From Methanomicrobiales archaeon (GTDB lineage: Archaea > Halobacteriota > Methanomicrobia > Methanomicrobiales > Methanospirillaceae): a DNA stretch of 64,000 nucleotides. The first letter of the stretch is position 1, and the number at the start of each line of letters is the position of its first letter. Positions 1-64,000 of this stretch are shown in pieces. A model generated the notes under the pieces. The model was given only the letters and a program-made list of their open reading frames with translations. It did not search any database and was not told the DNA's origin. The stretch covers positions 1 to 64,000 of the forward strand of contig JAAYCY010000065.1 of the NCBI GenBank assembly GCA_012729535.1, read 5' to 3'. The position numbers were made by a program, and so were the translations under genes.

Positions 1-307
1 AAGCTCAATCGGATACATATGACTACATCCACTACTCTGCAGCAACCCGCCGGACTTATCGCTCCATGCTTTTCACTCAAAAGGCCGCCATATCATCCAG
101 AATAGAAGGGACACAGAAATCCTATTCTGTTACCCTTCAGTCACCAAAATCAATACAATTACAGGTTCTTGTTGCAGGATTTTTCTTACCTTTTTTATGA
201 CCTTTATCATTGGAATTGTCATTGTAATTCTGGCGATTATTCTCCGGTACAAGATGCATCCGGATTACAGCAACACAAAAGAGATGGTCGTTCAAAATAA
301 CATGTAA
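1..307 (+). CDS. 3' end of an unidentified membrane-tail protein (partial)
   Basis: The window opens inside a reading frame that starts before base 1 and runs to TGA at 198-200. ATG 197-199 overlaps that stop and opens a 36-codon frame to TAA 305-307. This second frame encodes one hydrophobic segment (FIIGIVIVILAIILRY) and a short charged tail. Two readings are possible: a gene frameshifted in the T-rich stretch 179-196, with the membrane segment as its C-terminal anchor, or two ATGA-coupled genes. The upstream part (…SVTLQSPKSIQLQVL) is not recognised. The 5' end lies outside the window, so family and length cannot be given. Confidence 0.35.
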
Positions 308-350
308 AAAAAATCTATTCAAATCATCTTCATTCAACACCTGAAAAAAA

Positions 351-1709
351 TTAATAGGTATATTCAGGTGGCTCCCAAATATCATACGCACATTCCGCGT
401 TGGGACAGCAGTACCCGTTTGAACACCCGTGTTCACAATCCTTGTCTCTATACTTTTCTACGAACGAACCTCCTGAAGGATCGTCAGGTGAATACACATA
501 TTCACAATAATACTCTCTCGAGGTGTCCTCATCCAGGCAGATATCCTTGTTTATTTGAATCGGACCAGGATTTTCCGGATCTAACACTATTTCTGTATCG
601 CACAGGCAGTAGCCGTTGATACATCCGTTCGGGCATTCAATCTCTATTGCCTGAGGTCCGTTTTCTCCACAGATGTACTCAATAACATGGGTACCGTCTT
701 CAGAACAGCGTTCTGATACATTATATGAACAACGGGATTCTCCCCTTACCACGGTAGTTGTTGAACCTGGCGGTCCTGACGGGGTTGATACCTCCCTGGT
801 ACAGTGTTCAGTATACACCAGACTGGGGATTAAGGGATCAAGCCCGTCAGAATCTCTACACCCGCATCCATTTCCGGATACCTTGCCGTACAGTGTCTCC
901 CAATAGTAAACATCCCTCCCTTCTGAGGCTGAATACTGCGATAATTCCAGGCACGAAACACCGGTCAACCGTTCAATCTCAGGGCAGCAGTATACCTCGC
1001 CACTGACCAGCGGGAGAGAGCAAGCATCACAGAGATCTCCAACCCCGTCATGATCAATATCTCCCTGAGCGGGATCAGAAACATCCGGGCAGACATCGAA
1101 GAGGTTTCCGATTCCATCTCCGTCTGAATCCCCACTAAGAATAGATTGCGAACCGGTAATCGTGCCACTATCATGGATTGTCAGACTTGGACGCGGAGCC
1201 GGGGCAATAATTGTGACCACCTGATCAGAAATTTTCTTGGAACTGACTGGTATCGGGGATACCATTGGAACTCCCTCCGACTGGGGGGGTTTCTCCCTGA
1301 AACAGTACATCGGGTCTCCGGCATCAGACTGTCCACACAATATTTTGTCATTCGAACAGGAGATCATTCTCTTTTCTGTTGCCTGGTTCTCTGTCAGGCA
1401 AATACATGTTCCATTACAAGGTGTTGTCTCCTGACCTCCGGTATTAGCAGGGGTAATTTTCCTGAACGAAGTCCCAAGGATTTTCGGACTGACAACAACA
1501 GGAGAGATATTCGGCCTGAAACAAAAGAGAGGATCTCCATTTTTCGCTTTTCCACAGGAGATCATATCTTCTTCACACGGTACCATGTGTTTCTCTTTTG
1601 CCTGTAACGCGGTAAGACAGGTACAGCCATCAGGACATTGAATCGCAATGGATATTCCTGCCAGTAGAAGCACAACCAAAAATCCCAACACAATCCATCC
1701 GGTTTTCAT
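351..1709 (-). CDS. Secreted cysteine-rich protein with Ca-binding TSP3-like repeats
   Basis: A 452-residue exported protein of no named family. The start is ATG 1709, with AGGTGG just upstream; in-frame codons further up would put 34 residues before the signal peptide (residues 1-23). Residues 25-63 and 98-136 are two copies of a six-cysteine unit ending in GDPxxCFR. Residues about 194-230 carry thrombospondin type-3-like acidic repeats (DSDGDGIGN, DIDHDGVGD), which in known proteins bind calcium. The C-terminal half is again rich in cysteine. It is presumably a disulfide-stabilised cell-surface or extracellular protein. No membrane anchor or sorting motif is visible at the C-terminus. It is monocistronic and faces away from the neighbouring gap. 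Confidence 0.8.
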   Translation of the reverse strand: MKTGWIVLGFLVVLLLAGISIAIQCPDGCTCLTALQAKEKHMVPCEEDMISCGKAKNGDPLFCFRPNISPVVVSPKILGTSFRKITPANTGGQETTPCNGTCICLTENQATEKRMISCSNDKILCGQSDAGDPMYCFREKPPQSEGVPMVSPIPVSSKKISDQVVTIIAPAPRPSLTIHDSGTITGSQSILSGDSDGDGIGNLFDVCPDVSDPAQGDIDHDGVGDLCDACSLPLVSGEVYCCPEIERLTGVSCLELSQYSASEGRDVYYWETLYGKVSGNGCGCRDSDGLDPLIPSLVYTEHCTREVSTPSGPPGSTTTVVRGESRCSYNVSERCSEDGTHVIEYICGENGPQAIEIECPNGCINGYCLCDTEIVLDPENPGPIQINKDICLDEDTSREYYCEYVYSPDDPSGGSFVEKYRDKDCEHGCSNGYCCPNAECAYDIWEPPEYTY

Positions 1710-2046
1710 TAAACCACCTGAATGGAAATCAATCAGGACATATATAAGATTTCTTGGAGCAAACACAAAAAAAACAATCTGTGGATTGTAGAAATCCGGA
1801 GAACGATACAAATTCGATCAGGAAACAAAACAGGACCGGTTTCAGGTTTAAAATATTGCGCTGGTAAAATGAACATCCGGACAGGTAAACGAATTTTTTC
1901 TCTGTCTTTTTTTTATCTGATATTTCTAATATCCTGGGGAAGTTCAGAGGTCAAACAACCAATGACGTGCCACATGAAAACAGGTGAACAACCTCAGTCC
2001 ATAAACACAAATATGTTCACAGGGAGATGTACACAATCGTAGAGAT

Positions 2047-2259
2047 CTAAATCCCAACCGGAGGTATCACTCCAGCTGTTTCAATACTTCTCGACCAGAT
2101 ATTCAGATTCACCTTCATCGTACAAAGATCCATTCCAGTTTGATTTTTGTCATATGGAACGAGGGGATTATTCATGAATCTCAAAACACACTCTTTCACT
2201 CTTTTTACCAGTCTAATTAGTTTCGAAAAAAAATCTAATTCTACCTCTTTTTCCTTCAA
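2047..2259 (-). pseudogene. IS66-family transposase remnant (C-terminal part)
   Basis: A 70-codon open stretch whose middle reads NNPLVPYDKNQTGMDLCTMK. This resembles the IS66 transposase signature around the last acidic catalytic residue (NPLVPFDNNQAERDLRMMK in intact enzymes), but the Q-A-E-R-D core is changed to Q-T-G-M-D, so the catalytic glutamate is gone. The frame ends soon after and lacks the upstream helix-turn-helix and DDE parts. No terminal inverted repeats were identified. It is read as a degraded insertion-sequence fragment. The match is from memory of the family and short, so confidence is moderate. Confidence 0.45.
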
Positions 2260-2462
2260 AACAATGTACTAATGAAAGGATCAATCTTCTCATACCGAAA
2301 ATATGCACCTCACAAATAATTTATATAATGTAACTATTCAGATGGCCTGAGCGCTCTCCTCGGAATCACCCTAAAATCTCCCCAAATATCTCCTTTCATC
2401 TCTGAAAAAAGATTTCTACCAAAAGAACTTTTTATAATGAAATAAAGCGTTTTTTTATCAAA

Positions 2463-2683
2463 TGGACTTTCCAAGTGACTTCAGATTTCTTTAAGGCTGG
2501 ATTAGAACTTTATAAAAAACATCAGGATAAAACCTGGGATTTGACTGATTGAATATATCGTTTGCAGTTATGAAAGAACTAAATATCCTACATACTATGA
2601 CCAATGATGTTCATTTTACTCAGGCCGGATTTATAGCAATCATAAGAGCACCAGATTTCAAAACCATAATTTTGATATTATGA
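2463..2683 (+). pseudogene. PIN-domain ribonuclease remnant (VapC-like toxin)
   Basis: Two frames read together give the C-terminal part of a PIN-domain protein: LYKKHQDKTWDLTD up to about 2549, then after a frameshift ISFAVMKELNILHTMTNDVH and FTQAGF, ending at TGA 2681-2683. In intact relatives DKxWSLTDCxSFxVM is followed by a conserved late aspartate and the HFxQAGF motif. The frameshift falls where the catalytic D-C of LTDC should be. No start codon, N-terminal half or antitoxin gene is present. It is a dead toxin-type fragment next to another mobile-element remnant. Confidence 0.6.
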
Positions 2684-2738
2684 CCATGATAAATGGAAGT
2701 GAGTTAGGCTGACACATCAATTTCTTTTCACTCTCCGG

Positions 2739-2915
2739 ATTGACCGACAAAGCCACCGGACCTACAATAATAGGTTTAGGGGTTAGCCACTGTTCGGACA
2801 GGGTCAGCTGGGATTCGGTCATGTAACCCGGAGTATCGGGTATCCGGGTTTGTTTAGAGAAATTTTAGCACACCGGAGGGATTTCTGTTATTTGAACTGG
2901 TCCGGAGTGTTTGTT
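2739..2915. other. GC-rich patch with several inverted repeats (structured element or remnant)
   Basis: The patch stands out by base composition. It contains TGACCGA 2741-2747 opposite TCGGTCA 2815-2821, ACCTA/TAGGT around a six-base loop (2760-2775), CTGT-TCGG-ACAG (2790-2801), and AACCCGGA/TCCGGGTT (2825-2832 / 2843-2850, 10-base loop). This could be a folded RNA. A rival reading is a decayed coding fragment: the minus strand is open for about 65 codons here with ordinary codon choice. TCCGG/CCGGA words are common in this genome and make chance stems likely. Confidence 0.25.
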
Positions 2916-3083
2916 CATGGTTTGGATGATAGATAATTACATCTTCTTTTGATGAATTACTGAATTTTTATTGGGTTTTCAGGGTGTAATTTTTTAGAGA
3001 GGCACCAATGATATTGATACCCGATTCATTCGATAAAACACAAATGAGATATCTTAACTAATCCGGAGGCAATAAAATCTCTT

Positions 3084-3497
3084 ATGGTTAAGTGGGTATT
3101 ACTTACTTTGTTGTTTATTAGTGCATCAATGACGATGGTATTGGCTGATTATCCGGATTTGAAGGGAACCTGGCATGCAGATTCGGGTGATATCTATATC
3201 ATTGGCGACAAAATTGAGGAATCAACAGCCGGGGTAAATGACTGGGTAATTGAAGAACAAAGCGACAAAGTCATCAAGGGAACAAAATCTTTTCTGACTG
3301 GGGAAGAAATTATTAACGAAACATTTGTGGGCGTTTTCGATTCAGAAGGTAAATCATTGTATTTCTTAGATCAACAGGGAGGACTCTCTTTTGGAACTCT
3401 TACAGATCCGGATACATTATCTATTACGTTATTAAATCCGGGGTCGATGAAAGAAGATGGTGAAATGATGGTTATATTAACTCTGAAAAGAACATAA
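3084..3497 (+). CDS. Small secreted protein of unknown function
   Basis: A 137-residue protein with a signal peptide (residues 1-21, hydrophobic MVKWVLLTLLFISAS… ending VLA). The mature part (about 115 residues) is predicted to be mostly beta strand: GTWHADSGDIYIIGDKI, VIKGTKSF and GVFDSEGKSLYFLDQQ recall small lipocalin-like or beta-barrel ligand-binding folds, but no motif fixes the family. GGAGG lies 14-18 bases before ATG 3084, longer than usual spacing. The gene ends just before a strong terminator, so it is transcribed alone. Confidence 0.7.
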   Translation: MVKWVLLTLLFISASMTMVLADYPDLKGTWHADSGDIYIIGDKIEESTAGVNDWVIEEQSDKVIKGTKSFLTGEEIINETFVGVFDSEGKSLYFLDQQGGLSFGTLTDPDTLSITLLNPGSMKEDGEMMVILTLKRT

Positions 3498-3535
3498 AAC
3501 TCTTTTTCTAAACATAGATCTGAAAAAACTGATCC

Positions 3536-3558
3536 ATCCCGAACCATTCGGGATTTTT
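3536..3558 (+). terminator. Hairpin terminator after the small secreted gene
   Basis: ATCCCGAA (3536-3543) pairs perfectly with TTCGGGAT (3547-3554) around a three-base loop, followed by a T run (3554-3558). It sits 39 bases after the stop at 3497. The stem is nearly symmetrical, but the T tract fits plus-strand termination. Confidence 0.75.
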
Positions 3559-3737
3559 AACGATTAAACCCATATTATAATATTTTTAACAGGTGGAATC
3601 CATCAGAGTAATCGTAAGGTATTCGGTAAAATCCGGTTTCGATAGGAAAAAAAGGTATACAATTTCTACATGGCTCTTCGTCAGCTTCAGGGGGTATGAT
3701 TCAGATTGAATGAAAAAAGAGTTAGGGTAATACCTGC

Positions 3738-4493
3738 TTAATCAGGAAGAGGAAATGGCCACATTGCAATGGTATTGGAAGGAATTCCCTCGTGCGATTT
3801 CCCATAAAAATTTGCTGCATAGCCTCTAGTTGGATCAAAGTTTCCTTTCACCGTTTCAAGTGAAATTGTATTTTCCGCAACAGGAGAAGGTGAAGAACTT
3901 GACGGATCAAACGTCTGCAGAATCAGGTGGTTTTCATCTGGATCGATAATGAGCCGATCCTGTCTCTTTATATAAAACTCATTATCAGGGACATCACTGA
4001 CACCACCCCTTAACATGTAACTGTCATATTTATCGCCAATTATCAGATCTGCATCCCTGCTGTAACCAAGAACACCAGAAGAGACTAAAAGATGATTTCC
4101 ATCCGTTTTCACAAGGGAATAGATGATATATCGTGAAGAGTTCTCTGCCAGATAATCTGCAAACTGACGAAGTGTCCACTCCGAGTAGGGTTCTGTCTTG
4201 AGAGGTGCAGAAAAATATTCTTCATCTATCACATTGAATGGAAGCGATCCACTCTTTAATTGTATCAGAGCATTGGATATAACCTCCGGACTCTGAATGA
4301 TTTGTTTTCCGTCAAATAATGTAGTCCCCTTTTCTATTGTGCTTATCCCATCAGTCGGGGAGATGTTGTTTTTCTCTAACGTAACCAGAGGTTTGATAGG
4401 TTTTAGTTCAATAGCCGCTACAGAAGAAACCGAGATGAGACAAAGAAATAATCCGGTAATCATCAGCAATATCAGAATCATTCGATACTTCAT
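3738..4493 (-). CDS. Secreted paralog A of a lineage-specific three-gene family
   Basis: A 251-residue exported protein. The start is ATG 4493, where the signal peptide (about residues 1-26, MKYRMILILLMITG…) begins and AGGGTG lies upstream. It shares with the next two genes an N-terminal segment after the signal peptide, the block WTLRQFADYL, the phrase GVLGYS followed by D-x-I-x-GDK/QYD, and a proline-rich WPxPxP end. No catalytic motif is recognisable. With genes at 4645-5400 and 5544-6305 it forms a tandem array on the minus strand, and its upstream DNA is nearly identical to that of the middle copy. Function is unknown; a cell-surface role is inferred from export only. Confidence 0.75.
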   Translation of the reverse strand: MKYRMILILLMITGLFLCLISVSSVAAIELKPIKPLVTLEKNNISPTDGISTIEKGTTLFDGKQIIQSPEVISNALIQLKSGSLPFNVIDEEYFSAPLKTEPYSEWTLRQFADYLAENSSRYIIYSLVKTDGNHLLVSSGVLGYSRDADLIIGDKYDSYMLRGGVSDVPDNEFYIKRQDRLIIDPDENHLILQTFDPSSSSPSPVAENTISLETVKGNFDPTRGYAANFYGKSHEGIPSNTIAMWPFPLPD

Positions 4494-4620
4494 AACACAC
4501 CCTAATATGAGCAAATGGTAGTGAACATATATATATTTACTGGTGGAGAACGGACAATTTAGGATCATGCAGAAATGCAAGTGAAATACTTTTCGAACGG
4601 GTGAAATTTCAATTAAAAAA
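4494..4620 (-). promoter_or_regulatory. Duplicated promoter region, copy 1
   Basis: Read on the minus strand, a TATA-like ATATATATAT tract (4528-4537) lies 35-45 bases before ATG 4493, with CAGTAAA on its upstream side as a BRE-like element and AGGGTGTG as ribosome-binding site. The whole block from the start codon to about 4620 is repeated with few changes at 5401-5530. The far end (TTTTTTAATTGAAATTTCAC on the minus strand) is the T-rich tail of the preceding gene. Confidence 0.6.
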
Positions 4621-4644
4621 GAAGAAAACAGGTCATTCAACTGT

Positions 4645-5400
4645 TTATTCTGGAAGTGGATATGGCCACAGCGTTAGGATAACAATTGGGGGATCCCAAT
4701 CCGTTCTTCCGTAAAAGTGATTTGGGAAGCCACCGTTAGAGGCAATTCGACTATTAAAATGTTCAATCATAATTGTGTATTCCAAATCCGGGGACGGGGA
4801 TGAACTTGATGAATAAAATTCCTGAATTATCAACTGGTTTAATTCTGGATCAATTATTAGCCGATACGAACCTAAGAGCCTCGTTAAACCGCAGTAGTCA
4901 GGGTAAACAGGACAAGAAAAATAATACTTGTCATATTGATCTCCGGTGATGAGATCTATACTCGGGCTGTACCCCAGAACTCCTTCAGATATCAAAATAT
5001 AATCTCCATTCGTTCTCATGAGTGAATATTGAATAGTCCGTGAAGAATTCGCTTCAAGATAATCCGCAAACTGACGAAGAGTCCAATCCCAGTATGGTTC
5101 TCCATGAGGTCCTGCCTGATCTTCAGATTCTTCATCACCATAGTTTAGATAGATACCACTCTTCATATTTTTTAGTGCATTGGATATAACCTCCGGACTC
5201 TGAATTATCTCTGTCCCGTCAAATAATCTGGTCCCCACTGCTTTTGTGAGAGTATAAGAAGTCGGGGAGAGATTTTTTTTCTCCAATGAAGCAACGGATT
5301 TGGAAATTTTGGGTTCAAGTGCCGTTACAGAAGAAACAGAGAGTATACAGAGCAATAATACTGTTATCATCAGCAATGCCAGAGTTTTTCGATACTTCAT
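4645..5400 (-). CDS. Secreted paralog B of a lineage-specific three-gene family
   Basis: A 251-residue paralog of the genes on either side. The start is ATG 5400 (MKYRKTLALLMIT…), giving a signal peptide of about 27 residues ending near TALEP; AGGGTG precedes it. WTLRQFADYL and GVLGYS are conserved, as is the WPYPLPE end. It carries two cysteines in the sequence around SCPVYPDYCG that the other copies lack, a possible disulfide loop. It is closest to copy C over the first 60 mature residues (LEPKISKSxASLEKKNLSPT) but shares its promoter with copy A, which suggests gene conversion or two rounds of duplication. Confidence 0.75.
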   Translation of the reverse strand: MKYRKTLALLMITVLLLCILSVSSVTALEPKISKSVASLEKKNLSPTSYTLTKAVGTRLFDGTEIIQSPEVISNALKNMKSGIYLNYGDEESEDQAGPHGEPYWDWTLRQFADYLEANSSRTIQYSLMRTNGDYILISEGVLGYSPSIDLITGDQYDKYYFSCPVYPDYCGLTRLLGSYRLIIDPELNQLIIQEFYSSSSSPSPDLEYTIMIEHFNSRIASNGGFPNHFYGRTDWDPPIVILTLWPYPLPE

Positions 5401-5530
5401 AACACACCCTAATATGAGCAAATGGTAATGAATATATATATATTTACTGGTGGAGAACGGACATTTTAGGAAGCAACAGAAATGCAAATGAATACATATC
5501 GAACTGGTGAAATTTCAATTAAAAAAGAAA
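5401..5530 (-). promoter_or_regulatory. Duplicated promoter region, copy 2
   Basis: Near-identical to 4494-4620. On the minus strand it has a TATA-like ATATATATA tract centred near 5438, a BRE-like CAGTAAA before it, and AGGGTGTG before ATG 5400. Retention of the full spacer implies that the tandem duplication included the promoter and that A and B are likely co-regulated but separately transcribed. Confidence 0.6.
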
Positions 5531-5543
5531 AATTCTGGTTTAT

Positions 5544-6305
5544 TCAGGTCCCAGGCATTGGGATTGGATTTGGCCATATTGATAGAATCACAACCGGACG
5601 AACCGCAGATACGACACCATAGAAAGGTCTCGCTCTGCCGAAAAAAGAAATTGTATTAGGACCGCTGGGAGTCATACTAAGATCTATTAATTCTTCCGAG
5701 AGAGGGGTTGGATTACCTTCCACATAATTTTGTAATACTAATTGATTTTCATCGGGTAAAATCGTGATGCGCCATTGACTAGAATGTTTCCGAAATACTC
5801 CATCGTTTGCAACATTCTCAATTCTAGTGCCATAAACATCAAATTTATCTCCGGTGATCTGATCCTGTACCAAACTATATCCAAGGACACCACTTGATAC
5901 TGATGTTAATGATCCAGCTGTGGTTTCAATTGAATAAAGGAGAGTATTCGAAGTATTTGATGCAAGATAATCGGCAAACTGGCGAAGAGTCCAATCCCAA
6001 TAGCGAACCTCTTCAGATGGCGAACTATCAGGTAATTCTTCCTCACTACTCAACTCATGAACACTCTTCAGCAATTTAAATGAATCAGATAATACGGTTG
6101 AATCCTGAATAATCTCTGTCCCGTCAAATAATTTGGTCCCCACTGTTTTTGTGAGAGTATAAGTAGTAGGGGAGAGATTTTTTTTCTCCAATGAAGCAAG
6201 GGATTTAGATATTTTTGGTTCAAGTGCCATTACAGTAGTAACCGAGATAATCCCCAGCAATAGGCAGGTTATCATCAATAATACCAGAAGTCTACAATAT
6301 CTCAT
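5544..6305 (-). CDS. Secreted paralog C of a lineage-specific three-gene family
   Basis: A 253-residue protein with signal peptide MRYCRLLVLLMITCLLLG… and the family blocks ALEPKISKSLASLEKKNLSP, WTLRQFADYL, GVLGYS and a WPNPIPMPGT end. The promoter differs from those of copies A and B: a TATATAAAT-type box appears on the minus strand near 6340. This copy is at the head of the array and may be the oldest. No enzyme or binding motif is recognised. Confidence that it is a gene is high because three diverged copies keep an open frame and the same residues. Confidence 0.75.
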   Translation of the reverse strand: MRYCRLLVLLMITCLLLGIISVTTVMALEPKISKSLASLEKKNLSPTTYTLTKTVGTKLFDGTEIIQDSTVLSDSFKLLKSVHELSSEEELPDSSPSEEVRYWDWTLRQFADYLASNTSNTLLYSIETTAGSLTSVSSGVLGYSLVQDQITGDKFDVYGTRIENVANDGVFRKHSSQWRITILPDENQLVLQNYVEGNPTPLSEELIDLSMTPSGPNTISFFGRARPFYGVVSAVRPVVILSIWPNPIPMPGT

Positions 6306-6545
6306 TTAATACACTCTCACAATGACCAGCTTGCAATAATATTATATAAATATTCTGTCCGTTTATATACTGAATTACCCAAGACTAATAACAGTGCCGT
6401 GAACCTTATTCTGAACTGAATTTTAGGATTATAAAACCAGTTTATTATCGAAAAAAGGGAAGTAATAGAACTGACAGAAAGAGGAAAGAAATAGAAGAGA
6501 ATTTCTCCCCTCTATAATTACTTTGGATTGTTCGATCTTACGGGA

Positions 6546-6734
6546 TTATAACGCCACAAAACCCTGTTCTTCAACTATTTTTTGTCCATCCGGACTTAAT
6601 ACAAAGTCAAGGAACTCTTTTGCCAGGCCTTCAGGTTCTCCCTTAGTCACAAAGTATAACTCACGGGACAGGGGATATGAACCAGACTTGACCGATGCAA
6701 GCGTTGTTTTCCATATATTTCTCTCTATTGCGAA
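6546..6734 (-). pseudogene. PstS phosphate-binding protein remnant (C-terminus only)
   Basis: On the minus strand, codons down to TAA 6548-6546 read SVKSGSYPLSRELYFVTKGE, then EFLDFVLSPDGQKIVEEQGF and VAL. This is the C-terminal lobe of a phosphate-binding protein and aligns with the end of the intact copy at 9034-9930 (TVKEKAYPLSRPLLLLTKGQ … FLDGMKGQEIITEEGF). Upstream the frame meets a stop at about 6735, so roughly 85% of the gene is missing. It is a dead second PstS locus. Confidence 0.7.
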
Positions 6735-6837
6735 TTATATGAAGGGCATGGTGAATTGATAATAGATGAAAAAGAGAATACCTGAATTATCCTGATTTTG
6801 TTTCTTTTCTGAAATTTTCATGATTATCAGAAAAGAT

Positions 6838-7374
6838 TCAATTACAGGAACGTACGATATCCTGTATCGCCTTTACAGTCATTTCATTCTTCAGGACCTT
6901 TCCCTTCTCCTCACTAATGCCCTCAATCGTACCAATAATATCCATCTCATGTTCCCGTGCAAAGTGCCTCATCGTGTCAATGGTATGTCCTGTCCCTGAT
7001 TCTGCACAAGTTGCAATCAGAATTACTTTTTTCCCTTTTAACATTTTTTTATGCCATAATGAAAAAGTCCGATCAATGAATGCTTTCAGTGAGGCACTTA
7101 CATCAGAGAAATAAACCGGAGATCCCAGAATAATCAGATCACTTTTCAGCATCTTATCAGCAATTTTTTGAAAATCATCACGGACGACACATTTGTCTTT
7201 TTTTGCACATGACAGACAGGACTTGCATGGATGAATGTTCATTCTGGCAACATTGTAGCACTTGTTTTTATATCCCGGAATTTTTTCAGATGATAACTGT
7301 TTGTCAAATTCTTTCAGTATTGCGTTAGTATTTCCGTTGTTTCTTCTACTTCCACAGATCATAATAGTTTTCAT
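6838..7374 (-). CDS. Iron-sulfur flavoprotein, NADPH-dependent FMN reductase family
   Basis: A 178-residue flavodoxin-fold protein. It starts MKTIMICGSRRNNGNT, the FMN phosphate-binding GSxRxxGNT loop. Cysteines C50, C53, C56 and C62 form the compact C-x2-C-x2-C-x5-C motif of archaeal iron-sulfur flavoproteins (Isf), which ligates a 4Fe-4S cluster. GSPVYFSDVSASLKAFIDR is the second FMN-contacting loop. Known Isf proteins accept electrons from ferredoxin and help against O2 or peroxide; that role here is inferred. It lies just downstream of the ribbon-helix-helix gene on the same strand with a 65-bp spacer that shares a 12-bp motif with that gene's promoter. Confidence 0.88.
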   Translation of the reverse strand: MKTIMICGSRRNNGNTNAILKEFDKQLSSEKIPGYKNKCYNVARMNIHPCKSCLSCAKKDKCVVRDDFQKIADKMLKSDLIILGSPVYFSDVSASLKAFIDRTFSLWHKKMLKGKKVILIATCAESGTGHTIDTMRHFAREHEMDIIGTIEGISEEKGKVLKNEMTVKAIQDIVRSCN

Positions 7375-7391
7375 AGTACCTGTTTACCCCA

Positions 7392-7403
7392 TGTAATCAT
7401 AAC
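7392..7403. promoter_or_regulatory. 12-bp motif, copy 1, before the flavoprotein gene
   Basis: TGTAATCATAAC lies 18 bases before the flavoprotein start (7374). Its exact reverse complement, GTTATGATTACA, is at 7693-7704 before the ribbon-helix-helix gene. A shared regulator site is inferred. Confidence 0.5.
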
Positions 7404-7439
7404 ATATTGAGCTTGCATTACCATAAGTACTAATTTAGC

Positions 7440-7685
7440 TTATACCTTCTTTTCTAATTTTTTTCCACATTTACAACAGAATATCGCATCCTCCGGATTC
7501 TGATAATTGCATGGCAGGCACAATCCAGGGATTGGCGGATTTAATTTTTCAACCAGTATGGCAATAATCGCTTCAGACATAGAATGTAATTCATATTCAA
7601 CAACATAATTGTCAAGAGCTTCCTTCAATTCAATCGGCATACGAATTGACACACTCGCATGTCGTTTTACTTTTGATTTTGCCAC
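7440..7685 (-). CDS. Ribbon-helix-helix regulator with C-terminal zinc ribbon
   Basis: An 81-residue protein starting at GTG 7685. Residues 8-47 (HASVSIRMPIELKEALDNYV … SMSEAIIAILVEKL) are a ribbon-helix-helix DNA-binding domain of the CopG/Arc type. C56-x2-C59 and C70-x2-C73 form a rubredoxin-like zinc ribbon after a proline linker. RHH proteins bind DNA as dimers on short palindromes and usually repress their own promoter. The 12-bp repeat and the TTACAC/GTGTAA palindrome upstream are candidate targets. A zinc- or redox-sensing role is inferred from the ribbon and the neighbouring Fe-S flavoprotein. Confidence 0.82.
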   Translation of the reverse strand: MAKSKVKRHASVSIRMPIELKEALDNYVVEYELHSMSEAIIAILVEKLNPPIPGLCLPCNYQNPEDAIFCCKCGKKLEKKV

Positions 7686-7686
7686 G

Positions 7687-7739
7687 TATTACGTTATGAT
7701 TACAACAAGTAATATTTTTTTTGGTTACACCATGTGTAA
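7687..7739. promoter_or_regulatory. Operator cluster before the ribbon-helix-helix gene
   Basis: Three signals crowd the 55 bases before GTG 7685: TATTAC (7687-7692) facing GTAATA (7709-7714); GTTATGATTACA (7693-7704), the exact reverse complement of the motif at 7392-7403; and the palindrome TTACAC-cat-GTGTAA (7725-7739). All share a TGTAAT/ATTACA core. They fit an autoregulatory operator of the adjacent RHH protein, inferred only. Confidence 0.5.
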
Positions 7740-8118
7740 TCCACAGATTCTCAAGGCAACATAAACACTATGAATACTTCAGAATAGTGATTACTTGGTT
7801 CATATTACACATGTTTTTATGGGCTCTATTGAGTCTCCATTCAAAAAAATGCGTAAATGTACATATTATTTCATATGTCCGCTAACTCGTATGTCAGTGG
7901 CACCGGTATTAAGCAAACAGGTATCTTTTTCATTTGTCAACCACCCCAAGTTTATGAATAGTTGTATTTTTACAATCCTGCTGGCCAGTATGTTAGCTCC
8001 TTACGGAATAATTTGTACTGGTGACCGATTACTCTAATTTTTCAGGTAAAACAGATTATCAGGTCTGATTAATCCCATTATATCAATATCAATTTTGAAC
8101 GGCAGTTTAAAAAAAAAT
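7740..8118. other. Gap with no recognisable gene
   Basis: AT-rich sequence. An 80-codon plus-strand frame (7795-8037) has no Shine-Dalgarno sequence, odd composition and no family resemblance. Another ATTACA box occurs near 7804. The minus strand has a short open stretch at 8034-8110 ending in LPFKIDIDIMGLIRPDNLFY, which is not recognised. Confidence 0.5.
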
Positions 8119-8169
8119 TCAGGAAAACAGAAAATTGAAAAAAAAGGAAAAAGGAAAAGCAGGTACATT

Positions 8170-8820
8170 ATCAGAAATAAAAATACCTGCTGATTGAGCA
8201 GTGGAATATTTTCCAATGATTTCTGCTTTTATCTTAGGAAGCAGGGTTTCATGTATCAGGTACATTCCCGCAATATGCGTAAGTGATATCTGAATTTCAA
8301 CAGGTTTGGTTTCCCCACTGGATATTTAAACTTCATCTATAGAGAGCGTAGAGATGGCATGGATGCTCGCGGTTGTTATATCCCGTGAATGAGAAGTTCG
8401 GCCCTTCGTCATATCTAATGCATCAGCAATGCTTACAACACTTCCTTCAACAGTAAGGAGGGCCGGATCACCATGATGAGAGTGAATTGCAGAGAGTATA
8501 AACAACCTGATTAAAAGCAGATTCATAATCTGCATTGCTGACGCTGCGGTTACTATTGCATGATTTCTGCCATAATCATTCATCCGGAGTTTCTCCGTTG
8601 TTATATAACGGGCTATATTCCACATAGGCTGAATCTGTGTCGACTTTAAAAGGAGATCCCATGCAATCGAAGTTTTTTTCAGACCTGGAATCATCTCCTC
8701 AATGACACCTGCCGATAAGAGCTTGATGTCAGAATTCTGGGCATGTATCTCCAGGTTGTAAACAGCATGAGTGTGAGGTAAAAATATACCTGAAACATCT
8801 ACAGAATCATCTATGGGCAA
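8170..8820 (-). pseudogene. HD-domain phosphohydrolase-like protein, broken
   Basis: The N-terminal frame from ATG 8820 has the family's WNIARYITTEKLRMNDYGRN-H-AIVTAA segment and later AIHSHHGDPALLTVEGSVVS … ADALDMTKGR. Between them, after AMQIMNLL, the stretch that normally carries the HD catalytic motif (HDLGN region, roughly 50-60 residues) is missing. A TAA at 8328-8326 follows STLSIDEV, yet the same frame continues with family-like ISSGETKPVEIQISLTHIAG … and LLPKIKAEIIGKY. An internal deletion plus a nonsense codon make it non-functional as a hydrolase. Intact relatives occur widely in methanogens and are of uncertain substrate. Confidence 0.7.
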
Positions 8821-8939
8821 ATCCTAAGCAGTCATTATATCAGATCTTTATAGCACCCGAATAGTTTTTTTACGAGATCATATGGGAATATCAATGATTA
8901 TGTGTATGACAATAATCTCAATAGACCTCAATAGCCATC

Positions 8940-8961
8940 ATAGAGATATTTACCTCTCTAT
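8940..8961. promoter_or_regulatory. Inverted repeat upstream of pstS
   Basis: ATAGAGA (8940-8946) and TCTCTAT (8955-8961) are perfect inverted repeats with an eight-base spacer, 73 bases before ATG 9034. The spacing suits a dimeric regulator, possibly of phosphate response. No second copy was found in the window. Confidence 0.35.
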
Positions 8962-9033
8962 TCTTTCTAGAAACTATGGCGGGAAATAACTAGCATCCAG
9001 AAATCATTGTAACAAAGACTTACGTGAACAACT

Positions 9034-9930
9034 ATGAAGAGTAATGTACGTGTATTCAGGGGGACAATCCTTATTGGATTTCTGATTTGTTCTGTTCTGA
9101 TGTCCGGATGTATCGGTAACTCAGGAAGTGGAACTGAAAAGACTCCTAATTCTGGAGAGGCAACATACAGCAAAGCTGATGAGCGTGTTCTTTCAATTGC
9201 TGGTTCTACCACTGTTCTTCCAATAGCAGCACAGGCAGCAGAAGCCTACATGGACCTGCATCCAGAAGTTGATGTCAAGGTCAATGGAGGAGGATCAGGA
9301 GCCGGAGTGCAGAATGCCGGTGAAGGAACAGTAATGATTGGCATGGCATCACGTGACCTTAAGGAAGAGGAAATTACAAAGTATCCAGACCTTGTTCCTC
9401 ACCAGATAGCAATTGACGGTCTTGCCTTTATCACCAACAACGATAATCCGATTCCATCCTTAACAGTAGAGCAGGTCAAAAAGATCTATGATGGAAACAT
9501 TACCAACTGGAAGGATGTTGGTGGAAAGGACACTCAAATTATCGTAGTTGGTCGTGACAGTGCATCCGGAACCAGAGAGTATATGTTTACCGATGTGATG
9601 AAGAAAGCAAACTTTGTACAGACTCAGCTTGAGAAGAACTCAAATGGAGCCGTTAAGCAGACAATAGAACAGACACAAGATGCAATCGGGTATGTAGGTC
9701 TTGGATATCTGGATGAAACCGTTTATACAGTTCCGCTCTCAGTTAACGGTGCTGTAGTAGCCCCGTCCATAAAAACCGTCAAAGAGAAAGCCTATCCGCT
9801 CTCACGCCCATTACTGCTCCTGACAAAAGGACAACCGACAAAGGAAGCTGCAGCATTTATTGCATTCCTTGACGGAATGAAAGGACAGGAAATAATCACT
9901 GAAGAAGGATTCATTACCATTACCCGGTAA
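9034..9930 (+). CDS. pstS: Phosphate ABC transporter substrate-binding lipoprotein PstS
   Basis: A 298-residue periplasmic-type binding protein. A lipobox LMSGC puts the lipidated cysteine at residue 26, so it is anchored outside the membrane. LSIAGSTTVLPIAAQAAEAY, VNGGGSGAGVQNAGEGTVMI-G-MASR and GRDSASGTREYMF are the three phosphate-contacting loops (ST, SGxG, SGTRE) of the PstS family. Length is normal. Unlike most pstS genes it is not followed by pstC, pstA, pstB or phoU; the neighbours are a broken HD gene and a sensor kinase on the opposite strand. The permease must be encoded elsewhere if it is used for uptake. Confidence 0.92.
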   Translation: MKSNVRVFRGTILIGFLICSVLMSGCIGNSGSGTEKTPNSGEATYSKADERVLSIAGSTTVLPIAAQAAEAYMDLHPEVDVKVNGGGSGAGVQNAGEGTVMIGMASRDLKEEEITKYPDLVPHQIAIDGLAFITNNDNPIPSLTVEQVKKIYDGNITNWKDVGGKDTQIIVVGRDSASGTREYMFTDVMKKANFVQTQLEKNSNGAVKQTIEQTQDAIGYVGLGYLDETVYTVPLSVNGAVVAPSIKTVKEKAYPLSRPLLLLTKGQPTKEAAAFIAFLDGMKGQEIITEEGFITITR

Positions 9931-10057
9931 CCTTTTTAAATCTCCCGCTGAAGTCTTCCCGCATAGGAATTATCACACGGTTTTCTGGCCCGATTATATG
10001 CAATCGACTCCGTTATGGTTTTTGAAGATCTGTCAGGATCATGTCTTTTATAGATCG

Positions 10058-13000
10058 TTATGTGGCAGGATTTTTTTGCTGAATCCGCCATCCATCGACG
10101 GGAACAAGGATCTCAAATCGTGCCCCTTCTCCCTCAATGCCGTTTTCACTGATATTTATTCCCGTGATATCCAGAATCTCTCTGGATAGATTCAGCCCAA
10201 ATCCGGTATGCTTAAAATATTCCCTCTTGAAAATTCCTGCTTTGTATATTTCAGGAATACCAACACCGTCATCGGCACAGATAATCGCATAGTCTCCTTC
10301 CTGTACATATCCTGAAAATGATATCCGGGTTATCTTCTCTCCATATCGTTTTGCATTATCTATCAAGTTCTGGAACACTTTTTCAAGTAGTGGATCCGCG
10401 AATATTTCAAGATGGGTAATCGTCACCTCAAGAGCAATCTCTCCAAGATCAATAAATCTTGCTGCATTCTTAATTATAACCCCAACGTTCTGCCAATCAG
10501 GCAGTTTTACCCCGATATCCTGGTAATCACGGGTGAATGCAATTTGTCGGCCGATATTCCCTGCAAAATTATTAGCCCGTTCCAGGTACGACAGGACAGA
10601 AGGAGATGGTTCATCATGTATGGCAAGATCCAGGACAAACAATAATCCCTGGAGCTGGTTTACAATGTCATGACGGGTAATATCTGATAACAGGTTTAGT
10701 TTTTTATTCGCAAGAGAAATAGCATCAGTGATACGTTTTTTCTCGGTAATATCCGTGCTGACTATGAGGATACCAAACACGTTTCCTTCGTTATCAAAAA
10801 GCGGAACTTTATCGCTCTGGACCCAGATGTTTTCTCCAGAAGCAGATACCAGTTTTTCCATGATCTGGAATTTTGGTTTCCCGGTCGCGATAATATTCAA
10901 ATCATCAGCCAAAAACGGGTCGGAAGAATCCGGGAAGATTTCAGGAAATTTTTTCCCTTCAATATCAGGAATTGTTTTTCCAAAAACTCTGGCAGCCGCA
11001 GGATTAATTTTTACAAAGGTATTTTTTGTGTCTTTATACCATATCATAGCAGGAACATTAACAAGAATCGTCTCGTACTGGTTGATAAGCATATTCAGAG
11101 TTATTTCATCCTGCTTTCGCCGGGTAATATCTTCAAACACAGCAACAAAATGTCCGGATTCCGGACGGTAAACCGAGATATTCAGCCACTGATCCAGGGG
11201 AGTGAAATGGATTTCAAAAGTCTTAGTTATCCCAGATACAACAACCTCGTTATACAAATCAAAAAGTTCAGGAGTTTGTGTTTTGGTATCCGGAATCACT
11301 TCAGATACCAGTTTTCCATTGATATTTTCAAGACCGGTAAGCCGCTCGAATGCTTCATTTACATTCAGATATATCCAGTCCACCGGATTGCCATCCATGT
11401 CATAGAGCATTTTGCAATATGCAAAACCTTCGAGCATATTATGAAAGAGTGACCGATAATGCTCCTCGGATTTTTTTAAAGCTTCTTCAATCTGTTTCCG
11501 ACGGGTAATATCCCGCAGGGTGCCCTCGATAGTCAGTGTTTTTCCATCGTTTCCCCGGATAATATGACTGTTAATTGAGACGAAAACCAGGGTACCTTTT
11601 TTATTTTTCAGAACCGTCTCATAGTCATTGACAATTCCATGAATCTCCAAGAGATCAATCAGTTCTTTTCGCATTTCAGGTCTTGGATACAGATTAAGTA
11701 CAGACGTTCCGATAAGTTCCTCCGGGTCATAACCGGTCAGTCTCTTGCAGGATGGAGAGAGATTGGTGATAATTCCCTCATGATTTGTCTGGTAGTAGAG
11801 ATCAATCTGGTTTTCAAAGATAAGCCGGTATTTCTCTTCACTTTTAACCAGCTTTTCTTCAGTTCTTTTCCGGTCAGTGATGTCAATAGCAGTAACCAGC
11901 CCTGATTTCTTCCCTTTGAGTGTCACAGTGGTTGATACCACATCAATCCACCGTTCTTCTCCGTTTTTATGCACAATTTTCAGTTCGAAATGCCGTTGCC
12001 GTGTTTCTTCACCCCATTGCCTGGACTTTCCAATGGTGGTAAGAACATCCAGGTAGTCTGGATGAATGACCTCCCAAAATTTCATGGAAAGCAGTTCTTC
12101 CACAGAATAACCGGATATTTTTTCTGCAGCCGGGTTTGCATAGAACCAATAGTCATCCTGGTATATCATAATCCCGGCGGTTGTTGAATCAGCGAGTATC
12201 CTGAATTTTTCTTCACTTTCGCGAAGAGAATTTTCCAGATTTTTCTGGTTGGTTACATCATCAATAGCTAAAACCACATACTCTTTGCCATCCATCTCAA
12301 CCGGTTCTGCATTGATATTCAGCCAGCGGACCTGCGATTCTCCGTTAATCATCAAGGTTAAGGGTACTATTTCACCATGAACACTCTTGCCCTGCTTTAG
12401 TACTGACTCAATTCCAATCCGTAACGGACAACTGGGACAGGATGTCGAATACCCGCATCCCCCGGGATTTTCCGTGCTGTGAACACATCCAAGGCCCTCT
12501 CCACCCTTTGTCCTGATAATGTCTGCCGGATCGCGAAGAACCATACTTGCAATGGCTTGGTTAGCCTCTCTGATGACCCGGTCCTTGTCAAGCAGAAGGA
12601 GACCAACCGGAGCTGCACTAAAGATCTTCAGGAAATTGTTCCGTTCGTGTAGGAGAAATACTTCGGTTTTTTTCCTGTTCGAAATATCCGTGTTTCCGAT
12701 TCGTCTTCCCAGGTACTGGTTCCTGCCATTAAAGACAGACTGGCAGGTGTGGTTGATCCACACAATATCTCCATTTTTGTGAACAATCCGATAATCCAGG
12801 ATAAGAGTGCCCTTTTCTATAGTATGGTTCTCCATGTGCCTCTTCCAGCGAGAGAGATCCTCTTCGTACACCATCCGATTGATAAGGCCAGGATCCTGGT
12901 ACATTTCTTCAGGAGTATACCCGGTAATCTGCTTACACGATGGAGATACATAGACCAACTTTCCCTCCGGATCTATCCAGTACAGCCAGCTATGAGAATA

Positions 13001-13444
13001 GTCAACGATGGTCTGGAATTTTAACTCACAATTTTTCAGGTTTTTTTCAGAGTTATTCCGGGCCAGTAATAACCTGACAACCTGGGACAACTCTGAACAT
13101 TGCGGTAACTGGCAGGATACCTTTCTCAGGAAAAAATCTGCCCCGTTTTGTAAGGCTTCGTCAATATTCTTTTCTTCACTCTGGTCAGTAAAGATGATAA
13201 CTGGTATGTCAGGGTTTATTTTTTTCAGTTTAGCTAAAAAGGAAGGTCCATCGGTATCAGACAGGAAATAATCGGTTACGAGAATATCATAGGAATTATT
13301 TTCCAGAAGATAAAATGCGAGAATTCCAGATGAGGAGGTGGTAACAATGATATCAGAATTTTTTTCCAGGTACGCTTTCACTATTCCCTGAAATTCTGAA
13401 TTTGCATCCACATATAACAGGTTAATTGGTACCCCCCCAGTCAT
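10058..13444 (-). CDS. REC-multi-PAS hybrid sensor histidine kinase
   Basis: 1128 residues, cytoplasmic, with no membrane segment. An N-terminal receiver domain (about 1-130, phosphoacceptor D58 in VTDYFLSD) is followed by six PAS/PAC units to about 905, then a kinase core: H-box RHDIVNQLQ with H925, N-box QNLIDNAKRYG near 1025, G-box DDGVGIP near 1060 and a second glycine box HTGFGLNLS. The RHDIxNQL box is typical of methanogen kinases. The second PAS unit (about 270-400) has a cysteine cluster (GCVHSTENPGGCGYSTSC then PSCPLR). The substrate signal and partner are unknown. It is followed downstream on its own strand only by a gap, so it is a single-gene unit. Confidence 0.9.
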   Translation of the reverse strand: MTGGVPINLLYVDANSEFQGIVKAYLEKNSDIIVTTSSSGILAFYLLENNSYDILVTDYFLSDTDGPSFLAKLKKINPDIPVIIFTDQSEEKNIDEALQNGADFFLRKVSCQLPQCSELSQVVRLLLARNNSEKNLKNCELKFQTIVDYSHSWLYWIDPEGKLVYVSPSCKQITGYTPEEMYQDPGLINRMVYEEDLSRWKRHMENHTIEKGTLILDYRIVHKNGDIVWINHTCQSVFNGRNQYLGRRIGNTDISNRKKTEVFLLHERNNFLKIFSAAPVGLLLLDKDRVIREANQAIASMVLRDPADIIRTKGGEGLGCVHSTENPGGCGYSTSCPSCPLRIGIESVLKQGKSVHGEIVPLTLMINGESQVRWLNINAEPVEMDGKEYVVLAIDDVTNQKNLENSLRESEEKFRILADSTTAGIMIYQDDYWFYANPAAEKISGYSVEELLSMKFWEVIHPDYLDVLTTIGKSRQWGEETRQRHFELKIVHKNGEERWIDVVSTTVTLKGKKSGLVTAIDITDRKRTEEKLVKSEEKYRLIFENQIDLYYQTNHEGIITNLSPSCKRLTGYDPEELIGTSVLNLYPRPEMRKELIDLLEIHGIVNDYETVLKNKKGTLVFVSINSHIIRGNDGKTLTIEGTLRDITRRKQIEEALKKSEEHYRSLFHNMLEGFAYCKMLYDMDGNPVDWIYLNVNEAFERLTGLENINGKLVSEVIPDTKTQTPELFDLYNEVVVSGITKTFEIHFTPLDQWLNISVYRPESGHFVAVFEDITRRKQDEITLNMLINQYETILVNVPAMIWYKDTKNTFVKINPAAARVFGKTIPDIEGKKFPEIFPDSSDPFLADDLNIIATGKPKFQIMEKLVSASGENIWVQSDKVPLFDNEGNVFGILIVSTDITEKKRITDAISLANKKLNLLSDITRHDIVNQLQGLLFVLDLAIHDEPSPSVLSYLERANNFAGNIGRQIAFTRDYQDIGVKLPDWQNVGVIIKNAARFIDLGEIALEVTITHLEIFADPLLEKVFQNLIDNAKRYGEKITRISFSGYVQEGDYAIICADDGVGIPEIYKAGIFKREYFKHTGFGLNLSREILDITGINISENGIEGEGARFEILVPVDGWRIQQKNPAT

Positions 13445-13611
13445 GATTGTATATATCAGGCAACAAAAGTAAATAAATATCTGGTATAAAATAATATATC
13501 AAAAACAAAAACCGGATTTAAGATCATTACACTACTGAAATCATCATTTTTCTAATCTTTTGTCAGTATCATGCGGAAAAAACAGCCTGCTGGTATCTGC
13601 ATGAGAGGATC

Positions 13612-16344
13612 TTAGCTGTTTGAATCACACTCATCATCATCAACAATATGCAGATTATAATGTTTCCTGATAGCATTCAAAACTTTTTCAGATTCCATCC
13701 ATCGTTTATCCAGTTGATTAACCATCTGGTCAATTCGCTCCACCTGATCATTGATTAAATCAACACTCCCAGAATCATTCATCAATTCTGAATAGGTTAC
13801 AATAATTGACAGGGGATTTCTGATCTCATCGTTCAGTATTGCCAGGTATGCAAGGTTTTTTTGAATCTGTTTTAATGCACTCTCTTTTTCTCGTTCAAGC
13901 CTGATCTCTTCAGTAACATCCTGGCATACACCGATTAACCTGACCGCTGTTCCATCCGTATCCATCTCTACCGAACCATTTGCATGCACATAATGAAGAG
14001 AACCATCAGGGTATATGATCCGGTATGCTTCAGATTCATACATTCCCGTCATGACCGCATTTAGCAAAATGGTATCATGCTTACTTAGGTCATCAGGATG
14101 GATACCGGCCCTGATGGTCTCAAGATTCATCTCTATAGTTCCGGGTTCATACCCGAATACCCTGAGCAATTCTTCAGAACAGGTTACTTTGCCGGTCTTC
14201 ACCTCATATATCCAGCTCCCAACCCGGGCAATCTTCTGGGCCAGGACTAATGCTTCGTTGGTCTCTTTCAGTGCCATTTCTCCTTTTTTTCGCTCAGTAA
14301 TATCCTGGATGACACCCATTACCCGGATACCATGTCCTTTTGAATCTTTCTCCAACCTTGCCTTTGAGTGAATGAACCGGGGAGGAGACCCATCTGCAGG
14401 ATTGATTTCATATTCAATATTGTAATCCTGACCTTTTGTTAGAAGGTCTATGAGAGCCTTATGAACCTTCTCTCTTTCCGGGATACAGTTTTCAATCTGT
14501 TCTATAGGTAAGTCACCAGCTACCGGAGGGAAACCAAACATGCTCAGTCCCTCGGCTGATCCCCATATCTTGTCAGTATTCACATCATATTCCCAGCAGC
14601 CGGTATGCCCGATCTCCTGGGCCATGAGAAGCCTTGTCTCATTGATCCGGATAGTCCGTTCACGTTCAAGGAGTTCATTATACCGCTTTTGCAGTTCCTT
14701 TTCAGAAACAGCCAGTTGTTCATACGAAACTTCGAGATCCTGGTTTGTCAGTTCCAGTTCCAGTTGTTCATGTTTCCGTTCGGTGATATCCCGGAAAAAC
14801 CAGACTCTTCCGAAATTTTTCCCCCCTTTTCCAATCATCGGGGATGTGAAACGTTCAATCGTCCCCCCGTTCTTTAGTAGGATCTCCTCGAATTTTTGCT
14901 CTTCCGGTTGTGAATACAGATGTCTTACCTGTGCGAGAAAAGATTCAGGGTCTGCTACCTGCTCAGCTACATGCATAAGGACCGGTTCGTCACATTTCGA
15001 TGCAAGAATCTCCGGAGGAATGTTCCATAACGTAACAAAATTCTGGTTATAGTCGAGAATCTTCTCATGGGTATCAACGATGAGAATGGCATCAGGAGAG
15101 ACTTCCTGCTGGGTTGATAAGATGAGGTTTTTAAAGATTACCTCTTCTTCTACCTGTTTTCGCCGGGTAATATCCTGGATAACTCCAATCACCCGGATTA
15201 TATCTCCCTGATCGTCTTTTTCTGACCTTGCAAGCGAATGAACAATCCGGTATGGTGAGTCATCAGCAGGAATGACCATATACTCAAGATCATATTCTGC
15301 GTCCTCCTCAATGAGATTGTGTAACGCCAAGCTGACTCTCTCATATTCCGGAATGCAGGAATAGACCTGCTTAACCGTTAAAAATTTTGAATCCGGAGGA
15401 TATCCAAACATGGAATATGCCTCGGCAGAACACCGTATTACTTGTGCTCCGGGATTATATTCCCAGAAACCGGTATGACTTATTTTCTGGGCTAATCCGA
15501 GTTCTTCTACTGTTCCCCAAAGATCCTTAATCGCTTTTTTTAGTTCGGTGATATCCCTGATGGATTCTATTGCTCCTGAAACATTCCCTTTCTCATCATA
15601 AAACCTGCCAACTTTTATTAATGCACTGATAGTGTTTCCTTTCCGGTCAATCAAATCTGTTTCTGCAGTAAGGGAATTGCCTGTACGCCTAACCTGTGAA
15701 TAAAATTTTTCAATTATTTCATCAGGCTCATCAATAAGATGTATAAGAACGGGGTGCTCTTTTTTATAAAAAATCGTTGCAACTTCTTTATCCTGAAGTC
15801 CCATAATCTGGCTGGCCAGAATGCCGGTTATTTCTTCTATTGCCCTGTTCCATGCGATTATCCGGCCGGAAGTATCTACGGCAAAGGTTGGATCAGGAAG
15901 AAAATCAATAATATCATAGAATCGTTTTTCTGATTCCCTGACTGAACGCTCTGCCTGTTTTCGCTTTACCGCCTGCTTTATCTTGTGTGCAAGTTCGGCA
16001 AAGAGTGATTCCAGGTCTCCTCCTTTCTGGAGGTAAAAATCAACACCATTATTAATCGCCTGGATGACAATTTCTTCACGTCCCCGGCCCGTAAACAGAA
16101 TAAAGGGGATATCCCCACATAATCTTCGGACTTCCTGCAAAAATGTAATTCCGTCCATTTCAGGCATCTGGTAATCTGAAATGACCGCATCATACGAACC
16201 GGTATGTAATGCTTCAAGCGCTTGTTGGGCAGAAAAAGAAATGTCTACACGAATGTCTTTATTTTTCTCTAAAAATATTTTCCCGATTTCTAAGAGGTTC
16301 TCTTCGTCTTCAACATAGAGGACAGAAATACAATCTTTGTGCAT
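13612..16344 (-). CDS. REC-multi-PAS signalling protein lacking a kinase ATPase domain
   Basis: 910 residues, soluble. The receiver domain is at 1-125 (D57 in VISDYQMPEMDG), followed by about five PAS/PAC units, several with the repeated phrase VIQDITxRK, and a coiled region between the third and fourth. The C-terminal 90 residues start with AYLAILNDEIRNPLSIIVTY, which looks like an H-box helix with the histidine position replaced (LNDEIRNPL). No HATPase domain follows before the stop. It therefore cannot autophosphorylate by the usual route and may work as a scaffold or phosphate sink for a partner kinase such as the one at 10058-13444, 167 bp downstream on the same strand. Confidence 0.88.
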   Translation of the reverse strand: MHKDCISVLYVEDEENLLEIGKIFLEKNKDIRVDISFSAQQALEALHTGSYDAVISDYQMPEMDGITFLQEVRRLCGDIPFILFTGRGREEIVIQAINNGVDFYLQKGGDLESLFAELAHKIKQAVKRKQAERSVRESEKRFYDIIDFLPDPTFAVDTSGRIIAWNRAIEEITGILASQIMGLQDKEVATIFYKKEHPVLIHLIDEPDEIIEKFYSQVRRTGNSLTAETDLIDRKGNTISALIKVGRFYDEKGNVSGAIESIRDITELKKAIKDLWGTVEELGLAQKISHTGFWEYNPGAQVIRCSAEAYSMFGYPPDSKFLTVKQVYSCIPEYERVSLALHNLIEEDAEYDLEYMVIPADDSPYRIVHSLARSEKDDQGDIIRVIGVIQDITRRKQVEEEVIFKNLILSTQQEVSPDAILIVDTHEKILDYNQNFVTLWNIPPEILASKCDEPVLMHVAEQVADPESFLAQVRHLYSQPEEQKFEEILLKNGGTIERFTSPMIGKGGKNFGRVWFFRDITERKHEQLELELTNQDLEVSYEQLAVSEKELQKRYNELLERERTIRINETRLLMAQEIGHTGCWEYDVNTDKIWGSAEGLSMFGFPPVAGDLPIEQIENCIPEREKVHKALIDLLTKGQDYNIEYEINPADGSPPRFIHSKARLEKDSKGHGIRVMGVIQDITERKKGEMALKETNEALVLAQKIARVGSWIYEVKTGKVTCSEELLRVFGYEPGTIEMNLETIRAGIHPDDLSKHDTILLNAVMTGMYESEAYRIIYPDGSLHYVHANGSVEMDTDGTAVRLIGVCQDVTEEIRLEREKESALKQIQKNLAYLAILNDEIRNPLSIIVTYSELMNDSGSVDLINDQVERIDQMVNQLDKRWMESEKVLNAIRKHYNLHIVDDDECDSNS

Positions 16345-16671
16345 GATAATCTGGGGGAACCATACATTATCTGGACAGATAGTGGTATATAAGGGACAAT
16401 AATAGTGCTATGTCTTTGGAAGGGAAAAGTGTTTCCAAATTATTAAAACAGAAAATTACTGGGAATTAGAGAGGAATACCAGTACAAGTTATACCACTGT
16501 TCAGATATGCCTTAAGGTGTTGCATGCTCCAGAATATTTCAAAATAAACAGTCCATACCTACCGCTCTTCTCCTGCACCAGACATTCTTCCCGGCCAATT
16601 CCCGCAGAATATTCGTATTACACGACTTATTTTGAGCGTGAATTAGCTCGAAACAAGTTGGGAGGGATGGA
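16345..16671. other. Gap without a called gene
   Basis: The minus strand around 16490-16615 is open for about 38 codons (…AGIGREECLVQEKSGRYGLF…) with ordinary codon use but no start codon and no recognised family, so it is possibly a remnant. The plus strand shows GGGAGGG at 16660-16666, the ribosome-binding site of the next small frame. Confidence 0.4.
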
Positions 16672-16836
16672 ATGAAGCGTCCTGTCACCGACGAGTGTTA
16701 CATCAAGGGATACGATTATCTTGTCTGGCAGTTGTACAGGAGAAAAAAATATCCGAAGAAAATAGCCAGGAGGAGGAATGACGGGTTTTATTGTGAAACG
16801 GGAAAAGGTCAGGTATCCCCGGAAACATTCCTTTGA
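16672..16836 (+). CDS. Possible 54-residue basic protein
   Basis: ATG 16672 follows GGGAGGG at good spacing and opens 54 codons (MKRPVTDECYIKGYDYLVWQ…) to TGA 16834-16836. The product is basic (YRRKKYPKKIARRR) and not recognised. It overlaps, in another frame, the start of the broken metallo-hydrolase frame at 16778, which has its own AGGAGGAG site. Either this is a small gene translationally coupled to the next frame, or the region is a patchwork of remnants. Its position at the edge of a decayed island favours caution. Confidence 0.3.
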   Translation: MKRPVTDECYIKGYDYLVWQLYRRKKYPKKIARRRNDGFYCETGKGQVSPETFL

Positions 16837-17694
16837 TCATTGTGGCAGGATGTTTTTGGATGATGATGTACTCAGGGTTGTTGTTGACGGATCAGGGATG
16901 TATGATAATTCTCTGAATGGTGTGTTGTTGTTTTATCTGGAATTGGAACGGCTGACTATCATGGGTAAAGTAAATTTCTGCTCTTCTGAGGCATTAGTTC
17001 ATGATAAATGTCAAGAAACTATTGACGATTCCAAAGTCTTGGTTGTAGCAGATTTTTCTCCCAGGAATGTCGAAAAATTGGAAACTTTTAGAAAAATTGC
17101 AGAAAAATATGGAAGAGAATTAGTCATCACAGCAAAAGATGCATATTTACTTCAACCAATAGAAAAAGCGGATGGTATTGACCGGCTGGTAAAAAACTCG
17201 AATATATTATGAACTAATGGATAGGACACAGAGAAGTTGGGAAAAACCTATAATAGACACATTTAGTGAAACATATGTGACCCATGAGATGATTCGTGAT
17301 AATCCAGAAGGATTCATATTATCATTCTCATTTTTTGACCTAGAAAAATCTCCTAGATATTCAACCTGAAAAAGGAATGTGGATTTATTCTTCATGTGAA
17401 CCATTTAATGAAGAAATGGAGATAGATTTTAAACGATTATGCCGATGGCTTCAATACTTGAATTTTGATCCTTATGGATTTTCATCGAATTTCAACCCAG
17501 ATAAGTTTTCTTGCACATTTAATCCTGAATTTCATGCATCCGGACATGCATCAACTGATGACATCCGGTGGAAAATTGAGACCATAGACCCGGATGTGCT
17601 CATTCCGGTTCATACAGAAAATTATCAATGGTTTGTGGATAATTTTGAACAAACAAAAATCATAAAAAACGGAGAATCATTTACGAAATCCTGA
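16778..17694 (+). pseudogene. RNase J-like metallo-beta-lactamase hydrolase, frameshifted
   Basis: Three frames together give a continuous C-terminal half of an RNase J-like MBL protein: VLVVADFSPRNVEKLETF … GRELVITAKDAYLLQPIEKA (to 17212), then DRTQRSWEKPI … ILSFSFFDLEK (17216-17360), then LLDIQPEKGMWIYSSCEPFN and EFHASGHASTDDIRW … DPDVLIPVHTE (to TGA 17692-17694). Frameshifts lie near 17212 and 17360. The N-terminal HxHxDH metal motif is absent; residues 1-65 of the first frame are unlike the family. Such proteins accompany archaeal type I restriction loci, matching the HsdM remnant nearby. Confidence 0.75.
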
Positions 17695-17699
17695 CCCAC

Positions 17700-17935
17700 C
17701 TACACAATCAGATCTAGCTCCCGGAAGACCCGGGTAATGACCCGGCTTTGGATATTCGAGACTCCCAGCTTCCCATCCTCAATCGTGATTCCGGGAAAAA
17801 GGATACCAGGATTTCCTATCTATATCCAGTCATCAAAGAAGGCTGTCCTGAACAGTGCTCCTTTCTGGGAATAATCAGCGTGAATTAGAGCATCACTCAT
17901 AACATCAATCCCGCTATTCAACAGTTTTCTCTTTA
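17700..17935 (-). pseudogene. COG2865-type (AlbA_2/HATPase) ATP-binding protein remnant
   Basis: The minus strand reads DVMSDALIHADYSQKGALFR … FFDDW, a nonsense codon TAG, then IGNPGILFPGITIEDGKLGV … RVITRVFRELDLIV. Intact relatives have ALIHADYSxxGxPIRVAFFD and RIEIENPGILLPGMTIED, the HATPase part of a RecG-like/Schlafen-related protein family. Only about 75 codons remain and the frame is broken inside. It is another dead piece of the island that also holds HsdM, EVE and MBL remnants. Confidence 0.65.
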
Positions 17936-17954
17936 AAGGGATCGTCGAATTTAA

Positions 17955-18284
17955 TTATCTCCCTGTATTATTAAGAATTCGGAGTAATTCAGGAAGATCA
18001 TATTTTACGGACTGCCAGATGATATCAGTATCTATCTTTGCATATGAATGAATCAGGAAATCGCGTGTCTTCGCATATTCTGACCATGGAATTTCCGGAT
18101 ATCTTTCTTTCGTATCTGAAGATATGAGTTTAGCTGCTTCACTTATTACTTCCAGACACCGGATAAGTGCATACTGGAGTTGTCTGTCATGCATGAGTTC
18201 TTCCCGTGTCCGATCTCCAAGAAATGTGATGGCATCTGAACACATCTCTCTGATATCTGCCAGAAGGGAGAGATCACGATCCAT
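17955..18284 (-). CDS. hepT: HepT-like ribonuclease toxin (DUF86)
   Basis: A 109-residue HEPN-superfamily protein. R74, H79 and Y81 in RDFLIHSY form the R-x4-6-H-x-Y catalytic motif of HepT RNases. Helical composition and length fit the family. The gene overlaps the 3' end of the nucleotidyltransferase antitoxin gene by 11 bases on the same strand, the classic MNT-HepT order. In the characterised systems the MNT partner AMPylates the tyrosine of this motif and silences the RNase. Both frames are intact although genes on both sides are decayed, so the pair may still be active. Confidence 0.9.
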   Translation of the reverse strand: MDRDLSLLADIREMCSDAITFLGDRTREELMHDRQLQYALIRCLEVISEAAKLISSDTKERYPEIPWSEYAKTRDFLIHSYAKIDTDIIWQSVKYDLPELLRILNNTGR

Positions 18285-18585
18285 ATATTCTCACCATGGT
18301 TGAGAGCACATCTTCTTTCATAATCGGATTCATGAAATCATCAATAGCCTTGCGGGTGATGAGATCAACCTTTCTTCCGAGTACCTTCTCCAGATCGGTC
18401 TGCAATGATACAAGAGTGAGAAGGGTTGTCCGGGCTCTGGGCATAAACTCAACAACCAGATCGATGTCGCTCTCATCTGAATAATCTTCCCGGAGTACAG
18501 AACCAAAGATCCACATAGATGATATCTGAAAATGAGGAATGATTCTTGAACGTATTTCAGTTGGGAGATTAGAATTTTTAATCAT
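18274..18585 (-). CDS. mntA: MNT-type nucleotidyltransferase antitoxin
   Basis: A 103-residue minimal nucleotidyltransferase. G28-S29 and D40-x-D42 in FGSVLREDYSDESDIDLVVE form the GSx10DxD active site. Residues 45-103 supply the rest of the small fold (KVDLITRKAIDDFMNPI). It precedes and overlaps hepT. Known homologues transfer AMP to the toxin's tyrosine. The upstream spacer to the HsdM remnant is about 45 bases and AT-rich, a place for the shared promoter. Confidence 0.9.
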   Translation of the reverse strand: MIKNSNLPTEIRSRIIPHFQISSMWIFGSVLREDYSDESDIDLVVEFMPRARTTLLTLVSLQTDLEKVLGRKVDLITRKAIDDFMNPIMKEDVLSTMVRIYGS

Positions 18586-18631
18586 ATATCTACTCTGGTG
18601 AATTATTCCTCTATTCTTCCTATATTAAATA

Positions 18632-19146
18632 TCATTGCAGACACATAATCTGCTCGTAATTCTCCGCAATCCGCTCTTCAAGCACCCTTGCTTCCCTGTT
18701 CATCCTCTCCAGTTCCTCGTTCTCCAGCTCTATCTGTTTCCATCATTGAGGGCTTTGCCCACATGGGTTCCTTCAGGGAGGTTTTTGAGATATGAAAACC
18801 GGGCCGTTTCAGGGAAATAGAGACCGGCTTTTGACAGGTACACTTCCATTGATGGTCTTCTCCGGCTGGACGTGCCATAGGAGGTGTTCACTTCGGCAAC
18901 GACCTTTTCAAACCTGACATCAGCGTATTTAAGAAAGATAAGGCCCAGGACCGGGACAGAATATTCAGAGGGTTTCAGACCCGAATTTGCCCAGAGCTGA
19001 TCTGTAGCAGCCCAGAGATTTGGTTCAAACCAGCCGGTTACCGGTTTTGACTCGTTATTCTTTTTCGGGCGTGCTATGTATAAAATGGGTTTACCGGGAA
19101 GGTCGATATATGTTTTTACATTGTGGTGCGATGAATCTGATACCAT
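18632..19146 (-). pseudogene. Type I restriction-modification methyltransferase HsdM, internally deleted
   Basis: The minus-strand frame from 19146 contains NLWAATDQLWANSGLKPSEY, SVPVLGLIFLKYADVRFE and LYFPETARFSYLKNLPEG, all HsdM N-terminal motifs. In another frame, after a junction near 18735, it continues with ENEELERMNREARVLEERIA and ENYEQI to TGA 18634-18632, the normal HsdM C-terminal helix. The whole methyltransferase core with its NPPF motif is gone. About 40 codons before the HsdM start (VSDSSHHNVKTYIDLPGKPI…) come from an unidentified source. No hsdS or hsdR was seen nearby. Confidence 0.75.
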
Positions 19147-19580
19147 GACAATCTGGATCGCTTCCGGTAACCGGGAGAACGGGGAAGTCGTGAAGAAGCA
19201 TAATATCTGGGGAGTTCCGAAACGGAGTAAATACCTTCATACCGGGTGAAAGTAGGTGATACTATCCTCATGTATGCCAGGTCTGATACCCATGTCAAAG
19301 AAGTCTTTCCTTCAGTCGTCCTGGGAGAGTTCAATGTAAACGAACTCTTAGAGGATACAACCCCGTTATTCACCGCTCCACCTCAAATGGGAGATGAGGT
19401 TTTTCCGTTCCGATTCAAGTTGAAACCGGTGAAGATATACAAGGAGCCGATTGAGATTAAACCGCTGATTCCGGAACTATTGTTTGTGATAAATAGACAA
19501 TGTGGTTTGGGCATTTCAGGCAGGCGATGAGGGAGATTCCGGAAGAGGATTATCGTAAGATTGTGGCAGTAGGGAGATAG
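19145..19580 (+). pseudogene. EVE-domain protein (DUF55), frameshifted
   Basis: From ATG 19145 the plus strand reads MTIWIASGNRENGEVVKKHN-IWGVPKRSKY. After a frameshift near 19235 it continues VGDTILMYARS … TTPLFTAPPQMGDEVFPFRF … IEIKPLIPELLFV, and after another near 19498 MWFGHFRQAMREIPEEDYRK to TAG 19578-19580. This matches an EVE-domain protein from end to end (NRENW, WGVPKR, GDTLLxY, MWxGHFRQAM). EVE proteins bind modified bases and often sit in defence islands. Two frameshifts make it dead. Confidence 0.75.
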
Positions 19581-20190
19581 AATCCGGCCTCACGAAAACC
19601 GGAAAGATAACACCTAAATCCTGACGGTCAAACATATCAACTTTGACAATATCCACAACAACCGGTTGCTTGACATCCGCCAGTTCAAGATAGCCTATCC
19701 TGGATCAGAAAACACATCATCCATGATATCATCTTATTCGTGCATTCTATTTTTTTAAAAAATAATAACAAATCAGGCTTTTTTAGAGCAGTAAAAATCC
19801 TCTTTTCCAGAGTATGAAATAACCATTATTTGGGTCCTCCTAATACCGGGACTCAAACCGCCACAGTAGTAATTCAATCGAATCTGGCACCTTGTGGTAT
19901 AAATGACGAGATATGACTTAATTTTAATAGAATAGGGGACATTAAAAAAAGGTTTGGGAACCTCTCATATAAACCAAAAATAGGAAGTATGATCAGACAG
20001 CGTGAATAACATCTGCTGTTCGGAGGTCAAACAAACTAGCATTACGTATTAAGATTCCTCGAAAAATCGCCTTGCGGGGGAGCATCAGCCTGACCGGTAC
20101 AATACTTTTCATGGTCGTACCATTCTCACCGGTCTTATACTCTTCCTTAAGATACTCATCCTCATCTCATGAATTGGTTTTCTTTTAACG
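19581..20190. other. Gap with short coding-like remnants
   Basis: Two minus-strand stretches have ordinary codon use without starts: about 19580-19700 (YLELADVKQPVVVDIVKVDM…) and about 19993-20170 (EYLKEEYKTGENGTTMKSIV … SLFDLRTADVIHAV, ending TGA 19995-19993). Neither was recognised. They look like the tail of the decayed island. No RNA gene was seen. Confidence 0.4.
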
Positions 20191-20193
20191 AAT

Positions 20194-20250
20194 ATTTGAT
20201 CTGATTCGTCAAAGTTATTTTGAATAGTATAAAAGTGGATGAGATCAAAT
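20194..20250. promoter_or_regulatory. TATA box framed by inverted repeats, DtxR-type gene promoter
   Basis: ATTTGATCT (20194-20202) and AGATCAAAT (20242-20250) are perfect 9-bp inverted repeats that enclose the TATA box TATAAAAG (20228-20235). The expected transcription start is near 20258, giving a leader of about 45 bases to ATG 20303. A dimeric repressor here would block TBP; the metalloregulator itself is the obvious candidate. Confidence 0.5.
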
Positions 20251-20302
20251 AGATACCATATTAATTTAGGGTGTCTGAAAAGTATCAATTATTTCTATAA
20301 TT

Positions 20303-20758
20303 ATGGCTGAAGAGAAAGTTACAAGGAGGAATGAAGACCTTCTTGAAGTAATCTACGAAATATCTGAAGAAAAGGGGTATGCAAAATCACGTGATATTGC
20401 AGCAGCATTAAGCATCACCCCTGCTACAGTTACTGACGGTTTTAAAAAACTGCAGGATGCTGGTCTGGTAAATTATGAACCCTACGGTGGGGTAACCCTG
20501 ACCGAAGATGGGAGAAATATTGCTGAACGGACCAGGCAATCACATCTGGTCATTCGCAATCTACTCGAACTAGCAGGAGTGGAGAGTGAAATTGCTGATC
20601 ACGATGCATGTATCATGGAACATGGACTGTCACCAGAGTCCTATGAAAAAATCCTTAATGTGGTCACTTTTATCGAGGAATGCTGTAAGGATCCGGCAAT
20701 AAAAAAGCAATTTGATAAGATGGTCAGAAATTCCAGCTCATCAAAATCACGCAAATAA
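20303..20758 (+). CDS. DtxR/MntR-family metal-dependent transcriptional regulator
   Basis: A 151-residue protein. An N-terminal winged helix (about 10-70: LLEVIYEISEEKGYAKSRDI … ITPATVTDGFKKLQDAGLV-NYEPYGGVTLTEDG) is followed by a dimerisation/metal domain. H81, H100, C103, E106 and H107 (DHDACIMEH) fall at the family's metal-ligand positions, with C-x2-E-H as in DtxR. No SH3-like third domain is present, so it is the short form. Such proteins repress iron or manganese uptake when loaded. Rubrerythrin and the heme cluster lie downstream, which would suit an iron regulon, by inference. Confidence 0.85.
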   Translation: MAEEKVTRRNEDLLEVIYEISEEKGYAKSRDIAAALSITPATVTDGFKKLQDAGLVNYEPYGGVTLTEDGRNIAERTRQSHLVIRNLLELAGVESEIADHDACIMEHGLSPESYEKILNVVTFIEECCKDPAIKKQFDKMVRNSSSSKSRK

Positions 20759-20911
20759 TAAACCAAAGACCTCAAGTTTTCAGGAAATGATTGGGTTAGT
20801 TTATAAAAACAACAGGATTTGCCTGCGTATCGGTAATAAGTGCATATTCATGTACTTCCAACAAGAAAACTCTGTTTTATGCTGATATACCAGAAATTTT
20901 CTGGGAATGAG

Positions 20912-20946
20912 GGTTTCCTGTTTGGTCATGAGCGAGACAGGAAACC
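20912..20946. repeat. Perfect inverted repeat (hairpin)
   Basis: GGTTTCCTGT (20912-20921) and ACAGGAAACC (20937-20946) are exact complements around a 15-base loop. No T run follows on either side within ten bases, so a simple terminator is unlikely. It may be a regulator site or part of an RNA. Confidence 0.5.
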
Positions 20947-21089
20947 ATTGTGAGATGGATATCTTTTTATGCGATGATTATCCTGTCCGGTTTTTATATT
21001 AGACTCCATTCAGAGCAGAGAACTGGAATATTTTAGGCCAGTTTTTGGATAAAAGGCCATTTTTCTGCAATTTTAGGATATCCACTTTC

Positions 21090-21199
21090 TTATACCAGTC
21101 TTTTTTTGGATTTGAAGATGAACCCGAGTACAGAAATGATAATCAGAAAGCCGGGAATAAAAAAGGCCCAATCATGAAGAATAAACTATCATCTGACAT
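21090..21199 (-). pseudogene. Possible small single-span membrane protein, one base out of frame
   Basis: ATG 21199 opens MSDDSLFFMIGP, with GGAG just before it. In the next frame the sequence continues FIPGFLIIISVLGFIFKSKK-RLV to TAA 21092-21090, a membrane span with a basic tail. One extra base in the six-T run at the junction would give a single 36-residue frame. It may be a sequencing error, a real frameshift or coincidence. Confidence 0.25.
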
Positions 21200-21247
21200 G
21201 CTCCATTTAAATTATCATCTCCGGAAATGAATTTTTAGTACCATCTA

Positions 21248-21302
21248 TTTATAAGCATATAGCTGATAGTAAGAGTACAATTAAATCCGGCCCGCCCGGA
21301 TT
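21248..21302 (+). promoter_or_regulatory. Rubrerythrin promoter with leader hairpin
   Basis: TTTATAAG (21248-21255) is a TATA box. AATCCGG (21284-21290) and CCGGATT (21296-21302) form a perfect 7-bp inverted repeat with a CCCGC spacer that ends directly before ATG 21303. A transcript starting near 21278 would begin almost at this hairpin, so it could act as an operator or hold the start codon in structure. Confidence 0.5.
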
Positions 21303-21317
21303 ATGCAGTTGATAATT

Positions 21318-21890
21318 ATGGAACTTAAGGGAAGTAAAACTGAAAAGAACCTGCTTGCATCATTTGCCGGGGAGTCACAGGCCCGGATGAGATACAATTA
21401 CTTTGCAAGTGTTGCAAAGAAAGAAGGGTATGAGCAGATCGCTGAAATCTTCACTGAAACTGCTGACAATGAAAAAGAACATGCAAAATTATTCTTCAAA
21501 CAATTACCTGGTGGAGAAGCAGAGATAACTTCTTCATATCCATCCGGACAGATTCGGACCACTCTTGAGAACCTGAAAGCTGCTGCTGACGGTGAATATC
21601 ATGAGTGGGAAGTGCTTTACCCAGAGGCTGCTGATGTTGCAGACAAGGAAGGATTCCCGGAGATTGCAAAAATCTTCCGCAATGTCGCCAAAGCAGAAGT
21701 GGCACATGAGAAAAGGTATCGAAAGCTTATCGCAAATATTGAGCAGGGAATTGTTTTTAAACGAAGTGCACCGACAAAGTGGAAATGCAGAAACTGCGGA
21801 TATGTCCATGAAAATGCCAGTGCTCCTGACCCATGTCCTGTCTGTGACCATGCCCAGGCATACTTTGAACTCTGGTGTGAAAACTATTAA
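21318..21890 (+). CDS. rbr: Rubrerythrin
   Basis: 190 residues from ATG 21318 (MELKGSKTEKNLL, the usual family start); an in-frame ATG at 21303 would add five residues. The four-helix diiron domain carries ESQARMRYNYFA, DNEKEHAKLFF, EWEVLYPEAADVA and KAEVAHEKRY, with E-x2-H ligands. The C-terminal rubredoxin-like domain has CRNCGYVH and CPVCDH. Rubrerythrin reduces hydrogen peroxide with electrons from rubredoxin and protects anaerobes from oxygen. It is single-gene, between the DtxR-type regulator and the heme cluster. Confidence 0.95.
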   Translation: MELKGSKTEKNLLASFAGESQARMRYNYFASVAKKEGYEQIAEIFTETADNEKEHAKLFFKQLPGGEAEITSSYPSGQIRTTLENLKAAADGEYHEWEVLYPEAADVADKEGFPEIAKIFRNVAKAEVAHEKRYRKLIANIEQGIVFKRSAPTKWKCRNCGYVHENASAPDPCPVCDHAQAYFELWCENY

Positions 21891-22132
21891 GTTTCAACCA
21901 ACTTTCAAAATCTCTTGGGGATATATACCCGACTAATTTTTATCCAATTTTCTATTCTTCACTCTGACTATCTGTTTCCTGTTTAAAGACACCCATTAAG
22001 CCGAAATTGTTATATGATTCTGATATCTTTGTTTAGAGATGGAAAGAGAATAAATCCAAAAGTTCAAAAAAGGATGATATCCAAAAAGAGAGCAGAGATA
22101 CATGAAGGGATCATATTTATAGGATTGAAATA

Positions 22133-23206
22133 TTGACCGGAGAGAAATTACTACCTAAACTCATTTCATGGAACATTACTCTGAAATGTCCCTTGAAATG
22201 TGAACATTGTTATGTCAATGCAGGTAATTCAGAGATTAAAGGAGTTATCAGTACAGCAGAAGCGTATCATGTTATTGATCAGATTTGCGAGGTTTCAAAA
22301 CCAGTTTTGATACTCAGTGGAGGTGAACCACTCTCACGTCCGGATATCTTTGATATTGCGCGATACGGTTTTTCAAAGGGCCTTCGCATTGGCCTTGGTA
22401 CCAGCGGATACTATCTTGACATTGATACAATTCAAAAACTCAAGGAATCAGGGGTAAAAGCAGTTGCAATAAGTCTGGATTCAGTAAATCCCGTAATACA
22501 TGATTCTTTCAGAGGGGTAAACGGAGTCTTTGAAAGGGCTGTTTCTGCGATTAGTCATTGCCTGGATGAGGGCCTCTACGTTCAGATAAATATGTCAGTA
22601 ATTTCACCAGACATAAAGGAGGTAATGGGGGTAATACAGTTTGGAAATGAGATGGGAGTTCGTGATTTCCAAATTTTTTTCCCGGTACACACCGGAAGGG
22701 GAAGGGAGATGGGAGTGGAAAGTCCGGAGCAGTATGAAAGAATTATCAGGGATATACTTCTTTCCTGCGAAAACCTGGATATTAATGTCAGACCAACATG
22801 TGCACCCCAGTTCAGGCGTATCGCAAAAGAATCTGGAATCAACAATTCCCATTGGGGTAGAGGATGCATAGCAGGAATTCATTATTGCAGGATATATGCA
22901 AATGGTGATGTTACTCCCTGTCCATATATCCCGGTGAGTGCAGGTAATCTCAGGAAAACCAGTTTTTCCGAAATCTGGAACAATTCAAAGATTTTCACGG
23001 CACTTCGGGATATGGATTCTCTTACCGGGTCATGTGGTATATGTGAATACAAAAAGATCTGTGGGGGGTGCCGGGCACGAGCTTACCGGGGATCTGATTT
23101 TTTTTCCAGCGGGTGGTGTGACGGTCTTATTCCCCCAGATGAAGTCACCGCAGATTTGTGTTCATCTGACCCCTGGTGCCTGTATAAACCGGGAGTAATG
23201 AAATGA
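22133..23206 (+). CDS. ahbD: Radical SAM heme-synthesis enzyme, AhbD-like
   Basis: A 357-residue radical SAM/SPASM-type protein. C19, C23 and C26 (CPLKCEHC) bind the SAM cluster; ILSGGEPLSRPD is the GGEP motif. The C-terminal part has a dense set of cysteines (RPTCAPQF, GRGCIAG, CRIYANGDVTPCPY, CGICEYKKICGGC) for auxiliary clusters. It fits AhbD, which decarboxylates iron-coproporphyrin III to heme in the siroheme-dependent pathway. The start is TTG 22133 with AGGA upstream; no in-frame ATG fits. It overlaps the next gene by four bases (ATGA) and heads the cluster D-A-B-C. AhbC and AhbD are similar, so the assignment between the two could be reversed. Confidence 0.75.
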   Translation: MTGEKLLPKLISWNITLKCPLKCEHCYVNAGNSEIKGVISTAEAYHVIDQICEVSKPVLILSGGEPLSRPDIFDIARYGFSKGLRIGLGTSGYYLDIDTIQKLKESGVKAVAISLDSVNPVIHDSFRGVNGVFERAVSAISHCLDEGLYVQINMSVISPDIKEVMGVIQFGNEMGVRDFQIFFPVHTGRGREMGVESPEQYERIIRDILLSCENLDINVRPTCAPQFRRIAKESGINNSHWGRGCIAGIHYCRIYANGDVTPCPYIPVSAGNLRKTSFSEIWNNSKIFTALRDMDSLTGSCGICEYKKICGGCRARAYRGSDFFSSGWCDGLIPPDEVTADLCSSDPWCLYKPGVMK

Positions 23207-23676
23207 AATCAGAGTACATACCTGACCAGACCGATATGCAAATCCTTGATTCACTCCAGGATTCCTTCCCCCTTACCTCTCATCCATACCAGGTCCTGGC
23301 AGAAAGAGTCACCATTAGCGAAGAAGAATTCATCAGTCGTCTCTCTCGTCTTCATGATATGGGAATTATTCGCAGTATTTCTCCGGTCCTTGAATCAAAG
23401 CATCTTGGGATGCATGCTGCAACCCTTGTTGCCATGCATGTCTCTAAAGAAAAAATTCATGCTGTTGCGGAAATTGTAAACGGATTTCCGGAGGTCACCC
23501 ATAATTTTATTCGTGACCACTATTATTCACTCTGGTTTACCCTTATTGGAAAAGACCATGATAGAATAGATGAACTAATTTCTGAAATCCTGAAACAGAC
23601 CAATATTCCGGAATGTGATATATTAAACCTCATCTCTGTAAAAAAGTATAAGGCTGATGTTCGTTTTCCACTATAA
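23203..23676 (+). CDS. ahbA: Siroheme decarboxylase subunit AhbA
   Basis: 157 residues: an AsnC/Lrp-like winged helix (about 8-60) followed by an alpha-beta domain with VTHNFIRDHYYSLWFTLIGK, the HNYxR…WFTLI signature of the AhbA/NirD-L side of siroheme decarboxylases. AhbA and AhbB together remove two carboxyl groups from siroheme to give 12,18-didecarboxysiroheme. The fold is regulator-like but used as an enzyme. Its ATG lies inside the stop of the upstream radical SAM gene, so translation is probably coupled. Confidence 0.85.
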   Translation: MKSEYIPDQTDMQILDSLQDSFPLTSHPYQVLAERVTISEEEFISRLSRLHDMGIIRSISPVLESKHLGMHAATLVAMHVSKEKIHAVAEIVNGFPEVTHNFIRDHYYSLWFTLIGKDHDRIDELISEILKQTNIPECDILNLISVKKYKADVRFPL

Positions 23677-23695
23677 CAAATAGTAAAGGTGGTGT

Positions 23696-24190
23696 GTGCG
23701 GATTCTGGATAATGTTGATATTACTCTCATAAAAGAACTCGAAAAAGGGTTGCCTTTTCAGGTTCAGCCATTTTCATCTGTTGGAGAACGGGTTGGTATT
23801 TCTGAAGACGAAGTGCTGATCCGGATTCGTCAGTTAAAAAAAACCGGAGTTATCAGGAAAATAAAGGCGAGAATTAACCAGAGGAAAATTGGTGTCATTG
23901 CGAATGCCCTGGTTGCCTGGAATGTTACTGATGCGGACCGGGAAAAGGCAGGGCACTTGTTGTCAGCATTCCCCGGAGTCACTCATTGTTACGAGCGGGT
24001 ACCAATACCGGGGAAATGGGAATATTCCTTGTATACAGTGCATCATGGATATGATAAGGAAATTGTTACCGAAGAGATCAAGTCAATGGCAGAAGAGACT
24101 GGAATTGAACAGTATGTTATCATATTCAGCACTGAGGAATGTAAACGAGTTCCACATATCAGGATAGGTATTTCCGGGGAGAATTTGTAA
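23696..24190 (+). CDS. ahbB: Siroheme decarboxylase subunit AhbB
   Basis: 164 residues starting at GTG 23696 behind AAAGGTGG. It has the same AsnC/Lrp-like architecture as the upstream gene, with VTHCYERVPIPGKWEYSLYT as the AhbB-type signature (HCYxR). The upstream gene ends 19 bases earlier and the next starts on the last base of its TAA. The two subunits are expected to form a heterodimer at the bound siroheme. Confidence 0.85.
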   Translation: MRILDNVDITLIKELEKGLPFQVQPFSSVGERVGISEDEVLIRIRQLKKTGVIRKIKARINQRKIGVIANALVAWNVTDADREKAGHLLSAFPGVTHCYERVPIPGKWEYSLYTVHHGYDKEIVTEEIKSMAEETGIEQYVIIFSTEECKRVPHIRIGISGENL

Positions 24191-25368
24191 TGAACCGAAT
24201 CACCCAGTGTTTACATGGAAAAGGGACTGTCAGTGCGGTAATAAAACACAAAAGTGCAGATCCTCAAAATGTTCCTGGGAAATATCTTGCTTTTTCAGGA
24301 ATACAAAGGCCAGTTATTTTCTGGAACCTTACCAATACCTGCAATCTTGGTTGTACTCATTGTTACAGCCGTTCCGGCCCGGATGCTACCAGTGGAAATG
24401 AACTCTCAACCGAAGAGATTTTTTCCTGTATCGATGACCTTGCAACCATCAAAGTCCCACTGATTCTTCTCACGGGAGGAGAACCTCTGATGAGAAGCGA
24501 TCTTTACAATATTGCTGATTATGCAGAAAAAAACGGAATAAAAACTGCACTGAGCTCGAATGGAACACTCATAACACCCAAGGTTGCAGAGAAGATCCGG
24601 GATAGTGCAATCACCTATGTAGGTATCTCACTGGATGGGGCCAGTGCAAAAATGCATGATCGGTTCCGTAACAGTCCGGGTGCATTCGATCGGACAATTC
24701 AGGCGTTTTCTGCATGCAAAAAAGCAGGTGTCCGGGTAGGGGTCAGGTTTACCGTAACCAGGAAAAATATGCATGAACTCAATCCCCTGATATCCCTTGC
24801 ACAAGATCTTGGTGCCTGCCGGTTCTGCCTGTACTGGCTTGTTCCCTGCGGGCGGGGAACTGATGTGTATGAAAAACTCCAGCTCTCAAGAAAAGATGTT
24901 ATTGAGGTTTTATCCCTAATGTATAAACGGGCAAAAGAGACAGATCCATCAAAAATGGAGTTTCTTACTGTCGATGCCCCACAGGACTGTATTCACCTTG
25001 TTAAATCCATGGAGGAGGACAACTCACCGGATCTTAAGGATGCATATGATCTGCTAAAATCCATGAAGGGAGGTTGTAGTGCAGGATCCAGGGTAGCAAA
25101 TATTGACGCTGAAGGTAATGTGTATCCCTGCCAGTTTGCCCGGACACCGAATTTTTTACTCGGTAACATACGGGAAAAACCGTTCTCGAATATCTGGTCA
25201 GACACAACTAATCCTGTCCTTGAGATGTTCCGAAAAAAAGAATTACTGGTCAGGGGGAAATGTGAGGCCTGCCAGTTTCTTGATCTGTGTGGCGGGGGAT
25301 GTAGAGTCAGGGCTTTTCATAAGTCTTTGGATTTTTCTGCGGATGATCCGTTTTGTTATGTTGAATAA
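24190..25368 (+). CDS. ahbC: Radical SAM 12,18-didecarboxysiroheme deacetylase, AhbC-like
   Basis: 392 residues. C51, C55 and C58 (TCNLGCTHCYS, after PVIFWNLTNT) bind the SAM cluster and LLTGGEPLMRSD is the GGEP motif. The PVxFWNLTxxCNLxCxHCYS start is typical of AhbC and its relative NirJ. The C-terminus has a SPASM-like cluster (GCSAGSRVANIDAEGNVYPC, CEACQFLDLCGGGC). AhbC removes the two acetate side chains from 12,18-didecarboxysiroheme to form iron-coproporphyrin III. It overlaps ahbB by one base and closes the cluster. With no heme d1 genes beside it, heme b synthesis is the simplest reading. Confidence 0.78.
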   Translation: MNRITQCLHGKGTVSAVIKHKSADPQNVPGKYLAFSGIQRPVIFWNLTNTCNLGCTHCYSRSGPDATSGNELSTEEIFSCIDDLATIKVPLILLTGGEPLMRSDLYNIADYAEKNGIKTALSSNGTLITPKVAEKIRDSAITYVGISLDGASAKMHDRFRNSPGAFDRTIQAFSACKKAGVRVGVRFTVTRKNMHELNPLISLAQDLGACRFCLYWLVPCGRGTDVYEKLQLSRKDVIEVLSLMYKRAKETDPSKMEFLTVDAPQDCIHLVKSMEEDNSPDLKDAYDLLKSMKGGCSAGSRVANIDAEGNVYPCQFARTPNFLLGNIREKPFSNIWSDTTNPVLEMFRKKELLVRGKCEACQFLDLCGGGCRVRAFHKSLDFSADDPFCYVE

Positions 25369-25403
25369 AAAAATATCCCGATTTTTCAAGTTATTCATAA
25401 AAA

Positions 25404-26054
25404 TTAGTGACTCTTAGTCAGGAAATAAGAGCCAATGCATAATGCCAGTATTGCCAGGGCCAGAAGGAATGCATCACTTACCAAGAGAATCTTCATCGAA
25501 ATTACATTTTTAAAGAATCCAACAATCAGGATGATAATGATAACCTTGATAATCTTACTTTTCAGTTCATCAAGAGAAGAAATCTGAAGTAATGGATGGT
25601 CAACATCATCACACCTGCCTCTCGCAACATCAATTTTTGAAATAATCAGTTCATATAATCCAAAACTGAAGATTAAAAAGAAAACTGCTATGAGGTAGAG
25701 GTCAAGAGCCCCGATAAAAATTTTTAAGACTTCTTCATTTTTTAATGGTTCATTTCCTGCATTCATTCCGATTGTATTGAGAAATATCTGTTTAACCGGT
25801 TGAAGAATCTCAAATGTTCCCATCAAAAAGAGGGCTACTGATGCAAAAGCACAAAAAATTACCGCAAGAAATGCTACATACCTGAATTTCCAGAGCCAGT
25901 ATTCCACAGGTTCTAATACCCTGCACTCAAAAGAATCTTCTATACGCTCGTTTATTTTTCTGATCATATCTTCCAGATGAAATGGTAATATATGGGCAAT
26001 AAGTATTTCCACCATAAAATCCTGACAAAAAAGAGTTTGATTTATTGTTTGCAT
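25404..26054 (-). CDS. UPF0114 / YqhA-family membrane protein
   Basis: 216 residues with four predicted membrane spans (around 58-80, 115-140, 165-185 and 190-212). FSFGLYELIISKIDVARGR and HPLLQISSLDELKSKIIKVI-II are family signatures. The function of YqhA proteins is unknown. ATG 26054 has GGAG nine bases upstream; an internal ATG at residue 31 would match the family's usual length better. It converges on ahbC with 35 bases between the stops. Confidence 0.8.
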   Translation of the reverse strand: MQTINQTLFCQDFMVEILIAHILPFHLEDMIRKINERIEDSFECRVLEPVEYWLWKFRYVAFLAVIFCAFASVALFLMGTFEILQPVKQIFLNTIGMNAGNEPLKNEEVLKIFIGALDLYLIAVFFLIFSFGLYELIISKIDVARGRCDDVDHPLLQISSLDELKSKIIKVIIIILIVGFFKNVISMKILLVSDAFLLALAILALCIGSYFLTKSH

Positions 26055-26117
26055 TAGATTTATCTCCAGTTTTGTGACAAAAAATAATTATCTGCTTGTA
26101 TTTCAATAAAAAATACG

Positions 26118-26600
26118 ATGTATAATGATGACCAGATAAACACGGTTCCGAGGAAACAGGTTGCTGTTATTGGAGCTTCTGATGCTAGTGCTCTTGAAAT
26201 GTCATATGCACAAGAAGTTGGCCATCTTCTGGCCCAAAACGGAGCATCTCTTCTTTCCGGTGGAATGGGGGGAATTATGGAAGCTTCATGTAAAAGTGCA
26301 TATCAGTCTGGAGGAATTACTATTGGGATTGTTCCAGGAGAAAAAGGCAATTCATATCTTTCTGTCTTGATAAAAACTCGGATGGACCAGGCACGCAATG
26401 TTATCCTTGTTGGGTCAAGTGATGGAGTGATTGCCATAGGGGGTGGATATGGAACCCTGTCAGAAATATCCTATGCTCTAAAAAGGAAAATTCCGGTATA
26501 TGGTCTTTCTACGTGGAATATCCCCGGTATCATCTCCTGTAATTCACCGAAAGAAGCAGTCATGCTGGCAATCAAAAATGACGCGGGAAATCTGAAGTAA
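26118..26600 (+). CDS. LOG-family nucleotide-binding protein (TIGR00725-like)
   Basis: 160 residues with a Rossmann fold. SGGMGGIMEASCKSA and AIGGGYGTLSEISYAL are the two conserved motifs; the second is a variant of the PGGxGTxxE motif, with GGGYGTLSE. LOG proteins release cytokinin-like bases or bind nucleotides, and the short TIGR00725 group is uncharacterised. It is divergent from the UPF0114 gene with a 63-bp spacer. Confidence 0.8.
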   Translation: MYNDDQINTVPRKQVAVIGASDASALEMSYAQEVGHLLAQNGASLLSGGMGGIMEASCKSAYQSGGITIGIVPGEKGNSYLSVLIKTRMDQARNVILVGSSDGVIAIGGGYGTLSEISYALKRKIPVYGLSTWNIPGIISCNSPKEAVMLAIKNDAGNLK

Positions 26601-26738
26601 AAACATGTTCACTTCAATTTATGCGATGAGTGTGAATTTACGATTCCTGATTAAATCCTTTCTTCCTAAGTTCAGACATCTTATCAATTGTTTTGGTATA
26701 CTTCTTTATCCTCAAAGATTAAAGTACCTTAGACTAAT

Positions 26739-27617
26739 ATGAAATGGAAACGTGATACAGGGCTTACAGGAAGAATACTCCTGACATGGGCCCTGCTCTT
26801 ACTAGTCTATCTGGTATTCATGGGAGTCCTGTTTGCCCTTGGTCTTCCCTCCGGCCTTATCATAGTAATAGCCGTAGTTATGGGCTTTGTCCAGTATTTC
26901 TTCTCCGATAAACTGGTACTTATGAGCACCGGTTCGAAGATCGTCGAATACGACGAGGCTCCGGATCTCCACCGGACCATTGAAAAATTATGTGCAGAAG
27001 CAGAACTACCCAAACCACGTATAGCCGTCATGCATTCACCAATGCCTAATGCATTTGCAACGGGCAGAAGTCCGAAACATGCCGTGGTTGCAGTTACTGA
27101 CTCAATCATGCAGACTTTAAACCAAAATGAACTTGAAGCAGTGCTGGCCCATGAACTCTCGCATGTAAAGAACCGCGATATCCTGACCATGACTGTTGCA
27201 AGCTTTGTCGCCATGATTGCATCTATGATCATGAACAATTTCCTCTTTGCCTCTATATTCAGCAACCGTGAACAGGGTGGAGCCTGGATAATTGCAGGAA
27301 TTGTCGCAGCCGTAGTATGGGTTATTGCAACACTTCTGATGATGGCCCTTTCCAGGTACCGTGAATTTGCAGCAGACCGGGGTGCAGCATATATTACCAA
27401 CAACCCTGATGCATTGATATCCGCACTTCAAAAAATCAGTGGAAAAATGGATCGCCTGCCGACCCAGGCAAAAGTAGCAGCAGAAGGAGCAAATGCTTTC
27501 TATATTATTCCTGCCCTTTCAGGAAAGACTCTTGCAGGTCTTTTCTCAACTCACCCGGCCCTTGAAAAGAGGATTGAAAACCTTGAAAAGGTAAGGGCTG
27601 AAATTCGCGGATATTAA
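26739..27617 (+). CDS. htpX: HtpX membrane zinc metalloprotease
   Basis: 292 residues, the family's normal length. Two N-terminal spans (about 12-33 and 37-55), then the M48 protease domain: H138-E139-L-S-H142 in LAHELSHVKNRD, and E209 in REFAADRGAA as third zinc ligand. Two more spans lie between them (about 152-172 and 182-204). HtpX degrades misfolded membrane proteins with its active site facing the cytosol. It is a single-gene unit with a T-rich tail. Confidence 0.93.
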   Translation: MKWKRDTGLTGRILLTWALLLLVYLVFMGVLFALGLPSGLIIVIAVVMGFVQYFFSDKLVLMSTGSKIVEYDEAPDLHRTIEKLCAEAELPKPRIAVMHSPMPNAFATGRSPKHAVVAVTDSIMQTLNQNELEAVLAHELSHVKNRDILTMTVASFVAMIASMIMNNFLFASIFSNREQGGAWIIAGIVAAVVWVIATLLMMALSRYREFAADRGAAYITNNPDALISALQKISGKMDRLPTQAKVAAEGANAFYIIPALSGKTLAGLFSTHPALEKRIENLEKVRAEIRGY

Positions 27618-27812
27618 CCTAAATTCTTACTTTTATCTTTCATTTTTTAAAAATTTCATCCTCTTTTTGTAAAATTTCTTTTCAATTACCCTGTATGATA
27701 CATTTCTCTGGCATATGAGTATGATCGAATTGATCCTGAACAGTAAATTACCTGGATTTAGGGATTCTACAAAAAAAGGAAGTTATTTTTTTCCTTAATT
27801 ATTTTAATCCGC

Positions 27813-28733
27813 TCATTCATCAGTTTTCGCCTGTGGTATTGGTGAACTATCACTGGTAGATCCCAGATATATTGCTCCAAGGGTAAGGAGTACTCCAAGC
27901 AGGGTTACGCTTGTAAATGGAAGCCGGAATATTAGAATATCCCAGATAAATGCTCCGGCAGGCTGGAGCAGGAGAATTAATCCCACTTTTATCGGAGTAG
28001 TATATAAAAGACCTGCAGAGATGAGAACCCAGGCGACGACCTGACAGATTACCGCATACCCGGAGAGGTAAATCCAGGAATCGATTCCAGGTACTGAAAA
28101 ACTGTTCCCGGTACCGATAACAATAACGCCGGTGATAATCGTTGTCAGGATTGATATCATACAGAGGTTGGCTATCTTTCCACTCATATCAAAGGTAACC
28201 TGGAGGGAACGAAGGAGCAGGACATAACTTCCGTACCAGATTGCTGTTGAAAGAGCCAGGATAATGCCAATCAAAAAACCATCTGATCCTCCCTCTATTC
28301 CGGGTCTGCATATCAGGAAGAGACCGATGATTGAAACAGGAATGGCAAATATAATACGGGCATTAACCCGGGTATGAAATACAATGATACTATAGAATGC
28401 CAGAACAAAAACCTGAAAATTCCCGAGTATTGTTGCGAGACCCGGTCCAATGAGTAGAATACTCTGATGCCAGCTGGAAAGATCCAGGGTATATGCAATG
28501 CTACACAAAAGAGCAATACCAAATTTTCTCCTTCCCTGCCATAATTTCGCTTTAAACAGGACTACCAGGATGAGAAGAGGAGGAAGAGAAAGTGCCATAC
28601 GGTAAAATGCCGAAGTTGATGCACTGACTCCGGAGAGAACGACAAATACCGGGGAGAAACTGATGAGGGCAGCTCCAATAACAACAAAAAACTGTCCGTA
28701 TGTCGTGCCGGGTTTTTGGAATATGTCCATCAT
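27813..28733 (-). CDS. EamA/DMT-family transporter
   Basis: 306 residues from ATG 28733 (MMDIFQKPGTTYGQFFVVIG); an upstream ATG would add 31 poorly hydrophobic residues. Ten membrane spans in two EamA repeats (GAALISFSPVFVVLSGVSAS… and GIILALSTAIWYGSYVLLLR…). DMT transporters export amino acids, bases or drugs; the substrate cannot be told. It follows the P-type ATPase gene on the same strand with about 100 bases between. Confidence 0.85.
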   Translation of the reverse strand: MMDIFQKPGTTYGQFFVVIGAALISFSPVFVVLSGVSASTSAFYRMALSLPPLLILVVLFKAKLWQGRRKFGIALLCSIAYTLDLSSWHQSILLIGPGLATILGNFQVFVLAFYSIIVFHTRVNARIIFAIPVSIIGLFLICRPGIEGGSDGFLIGIILALSTAIWYGSYVLLLRSLQVTFDMSGKIANLCMISILTTIITGVIVIGTGNSFSVPGIDSWIYLSGYAVICQVVAWVLISAGLLYTTPIKVGLILLLQPAGAFIWDILIFRLPFTSVTLLGVLLTLGAIYLGSTSDSSPIPQAKTDE

Positions 28734-28831
28734 GATATATAGCGCCACATGCCGGATAATGACCTGAATGCTGTGTATACTTCTGGTAAAACAAGAATAT
28801 GAACCCTGTAGTTTTGCAGGTATCAAAAAAG

Positions 28832-31552
28832 TTATTGATGACTTTTATCAACCCGGGGCCAGACTAATTTGAAAATCTCCATGATTACGACGGTGATACA
28901 TGCCAGGGCTAACAAAATACCCCATTGTGACAAGGTTACCGGCTGGAGTCCCAAAACCTCCTGCAGGACAGGTATATTCATTGCAATCTGGTGTAATGCC
29001 TGGGCTGCAATGACTGAACTTACAAGGAAGAGATTTCTTTTAAGTGGCATTTTAAATGCTGACACGTACTCAGATCTACAGTTGAACACATGGACATTTT
29101 CAAGGAGCACAAAGAGAAGTACTGCCATGTTTCGTGCAGTATTTTCTTCAACACCCGACGATATCAGGTAATACCAGGCCGCAAATCCGATAAGACCCAT
29201 AACGATTGACGAAACCAGAATCTGACTTATCATCAGAGGATTAAATAATCCCTGTGATGGCGGGCGTGGAGGTCTTTCCATTGCTCCTTTTTCTCCAGGT
29301 TCAAATGCCAGACCGATATGCTGAATTCCATTTGTAACCAGGTTCAACCAGAGTAGTTGGACAGCAAGCAGCGGAAGTGGAAGATGGGCAATAAGGGAAA
29401 AAGTAAAAAGAATTACTTCAGCTGCTCCGGTAGATACGAGCAGGTACGTTACTTTCCTGATATTATCGTATGCAAACCGCCCTTCTTCAATACCGGCAAC
29501 GATTGATGAGAAGGTATCATCAGTAATAATCATCGAGGAGTTGTCTTTTGCAATATCAGTCCCGGAACCCATTGCAACTCCGATATGTGCACGGCGAAGT
29601 GCAGGAGCGTCATTCACTCCATCACCAGTGACGGCAACAAAATGTCCCATTCTGATTAGAGCATCAACGATGGATAATTTCTGGACCGGAGTAACACGGG
29701 CAAAAACCCGTGCTTTCTGGACGAGGTCAAAAAATTCAGGTATCTCAACTGAACCAAGAGCTTCGATTTCCATGCCGGTAAGTACCTCATCCTGGTTGTC
29801 GGCAATACCAAGATCTTTGGCGATGGCTAGAGCAGTTGCCGGATGATCTCCGGTTACCATGACCACAGTAACTCCTGCCTTCTGGCATTCCCTGATAGAA
29901 TCAAGTGCATCCGGCCTGATGGGATCAATAAATCCAACATATCCCAGCAATACAAGGGGTGGAAGCCCGTTTATTATCGGATCATCAGGTATTCCTTTTG
30001 ATACTGCCTGTGCAACTGCAAGGACACGATACCCGTTCTCTGCCAATTCTTCGGCCTTTGCAAGGAGCTCACCTTGATCAGCAGATATATCTCCTTCCTT
30101 TGTTCTCATCCGGACACAATGGGGAACTACTGCTTCTGCTGCTCCTTTTATCCCGAATAATTCCCCCTCCAAGCTGGAGAAGGCTGCGGCAGAATACCGC
30201 CGGTCAGCTTCGAAAGGGATGAATAAGAGACGTTCAACACTTTTCTGGATACGGGTGGTATCAAGACCGGTTTTTCGGGCAAGTGCCAGAAATGCGACAT
30301 CGATTGGATCTCCGGAATAGTGCCAGCCTTCATCTACTGGTTCAAGCTGTGCTTCACTACACAGGATTGCAATGTGTGCAAGTCTCTGGAGTTCTCCGGT
30401 TTCCTGTTCTGACAGAGATATTCCCGATCGGGTTGTAATCTTTCCGTCACCGGTATACCCGGTTCCTGATGCCGAATATTCTTCGCGTCCGGGAAGATAA
30501 ACGATATGGGCCGTCTGTTCATTTAATGTCAGGGTTCCTGTCTTGTCACTTGCTATCAGGGTACAGGATCCAAGACTTTCAACCGCTGTCATCTTCCTGA
30601 CAATTACATTTCTTTTTGCCATCCGGTGAGCAGCAATTGAAAGAACAACCGTAAGAGCAACAGGCAATCCTTCAGGTATTGCAGAAACAGCCAGAGCTAC
30701 GGCAAAGAAGAATACATCAATAATGCCCATGCCCTGCATTACTGCAATCACTCCAAGTACTGCCGTTGCAAAAAGGACAGCGATTGCAATATGCTGGGAG
30801 AACTTTTCCATTCTGATGATGAGTGGTGGTTTGGAACCAACGGTATCAGCTACAGCGGTTGCTATCTTTCCAACTTCAGTGCAAATACCAGTGTTCACTA
30901 CATATCCACGACAAATACCCCTGACCACCGTTGTTCCGGCAAATGCCATGTTTACCTGGTCACCAAGTGGAATCTCATCAGGAAGGGAGACAACCTGTTT
31001 TGTGACCGGTACTGATTCTCCGGTCAGGACAGATTCATCAATTAAGCAGTCTGCAACCTTAACCAGTCGGATATCAGCAGGTACCCGTGTTCCTGACTCA
31101 AGGTAAACAAGATCGCCTGGTACCAGATCCTCTGCAGGAATTCTATTCTCCTGACCATCACGAGTAACAGTGGCAGTAATTTTGAATAATTGTTGTAATG
31201 CTTTGGCACTTTGTTCTGCTTTCCATTCCTGGATGGTTCCGATAATTGCATTGATAAGAATAACAATGGTGATGAATGCAGCATCTGTTATATGGTCCAA
31301 AAACCAGGATAATATTGCTGCTGCAATCAATACATAAATGAGCGGGCTTTTAAATTGGCTGAGAAAAATTGTTATTACTGATGTCTTTTTTCCTTCAGGG
31401 AGTTCATTTTTTCCAAATTCCTGGATTCTTGATCCGGCTTCTTTTGAAGTAAGACCCTCATTTCCGGTTGCAAGTTTTTCGAGGATAGCCTGTTCCGGGA
31501 GAGAATGCCATGAAATCCCCCTTTTACAGTGAGATGATCCTTCCGGGGCCAT
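28832..31552 (-). CDS. P-type cation-transporting ATPase (P2 type)
   Basis: 906 residues. Actuator motif TGES at 177-180, ion-site PEGL at 293-296 ([11 protein letters not shown]), phosphorylated D336 in DKTGTLT, ATP-binding [25 protein letters not shown] and hinge [15 protein letters not shown]. Ten membrane spans, six of them in the C-terminal part, give the P2 (Ca2+/Na+-pump-like) layout. The N-terminal [20 protein letters not shown] is the cation-ATPase N domain. Ca2+ export is likely but K+ or Na+ cannot be excluded. ATG 31552 is the only start in frame before the domain. It is divergent from the chemoreceptor gene. Confidence 0.92.
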
Positions 31553-31683
31553 ACATAGCCATTTTACCTGATAAATTAAAGCATTTTCTTAAAGTTGAGT
31601 CCCTCTTCGAAGGAGTTTTTCTCCCGGAGCAGGATCTGTTTTATAAAGATGAATATCCTAGTGAACATCATCAGGTGACGATC

Positions 31684-33792
31684 ATGCTGGAAAATGTAAA
31701 GATCGGAAAGAAATTGATTGGGGGTTTCCTGCTTACGATAATCATTATGCTGATTATCGCCGGGGTGGGTTTTGTATTCATTAGCAACCTGGCGGATAAG
31801 AGTGAAGAAATGTACCAGGATCGCCTTCTTCCAATCCAGTATATTGGTGTAATTAACGGAGCGTTCACACAGTTCAGGGGTGATGTATATAAAGGTATGC
31901 TTGTCCCAGCAGAACGGGAAATAAGTCTTGCATCTGGTGATGATGCATTAAAACTTGTTGATGAGCAGATTCTCCTTATTGATAAAGTCAATCTGAACCC
32001 TGAAGAACGCAAGATATTCGAATCTTTTAAGACCGCATATAAAGGGTACTATACTGAATCAATGAAAACCGTTGAATTCACAAAACAAGATAAAATACCG
32101 GAGGCAATTGCTTCCCTTTCTGCCGGTACAACTCTTGCCAATTACCGGGCCCAGTGTAATGCTGCTCTTACAACTCTCATGGAGACAAACCTTAAGGTTG
32201 CAGAAGAGATTAAAGCTGAAAACGACCGTAACGCCGAGACAGCAAAGGCCACCATGATTATTGTGACCATCATTGGTGCTATTATCGGTATCGGATTTGC
32301 ATATGCCCTGACCCGGAGTATTACCGGGCCTCTTGCTAAGACAGTCGAAATGATCGAGGAAATGAATCACGGCCATCTTGGGATGAGACTTGGCATGACC
32401 AGAAAAGACGAGATTGGAGAACTCTCCGGGACCATGGATAATTTTGCCAATAATCTCCAGAATGAAGTAATCGGCATCATGAAAAAGATTGCGGGTGGAG
32501 AAAAAGTATCATCTGTCCCAATTATGGACGATAGGGATGAAATAGGTCCTGCATTAAAGCTAACCGCTGAAACAATCAACAGTCTTATCGATGAGACCAA
32601 AACCCTTGCAAATGGGGCAGCAGAAGGAAATCTGAACATACGTGGTGACGCCAGGCGGTTTAAGGGTGGGTACTATGACATTATTGACGGCATTAATCAG
32701 ACACTTGAACACATCATAGCCCCTGTAAATGAAGCTATGAACCTGGCCGGAGCATATGCAATGGGAGACTTTTCAGCCAGGTTTAACGATACTGTTGAAG
32801 TGAAGGGCGATTTCATACCTTTCCGCGATTCTCTCAATAAAATCGGAATTGAATCAGGGCAGGCAATCGGACAGGTCAAAAAGGAAGTTGATTCACTCCT
32901 TGCCGGAATGGAAGAGACCAGTGCTAGTGTTGAGGAAGTTACTGCCGGTGCACAAAACCTGTCACATAATGCCGCTGTCGTCAGTGATCTTTCAGAAAAG
33001 AGTGGAGAGGGTGTATCGCAGGTTCTCCAGGCGATGAGTGATCTCTCAATTACCGTAGGTTCTGTAGCAGGACAGGCTAATGAAGTGGCAAACCTGACGC
33101 AGGAAACTGATGACCTATCTCGGCAAGGCTCTGCACTGGTTGGAAGAGTTGAACATGGTATGCAGAAGATCTCCGGATCAGTAAATGAAACTGACCATGT
33201 CGTAGAAGAGATTGGAAAACAGATGGAGGATATCGGAACGATTGTTAATGTCATCAGTTCTATTGCAGACCAGACCAATCTTCTGGCTCTGAATGCAGCG
33301 ATTGAAGCAGCAAGAGCAGGTGATGCAGGCCTTGGATTTGCCGTGGTTGCAGATGAAGTGAAATCTCTGGCTCTGGAATCACAAAAATCTGCAGAAAAAA
33401 TTGCCACACTCATATCAGATCTCCAGAAGAAATCTCATGCGGTAACTGAATCCATGAAGACATCTCTTGTTGATGTTGAAGAAGGAAATGTTGCAGTCAA
33501 AGAAACCCTTACAGTCTTTAACAAGATTGCTGAAGCAATAGGGACAGTATCAATCAGGGTCGGTGAAGTAGCAGGAGCCAGTGAGGAGCAGGCTGCATCA
33601 GTGCAGGAGGTTACTGCCAGTGTTCATGAACTTGGCAACCTTATAGAACAGGCAGCAAAAGAAGCGGTTGACTCATCTGCTGCTACCGAAGAGGCATCTG
33701 CTGCCCTTGATCAGATTACCCGGGTCATAACCGATTCAACTGCTTCAATTGACCGGATTTCCCAGTCCATGGGGCGGTTTACAACAGAATAA
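31684..33792 (+). CDS. Methyl-accepting chemotaxis protein
   Basis: 702 residues from ATG 31684, where AGGTGA precedes and the first membrane span begins ([20 protein letters not shown]); earlier in-frame codons overlap the divergent ATPase gene. A four-helix-bundle sensor region (about 35-190) is bounded by a second span ([20 protein letters not shown]). A HAMP domain and a second HAMP-like/helical module ([20 protein letters not shown] … [15 protein letters not shown]) follow, then the signalling coiled coil with tip [20 protein letters not shown]. No chemotaxis genes are adjacent. Confidence 0.93.
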
Positions 33793-33810
33793 CCGACAAT
33801 CTTCTCTTTC

Positions 33811-33818
33811 TTTTTTTT
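33811..33818 (+). terminator. T-rich terminator after the chemoreceptor gene
   Basis: A run of eight T within the pyrimidine-rich stretch 33800-33818, 19 bases after the stop. Archaeal RNA polymerase terminates at such tracts without a hairpin. Confidence 0.55.
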
Positions 33819-33948
33819 AAATCTCACCTTAATATTAACTCTTTTCATGTATGCTTTCAGGATCCATGTGGTTTTGCCTTGGATTTTGTGATACATTTAT
33901 GTCACATGCTAACACATATCATGACAAGGATTCTCACAGTGATATAAT

Positions 33949-34683
33949 ATGCTTGATGTGAAGTGTGTATCCAAATCATTTGGCGGTTTGAAAGCCGTTT
34001 CCAATGTGGATATTTCCATGGAAGAGGGGGAGATTCTTGGTCTTGTCGGCCCTAACGGGGCGGGGAAGACTACTCTGCTTAATATGATCTCCGGTGTATG
34101 CCATCCGGATAATGGGGGGATTTTTTTCCAAAAGCAGAATATCACCCGTCTCTCGCTGGATGCCATCTGCAAAAAGGGAATATCAAAAACATTTCAACAC
34201 CCCCGCTCATTTCCAGGATTATCTGCCAAAGAAGGGGTAATGATCAGTGCACTGTATGGAAATGGTCACAAGCCAAAGATGAAAGAAGCTTCAGAAGAAG
34301 CGATGGAATGTCTGCACCGGGTGGGTTTTCCCCTGGAAAAGGCAGACAATCCTCTGGGTAATCTGAACACCATTGAACTCCGAAAGACCCAGCTTGCCCG
34401 TGCTCTGGCATCAAGACCAAAAATGCTGCTTCTTGATGAACTGATGACCGGACTTACTCCCAGTGAAGGGAAAGAAGCAATAAATCTGATTCGTTCAATG
34501 AAAAATGAGGGTATGACCATTCTCATGATCGAACATGTCATGCGGATCATCATGGAAGTATCTGACCGGGTGGTGGTTTTGGATCAGGGGCAAAAGATAG
34601 CAGAAGGAACCCCAAAAGAAGTTGCCTCTAATGAACGGGTTATTGAGTCATACCTTGGTGAACAATACCATTTCCAGGGGTAA
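33949..34683 (+). CDS. livG: Branched-chain amino acid-type ABC transporter ATPase LivG
   Basis: 244 residues. Walker A GPNGAGKTT at about residue 35, Walker B MLLLDELMTGL, and the long LivG insert after the H1 region (GISKTFQHPRSFPGLSAKEG). The signature motif is degenerate: LNTIELRKTQLARAL replaces LSGGQ, a variant seen in some archaeal LivG proteins. It heads a two-gene plus-strand unit with livF, three bases before the next start. The permeases and binding protein are on the opposite strand, converging. Confidence 0.88.
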   Translation: MLDVKCVSKSFGGLKAVSNVDISMEEGEILGLVGPNGAGKTTLLNMISGVCHPDNGGIFFQKQNITRLSLDAICKKGISKTFQHPRSFPGLSAKEGVMISALYGNGHKPKMKEASEEAMECLHRVGFPLEKADNPLGNLNTIELRKTQLARALASRPKMLLLDELMTGLTPSEGKEAINLIRSMKNEGMTILMIEHVMRIIMEVSDRVVVLDQGQKIAEGTPKEVASNERVIESYLGEQYHFQG

Positions 34684-34686
34684 TCA

Positions 34687-35379
34687 GTGCTACAAATTGA
34701 AAACCTGTCTGTCTCATATGCCAGTCTCCAGGTATTATGGGACGTTCATCTTGAAGTTAAAAAAGGAGAGATTGTAACCCTGATTGGATCGAATGGTTCG
34801 GGTAAAACGACGCTTGTATCATCGGTCATGGGTTTTCTCCCGGTAAAAACCGGTAAAATTTCTTTTTCTCGTGTCCCACTACTTGGGCTTCCCACCTACG
34901 CTATTGTCCGCAATCACATAAACCTGGTTCCGGAAAAACGGAAATTATTCGGGAAAATGACCGTTAAGGAGAACCTGATGCTGGGATCCTACATGGACCG
35001 GAAACAGCAGGACCTTGACTATATTTATTCACTTTTTCCGGTCCTAAAGTCCAGGAAAGATCAGTTAGCTGGAACTCTCAGTGGCGGTGAACAACAGATG
35101 CTGGCAATCGGACGTTGTCTTATGTCAAGGCCGGAGATGATAATCCTAGACGAACCTTCTCTTGGACTTTCTCCAAAATACGTTCATACAGTGCTTGATA
35201 CCGTCAGGAGTCTTAATGAAAAAGGACTTACTGTTCTCTTAGTTGAACAGAATGTAAAACGTGCCCTTGAGATATCCCACCGTGCATATATCCTTGAAAA
35301 TGGAAGAATTGTCCTCTCTGGATCTGCAACTGAACTGTTACATGATGAACATGTAAAAGAAGCATATCTGGGGATGTAA
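34687..35379 (+). CDS. livF: Branched-chain amino acid-type ABC transporter ATPase LivF
   Basis: 230 residues from GTG 34687. Walker A GSNGSGKTT, signature LSGGEQQMLAIGRCL, Walker B MIILDEPSLGLSP, and the LivF-type LVPEKRKLFGKMTVKENLML. Its TAA ends one base before the stop codon of the converging livM, so no terminator separates the two operons. Confidence 0.9.
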   Translation: MLQIENLSVSYASLQVLWDVHLEVKKGEIVTLIGSNGSGKTTLVSSVMGFLPVKTGKISFSRVPLLGLPTYAIVRNHINLVPEKRKLFGKMTVKENLMLGSYMDRKQQDLDYIYSLFPVLKSRKDQLAGTLSGGEQQMLAIGRCLMSRPEMIILDEPSLGLSPKYVHTVLDTVRSLNEKGLTVLLVEQNVKRALEISHRAYILENGRIVLSGSATELLHDEHVKEAYLGM

Positions 35380-36345
35380 TTACTTACCATCCTTTTTTAA
35401 ATTTTTTATCGCATCCGGGAGAGATACCAATCCTTTTGGCAGGAATATTATTGTCAGAATGAGCAAAACACCAATAACAATAAACCGTTCATAGGTAAGG
35501 CCAAGGGCATTAAGGCCCTCCCATAATAGACTGATGACAACTGTTCCAACCACCGGACCAGCAAGAGTTCCAAGTCCTCCGGTAATTGAATAAATTATCG
35601 GCCAGAAAGAGATATCGGTCCCGAAAATTTCAGGAGAAATGTACCCGAAATGGGCAACTTCAAGTGCTCCAGCTATAGCGGTGATGAATGAACTAATTCC
35701 AAATGCAAATAATTTGAAGGGCACCGGATTAATTCCTGAAGCCTTGGCTTCCATTTCATTTTCACGAATAGCTGCAAGGGCCAGACCGGTTTTTGATTTA
35801 AGCAGGAATTGAAATAGAAGAATGCTACCTATGGCAATTATGAGTATACAATAATACTCAATCATTTGTGATCCAGGAATAGATAGTGGAATAAGTTTTG
35901 GGACTGCATATCCGTCCCAGCCGCCGGTGATGGGGTTAAGCTGGCTGATGACAACAATAGTCTGGATTATCACTGCAAAACCGAAAGTTACCATGGCCAG
36001 AAACCATTCACGAAGCCTGACACAGGTCATGCCGATTAGCACCCCTATTACAGATGTAAGACCAGCTCCGGCGATAATCGCGATAATTAATGGCACTCCT
36101 GCCTTGATTGCAATCAGGGATGAAAAATATCCACCCATACCAAAAAAGGCTGCATGGCCAAGAGAACCCTGTCCTGAAAACGTGAGAAAATTCCAGGCCG
36201 ATGCATAAATGATGAATATCAGCATCAGGTTTAAAACGGTGAGGAAATAGAGATTTGAACCCAGGATATGAGGTAGAACCAGGGCTATGATAATGGTAAT
36301 GAGCGGCAGACTAATTTTTTTTTCACGGATAAATGAAAGATTCAT
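35380..36345 (-). CDS. livM: Branched-chain amino acid-type ABC permease LivM
   Basis: 321 residues with nine or ten membrane spans. GQGSLGHAAFFGMGGYFSSL and ALAAIRENEMEAKASGINPV are the LivM signatures (the latter the ATPase-contacting EAA-like loop). It overlaps livH by four bases. It forms the transmembrane channel with LivH. Confidence 0.9.
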   Translation of the reverse strand: MNLSFIREKKISLPLITIIIALVLPHILGSNLYFLTVLNLMLIFIIYASAWNFLTFSGQGSLGHAAFFGMGGYFSSLIAIKAGVPLIIAIIAGAGLTSVIGVLIGMTCVRLREWFLAMVTFGFAVIIQTIVVISQLNPITGGWDGYAVPKLIPLSIPGSQMIEYYCILIIAIGSILLFQFLLKSKTGLALAAIRENEMEAKASGINPVPFKLFAFGISSFITAIAGALEVAHFGYISPEIFGTDISFWPIIYSITGGLGTLAGPVVGTVVISLLWEGLNALGLTYERFIVIGVLLILTIIFLPKGLVSLPDAIKNLKKDGK

Positions 36346-37223
36346 TCCTCATCCTCCCCGAAAAGACCAGTCGGACGAATGATAAGGACGATTATCAGGA
36401 GAATAAATGAAACGGCATCTTTCCAGGCACCTCCAAGAGTGTAAGCAGCCCCGTTTTCTACAAGACCTACTGCAAGACCACCGATAATCGCTCCGGGTAT
36501 ACTCCCAAGGCCTCCCAGGATAATGATTGCAAATGCCTTAATTGCGGGTATTGAGCCCATGTACGGATTAAATACCTGGCCACTCACAGCCCAGAGAGTA
36601 CCTGCTGCCCCGGCCAGTGCAGCTCCGATTCCAAAGGTAATCATGTCCATCCGTTCCACATTGATTCCCATCAGCATGGCACCGGCCCTATCCTGGCTGG
36701 TCGCCCTGATTGCAGTTCCTATCCAGGTTTTATGCAGAAAGAGATAGAGTCCGATAAGCAGAATAGCCGTTACAGCCATGATAATCAGGTAATCCAAAGG
36801 AACATATATCACTCCGAGATCCAGGGTTATATCTCTGTATGGGCTCTGGATTGTCTTCCATTCATCAGTCCATATCCGTGCGACAAGGTTCTGGATGATG
36901 TAAATCAAACCAATACTCACGAATATTTCATTCAATTTTCCCGTTCCCAGAATTGGTCTGAAACACAGTCTTTCCACAATAATTCCTATCACAACCAGAA
37001 GGGGAATGGATGCACATAACAGAACATACGGGTTAAACCCACTCATGATAAACAAGAAGAACGTGATATATGTCCCAAGCATGAGAAATTCGCCATGAGC
37101 GAAATTTACAATCTTCATTACCCCGAAGATAAGGTTCAGCCCGGTTGCAAGAAGAATGTAAATGCACCCGGAATAAATACCCCAGAAAAGAACCTGGGCA
37201 ATTATCTCAAAATTACCATCCAT
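36342..37223 (-). CDS. livH: Branched-chain amino acid-type ABC permease LivH
   Basis: 293 residues, polytopic. LIFGVMKIVNFAHGEFLMLG near the N-terminus and IRATSQDRAGAMLMGINVER are LivH signatures. The partner genes livK (upstream, 20-base gap) and livM (four-base overlap) are on the same strand. Start ATG 37223. Confidence 0.9.
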   Translation of the reverse strand: MDGNFEIIAQVLFWGIYSGCIYILLATGLNLIFGVMKIVNFAHGEFLMLGTYITFFLFIMSGFNPYVLLCASIPLLVVIGIIVERLCFRPILGTGKLNEIFVSIGLIYIIQNLVARIWTDEWKTIQSPYRDITLDLGVIYVPLDYLIIMAVTAILLIGLYLFLHKTWIGTAIRATSQDRAGAMLMGINVERMDMITFGIGAALAGAAGTLWAVSGQVFNPYMGSIPAIKAFAIIILGGLGSIPGAIIGGLAVGLVENGAAYTLGGAWKDAVSFILLIIVLIIRPTGLFGEDEE

Positions 37224-37243
37224 TCAAAAGCCTGCAAAAAGAT

Positions 37244-38569
37244 TCAGGTGGATCCTGGCTGGTACCAGTCAGGTATTTCAAATCCTTTCTCTTTAATAGA
37301 CTCCGGCCAGACGATGGAAGGCCTTATCTCACCAACTGCCGGGTCTATTTTCATCTGTTCAACATACAGGTCAAAGCTGCTTTCATGGTAATCTGGTGAA
37401 AACGTAATTTTCCCATCTTTCATGACTTCCATCATATGATCTGTGGTTAGATCTGACAGAGTCTTCTGAACAGCACCTTTTTCCGTGGTTCCTGCTTCTT
37501 CGATGGCCTTTGTAGCAATATATATAGATTCATACGTAGCGGCGCCCATCATTCCTGCAAAACCACCGTATTTTTGTTTGAAGTTATCCAGGAACTGTTT
37601 TGTCATCTCACTCGTACTTCCTTTTGGAATTGCATACGGGCTGAACCTGCTTTCCATCAGGGTATAATCTCCGTATTCTCCTACTCCCGTGTAATAATCA
37701 GGATCATCATTGTTTTCGATTGATAATATGAGAGTGTTCATTCCAACATCCCGTTTTGCCTGCTGGGTGAGGGGAATAAGTTCATTGAGGAATGTAACCG
37801 CGTAGATAAGGTCAGGTTTTTTGGATTTAACTGATGTCAGTGTTGTCCTGAAATCAGACTCCCCCATCTTGAATGTCTCTTCTGCGACAATTTCAATCGG
37901 TAGGTCCATTTCTTTGATCAGATGTAAAACCGCTTCCTGTTGACCCTTTCCAAAAGGACTATCCTGGAAGATGAGTGCAACTCGTAATGGGCGATCTTCA
38001 GGGAGGTTGAATTTTTTATAAATTTCAGGCCTAACTACTTCATTGATAAAGATAACACTTGCTTTTGCCGAATCATCTGTGTTTGGACGATGGAAAAACA
38101 TGTAACTCGTGTCAATATCATCCCGGTGTGATACTGCCGTGCTTGATCCGCCGGAAATGATATACGGGACTTTGTTGTCTGCAACAATAGACTGATGGGC
38201 TGATACAACCGCACTGGAATATCCCCCAACAAGAAGGTCTACATTATCCTGGGTAATTAACTTGGATACTGCCTTAATTCCTCCTTCCCGGGTGGATTCA
38301 TCGTCACCCTGCACCAGAGTAATCGGGATCTTTTTATTCAGTTCTTTAACGAGAACACCACCGTCTGCATTTATCTCGTTTGCAGCAAGTTCTGCTGACT
38401 GCCATATGTCTTTACCGGTAGTGCTGGCAGGGCCACTCATGGAAGCCACAACCCCAATTTTAATCGTTTCAGTTGTTTCAGGAGCAGATTGCTCTGTGCA
38501 CCCGGAGAACAAAAGTGTTCCCATGATGAGTATGCTTACCAGAATACAGTAGGAAATCCCTTGTTTCAT
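37244..38569 (-). CDS. livK: Branched-chain amino acid-type ABC substrate-binding lipoprotein LivK
   Basis: 441 residues from ATG 38569, with GGTGA just upstream; a further nine residues are possible. The lipobox LLFSGC gives a lipidated cysteine. IKIGVVASMSGPASTTGKDI is the type-I binding-protein opening and GGYSSAVVSAHQSI the ligand loop. The family binds branched-chain amino acids, amides or urea; the ligand cannot be read from sequence. It is longer than the bacterial LivK (about 370) by an insertion in the C-terminal lobe. Confidence 0.9.
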   Translation of the reverse strand: MKQGISYCILVSILIMGTLLFSGCTEQSAPETTETIKIGVVASMSGPASTTGKDIWQSAELAANEINADGGVLVKELNKKIPITLVQGDDESTREGGIKAVSKLITQDNVDLLVGGYSSAVVSAHQSIVADNKVPYIISGGSSTAVSHRDDIDTSYMFFHRPNTDDSAKASVIFINEVVRPEIYKKFNLPEDRPLRVALIFQDSPFGKGQQEAVLHLIKEMDLPIEIVAEETFKMGESDFRTTLTSVKSKKPDLIYAVTFLNELIPLTQQAKRDVGMNTLILSIENNDDPDYYTGVGEYGDYTLMESRFSPYAIPKGSTSEMTKQFLDNFKQKYGGFAGMMGAATYESIYIATKAIEEAGTTEKGAVQKTLSDLTTDHMMEVMKDGKITFSPDYHESSFDLYVEQMKIDPAVGEIRPSIVWPESIKEKGFEIPDWYQPGST

Positions 38570-38759
38570 ATCAGTCACCGTGTCATGATATGGCATGACA
38601 TACTAATGTATTGGAGATATCAGGTAAAAGAAATTATGGTTTTTAGATGATAACAAATGCCACCTGGATGTATTAACTGGATTAGTGAAATGGAGATGTA
38701 AATCCTCATTCAGTAAATCTTTATCTAAATTGAATGATAATGAAAAAAATAAAAAAAAA

Positions 38760-40574
38760 TCAGACCTGGTATTCCCTGATATACATGATCGGATCACCAG
38801 TAACATTTGCAACTTTTCCGGTATACTTAACATTTGGAATTGATGTTAGTCCCTGGATATCATAGACACGAGGTCCGTACTGGTAACCTGAATTTTCATA
38901 CCACCATTCAGGATAACCGATATTTTTAATGCTTTTATTCTGGACATCGTTGTAATTCCCATTTCTATAAGTTACGATAACATTTTTCGTCAGGTCCATC
39001 CAGGAATTGATGGTATCTATCGCAGTCTGGTTTGTGTATGAGGTGAGAAGCATTCGTGCTTCAGTAACATTTTGTTTATAAAGTTCGAGTGCTTTTGCTT
39101 CAATTTCAGGTTGTCTGGCAAGAGCGGCTCCTTCTAACCGCGATTGTTCTTCTTTAATTATCGGAGAAATATTTGAATACATGAACCGGGCCCAGTTCTG
39201 CAGGAGTTCAAATGGCCAGAAGGCAGTATTAAGATTAAAATCCCAATGAGAACCGTGGAGATAGGGTGTCGGGAGCCGGTAGATGCCTGCATAGAAGGGA
39301 ACATAACAGGTCTCTGCAGGTGAGGAAAGCCCAAGCCAGCAGATACCTCCGATGATTGCAGGAAGATCTTTCCGAGCCTGGCAGACATATGAATACCCGC
39401 AGGGATCTGTTGAAATCGGTCTAGCCCAGGAACCGGGTTTTAATTGCCCATCATATAGAGCATCATGCAGATCAAACGGCCCCCAAACCCGGTACGGATC
39501 TCCGAACGGGCCACCTGCCGGAGCAGCGGTGAGATCAAATACCGTTCCTTCATAATGGTCTCTGAAGAGCGAGAATGTTTTTGATGTATTAACCGGAGCG
39601 TCTGGTTTTATTGAGAATGGGTAGGCTTTCGAGAATGGTCCCTCTACATATGGTGATAATTTCAGGGATGGGGCGAGAACATCCATAATTCTCCATACCC
39701 TGCTTTGGGAATAATATGGATGGGAATATTCACCGATTCCAAACACCTTTGCCCAGTCAAGTGGTCCGTCTGATGGATCATACCATCCCATTTTTTGAGC
39801 ATCATCAAACAGTTTTTTTGAAAATAACTGTTGATGGTTATTGTAATCAAGTTCCCGAATCCGGAATTCGTTAGCAGCAACAAATACATGACCAGGCGTG
39901 ATTTGTTGTGCTGCCCAGTAACCACCGTTCCCATCCGGTGTTCCCCCGCACATCTCGATAACCCACGCATCCTCCGGATCTGCAAAAATCAGGGTTTCTC
40001 CAGTTCCGTAATATCCATAGTTCTCAATGAGGTCACCAATGAGCAGCACCGCTTCTCTGGCGGTTTTACATCGTTCCAGTGCAATATTTGAGAGTTCTGA
40101 ACTGTAGAAAATTCGTTTGTCCTTTTCCGCAGAAGGATGAATTTTAGCATAGTCCGTACATTCTCCGGACATTAACTGGTGCTCGTTAATTATTCCGTAA
40201 CTGCCGGTGATATAAGCGTACGTATGGTTTATTTCCGGAATCTCTCCAATAACCACCGATTCAGTTCCTGATGATTGAGCTTCTCCTAAAAATTCTCCTC
40301 CTGAATTTGGATCATAAATTACCTGTCTTTTCGCTCCTTCCATGTGATCTTTTGCCGGAACATGCCTGAAAACAACCATGTCTTCTCGTATCCGGTTAGC
40401 AACAAGGCCTGTTCCAAATCCGTCATTTGTATGACCAACAAAGACCGATCCGTCTTCTGAAGCCTCATCAGTCACCACAAAAGTAGTGCATCCACAACCT
40501 GATTGGATGAGAAACAAGAAAACCAGGATCATGCCAAACAATCCTTTTAATAATTTCATGAGTTGTGATTCCAT
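38760..40574 (-). CDS. Secreted C69-family dipeptidase
   Basis: 604 residues from ATG 40574 (ATG 40559 is an alternative). Signal peptide LLKGLFGMILVFLFLIQSGC, then C29 in GCTTFVVTDEASEDGSVFVG: in C69 peptidases the nucleophile is the first cysteine of CTT after removal of the leader. GHTNDG, YGIINEHQLMSGECTD and AWVIEMCG are family motifs. It cleaves dipeptides with broad specificity, here outside the cell. A neighbouring amino acid importer makes peptide salvage plausible, by inference. Confidence 0.87.
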   Translation of the reverse strand: MESQLMKLLKGLFGMILVFLFLIQSGCGCTTFVVTDEASEDGSVFVGHTNDGFGTGLVANRIREDMVVFRHVPAKDHMEGAKRQVIYDPNSGGEFLGEAQSSGTESVVIGEIPEINHTYAYITGSYGIINEHQLMSGECTDYAKIHPSAEKDKRIFYSSELSNIALERCKTAREAVLLIGDLIENYGYYGTGETLIFADPEDAWVIEMCGGTPDGNGGYWAAQQITPGHVFVAANEFRIRELDYNNHQQLFSKKLFDDAQKMGWYDPSDGPLDWAKVFGIGEYSHPYYSQSRVWRIMDVLAPSLKLSPYVEGPFSKAYPFSIKPDAPVNTSKTFSLFRDHYEGTVFDLTAAPAGGPFGDPYRVWGPFDLHDALYDGQLKPGSWARPISTDPCGYSYVCQARKDLPAIIGGICWLGLSSPAETCYVPFYAGIYRLPTPYLHGSHWDFNLNTAFWPFELLQNWARFMYSNISPIIKEEQSRLEGAALARQPEIEAKALELYKQNVTEARMLLTSYTNQTAIDTINSWMDLTKNVIVTYRNGNYNDVQNKSIKNIGYPEWWYENSGYQYGPRVYDIQGLTSIPNVKYTGKVANVTGDPIMYIREYQV

Positions 40575-40703
40575 GAATATCCAGATATAGGTATCGGTAT
40601 GAATCCGGGATTTTTTTATCAAAAAATTGCCCATTATGTATGAATTAATATCCTGATCCTGCAGGAGGAACGGTTTTATCTCCGAGATACTCATTTGGTA
40701 CAA

Positions 40704-41330
40704 TCAGATATTTTTCAATACCAGGTGCATATCCCCGGGTAGATCAGAAAAAAACCTGTTCCCATCAACCGTGAATGATTCGTAGGGTATCGAGCCCAGA
40801 CATACAAACCCACATGATTCAAAGGAACAAACTGATCCCATACTTGTACAGTCAGCAATAATTTGAGAATAACCCATTTTCTTGCCATTTTCAATTACTC
40901 TGGTAATGAGGGATTTTGCTATGCCTGATCGCCTGTACCTGGCATGAACACCTATCTGGAAAACATGGACCACATTACCAAAAGATATCTGTGAAAGATC
41001 AAGATATTTCTCCTCAAGGTTCTCCATCATAGCAACGGTTTCTTTGAATTGATTGAGAAAACAAACCATTTCTTCCCCTTCATCCCTGATGTCTGATAAC
41101 AGATCAAGGCAGAAGATAAAGCCAATAATATCAGAGGAATTATCGTCTCTTGCAACAAAACTGAGATTTTTAGTTATTAATGCCTGAACATAGAATTCTG
41201 CAAATGAAAGAAACTGAGAGGGATCAGGATCATGAAGCAGGGTAGTCGGTTCATCATTGAGAAATACCTGTGAATAGAGAAGTGCTGCATTTTTTATACA
41301 GAAAGATGTCAGAGGAATAATTGATATCAC
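40704..41330 (-). CDS. GNAT-family acetyltransferase
   Basis: 208 residues. The acetyl-CoA motif A is VFQIGVHARYRRSGIAKSLI (R-R-x-G-x-A) and motif B contains IADCTSMGSVCSFESCGFV. The N-terminal half is longer than in the smallest GNATs. Substrate unknown. It ends one base before the longest possible frame of the C69 gene but about 130 bases before its likely start, on the same strand, so co-transcription is possible. Confidence 0.85.
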   Translation of the reverse strand: MISIIPLTSFCIKNAALLYSQVFLNDEPTTLLHDPDPSQFLSFAEFYVQALITKNLSFVARDDNSSDIIGFIFCLDLLSDIRDEGEEMVCFLNQFKETVAMMENLEEKYLDLSQISFGNVVHVFQIGVHARYRRSGIAKSLITRVIENGKKMGYSQIIADCTSMGSVCSFESCGFVCLGSIPYESFTVDGNRFFSDLPGDMHLVLKNI

Positions 41331-41590
41331 AGTTACCAGTATCTATGAAAGTTGTTTTGATTTATAGATCCCTCTGAAAATTTTTAATATATTTGGAATT
41401 CATATGAATCTTATCCCTTGTTTACAAGTTTCTCTGTGTACAATCAGTTCAAAACCACAACAACCAGCGATAATCTGACAGATCCTTCCTTTCAACAAAC
41501 CATCCGATAAAATAATCATTTGTCCGGATATTACCCGTATTTTTAATATAAGGCAAGACCAATCTTTCGCTGTATTCACAGAGGACTTAC

Positions 41591-41938
41591 ATGGCTGATA
41601 AAAACCGCCAGGAATTGCTTGGAAAAAAATTCCTTCTGAAAGATCTTATCCAGTACCAGGAAGGATCTATCGCAAGCCGTATGATAATTACCCAGAAATC
41701 CGGATCTATTACCTTGTTTTCATTTGACCTTGATGAAGGACTTTCAGATCATACAGCCCCCTTTGATGCAGTAGTGACAGTACTGGAGGGCGAATGTGAA
41801 GTAACTGTTGATGGTGTTCCCTCCCGGTTGACACAAGGAGAAACAATAATCTTTCCAGCTCATATTCCTCACGCAGTAAAAGCGATAAGCCGGTTTAAGA
41901 TGGTGCTTACGATGATCAGGGAGAGTTCTGAAGATTAA
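41591..41938 (+). CDS. Single-domain cupin protein
   Basis: 115 residues with a double-stranded beta-helix cupin fold: LSDHTAPFDAVVTVLEGECE (motif 1, the first histidine kept) and PAHIPHAVKAISRFKMVLTM (motif 2). Small cupins of this type bind a metal and can act on many substrates or only sense them. A TATA-like TTTTTAATATAAGG lies about 45 bases upstream. Single-gene unit. Confidence 0.85.
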   Translation: MADKNRQELLGKKFLLKDLIQYQEGSIASRMIITQKSGSITLFSFDLDEGLSDHTAPFDAVVTVLEGECEVTVDGVPSRLTQGETIIFPAHIPHAVKAISRFKMVLTMIRESSED

Positions 41939-42207
41939 AAATTTGTAAATACGAAGAAAATGCCTGTTTCAGGGAGGGATCTTACATGTTTAGATACGAT
42001 TATTCAGATAAAATAGAAATGATTCTAAGATGGAAATTTATTCCGGTGCAGAATGGATCTGCAAGCCGAATATCCCGGATGTTTACGTATTCTGTACCCG
42101 ATACAGGTACAATGTACTAGTTTCATTGTCAGGATATAAAAACACTCAAAACAGGTGGTTGGAAATTGCAAACAGCCGGTTGCATGTTTTTCGAAAAAAG
42201 AATAGGC

Positions 42208-43395
42208 TTATTCCGCCCGTAACGCTTCTATCGGATCCATCTGTGCTCCACGCCAGGCCGGGTAAAGACCGGAGAAAATACAGATAACAAGGCCTACAGC
42301 CATTGCATACGGAAGATGAATAAGACTTTCATACGTGAAGAAATACTTCACACTTCCGACCATTATTAAGATGAAGAAATATCCCATGACCAGGCTGAAA
42401 ACCATTCCCAGTATTGCCCCGATAATCCCGATAAGTGTTGCTTCATAGACAAACATACGAAGGATTTCTTTCTTTTGTGTTCCAATACTTCGTAGTACTC
42501 CTATCTCCCGTATTCTTTCGGTAACAGACATCATCATAATATTAAAAATGGATACTGCTGCGACAAGAAGGGAAATACTAGCGATGAGAGAGGCGAAACT
42601 TGTAATAGTAGTTACCGATGATGAAATCATGGACACCATTCGGCTACTGTCCTGTACCCTGACATTCTCCTCGCGCCGGTTCATCTGAGACTCAATTGCA
42701 TTTGTTACCGTTTCAGCATCATTAATATCATTCAGGACGATATTTGCCTGTCCAAATTCATCTTTTGCCCCAAAAAGGGATTCATACTTATCCTTAGTCA
42801 TCACAATGGCACTATCGGTATTCAGGTCCATGGTCATACCCCGGGATTCGATAATTCCTGACACTTTCACACCATTTCCACCGACTGAAAACCTGGATCC
42901 TAATTCCAGGTCATTATCTGATGCAAACCTGGTACCAATAAGAACCGAATTATCACTACTGGGATATCCACCGGCAGTCAGGTTATCAAGGATGGTCCTC
43001 ATCGCTGATACTTCAAGACCATACACCTGGGTATTCCATTCATCAGACCCTTTTTTTACCTTGGCACGGATATTATGAACACCATACACAAACCCATATT
43101 TTCCTACTATCTTTTCAATATCCTTGAACTGTTTTTTAGTCAGATTGTCACTCTCGCTCCCCATCCCTGGAGGGCCCCCTCCCCCTCCGCCTCCTTTTCC
43201 GGAATATGGATTGACGGTTAATTTATCTGCCATCGATGAGAGAGAATCAGTCACTGATGCGGTCATATTTGTTCCAAGCATTCCCATGGATGCGATCGAA
43301 ATAATGCCTATGGTAATTCCAATTGCGGCGAGGATGGATCTAAGGATATTAATTCTGACGTTCCTGACAGCCATCGCAAAAATGATATCTTTCAT
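42208..43395 (-). CDS. MacB/FtsX-type ABC transporter permease
   Basis: 395 residues: one N-terminal membrane span (about 17-40), a large extracytoplasmic MacB-core domain, and three C-terminal spans (about 265-290, 320-345, 357-380) with the FtsX motif MMSVTERIREIGVLRSIGTQ. The extracytoplasmic domain carries a glycine run near residue 70 (SGKGGGGGGGPPGM). It overlaps the ATPase gene by four bases. MacB-type systems push substrates or lipoproteins outward by mechanical coupling and do not import. Confidence 0.9.
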   Translation of the reverse strand: MKDIIFAMAVRNVRINILRSILAAIGITIGIISIASMGMLGTNMTASVTDSLSSMADKLTVNPYSGKGGGGGGGPPGMGSESDNLTKKQFKDIEKIVGKYGFVYGVHNIRAKVKKGSDEWNTQVYGLEVSAMRTILDNLTAGGYPSSDNSVLIGTRFASDNDLELGSRFSVGGNGVKVSGIIESRGMTMDLNTDSAIVMTKDKYESLFGAKDEFGQANIVLNDINDAETVTNAIESQMNRREENVRVQDSSRMVSMISSSVTTITSFASLIASISLLVAAVSIFNIMMMSVTERIREIGVLRSIGTQKKEILRMFVYEATLIGIIGAILGMVFSLVMGYFFILIMVGSVKYFFTYESLIHLPYAMAVGLVICIFSGLYPAWRGAQMDPIEALRAE

Positions 43396-44084
43396 GATAC
43401 ATTCCCCACATCTGAAACGATTTGTCCATCCCGGATTGTGATGATGCGATCTGCCAGAGCAGCAATTCCAGGATCATGTGTGACGATGATCAGGGTTTTT
43501 CCCCTGGAATTTAACTTTTTTAACATATTCATGACGAGGTGACCTGTTTTTGAATCCAGATTTCCTGTTGGTTCATCGCACAGGAGAATTTTAGGATTAT
43601 TTACAAGCGAACGTGCAATTGCCACCCGTTGTTGTTGACCACCTGACAATTCACTTGGTTTATGCTTTGCCAACTCTTCATTTATCCCTACCATGGCAAG
43701 AAGTTTCGAAACCCTGCCTGATGAGTCCCTTTTACGGTATTTCAGCGTATATGGATATTCCACATTCTCATATGCAGATAAGAGAGGGAGGAGATTGAAT
43801 TTCTGGAAAATAAACCCGATGCTAATCAGACGAAGATGGGTAAGTTCGTAATCGCTCATCTGGGTGATACTCCTGCCATCTATTTTTAGATCACCAGAGG
43901 TTGGCACATCCAGACAACCAAGCTGGTTAAGCAAGGTTGATTTTCCTGATCCTGATGGTCCGATAATGGCAACGAATTCTCCGGTTTTAATTGATAGTGA
44001 GATATTATCAAGTGCGAGGACATCACCTGAAACAAGGGGATAAATTTTTGAGATATTTTCCAGGTGTACAACTTCATCTGTCAT
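43392..44084 (-). CDS. LolD/MacB-type ABC transporter ATPase
   Basis: 230 residues. Walker A GPSGSGKSTLLN, signature LSGGQQQRVAIARSL, Walker B ILLCDEPTGNLD, and the LolD-family FIFQKFNLLPLLSAYENVEY. It lies between the extracytoplasmic protein gene (12-base gap) and the permease gene (four-base overlap), so the three form one operon. Confidence 0.93.
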   Translation of the reverse strand: MTDEVVHLENISKIYPLVSGDVLALDNISLSIKTGEFVAIIGPSGSGKSTLLNQLGCLDVPTSGDLKIDGRSITQMSDYELTHLRLISIGFIFQKFNLLPLLSAYENVEYPYTLKYRKRDSSGRVSKLLAMVGINEELAKHKPSELSGGQQQRVAIARSLVNNPKILLCDEPTGNLDSKTGHLVMNMLKKLNSRGKTLIIVTHDPGIAALADRIITIRDGQIVSDVGNVS

Positions 44085-44096
44085 TTTTAATCCGGA

Positions 44097-45461
44097 TTAT
44101 TTGGAGGAGTTATTAATTTTCCTTCCCCCACCTTTTTTCTTCCAGATAATCCAGGCAACAACGATCACTATCACTATGATAATTCCGTAGATGATCTCCA
44201 TTACTGGAAGGCTGTTCATTCCTGAACCCATTCCTGACAATGGATTCATCGGATTTACTCCTCCCCGATTGCTTCCTGAAGTGCCAGTAGCACCGCTGGC
44301 CTGATTAAACCCTGATGGTGGTGATCCTCCTGTCGGAAATCCACCGCCGGGAGCTCCGCTCATTTCTGAACTAAATACTCCTCCCCCTGCCTGATCGTTA
44401 TCCAGGTTTACCGTCTTTGAAAACTGGTTTCCAGACTGATCTTTGTACTGCACAACCAAGGGAATAGATTTAAGATTTTGTGGGACTGTTAATTCAAAAC
44501 TAGAATAATCTCCGGAAGTAATAGTGCCGATTACATACTTCTGATTTGGATTTCCACTATCATCCGTAGCACTTTCAAGTGCTACAATAACTCCATAGGC
44601 ATCAGATATTCCTGCATTTGAAACATCTCCTGAAATGGTTACTCCACTAGACCCGGAAGTAATTTCTACATTGTTTATGACCGGATCTGCTGCCTGTTTA
44701 TCGGCCCCAAGGCTGACAGGGATAGAATACGTGGTTTCATGGGCATTCATACCGCAGGTATATCGAATATCAAATTTGAGTTCTGATTCAGTTTCCGGCG
44801 TTATCTCAAATTGAATCGCTTTCTCTGAATGGGCCGGGAGGTTTCCGATGAATGCCGATGTCCGATTGACTTTTATCCCATCTCCTACCGGAATGATGGT
44901 AATACCAGTCATGTTGACACTTTTTGCATTCCCTATCATCAGGCTGATTTTACTGGTAACACCCTTTGAAAAAACCTCAGGTATATTTGATATTGATACC
45001 GCTACCTGCGGTTCTTCAACACGAACCGGAACATTGTATCGCAGACTTCCTGCATCCCGGTAATTGATGTAAAAGGTAGGATAATAGATATTTTCAGGTT
45101 GATCTGCAAGGATGGTAAAGGTAAAATCCATGCTTGTTCCAGCTCCAATGGTCCTGCTGCTGGAATAAACATCACTGTTAAGGACAACAATGTCTTTTGA
45201 GATGAGATGGGCATCAGTGATGACTACGTTTGAATTGCCGGTATTTTCTATCGTAAAGGTCAGAAGGCCGACATCACCTGTCATGAGGACAGATGGATCG
45301 AGATTCACATTGGTGACAGTCACACGCCCGGCTGCATCGATGCTTTCGTTACTCTCGGCTGCCATGACACACTGGAAAAGGAAAAAAGCGAGGATTAAAA
45401 TTGTAATCATCGCTAACCCTGAAGAATAGATTTTTTCAGATAAAGGCATTTTTTTCATCAT
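44097..45461 (-). CDS. Membrane-anchored COG1361-like (CARDB) partner of the export operon
   Basis: 454 residues: N-terminal signal or anchor (about 11-33), repeated beta-sandwich domains of the COG1361/CARDB type (VTNVNLDPSVLMTGDVGLLT; VSISNIPEVFSKGVTSKISL; VINNVEITSGSSGVTISGDV), a Gly/Ser/Pro/Met-rich linker (about 365-425) and a C-terminal span (IIYGIIIVIVIVVAWIIWKK) with a basic tail. It sits where bacterial operons have MacA, but it is not a MacA homologue. It likely reaches outward as the adaptor or substrate-binding part of the exporter. First gene of the operon. Confidence 0.8.
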   Translation of the reverse strand: MMKKMPLSEKIYSSGLAMITILILAFFLFQCVMAAESNESIDAAGRVTVTNVNLDPSVLMTGDVGLLTFTIENTGNSNVVITDAHLISKDIVVLNSDVYSSSRTIGAGTSMDFTFTILADQPENIYYPTFYINYRDAGSLRYNVPVRVEEPQVAVSISNIPEVFSKGVTSKISLMIGNAKSVNMTGITIIPVGDGIKVNRTSAFIGNLPAHSEKAIQFEITPETESELKFDIRYTCGMNAHETTYSIPVSLGADKQAADPVINNVEITSGSSGVTISGDVSNAGISDAYGVIVALESATDDSGNPNQKYVIGTITSGDYSSFELTVPQNLKSIPLVVQYKDQSGNQFSKTVNLDNDQAGGGVFSSEMSGAPGGGFPTGGSPPSGFNQASGATGTSGSNRGGVNPMNPLSGMGSGMNSLPVMEIIYGIIIVIVIVVAWIIWKKKGGGRKINNSSK

Positions 45462-45813
45462 TATCCTGGTTTTTTGATAATTGTTTGTTCATTTATATGG
45501 ATTTCTCCATACCTGATTTGCAACTTATGGTATATCTTAATAAAGAACTGGAATTTCCTTGTTTAGTTCTCACGCAGAATTACATCTGGTGATAAGAAAG
45601 CCATCACCAACAACGAGATACAGGAAACCGATCTCATGCACAATTTCTGTTTGAGGTTGACATACCACCACAGTGAACAAATTTCTTTACTACTGGTAAG
45701 TATAAGCAAAGATAAATAAGATGATACTATGAGGTAATATATCCAACCAGGTGGTTCAAGTTTTATTATGTATGAGTAAAAAGAACCATTCAATACATAT
45801 TCCCAGGTCTTTT
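45462..45813. other. Gap between the export operon and a secreted protein
   Basis: About 350 bases with no supported gene. It should hold the divergent promoters of the export operon and of the gene at 45814. An upstream in-frame extension of that gene (from 45751) is not favoured because the signal peptide starts at 45814. Confidence 0.5.
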
Positions 45814-46356
45814 ATGAATCAAAACAGACGATTACTTGTAAAAATCCGACATATCTCCATAATAATAGGGATTTTAATCCTGGTTTTCTGCCAGCCAGTA
45901 ATGGCCTCAGATATGTCCACTTCTATTGAACCTGCAACCATTTCATTTCTCCTTACTGATTATGGAGAAAAAGATATTCTTCGTGTTTCACTCATGAAAG
46001 AAGGTGAAAGTAATAAAAATGGTATGTCCAGACAGTACCAGAACATCAGGTTTGACAGGGAGTCAGGAATAGTTGAATGGACTCCATGTAATGACAATTC
46101 CTGCACGATAACTTCTACAAAGACAGCCGGAGGAAAAACTGGCCGTGATCAACTCATATTGGAAGTGACATTTGCCAATCCATCTATCGATGTCAGTTCA
46201 TGCTATGGCGTTCCAACCTGTGAACGACTTCGGGGAGGAACAACAGTAAAAAGTGGGATGCTGGAGGGCTTTTTCAAAACCGGAATGACATATTCCATCT
46301 CTCTGGACAGTTTAAAATCCGGTATCGGTGAAGCATATATATCCACGAAACTCTGA
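45814..46356 (+). CDS. Secreted protein of unknown function
   Basis: 180 residues from ATG 45814, with AGGT at good spacing. Signal peptide: basic MNQNRRLLVKIRH then ISIIIGILILVFCQPVMA. The mature part has four cysteines (WTPCNDNSC, SSCYGVPTC), probably two disulfides, and a beta-rich pattern. Not recognised. It is alone between two divergent or converging operons. Confidence 0.7.
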   Translation: MNQNRRLLVKIRHISIIIGILILVFCQPVMASDMSTSIEPATISFLLTDYGEKDILRVSLMKEGESNKNGMSRQYQNIRFDRESGIVEWTPCNDNSCTITSTKTAGGKTGRDQLILEVTFANPSIDVSSCYGVPTCERLRGGTTVKSGMLEGFFKTGMTYSISLDSLKSGIGEAYISTKL

Positions 46357-46432
46357 TTTCCTTATCCAGTTATTCACCAGCAAATCAGCAAGTCCACATC
46401 ATTGAAACAGGATATATACAGAACCCTGAATA

Positions 46433-48076
46433 TTAGCCCTGAATTTTTTTTCCGATTTTATCCAGATCTTTTAAAAACTCTCTCATATCCGGGTATCTTT
46501 CTGCAGGGTCAGCTTTCAGGGAACGGGCAATGATTTCATCAAATAGTCTAAGTCCGTTATTCATATCTGAAGGCAGAACATACTGGTTTTTCTGGATCCT
46601 GATGAATAACTCCCCGATATTTTGTGTTCCATACGGGGGGGTTCCACAAAGCAGTTCGTAGAGGAGGACTCCCAATTGGTAAATATCTGTCCGCTGGTCA
46701 CCATTTCCATATTTTTCAGGAGCAAGTTGTTCAGGACTTGCATAAAAAAGAGAGAAACTCGTATTCCTGGTATCCTCACTCCGTTCAATAAACCGGGAAA
46801 GACCCCAGTCAGTAAGTTTTACTATTCCATCCGGTGTGAATAGGATATTGCCTGGTTTAATGTCCCGGTGGATTATTCCCTTTTCATGGGCATAACGAAG
46901 AGCTTCGCCAACCTGTCTGATGATTTTTATGGCATGAAGAGGAGGGACTGGGAGAGTTAAGTCCTTAAGAGAACGGGGGACATACTCAAGTTCGACGTAT
47001 GGGACCGGAAAAATATTCTGGTCAAAAATTTGTGCAATGTTCGGATGAGAGAGGTCTTTCCAGACAGACATTTCATTTAAAAATGTCCTGCCACTTGTTT
47101 CATCCGTGGAAAACGGAATTTTTAGTGCCACAGTCTTATCTGTGTCATTGCGAACCGCACGGTATACGATTGCCATGCCACCGCTTCCGATAACTGATAT
47201 GTCATGGTACTTGGTTGTAAATTTTTCTGGAAACGTGGGAGGCAGATTGTGCTGGATAAGGGGCAGAGACCGGGTGATTGTCTGATCGTTTTCAATATCC
47301 GGCCTTATATCTTCGTTTTTCTGAATAAAATGGCTAGTTATCAGAGAAAAAGAAGCTCCAGGGATTATTACAATAAGTGCTGCGAGAATTGTCATAGGAA
47401 GAGAAAAAACAACCGGAATGCGGACTGACATCAGGAGAATAATTACAATTACCGCAAAGAGAATATGACCCTGGTGGAGGGGAACGAGTGGACGGGATTT
47501 ATATACCGAAATGGCCTGAATCAATGAAGATAATGCCAGATAAGCAAGAAGCCCGAAGGTTGCATACATGGTATTGATAAAAGGATCCATTATATGTTCT
47601 GATGATCGGAGAGAATAGAGGATGATGGTAAACCCGCCAATTAGCAGGGCACTGATAAAATGACCACCTGCTAATAACAGGGAGGCTCTTTTGGATACCG
47701 TAAAGTGATAAAGTTTTCCCGTGGCAAATCCGGCAGCAATCATAATTGCCAGGATAACCAGACTTACTCCCACAGATACAACGGGAAACTGCCAGTCCTG
47801 AATGGGAAAGTCAGCAACAGGCGGTGCATTGTCTCGTCTCCCCATCCATTCCGGACTAAAAGGGCCGTTAATTGGCCCGGATACATTAAGAAATGCAGGA
47901 TTTTCCCTTTCCTCGAAATAATCTCCCTCATCATCACTCGTTCCCAGGGCAGAGATATTTGATCCCGGAGCAATATTCGTGTCCACACCCTCGGATTCAG
48001 CAAAAACTGATCCGGGCAGAAGGAGAAATCCGGTAATAATCCAAAAAATTGTATAGGTTATATATTTTTTATTCAT
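46433..48076 (-). CDS. Membrane Ser/Thr protein kinase
   Basis: 547 residues. Signal peptide (1-26), an extracytoplasmic stretch to about 95, five or six membrane spans (about 97-120, 131-156, 165-190, 203-218, 220-250), then a Hanks-type kinase domain (289-540): glycine loop GSGGMAIVY, K319 in VALK, E335, HRDIKPGN 403-410, D423 in DWG (instead of DFG), SPEQLAPE. All catalytic residues are kept. It follows an HTH-FHA gene on the same strand with 28 bases between. The FHA protein is a likely phosphothreonine partner, by inference. Confidence 0.92.
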   Translation of the reverse strand: MNKKYITYTIFWIITGFLLLPGSVFAESEGVDTNIAPGSNISALGTSDDEGDYFEERENPAFLNVSGPINGPFSPEWMGRRDNAPPVADFPIQDWQFPVVSVGVSLVILAIMIAAGFATGKLYHFTVSKRASLLLAGGHFISALLIGGFTIILYSLRSSEHIMDPFINTMYATFGLLAYLALSSLIQAISVYKSRPLVPLHQGHILFAVIVIILLMSVRIPVVFSLPMTILAALIVIIPGASFSLITSHFIQKNEDIRPDIENDQTITRSLPLIQHNLPPTFPEKFTTKYHDISVIGSGGMAIVYRAVRNDTDKTVALKIPFSTDETSGRTFLNEMSVWKDLSHPNIAQIFDQNIFPVPYVELEYVPRSLKDLTLPVPPLHAIKIIRQVGEALRYAHEKGIIHRDIKPGNILFTPDGIVKLTDWGLSRFIERSEDTRNTSFSLFYASPEQLAPEKYGNGDQRTDIYQLGVLLYELLCGTPPYGTQNIGELFIRIQKNQYVLPSDMNNGLRLFDEIIARSLKADPAERYPDMREFLKDLDKIGKKIQG

Positions 48077-48104
48077 ACAGGATCCGTTTTTCAGATGCCA
48101 CTGT

Positions 48105-48869
48105 TTATTCAGCGATAAAAAGGAACCTCGCAGACATATTACCTGTTCCGAGAATTATGATATCTCCGTCACTAATCTCTCTTCGTGTATTTGGAGGAAT
48201 AGGTTCAGTATTGATAAATGTACCAGAGGTACTCCCAGAGTCCTCAATCTCCCACGAAGCTTTATGATATACTCTCGCATGAGGCCTGCTGATACGCGAG
48301 ACAGATTTGTAATCCGGAGAGAGCATGACGATATTTTTTTGCTTTTGTGAATAACTTGCATCACTGGGATCAATTCTTCCAAGAGAGATTTTCTCTCCGG
48401 ATAATGAGAATATCTTTCCCTCATCTGGTCCGGATGTCAGGTACAGGCAGGGAGAGGTAACTCCAAACTGTGAACTGATCTCTTTTCTGATTGAACTTAA
48501 CTGGTCAGCGAGATCTGCATGGGTGATGGTAAGCGGGACTTTTGAAAACATGGAAAGATTGGTAATAATCTGCTCCATACCGCCTGGTGCAAGTGAATAT
48601 TTCCAGACCGGGTGAATTCCGGTCATGGTCTCTGAGCTCATTCCTGCATCTTTTCTTACAAGACCAGCAAGAAGGAGTTTGTCCATATGCTTCCTGATGT
48701 TCTCATAACTTGTCCGGGTGATGGTTGCAATTTCCTTCAATTCCATGGAGCGGCTTTCCAGGGAGGATAGAATTTGCAGCCGGACGGGATTTGCAAGAGC
48801 ATTCAGATACTCTGACATCTCAACGAGGTACTCAGGACTTCGCTTCCCCTGTATGGTATTGTCCGTCAT
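48105..48869 (-). CDS. Winged-helix (ArsR-like) plus FHA domain regulator
   Basis: 254 residues from ATG 48869, with GAGGT nine bases upstream (GTG 48896 and ATG 48884 are alternatives). Residues 15-75 are an ArsR-type winged helix (LNALANPVRLQILSSLESRS, TRTSYENIRKHMDKLLLAGL). Residues 140-254 are an FHA domain with its phosphothreonine-binding residues: GR 163-164, SRPH 193-196, and G-S-T-S-G-T-F-I-N 211-219. It precedes the membrane kinase gene. A model in which the kinase phosphorylates a partner or itself and the FHA domain recruits it to change DNA binding is inferred. Confidence 0.88.
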   Translation of the reverse strand: MTDNTIQGKRSPEYLVEMSEYLNALANPVRLQILSSLESRSMELKEIATITRTSYENIRKHMDKLLLAGLVRKDAGMSSETMTGIHPVWKYSLAPGGMEQIITNLSMFSKVPLTITHADLADQLSSIRKEISSQFGVTSPCLYLTSGPDEGKIFSLSGEKISLGRIDPSDASYSQKQKNIVMLSPDYKSVSRISRPHARVYHKASWEIEDSGSTSGTFINTEPIPPNTRREISDGDIIILGTGNMSARFLFIAE

Positions 48870-49133
48870 TATCAGGTACCTCATTCTTATACTCACTGTG
48901 AGAATATGACTTTTCTCTATTTTGTGTCATTTGCTGGATATTAGTTGCTAATAGACTAATTGAAGGAAAATATTCAATAAAGTATTATAATACACTATGC
49001 AGTCCATTTATACCCAGGATAACCCAGGCACTATTAATCCGGATTATGAATTGAATTATCAATCATTTTGTTGCAGTTCAGAATAGGCTCCACTATTGTA
49101 TTGAGAGAAAGACCTTCAGAAATCGGAGGGAGG

Positions 49134-50063
49134 TTATAATTCCCAGATTTTTGGAGCGATCTCATCGAGCAAATCCCAGAGACGGGGTCCTGCACGATCT
49201 GCTTTATCGCTATCCACTTTGATGATGTTGTCGGATAATATTGCTGAAAGTCCTGATAAACGGGGTTCGGTTTTAAAATATTCCAGAATATCTGAATTGT
49301 CTCCCCCCATTCCACTTCCTGAATTTATCATGAGAATATCTGGATTTCGATAAACGAATTCTTCGACATTTACAATGGCATGACCTTCCTTATCAGAAAA
49401 TACATTAACCCCTCCAGCAATCTGAATCAGTTCATCCTGGAATGTACCTTTTCCACTTACGTAAATAGGATCATTCCAGATAACGTGGGCTAGGGTCGGT
49501 TTTTTCGATGATTTTTCACCTTCCGCACGAATAGCCTCTTCCCGGGTTTTCAGATCAGTAATAATGCTGATTGCTTTTTCTTCAGTTCCGGTGAGTTGTC
49601 CAAGTTTTTCAAATGTAATGTATATCTGATCAAGATCTTTCGCTTCAACGTAGTATGCAGGGATACCAAGTGATGATATCCGATCAATTATTTCCATATC
49701 ATTGCCTGGAGATGCAACAACGAAATCCGGTTTCAGGGCAATAACCTTTTCAATACTTACCGTTGAAAACCCACCCACAGTACTCTTTTCAAGTGCTTCA
49801 TCCGGATATGTACAGTAGTCAGTTACACCAATTATCTGGTCAGACAAACCAAGTGCAAATAAAATTTCTGTATTTGATGGTGCCAGTGAAACAATTCTTT
49901 CTGGTTTTGCATCAAGGAGTACCAGATGGTGCAGGTCATCTTCCACAGTCCGCGGCCATGAAGCGGACCCTGCCTCCGAATCTGATCCGGATACGGGTAA
50001 AAATACCAGAAGGGAGGTCAAAATCAGACAAATACTGATAATATATGTTTTTTTTATTTTCAT
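49134..50063 (-). CDS. btuF: Cobalamin-type ABC substrate-binding protein BtuF
   Basis: 309 residues. Signal peptide MKIKKTYIISICLILTSLLV…, then the two-lobed helical-backbone binding fold: PERIVSLAPSNTEILFALGL, VTDYCTYPDEA, KPDFVVASPG, IAGGVNVFSD. This pattern matches BtuF, which binds cobalamin outside the membrane. It diverges from btuC with a 96-bp shared spacer, so one control region may serve both. Methanogens depend on corrinoids, but this importer type can also take heme or siderophores, so the ligand is not certain. Confidence 0.85.
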   Translation of the reverse strand: MKIKKTYIISICLILTSLLVFLPVSGSDSEAGSASWPRTVEDDLHHLVLLDAKPERIVSLAPSNTEILFALGLSDQIIGVTDYCTYPDEALEKSTVGGFSTVSIEKVIALKPDFVVASPGNDMEIIDRISSLGIPAYYVEAKDLDQIYITFEKLGQLTGTEEKAISIITDLKTREEAIRAEGEKSSKKPTLAHVIWNDPIYVSGKGTFQDELIQIAGGVNVFSDKEGHAIVNVEEFVYRNPDILMINSGSGMGGDNSDILEYFKTEPRLSGLSAILSDNIIKVDSDKADRAGPRLWDLLDEIAPKIWEL

Positions 50064-50159
50064 GAGACATGCCTCAGTATGATTATTTGGTTCCTAAAGG
50101 TGCTATTACTTATCTTGTTTTAGGTAAAAATTTATTGAACAATTGTCTGTTTTGATCTT

Positions 50160-51125
50160 ATGAATACTATTCGCCACTCTCTCATTATCGTAGGCCTTGG
50201 GTTATCTGTTGTAGTTGCAGTTCTCGTATCTGTTGTGACCGGTCCGGTTGAGATATCACTCTGGGATTTTTTTTCCGGTACAGCAATTGACGGAACAGAG
50301 AGACTGATACTGTTTGATATCCGGCTTCCCCGGGCACTTGCAGCGGCTCTTGTCGGTGCCGGGCTTGCCTGTGCCGGTGCTGCAATGCAAACGCTCTTTC
50401 GCAATGATCTGGCTGATCCCTATACCCTTGGGACATCTGCCGGAGGTGCTGTCGGTGTATCTCTGGCAATTATCTCCGGAGCTCTTCTGCTCGTCCCGTT
50501 CGGAGCATTCTTCGGGGCCATTGGTTCTGCGTTCCTGGTGTATATTCTTGCAGCAGATAGAAAACGCCTGAGCACAGGAAACCTTCTCCTCACCGGAATT
50601 GCCGTTTCAATGTTTTTCTCTTCTGTTGTCTCGGTCTGCCTTGTCTTTTCCGGGAATAATATGCACCAGATTATGTTCTGGCTTATGGGCGGTCTTTGGA
50701 ATGCTTCATGGGCTGACATTCCTCTTCTTCTCATAACTCTTATTCCGGCAGGAATCCTGATCTTGTTCTCCCGGGACTTAAATATCATGTCATGCGGTGA
50801 AGCAGAGACGAGAACCCTTGGCATTGACCCGGAAAAGACAAAACTTCTTCTTCTGGGAGTTTCAGCAGGAATTACCGGACTTGTGGTTTCAGTATCCGGA
50901 TCAATAGGATTTATCGGACTTGTTTCCCCTCATATTATGCGGATAATCACTGGCCCTGATCACCGGATACTCATTCCTGCATCATTAGGTTGTGGTGCAA
51001 TTCTTCTTGTTTGTGCGGATACAGTCTCCCGTACCTGGCTTGGCGACCTTCCGGTTGGGATTGTAACCGCATTTTTCGGTGCACCATTCTTTCTCATGCT
51101 GATTCGAAGGAGGTCGGACCTGTGA
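50160..51125 (+). CDS. btuC: Cobalamin-type ABC permease BtuC (FecCD family)
   Basis: 321 residues with about ten spans. RLPRALAAALVGAGLACAGA-AMQTLFRNDLADPYTLGTSA is the FecCD hallmark; IGFIGLVSPHIMRIITGPDH is the C-terminal coupling region. Its stop overlaps the GTG of the ATPase gene by four bases. Confidence 0.9.
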   Translation: MNTIRHSLIIVGLGLSVVVAVLVSVVTGPVEISLWDFFSGTAIDGTERLILFDIRLPRALAAALVGAGLACAGAAMQTLFRNDLADPYTLGTSAGGAVGVSLAIISGALLLVPFGAFFGAIGSAFLVYILAADRKRLSTGNLLLTGIAVSMFFSSVVSVCLVFSGNNMHQIMFWLMGGLWNASWADIPLLLITLIPAGILILFSRDLNIMSCGEAETRTLGIDPEKTKLLLLGVSAGITGLVVSVSGSIGFIGLVSPHIMRIITGPDHRILIPASLGCGAILLVCADTVSRTWLGDLPVGIVTAFFGAPFFLMLIRRRSDL

Positions 51126-52390
51126 ATTCTGTAATCCTAAATATCAATAATCTTCATGCCGGTTATGATGAACATGATGTTCTGAAAGCCATCTCCATTG
51201 CTATCCATGAACGAAGTTTTGTAGGTATCATCGGACCGAACGGGTCCGGGAAAAGCACGTTTATGCAGGTCATCGCCCGCTCCCTCCCTCAACGGGACGG
51301 AGAGATTCTTCTTCTGGGTGAAACTCTTACGTCATACTCATTCCGGGAATTCGGGCAACAGGTAGGGTATGTTCCACAGGAATGTGAAATAAAGTTCAAG
51401 TATCCGGTATATGAAGTTGTCATGATGGGGAGGAATCCACATATTGATCGGTTTTGTTCCCCTTCCGCAGAAGACCATGAAATCGTCAGAAAAGCACTTG
51501 AGCAGACCGGGACATCAGATTTTGCTGACCGGCCAATTACTGCCCTTTCTGGTGGTGAACGCCAACGTGTGATGATTGCACGGGTGCTTGCCCAGGATCC
51601 TGCCCTGTTGCTTCTGGATGAACCTTTTGCCCACATAGACATCCATCACCAGTACGAATTAATCCGGATTATCCGTGAGACTTCCCGGGGAAAAAGAGCA
51701 GTAATAGGTGTGTTTCATGACATTAATCTGGCTGCAGCATATTGTGATGAACTTGTCCTCATGAGTGATGGAAAGATTCGTGCATGCGGAAAACCTGATA
51801 AAGTTCTGACAAACGAACTAATTCAGGAGATATTCAGGATAAAATCGGTGATTGATGTCAATCCAACAACAGGAACTCCCTTTGTCTATGTTGAAGATGA
51901 ATGGAACCTGCCAGCTGCAAAAAATATTAATGTTCATCTGATATCCGGAGGGGGAACAGGATCACACCTGATCTCTCTTCTGGTTCGTGCCGGTTATTCA
52001 CTCAAATGCGGAGTATTGTCTGAAAATGATTCTGATTGCAGGATAGCCAGGAAGTATGATGTTCCGACCCTCGTTGAACCGCCGTTTTCTCTTCTTTCCC
52101 CGGAAAAAGAAGAACAACTAAAAGAACAGGTGCAGGATGCTGATTTTGTTATAGTCACAGCGATGCCGATAGGATGGGGAAATTTCCCGAATATCCGGGT
52201 ACTTGAGAATGTTAATCCGGAAAAGATTATATTTATTATCCCTCCTGAAGAGGGGCTGGCTGATTTCACAAGCGGAGTTGCAACAGATACCATAAAGAGG
52301 CTTATTTCCATAGGGGCACATCAGGTATATGGACCTGCTGAACTTTTGGAAATATTGCAATCAGTAACCAACCGGGATAGATCAGATTAA
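51122..52390 (+). CDS. btuD: Cobalamin-type ABC ATPase BtuD with C-terminal extra domain
   Basis: 422 residues from GTG 51122, directly behind AAGGAGGT and overlapping btuC. Residues 1-255 are a FecE/BtuD ATPase: Walker A GPNGSGKST 38-46, LSGGERQRVMIARVLA, Walker B LLLLDEPFAHID. Residues 270-422 form an additional domain starting HLISGGGTGSHLISLLVRAG, with IARKYDVPTLVEPPFSLL and DADFVIVTAMPIGWGN. The glycine-rich start suggests a nucleotide- or cofactor-binding Rossmann-like fold of unknown role. It may be a regulatory or corrinoid-handling module. Confidence 0.9.
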   Translation: MNSVILNINNLHAGYDEHDVLKAISIAIHERSFVGIIGPNGSGKSTFMQVIARSLPQRDGEILLLGETLTSYSFREFGQQVGYVPQECEIKFKYPVYEVVMMGRNPHIDRFCSPSAEDHEIVRKALEQTGTSDFADRPITALSGGERQRVMIARVLAQDPALLLLDEPFAHIDIHHQYELIRIIRETSRGKRAVIGVFHDINLAAAYCDELVLMSDGKIRACGKPDKVLTNELIQEIFRIKSVIDVNPTTGTPFVYVEDEWNLPAAKNINVHLISGGGTGSHLISLLVRAGYSLKCGVLSENDSDCRIARKYDVPTLVEPPFSLLSPEKEEQLKEQVQDADFVIVTAMPIGWGNFPNIRVLENVNPEKIIFIIPPEEGLADFTSGVATDTIKRLISIGAHQVYGPAELLEILQSVTNRDRSD

Positions 52391-52662
52391 TCCCCATTCA
52401 TTCTATTTTTCAACCGGTCAGGCATGGAAGGTGAACCTTTCCGTCTGTCAGATAATGAGCGGGCGGTCTCAATCAAATGGAGATATTGGATTTTGGTTAA
52501 AGGGTATGAATTTCGGTTTTGATACTGGGAATTAATAAAATCACTTTGTTTTTTACTCCAGACCTCATTCGGGACCGAACATACCCATTCGGCGTTTTTT
52601 TTAACAAACCATATCCGATCTCTACGGATTTTTTCAAGGTGTTTCTCATCAGGTGGGATCAT
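52387..52662 (-). CDS. Small protein paired with a nucleotidyltransferase
   Basis: 91 residues, charged, rich in basic residues (EKIRRDRIWFVKKNAEWVCS … ARSLSDRRKGSPSMPDRLKN). Its start lies inside the end of the upstream nucleotidyltransferase gene (ATGA-type overlap), so the two are translationally coupled. No family recognised. The arrangement resembles toxin-antitoxin or regulatory pairs, but no toxin motif is visible. Its stop overlaps the end of btuD on the opposite strand. Confidence 0.65.
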   Translation of the reverse strand: MIPPDEKHLEKIRRDRIWFVKKNAEWVCSVPNEVWSKKQSDFINSQYQNRNSYPLTKIQYLHLIETARSLSDRRKGSPSMPDRLKNRMNGD

Positions 52663-53237
52663 AATTTTACCTTAAAAGATGAATAGAATTCTTGTAGTAG
52701 TTTTTCGTCAATAAAGTCAGATGTGACTTCTTTTAGAAATAATGCATCTTCAATATCCTTTTCACTTCCCAACCAGATTTTATATGCTATCTGGATCTCA
52801 AGAGGACTTATGTAAAAATTTTTATCGGCAATAATAAGAGGTATCCGGTTTTGAAATGAATAATCATCTGATTCATTCTTGACAAATTTGATTTCAATAT
52901 TGGGAATAAATGAGTCTTTTTCACACAGACGAACACCCGAACCGGAGGTAAGTATTGAGAATAAACCAAAGGAGTCTTCAGCATTTAAAAATTCATAATT
53001 ATTTTCAAGTAACTCATCATGTAATTTGATAAAGAGAGAGATGTCACAAAAAGGGATTAAAATATCGACATCTTCAGTACTTCTTGATCTGCCAAATAAA
53101 ATAGCAACATATCCACTTACAATAACATAGGAAGTATATTTTGAAATAATATCAAGCACATTACAGACAAAACGGTCAAGCTCAGAAAGATTCCGACCAT
53201 CAAGGAAGATTTTATCAGAGTCCTTTCTGATAGTCAT
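52659..53237 (-). CDS. Nucleotidyltransferase-fold protein
   Basis: 192 residues. YVIVSGYVAILFGRSRSTED then VDILI gives a G-x-[AV]…R-x-T-x-D-x-D pattern of AbiEii-like or DUF-type nucleotidyltransferases that also act as antitoxin or toxin components. The C-terminal half has LEIQIAYKIWLGSEKDIEDA-LFLKE, typical of this group. The substrate is unknown. It leads a two-gene operon with the 91-residue protein. Confidence 0.75.
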   Translation of the reverse strand: MTIRKDSDKIFLDGRNLSELDRFVCNVLDIISKYTSYVIVSGYVAILFGRSRSTEDVDILIPFCDISLFIKLHDELLENNYEFLNAEDSFGLFSILTSGSGVRLCEKDSFIPNIEIKFVKNESDDYSFQNRIPLIIADKNFYISPLEIQIAYKIWLGSEKDIEDALFLKEVTSDFIDEKLLQEFYSSFKVKL

Positions 53238-53368
53238 AATATTACTTCAACTCTTTAGGAATTAACGTTTAGGATGATATATTCGTATTTCCTATAATCT
53301 ATTATCTAAATACTGCAACATAATTATCAATCATTATTGCATGAATTTAAAAAAAAGAGTTCATATTT

Positions 53369-53680
53369 ATGAATACGACACAGGATATGACAATACAAAA
53401 AGCAGCAGAACTCCTTGGGTTTTCTGATAAAGCGAGTTTGCTCGAGATAAGGAAAAGATATCATGAATTAACCCGGGAATGGCATCCGGATGTATCCTCA
53501 CATAGTCCGGATGAGTCACATGAAATGATGATTCGCATTAAAGAAGCATATGAAATCCTTATCGAGTATTGTATGAATTATCAGATTACATTCAAGGACG
53601 AAATGAGTCAAAGCCGGCTGAAATCAAAGTCGATGCAGTACTGGCAGGAACATTTTGGTGATGACCCTATATGGGGATAA
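53369..53680 (+). CDS. Small J-domain protein
   Basis: 103 residues with a J domain over about 9-73: helix II KRYHELTREW, HPD motif at 39-41 (WHPDVSSH), helix III EMMIRIKEAYEIL. There is no G/F or zinc-finger region, so it is not DnaJ itself but a type III co-chaperone that would stimulate a DnaK-type Hsp70. The last 25 residues are charged and unassigned. Start ATG 53369, with ATG at residue 7 an alternative. Confidence 0.88.
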   Translation: MNTTQDMTIQKAAELLGFSDKASLLEIRKRYHELTREWHPDVSSHSPDESHEMMIRIKEAYEILIEYCMNYQITFKDEMSQSRLKSKSMQYWQEHFGDDPIWG

Positions 53681-53708
53681 CCATCCATTCAGAAATTACT
53701 CTTTCGAA

Positions 53709-54305
53709 TCACTCATCTTTTCGAAATACCAGGATACAAAACCCCATTCTGCAATCTACTGTCTTTAGTACAAATCCATTTCGGTTAATCATGGATATTA
53801 CTTCGTTCTGTGTATAAAAACGGGCATGAGACAGAAACATACCCTTGTCCGGACGGGTAAGATAGGTCTGTGCAATAGTCCCTCCTTTTTCTATAAAGGC
53901 GACAAGCAGTGTCCCATCATGCATTAAAATCCTGTGCACTTCCCGGAATGTTTCATCCGGGATTTTAAGAAAACAGAGAACGGTAATCATCACAACCGTC
54001 TGGAATATCCTGGATTTTAATGGTATTGATTCACCTATCCCCTGAATTATCTCAATTCCTCTCTTCTTTGCCATTAGACCTAAAGGCAGGGATGGTTCAA
54101 TGGCTGATTCAATACTGAGCGGCTCTGCAAACCTTCCGCTTCCAACACCTATTTCAAGGGCAGGAGTTAAAACAGTCCCAATGGCTTTTTTTATCCGATT
54201 TAACTCCTCCTGATAAACATCAGGGTAATCAACAAACCACTGATCATATCTCTCTGCATACTTTTCAAAAACTGTAAGTGGCATTTTATCAGGATGAACT
54301 ACCAT
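53709..54305 (-). CDS. SAM-dependent methyltransferase (class I)
   Basis: 198 residues. Motif I LEIGVGSGRFAEPLSIESAI, motif II-III GIGESIPLKSRIFQTVVMIT, motif IV LMHDGTLLVAFIEKGG. The Y-D-x-W-F opening (YAERYDQWFVDYP) is typical of UbiE-like enzymes. Its start (ATG 54305, or 54284) lies within the end of the unknown gene upstream, giving a 17-base overlap. Substrate unknown. Last gene of the three-gene operon. Confidence 0.85.
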   Translation of the reverse strand: MVVHPDKMPLTVFEKYAERYDQWFVDYPDVYQEELNRIKKAIGTVLTPALEIGVGSGRFAEPLSIESAIEPSLPLGLMAKKRGIEIIQGIGESIPLKSRIFQTVVMITVLCFLKIPDETFREVHRILMHDGTLLVAFIEKGGTIAQTYLTRPDKGMFLSHARFYTQNEVISMINRNGFVLKTVDCRMGFCILVFRKDE

Positions 54306-54663
54306 ACAATCTGGTTTTTACACGCTCTATGAGTGCTTCTTCACGCCTGCTTAACGTTTTAAAATCTGGTTTTCCATTCTGATAGTAATAGAGGAGTGAA
54401 TACAGAAAATCGGATGTAAAATCCATAACTTCTTTTTTGAACCGTACTTCAAATCCAGATTCATTGACAAATCCCTTGATAGAGAAGCAATCCTTTTTTT
54501 CAAATTTATAAAAGCCCTCCCCCAGCCCGGGAAGCATCTCAAGAGTTCCAAATCGCTTTAAAAAGTCCAGGAATTCGGGAGTCACCTCTGAATCAAGGAC
54601 AAATTCCTTCATAAACGAACCATCAGCACAATATTTATGGCGATTAGATCGTATGATTCGCAT
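54289..54663 (-). CDS. Protein of unknown function in the aminotransferase operon
   Basis: 124 residues from ATG 54663 (or 107 residues from ATG 54612). SEVTPEFLDFLKRFGTLEML and GLGEGFYKFEKKDCFSIKGF, then GFEVRFKKEVMDFTSDFLYS, are the best-ordered segments, with an alpha-beta pattern. No family recognised. It overlaps the aminotransferase gene by 20 bases and the methyltransferase gene by 17, which argues for a functional trio. Confidence 0.75.
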   Translation of the reverse strand: MRIIRSNRHKYCADGSFMKEFVLDSEVTPEFLDFLKRFGTLEMLPGLGEGFYKFEKKDCFSIKGFVNESGFEVRFKKEVMDFTSDFLYSLLYYYQNGKPDFKTLSRREEALIERVKTRLYGSSS

Positions 54664-55834
54664 GGTGTGCAATCTCCTTAATTGCATCTGTAGCAATCCG
54701 GCATTCTTCATCGGTAGTAAACCATGAAAGGCTTATTCGTACACAACCCGCTCCATTATCAATTGCCTGATGCACGAACGGAGCACAGTGAAGACCGGTC
54801 CGGACCAGGATATTATCTTTCCTGGCAAGAATAAACCCGACATCATCATTATCAAGTCCGGAGATATTAAGAGCAATGATAGGAAGATCCGGCTTATGAT
54901 TATAGATGGTTATCGCAGATTCGGCAGATAATTCATCGATCATAAAACGGGTCTGCTGTTCTGCTTTCTCTTTCATTTTTTTCATACCGGTTGCGCGAAT
55001 AAAGTTCACACCGGCGATAAGAGAAGCAATCCCTGGATAATTATGTGTCCCTATCTCATACCGCTCCGGCAGGTCTACTGGCTGATCCAGATTTCCGGAG
55101 TCTGATCCAGTTCCTCCCATTCTAACCGGAATGACCTGCTCAGGATCTCGGATATAAAAACCGCCGATTCCAGGCATACCAAAGAGTGCTTTGTGTCCGG
55201 TAAAAACAAAGGCATCGGGATTGATGGAAGAGAGATCTATCAGGATATGTCCTGCAGTCTGGGAACCATCAACGATAGAGAATATTCCTTTATCATGGAG
55301 ATATTCACAGACAGCCCGGATATCCTGGACAGACCCGAGAACATTGCTCCCATGATTCATCACAACAAGTTGGGTTTTAGACGTTACAGCCTCCGTTATT
55401 TTTTCCGGATTAACGATACTGTCATGAAAAGGGACATAATCCACGGATATTTTATCCTGCTTTGTCAGATAATGGAGTGGCCGGAGAACCGAATTATGTT
55501 CAAGAGTTGTCGAAAGGACATGAATTTTTTCCTTTTGTGATGCAACAAACCCATGTATGAGGGTGTTTAGTGAATCGGTTGCATTCGCGGAGAAAATAAG
55601 ATGTTCCGGAGAGTCTTCGCCGAGAAAATTACACATAACTTCCCGCCCTTCTGAAAGGTAATCCCGCTTTTCATTCCCAAACCCCCGGCCTCCTCCGGAA
55701 AACGGATAGGATAACGATTCCTGGACTGCCTGGATAACTTCCGGGGGTTTTGGCCAGCTTGTCGCAGCGTTATTCAGATAAATCAGTGGTTTCTCCTGCT
55801 TCACAGTACTATCATCTTTATGGAGTGATAGCAA
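54644..55834 (-). CDS. Class V aminotransferase, cysteine desulfurase-like
   Basis: 396 residues. YLNNAATSWPKPPEVIQAVQ is the N-terminal signature of the TIGR01977-like cysteine-desulfurase group. FVFTGHKALFGMPGIGGFYI carries the PLP lysine (GHK), with D-G-S-Q-T-A-G-H (VDGSQTAGHILI) for PLP ring contact. LVRTGLHCAPFVHQAIDNGA contains the active-site cysteine (LHCAP). The start is TTG 55834 or GTG 55804; neither has a clear Shine-Dalgarno. Likely mobilises sulfur or selenium. First gene of an overlapping trio with the 124-residue protein and a methyltransferase. Confidence 0.87.
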   Translation of the reverse strand: MLSLHKDDSTVKQEKPLIYLNNAATSWPKPPEVIQAVQESLSYPFSGGGRGFGNEKRDYLSEGREVMCNFLGEDSPEHLIFSANATDSLNTLIHGFVASQKEKIHVLSTTLEHNSVLRPLHYLTKQDKISVDYVPFHDSIVNPEKITEAVTSKTQLVVMNHGSNVLGSVQDIRAVCEYLHDKGIFSIVDGSQTAGHILIDLSSINPDAFVFTGHKALFGMPGIGGFYIRDPEQVIPVRMGGTGSDSGNLDQPVDLPERYEIGTHNYPGIASLIAGVNFIRATGMKKMKEKAEQQTRFMIDELSAESAITIYNHKPDLPIIALNISGLDNDDVGFILARKDNILVRTGLHCAPFVHQAIDNGAGCVRISLSWFTTDEECRIATDAIKEIAHHANHTI

Positions 55835-55898
55835 AAATGTTTTTTAGAGGATAGATCTGTTCGATAATAACGAATAAATAATACCAAAAATAGATAGT

Positions 55899-57176
55899 AT
55901 GATTGTGCTCAAGACCGAATTGAGACAGATAATTATTGATCAACAGTCATTTCTCTCAAGATCTGACGCATTAATATCCAGGGATATTGATCTTCATACT
56001 CTAATTAGCTCTGAAGAGATTGTAGTACTCTCCGGAATACGTCGGTGTGGAAAAAGTACCATCTTATTCCAGCTTTCAGATATTCTCTCTGGTCATTCAT
56101 TATTCATAAATTTCGATGATATCAGATTTTCAGATTGGTCAATAGAAAATTTTCAACATATCTATGAGATAATTGGAGAATTATTCGGTTCGAAAGAGAG
56201 TGTTTCACTTTTACTTGATGAAATCCAAAATATTCCAGGATGGGAACGGTGGGTCAACAATCTCTATCAATATAAAGTGAAAACGATTATAACCGGCTCA
56301 AATGCATCAGTATTAAGCTCTGAGCTTGGAACTTACCTGACTGGAAGGCATAAAACGGTCCGTGTTCATCCTTTTTCATTCAAAGAATACCTTCTGTATC
56401 ATGGGATTGAAAATGTAAATCCGGATTTCGTTACATCACCACAAAAAGGAGAAATTGTCCGATATCTGCAAAAATATCTCATTGAAGGTGGATTCCCGGC
56501 AGTTGTCAAATCCGGGGATATAAGTCTTTCTGAACAATATCTGACAGACATAATTTATCGGGATATTGTCAGCAGGTATAAAATTCGTGAGATAAGGGAA
56601 TTTAAAGATTTAACGGTATTCCTCATAACCAATGCAGGACGACAGATATCATATAAAACCCTTTCTGACATAACTGGTCTTAAAAGTGTTAGTACAATAA
56701 AAAATTATATTGATTTTCTTGAACAGGCTTTTCTCCTATTCAGATTGGCTCCTCTTCATTATTCTCTGAAAAAAATCACTAAATCATCATATAAAATCTA
56801 TGCAGGGGAAATAAGTTTTATTCAGGCTGCAGGGTTCCATATGTCAGACGATATGGGTCAGAAACTTGAAAACCTGGTTTATCTTCATCTTTTGAGGACA
56901 TGCCCGGAAGTATATTTCTATTCTGGAGTGAATGAATGTGACTTCCTTATTAAAACCGGTTCCATGGTCCGGGAAGCAATTCAGGTATCATATACTCTGA
57001 GTGATCCGGAAACGAGAGAGCGAGAGATCAAGGGACTTGTTGAAGCAATGGAGAGATTTCATTTACCTCATGGTACAATTCTCACATTTGATGAAGAAAA
57101 TCAGATTTCTTATACTGATTATTCCATTCAGATTGTACCCTTATGGAAATGGCTGATAAAATTTGAGGGTTACTAA
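55899..57176 (+). CDS. DUF4143-type AAA ATPase
   Basis: 425 residues. Walker A GIRRCGKST at 46-54, Walker B SLLLDEIQN, sensor region TIITGSNASVLSSELGTYLT, then the DUF4143 C-terminal domain (EFKDLTVFLITNAGRQISYK … FYSGVNECDFLI) with its nuclease-like D-F-L-I. This family is common in archaea and variable between strains. Function unproven. Divergent from the aminotransferase operon by 64 bases. Confidence 0.88.
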   Translation: MIVLKTELRQIIIDQQSFLSRSDALISRDIDLHTLISSEEIVVLSGIRRCGKSTILFQLSDILSGHSLFINFDDIRFSDWSIENFQHIYEIIGELFGSKESVSLLLDEIQNIPGWERWVNNLYQYKVKTIITGSNASVLSSELGTYLTGRHKTVRVHPFSFKEYLLYHGIENVNPDFVTSPQKGEIVRYLQKYLIEGGFPAVVKSGDISLSEQYLTDIIYRDIVSRYKIREIREFKDLTVFLITNAGRQISYKTLSDITGLKSVSTIKNYIDFLEQAFLLFRLAPLHYSLKKITKSSYKIYAGEISFIQAAGFHMSDDMGQKLENLVYLHLLRTCPEVYFYSGVNECDFLIKTGSMVREAIQVSYTLSDPETREREIKGLVEAMERFHLPHGTILTFDEENQISYTDYSIQIVPLWKWLIKFEGY

Positions 57177-57247
57177 AATCACTCAACTACACTCATCTCT
57201 TTTCATAATTGAAATCTTTTTTTCGTTTTGGTTACCGGACCAACATT

Positions 57248-57281
57248 ATTACGGATAACCGTAATTATTATATTATTACGG
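57248..57281. promoter_or_regulatory. Palindromic operator before the MarR-methyltransferase gene
   Basis: ATTACGG (57248-57254) and CCGTAAT (57259-57265) form a perfect 7-bp palindrome with spacer ATAA. A third ATTACGG follows at 57275-57281, giving two ATTACGGATA direct repeats 27 bases apart. It ends 21 bases before ATG 57302. MarR proteins bind such palindromes at their own promoters. Confidence 0.65.
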
Positions 57282-57301
57282 ATAGCCTTAGTATATGGAA
57301 C

Positions 57302-58537
57302 ATGGATCCGACTTCACGAATCAGGCTCTCGCTGGGTTTTGTCTCGACTGCTATCAGTATGATCTTCGGGATGGACCGGGGGAGAAAAACACCGCTCAGC
57401 CCTGGAGCTATCGAGGTACTCTATTCATCATACTTTTCCAGGGTTCGGATGGGAGACATTGGAGGAATGCTGGATATCTCTCCAAGTTCAGCTACTGATC
57501 TTGTGAATTATCTTGAACGTGAAGGATTCATGAGAAGAATTCAGGATGAAAATAACCGGAGGAGCATTCTGGTCGTTCCAACCGAAAAGGGAGAGGAATG
57601 GATCCTTGAGACTGAAGAAAAAATGTACGGATTTCTTGAAACCGGACTATCCAGGCTGAAAAAAGATGAGCAACTGCTTTTTGCCGATCTTTGTACCCGG
57701 TTTTCCGGAGTGTATGATAATTTCAGTTTTCTTGCCTGTGTAAAAGCATTTAAAGAAGACCGGGGATCTGTCCGTGTTCCATTGATCACTCGGAAAAATG
57801 GCAGACTCCTCCGGCTTGAAGAAGTAGTCGATGCACGGTATTGTAAAAACGACGTAATGGAGAAAAAGGAAGATAGCATGATATTTGAAACACGGGTTCC
57901 CGAGACATGTGATGGGATTCAGGATGAAGTAACTGTCGAGCAGTATGATGAAATGCAGCGGGGTCTTCGAGACGAAGGACACATGCCAATTGAAGAACTG
58001 GTAAAATTCTCACAGCCTGGTGACAATGCTCTGGAGGTCGGCCCCGGACCAGGATATCTTGGACTTGAATGGCTGAAACATACCAAGGATACAAATCTGA
58101 CCGGGCTTGAAATCAGTCCGGCAATGATCAGAATGGCAGAAAAAAATGCGAAAGATTATCATCTGTCTGACCGGGCGACATACAGGGAAGGGAATGCTCT
58201 GGCAATGCCGTTTTCTGATGGAACCTTTGATCTTGCATTCTCCAACGGTTCACTCCATGAATGGGAGGATCCAAAAAAGGTGTTTTCAGAGATTCTCCGG
58301 GTATTAAAACCAGGTGGAAGAGTCAGTGTCAGTGACCTTAAACGGGATCTTTCTCCGGAAATTTACCGGTTCATGCTTGAAACCTGTGAAGGGTCTGAAA
58401 TAAGGAAAGGGTTTGAGACGTCAGTTCATGCAGCATATGTTCAGGAAGAATTGGAAAAAATGCTCGGAGATGTCGGATTTAGCTGGTTACAGGTGATAAC
58501 TCATCCGTATGGGCTTGTGGTTATTGGAAAGAAATAA
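57302..58537 (+). CDS. MarR-type winged helix fused to SAM methyltransferase
   Basis: 411 residues from ATG 57302; an upstream in-frame start would read through the operator. Residues 1-115 are a MarR-like winged helix (VRMGDIGGMLDISPSSATDL, EREGFMRRIQDENNRRSILV). A linker to about 200 precedes a class I methyltransferase: motif I ALEVGPGPGYLGLEWL, ISPAMIRMAEKNAKDYH, AMPFSDGTFDLAFSNGSLHE. A substrate-linked regulator or self-modifying repressor is conceivable, by inference. The palindrome upstream supports autoregulation. Confidence 0.85.
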   Translation: MDPTSRIRLSLGFVSTAISMIFGMDRGRKTPLSPGAIEVLYSSYFSRVRMGDIGGMLDISPSSATDLVNYLEREGFMRRIQDENNRRSILVVPTEKGEEWILETEEKMYGFLETGLSRLKKDEQLLFADLCTRFSGVYDNFSFLACVKAFKEDRGSVRVPLITRKNGRLLRLEEVVDARYCKNDVMEKKEDSMIFETRVPETCDGIQDEVTVEQYDEMQRGLRDEGHMPIEELVKFSQPGDNALEVGPGPGYLGLEWLKHTKDTNLTGLEISPAMIRMAEKNAKDYHLSDRATYREGNALAMPFSDGTFDLAFSNGSLHEWEDPKKVFSEILRVLKPGGRVSVSDLKRDLSPEIYRFMLETCEGSEIRKGFETSVHAAYVQEELEKMLGDVGFSWLQVITHPYGLVVIGKK

Positions 58538-58542
58538 TTTTT

Positions 58543-59064
58543 TTATCCCTGAATAAGAACTTCAGGTTTGGCTATAAGATTCCGGTCATAATATAATTCC
58601 AGGTAAAATGTATTACCCTGGTATTTTTCTTTCATCAGGTCAAATTCAGGGTTTATTTTAGAGATGTTTGCATCCCCAAAAATTCCATGAGTTTCTCCAA
58701 CTTTCATTGAAGTAATACCATGAGCCCACGTTTTTTGATATGTCCCGTTATTGGTGATATTGGCCTTATTTATTTCCGAAAATGAATTTTCTGCATTAGA
58801 ACCAAAAGTCCGGGAAGGTTTTAATATTACAGATAAATCTGAAACAGGTAGTGGATCACCCGATACATGAGTTATTAGAAGACTGGCATTCGTGGGATCA
58901 TCATGATGTTGATGAAGAGTTGCCTGCAAAGTTACTGATGGAGGTTTCACTTCTGTATCCACCAAGCCTCCGGCAAAGCTATTCACAATTGCTGCAATAA
59001 TTAATGTCAAAGTCAACATGAGGAGAACACCAATAACCGGCGATACTCCGGAATCCTTATTCAT
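58543..59064 (-). CDS. Archaeal type IV pilin-like protein (DUF1628)
   Basis: 173 residues. MNKDSGVSPVIGVLLMLTLTLIIAAI is a class III (archaeal prepilin) signal: a short charged leader, then SPVIG and a hydrophobic helix for assembly, cleaved by EppA/FlaK-like peptidase before the helix. The rest is beta-rich with a Thr/Asn content suited to glycosylation. It overlaps the next pilin gene by four bases. Both may build an adhesive or structural surface filament. Confidence 0.87.
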   Translation of the reverse strand: MNKDSGVSPVIGVLLMLTLTLIIAAIVNSFAGGLVDTEVKPPSVTLQATLHQHHDDPTNASLLITHVSGDPLPVSDLSVILKPSRTFGSNAENSFSEINKANITNNGTYQKTWAHGITSMKVGETHGIFGDANISKINPEFDLMKEKYQGNTFYLELYYDRNLIAKPEVLIQG

Positions 59065-59657
59065 GAATTATCTCCCAGAATCAGTTCCTGGCTGTATATT
59101 GTTGCTTGTGAAGGAACATGAACAATTTTTATCGTCAGGATAGTATCTTTATCTATATTATCAGGACTAGTCCCAAAAAAAACCTGATCGCCAGCTGAAG
59201 TATTGATAAACATGTTTGTACCCCCAAAAAGAGTGTAATTTCCAAAATCTTCAATTTCAGGTAGCCCATTTTTACTTGGAATTCGTCCTTGAGGATAGAG
59301 AGATCCAGGTATTGTAATATTCCCTCCCGAATTTGAAACTGATTTCCAGGACGTAATAATCTTTAGATCCCGGGTAGGGATACCATCTCCAGCAGATATT
59401 ACAGACATTGACACATTAATTAAATTGCTCGATGATTTCCATGCATCAGTCTGGAGAACTAACTGTGGCGGTTTACTTTTTGTCTCTGACATTCCTCCTA
59501 CATACCCGGATATAATAGCCGCCAGAATCACAGTTATAATAAGCATAAGCATGATCCCGATCACCGGAGACACTGCCTGTTCTTTTGGTGGACTCCCTAC
59601 CTTTAAAATAGGAGAATCCAGCCGGAAACGAAAATTTATCCTGATTTTTCTAACCAT
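59061..59657 (-). CDS. Archaeal type IV pilin-like protein (DUF1628), longer leader
   Basis: 198 residues from ATG 59657 (GTG 59687 is an alternative). The prepilin-type segment KEQAVSPVIGIMLMLIITVI follows an unusually long, basic leader of about 30 residues. The mature beta-rich part differs from the downstream pilin. The four-base overlap shows that the two are one operon. Two minor pilins or a pilin pair are likely. Confidence 0.82.
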   Translation of the reverse strand: MVRKIRINFRFRLDSPILKVGSPPKEQAVSPVIGIMLMLIITVILAAIISGYVGGMSETKSKPPQLVLQTDAWKSSSNLINVSMSVISAGDGIPTRDLKIITSWKSVSNSGGNITIPGSLYPQGRIPSKNGLPEIEDFGNYTLFGGTNMFINTSAGDQVFFGTSPDNIDKDTILTIKIVHVPSQATIYSQELILGDNS

Positions 59658-59835
59658 AGGTAAAAAACTTCCAATTGTCCCACTCACGATTAACCAGTAA
59701 TATTTTTTGTTTTAAAACAATAAAACTTTATTTGTATGAACAATACTTTTTTTCATCCACTTACAATCTAAAAAAATTTTAGAGAAAAACCGTAATGAAA
59801 CGGTTCCGGACTTAAAAAAGAGAATCAGGTAATTT

Positions 59836-60501
59836 TTATTGGTTTTCAGCTAAAAGAGAACAGGGTATACAAACACGTTTTCCGTTCAGTTCACGCGTTT
59901 TTGCATCTGCCACCATCTCACCACAGGATTCACATGGAATTGATTTAAAAATACGTGCCTTCTTTGGTGGTTCCATATCAACAAAAGATATTTTCAGGAT
60001 TTTTTCTTCAGGAGCATGTAAAATAATATCAGGTACCTGGTCTGATAATTCACGGAACCGTGTCATCTCTGCTTCAGTAGCCTGACCGGAAAAAACCTTT
60101 GGTCGTAATGCATCCATCTCCTCTCTTGGTAATACTTCATCAAGGTTCGTAACAACACGTACCGCCTTATTACATCTTCGGCAAAAAAACGTGAATGCAT
60201 GTTTACCATAATCATTAATTATGAGATTTCCCTTTCCGGCAGTACAGCCGGTGATCATCTGGATAGCATCCACAGAGCAGGCATCTGTTTCTGCTATTGC
60301 GACTAATTCTTCATCTTTTGGCCGTTCTACCCCAAGTGCTTTCATCGCTGCGATGGCAACCCGGTATCCGGATGAAAGCCCCCCACATGAATGCCCATGA
60401 AATTTAACCGCTTCTTCGTATGTAATAAATTCTCCGGATTTTGGATCCGGTATAGATTGTGGTGAACACATGGTATACCAGAGTTGTCCGGAAGGATTCA
60501 T
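59836..60501 (-). CDS. fmdE: FmdE-family protein with C-terminal zinc finger
   Basis: 221 residues. FHGHSCGGLSSGYRVAIAAM (35-39 HGHSC) and DACSVDAIQMITGCTAGK (73-90) are the FmdE metal/ligand-binding motifs, and the C-terminus (CESCGEM … CIPC, about 188-216) is a treble-clef zinc finger. FmdE is encoded with molybdenum formylmethanofuran dehydrogenase in methanogens but is not part of its catalytic core; its role is unproven. It diverges from a secreted FmdE-like protein with a metal-chelate transporter, across a spacer with an 18-bp palindrome. Confidence 0.88.
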   Translation of the reverse strand: MNPSGQLWYTMCSPQSIPDPKSGEFITYEEAVKFHGHSCGGLSSGYRVAIAAMKALGVERPKDEELVAIAETDACSVDAIQMITGCTAGKGNLIINDYGKHAFTFFCRRCNKAVRVVTNLDEVLPREEMDALRPKVFSGQATEAEMTRFRELSDQVPDIILHAPEEKILKISFVDMEPPKKARIFKSIPCESCGEMVADAKTRELNGKRVCIPCSLLAENQ

Positions 60502-60588
60502 ATATTCATCGAAATACGTGTGGATTGTGGATTAACAAACAACAAATATTAAGAATATTAAGATAATTATTGAAAAAACAGAAAAATA

Positions 60589-60606
60589 TCATTACAATTG
60601 TAATGA
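60589..60606. promoter_or_regulatory. 18-bp perfect palindrome in the divergent FmdE region
   Basis: TCATTACAATTGTAATGA is a perfect palindrome, 88 bases before the fmdE start and 174 before the secreted FmdE-like gene. The half-site TTGTAATGA recurs at 60721-60729. A TATA-like TTATAAAT lies between at about 60630. A dimeric, possibly metal-sensing repressor for both operons is inferred. Confidence 0.6.
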
Positions 60607-60779
60607 ATCTTCAGATCATTTTCACAAGTTATAAATTTCATTATAATCGTATAACTATTTACGATGTTGATTACTGGAGTATTGTAGCATCACACTCACT
60701 ATCAGTAAATGCCGCTATCTTGTAATGAACGTCAGATTTGCTATTGAATGGTAATCATTGTGGATGAACGAGGAATCGC

Positions 60780-61871
60780 ATGAAACAATTATTTACTCTC
60801 CTGCTGGCACTAAGTTGCCTGATTCTCCCCATTTCAGCATTGGCTGAAGACGATCTTATGTACGACCTCGGGTCGCGGGCAGCAGAAGTAGGAATGGATC
60901 TGCTCAAATTTCAAGCAGGTGATGACAACATTCTTGCACTTACCAATGCCGGACATGCACAGGTAAAAGGCAAAACCACGGAACGTGCACTATCAGGCAT
61001 CTCTGATATATCAGGACTGCAGAATGGTGACAACAATCTCTTCCAGGTTAACCGGCCAAACTGGAAACCGCTCTGGTTTTATTTCTTTAATAAGGAAACA
61101 GGCATGGCTGCATACATGGAACCTGATTCCTCATTCTTATTACTCAATGCAGAAAATCGTGCTTCGCTTCCAGCCGACAAAGCATTCTCCCAGGTATCAT
61201 TAATCCAGGTAAATCTGGACAAGATGCTTGAGAATCCGGATGAGAGTAACACTACCTTTAATAAAAAGAAGTTTAGTGGAAATGAATTTTCATTGGTCGG
61301 ACTTTCAAATGTCTGGGCTGCCGGAGCATCATATGAGTTCATGAATGCAGCAATGTTCCATGATCACCTGTGTCCGGGAGTCACCAGCGGATACATGATC
61401 ATCAAGTATGTTGAGGACACTATGCCGATAACGAACAGTTCTGAAACATACGTTGATATTGGGTGTCCAAACTGGTGCAAGGAAGATGCATACCAGATGA
61501 TCTGGGACAGCACTCCGGGTAAGAGCAGCATGTATGTCATGGCACTTGACCCTGATGACGAAGCAGCATTACAGGAAAAGTATGGAATCCGTCCGGCCGG
61601 AATTATTGTCAAATGGAATAGTGTATCCAAGACAGGTAAGGGTCTTGCACTTGGATTTGATTTTGACACACTAAGCGAAGAACTCGGAGTTGCAAACTGG
61701 ACCGGACCAACATGGGCCCCAAAACTTGTCCAGGATATCGGGATGATGGATTATGTCGATAAACCGGAAAGTGCCATTAAGCCACTCAAGGAATTTGAGG
61801 TCGATGATCATCTGATGACACAACTCAAAACCGCTGGTAACAACCCCTATAAAGTTCTGGGAATGCTGTAA
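60780..61871 (+). CDS. Secreted FmdE-like domain protein
   Basis: 363 residues with signal peptide (1-22, MKQLFTLLLALSCLILPISA). Residues 25-180 are not recognised. From about 180 on an FmdE-type domain appears: FHDHLCPGVTSGYMIIKYVE (H194, H196, C198) and DIGCPNWCKEDAYQMIWDST-PGK (C229, C233). These align with HGHSCGGLSSGY and DACSVDAIQ…TAGK of the cytosolic FmdE. The one-base overlap with the binding-protein gene (TAATG) ties it to metal-chelate uptake. An extracytoplasmic metal or tetrapyrrole binder is inferred. Confidence 0.85.
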   Translation: MKQLFTLLLALSCLILPISALAEDDLMYDLGSRAAEVGMDLLKFQAGDDNILALTNAGHAQVKGKTTERALSGISDISGLQNGDNNLFQVNRPNWKPLWFYFFNKETGMAAYMEPDSSFLLLNAENRASLPADKAFSQVSLIQVNLDKMLENPDESNTTFNKKKFSGNEFSLVGLSNVWAAGASYEFMNAAMFHDHLCPGVTSGYMIIKYVEDTMPITNSSETYVDIGCPNWCKEDAYQMIWDSTPGKSSMYVMALDPDDEAALQEKYGIRPAGIIVKWNSVSKTGKGLALGFDFDTLSEELGVANWTGPTWAPKLVQDIGMMDYVDKPESAIKPLKEFEVDDHLMTQLKTAGNNPYKVLGML

Positions 61872-63037
61872 TGGGACATTCTCTTAAAATTTTAAAAAAC
61901 GTGAAAAATATGACAAACCTGAAAACAATTATGATTACACTCATGATGCTGGCATGCCTTATTTCAGTACCAGTATCATTCGCAGAAGAGACTGCAGCAG
62001 CAGAAAAAACTCTCACAGACGGGTATGGAAGATCTGTCACCGTTCCAGTCCCGGCTTCAGAAGTGCTTTGTTCAGGCTCCGGATGCTTACGATATCTGAC
62101 CTATCTTGGCGGTGAAGACCTCATTGTGGGTGTTGACAGTATTGAAAAAGAACCACAAGTCATGGATGCACGGGGATATGCTCTCTTAAACCCGGAGTTT
62201 AAGGACTATCCATTGTTCGGTGAATTCAGAGGCAAGGATGACCCTGAAAAGATTATCGCTATTGGACCCCAGTTGGTCTTTAAAACCGGATCAACCGGCA
62301 CTCCATTTGCAACAAATGCCGAAGAAGGAAATAAATTAACAGAAAAAACGGGAATTCCAGTAATTATGTTCCCATATGGTTCACTCCGGACCCAGACTGA
62401 GCAGGATGAGATGTTTGGAGCACTCCGGGTGATGGGAGAAGTAATCAACAAGGAAGACCGTGCTGAAGAACTGATCTCTTATATTGAGGATACAATTGCA
62501 GATCTTGAAAAGAGAACCGGAGATATTCCGGAAGCCGAACAGAAGACTGCATATGTCGGCGGTGTCAGTTATGCCGGAGCACACGGAATTATTTCAACCG
62601 AGCCTTCATACCCGCCATTCATCTGGACCAATGTAAAGAATGCAGCAGGAAAAATGGGCACTCAGCATGCTGATGTCGCAAAGGAAGCAATCGTTGACTG
62701 GGATCCAGAATATATATTCGTGGATGTCGGAACCCTTCAGGCAGACAGTGAAGGTGGAATCGGCGAATTAAAAGATGATCCGGCATTACAGGGCCTCTCT
62801 GCAAAAAGTGAAGGTAAGGTATACGGAGTGCTTCCGTATAACTTCTATAACACCAACTACGAGAATGTCCTTGCAGACGCCTACTTTATTGGAAAGACTA
62901 TTTATCCGGACCGGTTCGCGGATATCGATCCAAAAGAGAAAGCAGATGAGATAATGACCATGTTCCTTGGAGAATCTCCACTGGACAAGATTAATTCCCA
63001 GTATAAGAACCTGGGATTTTCACAGATAGAACTCTGA
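61871..63037 (+). CDS. Metal-chelate ABC transporter substrate-binding protein
   Basis: 388 residues (start ATG 61871; ATG 61910 would shorten the leader). Signal peptide LKTIMITLMMLACLISVPVS. The fold matches the FepB/BtuF group: RSVTVPVPASEVLCSGSGCL, PEKIIAIGPQLVFKTG, FVDVGTLQADSEGGIGEL. The C-S-G-S-G-C in the first ligand loop is unusual and could coordinate a metal. It lies between the secreted FmdE-like gene and the permease gene, so an iron-, cobalt-, molybdenum- or tungsten-type chelate is the likely cargo; the ligand is not fixed. Confidence 0.85.
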   Translation: MGHSLKILKNVKNMTNLKTIMITLMMLACLISVPVSFAEETAAAEKTLTDGYGRSVTVPVPASEVLCSGSGCLRYLTYLGGEDLIVGVDSIEKEPQVMDARGYALLNPEFKDYPLFGEFRGKDDPEKIIAIGPQLVFKTGSTGTPFATNAEEGNKLTEKTGIPVIMFPYGSLRTQTEQDEMFGALRVMGEVINKEDRAEELISYIEDTIADLEKRTGDIPEAEQKTAYVGGVSYAGAHGIISTEPSYPPFIWTNVKNAAGKMGTQHADVAKEAIVDWDPEYIFVDVGTLQADSEGGIGELKDDPALQGLSAKSEGKVYGVLPYNFYNTNYENVLADAYFIGKTIYPDRFADIDPKEKADEIMTMFLGESPLDKINSQYKNLGFSQIEL

Positions 63038-63078
63038 TTGAGATATGAAATCTGACAAAATCCCAATTTTTCCCGGAG

Positions 63079-64000
63079 GTGGATGTAATTCACTTCTCTG
63101 ATGGAAAAATTCCTGCTGATTATCTCGGGTATGTGCGGATAAAACTACTCTGGATTATCGGCGGCATTATTCTTTTGTTTGTCCTGTTTATCTTATCAAT
63201 TTCTGTTGGAGCAGTCTCTATTCCACCATATGATGTTCTGATGACGCTACTTGGTCAGAACATCAATCACAAGTGGGATGCAATTATCTGGAACATTCGT
63301 CTTCCTCAGGCTCTGACCGCAGTAGTTGCCGGAGTAGGACTATCGGTTGCCGGAGTTGCGATGCAGTCAATACTCCGAAATCCCCTGGGTTCTCCATTTA
63401 CCCTTGGAATATCCAACGCCGGAGCGTTTGGTGCTGCAGTCTCAGTCATTATCTTTGGTACTGGAACCATTCAATCCACCATAGCAGATCCCATTTCAAT
63501 TAATAATCCGTATCTTACCACAATAACCGCCTTTGTTTTCTGCATGATTGCGACCGCCATCATTCTTCTGATTTCCCGGATACGGGGAGCATCACCGGAA
63601 GTTATGATCCTTACCGGGGTTGCACTTTCATCGCTGTTTACTGCCGGAACCATGTTTCTGCAGTATTTTGCATCTGATACCCAACTTGCTGCGGTTGTTT
63701 TCTGGACATTTGGTGATGTAAGCAGGGCTGGCTGGAATGAACTGGGACTTATGACAATTCTTGTAGGACTATCCAGTATCTATTTCCTGGTTAACCGATG
63801 GAACTATAACGCTATTGATGCCGGAAATGAAACTGCAAAAGGTCTCGGAGTAAATGTAGAACGTATCCGCCTTTTTGGTATGACAATATCTGCAATGATT
63901 ACTGCAGTAATTGTTGCATTTCTTGGCGTTATCGGATTTGTAGGTCTTGTCTGTCCCCACATGGCAAGAAGGATCATCGGAGATGACCAGCGATATCTCA
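63079..64000 (+). CDS. FecCD-family ABC permease (3' end beyond the window)
   Basis: GTG 63079 opens VDVIHFSDGKIPADYLGYVR…; GGAGGT overlaps it, so an ATT start at 63088 with that site cannot be ruled out. RLPQALTAVVAGVGLSVAGV-AMQSILRNPLGSPFTLGISN is the FecCD hallmark, and AKGLGVNVERIRLFGM and VGLVCPHMARRIIGDDQ follow. The frame is open to the last base. The ATPase gene should lie next on the right. Seven or eight spans are visible. Confidence 0.9.
   Translation, partial: MDVIHFSDGKIPADYLGYVRIKLLWIIGGIILLFVLFILSISVGAVSIPPYDVLMTLLGQNINHKWDAIIWNIRLPQALTAVVAGVGLSVAGVAMQSILRNPLGSPFTLGISNAGAFGAAVSVIIFGTGTIQSTIADPISINNPYLTTITAFVFCMIATAIILLISRIRGASPEVMILTGVALSSLFTAGTMFLQYFASDTQLAAVVFWTFGDVSRAGWNELGLMTILVGLSSIYFLVNRWNYNAIDAGNETAKGLGVNVERIRLFGMTISAMITAVIVAFLGVIGFVGLVCPHMARRIIGDDQRYL

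Follow-up and report, generated by a model that had tools for sequence, protein, structure and literature searches.

A conserved HTH-FHA and membrane Ser/Thr kinase gene pair of Methanomicrobiales as a probable archaeal analogue of EmbR-PknH

Introduction

The closest described counterpart of the locus analyzed here is bacterial. In Mycobacterium tuberculosis, embR and pknH share an operon, with embR as the upstream gene, and EmbR has the domain order wHTH-BTAD-FHA (PMC9239209). Partial likenesses are offered by the FHA proteins GarA, OdhI and DgcB, which control enzymes, not DNA. DgcB binds its own phosphothreonine (pThr) tail with its FHA, the +3 residue being a key position (PMC6733907), and FHA docking of OdhI raises its phosphorylation by PknG about 45-fold (PMC8546545); FHA-borne kinase docking is known for both OdhI and GarA.

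Among archaea, the ArnA/ArnB-ArnC/ArnD system of Sulfolobales also links an FHA protein to Ser/Thr kinases, in a network with effects on gene expression. DNA binding by ArnA alone was not detectable (PMC10470591). According to a paper of 2019, work on archaeal FHA proteins had been limited to two, both from Thermoprotei (PMC6509490), and the studied proteins are of the Zn-ribbon type of that group (PMC6509490; PMC10470591). The Arn network, the studied case of a route from archaeal Hanks kinases to gene expression, runs via several proteins.

Here, we describe a locus in a 64,000-nucleotide stretch of DNA from a Methanospirillaceae archaeon (hereafter the window), in which writer, reader and DNA-binding domain are encoded by two adjacent genes that are kept across a methanogen order. 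A reading of this DNA made from the sequence alone had called such an arrangement not well described. For archaea this judgment stands, in that no paper on HTH-FHA proteins in methanogens was found in the open-access literature. It does not extend to bacteria, where embR-pknH (PMC9239209) has equal logic and gene order, so that the principle is already known. Our preferred reading is that the pair is an archaeal analogue of EmbR-PknH: a membrane Hanks kinase would phosphorylate the HTH-FHA protein (probably at Thr5), the FHA would read the mark, and DNA binding would change. The probability that we assign to this reading, which leans on analogy, is roughly 0.62.

The HTH-FHA protein and its linked kinase

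Both ORFs are located on the minus strand of the window, the HTH-FHA gene lying upstream of the kinase gene with a gap of 28 bases, as the sequence-only reading had described. The first ORF (48105..48869; ORF and translation, Pfam, AlphaFold model) encodes an HTH-FHA transcription factor of 254 aa, designated P0001. Its ArsR-type winged-helix core, with the helix TSYENIRKH, was delimited by Pfam at residues 25-73 (48651..48797, minus strand). The HTH_5 and HTH_20 matches in this core and the FHA match (PF00498) at residues 184-241 were all above the Pfam cut-offs (HTH_5, 29.4 bits, cut-off 22; FHA, 44.6 bits, cut-off 20.7). The FHA domain as a whole, defined by Pfam, structure match and residue alignment, comprises residues 137-254 (48108..48461, minus strand). 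In the AlphaFold model (pLDDT 77-79), residues 10-112 resembled ArsR-family repressors (CzrA, Z about 13), which together with the Pfam result bears out the winged helix proposed from the sequence alone, while residues 137-254 matched the FHA structures of DgcB (Z 16.6), GarA (15.6), EmbR (14.9) and ArnA (14.3). In aligned HTH-FHA members, the T53-H61 block of the HTH is nearly invariant.

Despite the CzrA-like fold, which P0001 has in common with the ArsR/SmtB proteins, its HTH is without a cysteine metal-binding motif. The sole Cys of the protein (C141) lies outside the HTH, which consequently has no cysteine metal site, and a metal-sensor reading was rejected on this ground; the NCBIfam metalloregulator model scored 36, below its cut-off of 55. 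Having a single Cys, P0001 also carries no Zn-ribbon, in contrast to ArnA, in which an N-terminal four-Cys Zn-ribbon is found and no HTH. The input of P0001 appears to be its FHA.

Like EmbR, P0001 combines an N-terminal winged helix with a C-terminal FHA, its gene precedes that of a transmembrane Ser/Thr kinase, and the FHA folds of the two proteins superpose (Z 14.9). However, the DNA-binding domain of EmbR is of the OmpR/PhoB type and is accompanied by a BTAD, whereas P0001 has an ArsR-type HTH, no BTAD (Pfam) and, as a further difference, the N-terminal Thr that is invariant in HTH-FHA proteins. Compared to PknH, the linked kinases of Methanomicrobiales often have several TM segments or a NosD beta-helix ectodomain. 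With HTH type, BTAD, tail and kinase architecture all differing, the protein is to be seen as an analogue of EmbR and not as a member of its family.

The second ORF (46433..48076, minus strand; ORF, Pfam, hydropathy) encodes P0002, a membrane Ser/Thr kinase of 547 aa. In its hydropathy profile, a signal peptide is followed by about five more TM peaks, with a short ectodomain, and a cytoplasmic kinase domain occupies residues 286-542 (46451..47221, minus strand; Pkinase E 1.4e-43, above the Pfam cut-off). The nearest solved relative of this domain is PknB. Residue alignment confirmed the earlier description of a polytopic kinase with all catalytic residues: the VAIK Lys (K319), the helix C Glu (E335), the HRD Asp (D405), N410 and the DFG Asp (D423) are present, the DFG motif reading DWG (423-425) both in P0002 and in all 82 linked kinases examined. 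Within this set of 82, conservation is 100% for K319, D405, N410 and D423, and 98% for E335. On paper, P0002 would thus be catalytically competent. In general, the linked kinases carry a signal peptide together with one TM segment or about five, and their ectodomains range from very short to about 400 aa; NosD/right-handed beta-helix models scored in the long ectodomains of four of them (E 1e-14 to 5e-32).

A second HTH-FHA/kinase pair, at 35% identity, was observed in Methanospirillum (L002, genome G000 contig C17:21974-22705; orthologues L038-L043 and L045). The kinase of this type has four TMs and no ectodomain, and HCD replaces HRD in the window's genome.

Conservation of the gene pair

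Homologues of the HTH-FHA protein were identified in 134 of 199 sampled Methanomicrobiales genomes, a count from which two spurious matches were left out. Among 393 sampled genomes of the phylum, the full-length protein was confined to this order, the only other match covering just the HTH. In a scan of GTDB genomes, the 80 loci listed bore Methanomicrobiales labels or unspecific names (e.g. Euryarchaeota archaeon), with the exception of a single contig labelled Thermoplasmata, which is possibly mis-binned.

Of 111 distinct HTH-FHA genes, 14 are too close to a contig or locus end, so that 97 were assessed for neighbours. In 95 of the 97, a kinase gene on the same strand is located directly downstream, and in many pairs the HTH-FHA stop and the kinase start overlap. 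The sequence-only reading had asked whether such neighbours co-occur in other methanogens, and they do, with a membrane kinase as the partner; what it had named as evidence to the contrary, HTH-FHA genes occurring mostly without a kinase nearby, was not what we found. In the two exceptions, the kinase gene is either convergent and 87 bp off (L158) or 3.9 kb off (L124). L158:6846-9134 (minus strand) is the sole case of a kinase convergent to the HTH-FHA gene, out of operon order.

When presence and absence were scored in the 199 genomes of the order, which are related and not independent, so that a p-value would be indicative at most, 132 had both genes, 2 the HTH-FHA gene only, 7 the kinase gene only and 58 neither. 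Clustering of the neighbours at 53 loci showed that the HTH-FHA and kinase genes are the only recurring conserved ones (49 and 45 loci; the next cluster, 15), and this clustering revealed no third gene conserved across the order. Judged from sequence and gene order, the best explanation is that the pair represents a two-gene signalling operon specific to Methanomicrobiales. The idea that the two genes are chance neighbours or an assembly artefact, with products that act separately, has practically no probability left: the order-wide synteny, with 95 of 97 genes adjacent and many complete genomes included, rules it out.

An apparent remnant of an HTH-FHA N-terminus with an in-frame TGA was noted at L343 (genome G184, contig C4:120450-120590). 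Neither an intact HTH-FHA gene nor a Hanks kinase gene was found in this genome, perhaps as a result of recent loss.

Three sampled Methanoculleus genomes each contain a single FHA and a single above-cut-off Hanks kinase, encoded by adjacent genes, and outside Methanospirillum every FHA detected in the 16 FHA-positive genomes checked belongs to an HTH-FHA protein. In some genera the pair is nearly the whole phospho-Thr repertoire found, which should allow kinase, site and regulon to be assigned with little redundancy.

The trees of the two proteins were compared on 41 pairs, taken from 18 genomes that have two to four each. The patristic distances of the HTH-FHA proteins and the kinases correlated with r 0.757, an agreement inflated by the fact that adjacency alone makes genes co-inherit. 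Swapping of the kinases within genomes lowered the mean r to 0.395, and the observed value was reached in 1 of 5000 cases. Most paralogue clades appear in both trees which, in combination with the matching distances, indicates that the paralogues were inherited as units.

The phosphate site of the FHA

The sequence-only reading had described the FHA of P0001 as complete. This is correct as regards the fold, which is intact, and the residues Arg165, Ser194, Arg195, His197 and Thr214, which are retained; however, the canonical Asn of the STNGT loop is replaced by Ser215. The same position holds Gly or Ser in 51 of 51 aligned members. The residue replaced is the Asn that contacts the peptide in other FHAs (N97 in DgcB). 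Its absence could mean weak pThr binding or a changed site; of the arguments against the proposed mechanism, it is the main one.

It might be argued from this loss that the FHA has no phospho-binding role, that it serves as a dimerization or partner module, and that the kinase acts by phosphorylating the winged helix. The FHAs of GarA and DgcB do bind unphosphorylated partners too (PMC6733907). We nevertheless regard this alternative as improbable, since the remainder of the site is strongly conserved in the 51 aligned members: G164, R165, H197 and Ser213 do not vary at all, only Ser or Thr occurs at position 194, and 50 members have Arg or Lys at position 195. Arg165, His197, Ser213 and positions 194 and 195 are the phosphate-contacting set of other FHAs. 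Reading of pThr by the FHA of HTH-FHA proteins is plausible but not assured.

An invariant threonine in the N-terminal tail

Alignment, codon usage and pLDDT point to Thr5 (T5; codon at 48855..48857, minus strand), in the N-terminal tail of P0001, as a candidate phospho-acceptor. The corresponding position was found in other members by counting 12 residues back from the helix-1 motif ELSEYL. It was occupied by Thr in 126 of 126 sequences analyzed by script, and in 140 of 140 after 14 more, which the script pattern had missed and which are not truncated, were read by eye. The sequence set forms 32 clusters at 70% identity, and ACA, ACG, ACC and ACT are all in use at this position (the four codon counts being 41/37/32/16 in the 126 sequences). 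The pLDDT around T5 was under 50 even when the AlphaFold alignment covered the tail, and on the basis of the model the tail is probably disordered. Residues following T5 are mostly hydrophobic (I/L/V at +1, and L/I/V at +3 in 75%). Among 17 aligned HTH-only relatives, Thr is found at the place of T5 only in L354; the others have no tail or a different residue. Our prediction from these alignments is that T5 is phosphorylated, and the invariant residue provides a single-residue handle for experiment.

A tail Thr and an FHA fold nearest to those of DgcB and GarA are features that HTH-FHA proteins have in common with the GarA/OdhI/DgcB group. In that group the tail directly precedes the FHA, whereas in HTH-FHA proteins it precedes a winged helix. 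That the HTH-FHA protein may bind its own tail, as GarA, OdhI and DgcB do, is something we infer only from this analogy.

An EmbR-like scheme would dispense with the tail switch: the FHA would only dock the factor on the kinase after its autophosphorylation, which would either keep the factor at the membrane and off the DNA or expose some other Ser/Thr for phosphorylation, and Thr5 would be structural. The operon order is that of embR-pknH, a system in which interaction as well as phosphorylation depend on the FHA (PMC9239209), an activation-segment Thr is present in 69 of the 82 linked kinases, and the spacing between T5 and helix 1 is fixed, with no indels, which makes a structural role of T5 possible. 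We consider this scheme unlikely, as it gives no account of why Thr5 is the one invariant residue in a tail of low model confidence, nor of its absence in HTH-only relatives.

Proposed mechanism

In the analogue of EmbR-PknH that we favour, the kinase ectodomain or TM bundle would respond to an envelope cue. The kinase would then autophosphorylate, and the resulting pThr, probably in the activation segment, would dock the FHA of the HTH-FHA protein, the tail Thr5 of which would be phosphorylated in turn. Capture of pThr5 by the FHA, in cis or across an ArsR-type dimer, as in GarA, OdhI and DgcB, would alter DNA binding by the winged helix; likely targets would be the pair's own promoter and, in some lineages, the MacB-type operon. 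Evidence against this scheme includes, besides the absent FHA Asn, the 13 of 82 linked kinases that have no Thr in the activation segment. We thus infer a path from an outside signal through the kinase and the HTH-FHA protein to DNA, in which the kinase-to-factor logic is drawn by analogy with EmbR-PknH, and the docking and tail capture by analogy with OdhI, GarA and DgcB.

Upstream DNA and the MacB-type transporter operon

Upstream alignments in Methanospirillum and Methanoculleus showed no clear operator palindrome before the HTH-FHA gene. In Methanoculleus (L011, L014, L021 and others), a block of about 40 bp preceding the HTH-FHA start, GTGCACAACCTTCATCAGAGACCTCGTGAAAACATACAGC, is little changed over about 20 genomes and is probably the promoter and possibly an operator. 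Two further candidates were rejected, namely a direct-repeat-like motif located further upstream in Methanoculleus, which by eye extends across the apparent end of the preceding gene, and GAGAA-TTCTC arms upstream of the HTH-FHA gene of the window, which are not kept in relatives and occur also at window position 39675.

In the window, the kinase gene is followed by one small gene of opposite orientation and then by a MacB-type transporter operon (42208..45461, minus strand, as the pair), identified by Pfam and recurrent linkage and regarded as a candidate target or co-sensor. Pfam assigned its three minus-strand genes to a CARDB protein (44097-45461), an ABC ATPase (43392-44084) and an FtsX/MacB permease (42208-43395). 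The small gene (45751-46356, plus strand), convergent with the kinase gene, encodes a secreted-looking protein without a Pfam match and is conserved in this position in several Methanospirillum genomes.

A MacB_PCD gene lies within 8 kb of 11 of 45 HTH-FHA genes (22 genomes), the number expected from genome-wide MacB_PCD gene counts being 1.1; the link emerged only by targeted tblastn and not from neighbour clustering. Methanospirillum and genome G037 have the operon downstream of the pair and on its strand; in Methanofollis, Methanocalculus (L134) and genome G007 it is on that strand too but upstream; and Methanoregula carries it downstream in opposite orientation. That the association recurs in different layouts speaks for a function, although the count of lineages is small and most pairs are without it.

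The excess of CARDB-ABC-FtsX operons beside HTH-FHA genes, in three arrangements, would fit a pair that regulates the MacB-type transporter, or senses flux through it, and does not act as a general envelope sensor, with a logic comparable to that of bacterial BceRS-BceAB. This view, which is compatible with the analogue of EmbR-PknH, is doubtful: 34 of the 45 pairs lack such a neighbour, as do three sampled Methanoculleus pairs, and no motif common to the promoters of the pair and of the transporter was found in Methanospirillum. Somewhat short of an even chance is the wider proposal that an order-wide kinase and a T5-switched ArsR-type factor, MacB-coupled in several lineages, constitute the first archaeal Ser/Thr equivalent of a two-component system.

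Other kinases and FHA proteins

Several kinases and FHA proteins outside the pair were also recorded. At L291 (genome G000, contig C57:1-9500), a gene for a TPR-repeat kinase (3650-6256) is located about 0.5 kb from one for a small separate FHA protein (FHA at 6712-6909), the two forming a possible third phospho-Thr module; small FHA proteins occur in other Methanospirillum genomes checked as well. A Hanks kinase of genome G033 (L292:220-2142) carries a TIR domain at its N-terminus and is an orphan, unlinked to an HTH-FHA gene. Genome G006, in which no FHA was found, has four Hanks kinases (L289, contig C34:6800-15300), at least one of them with NHL repeats and TPRs, and the two that were read also carry DWG.
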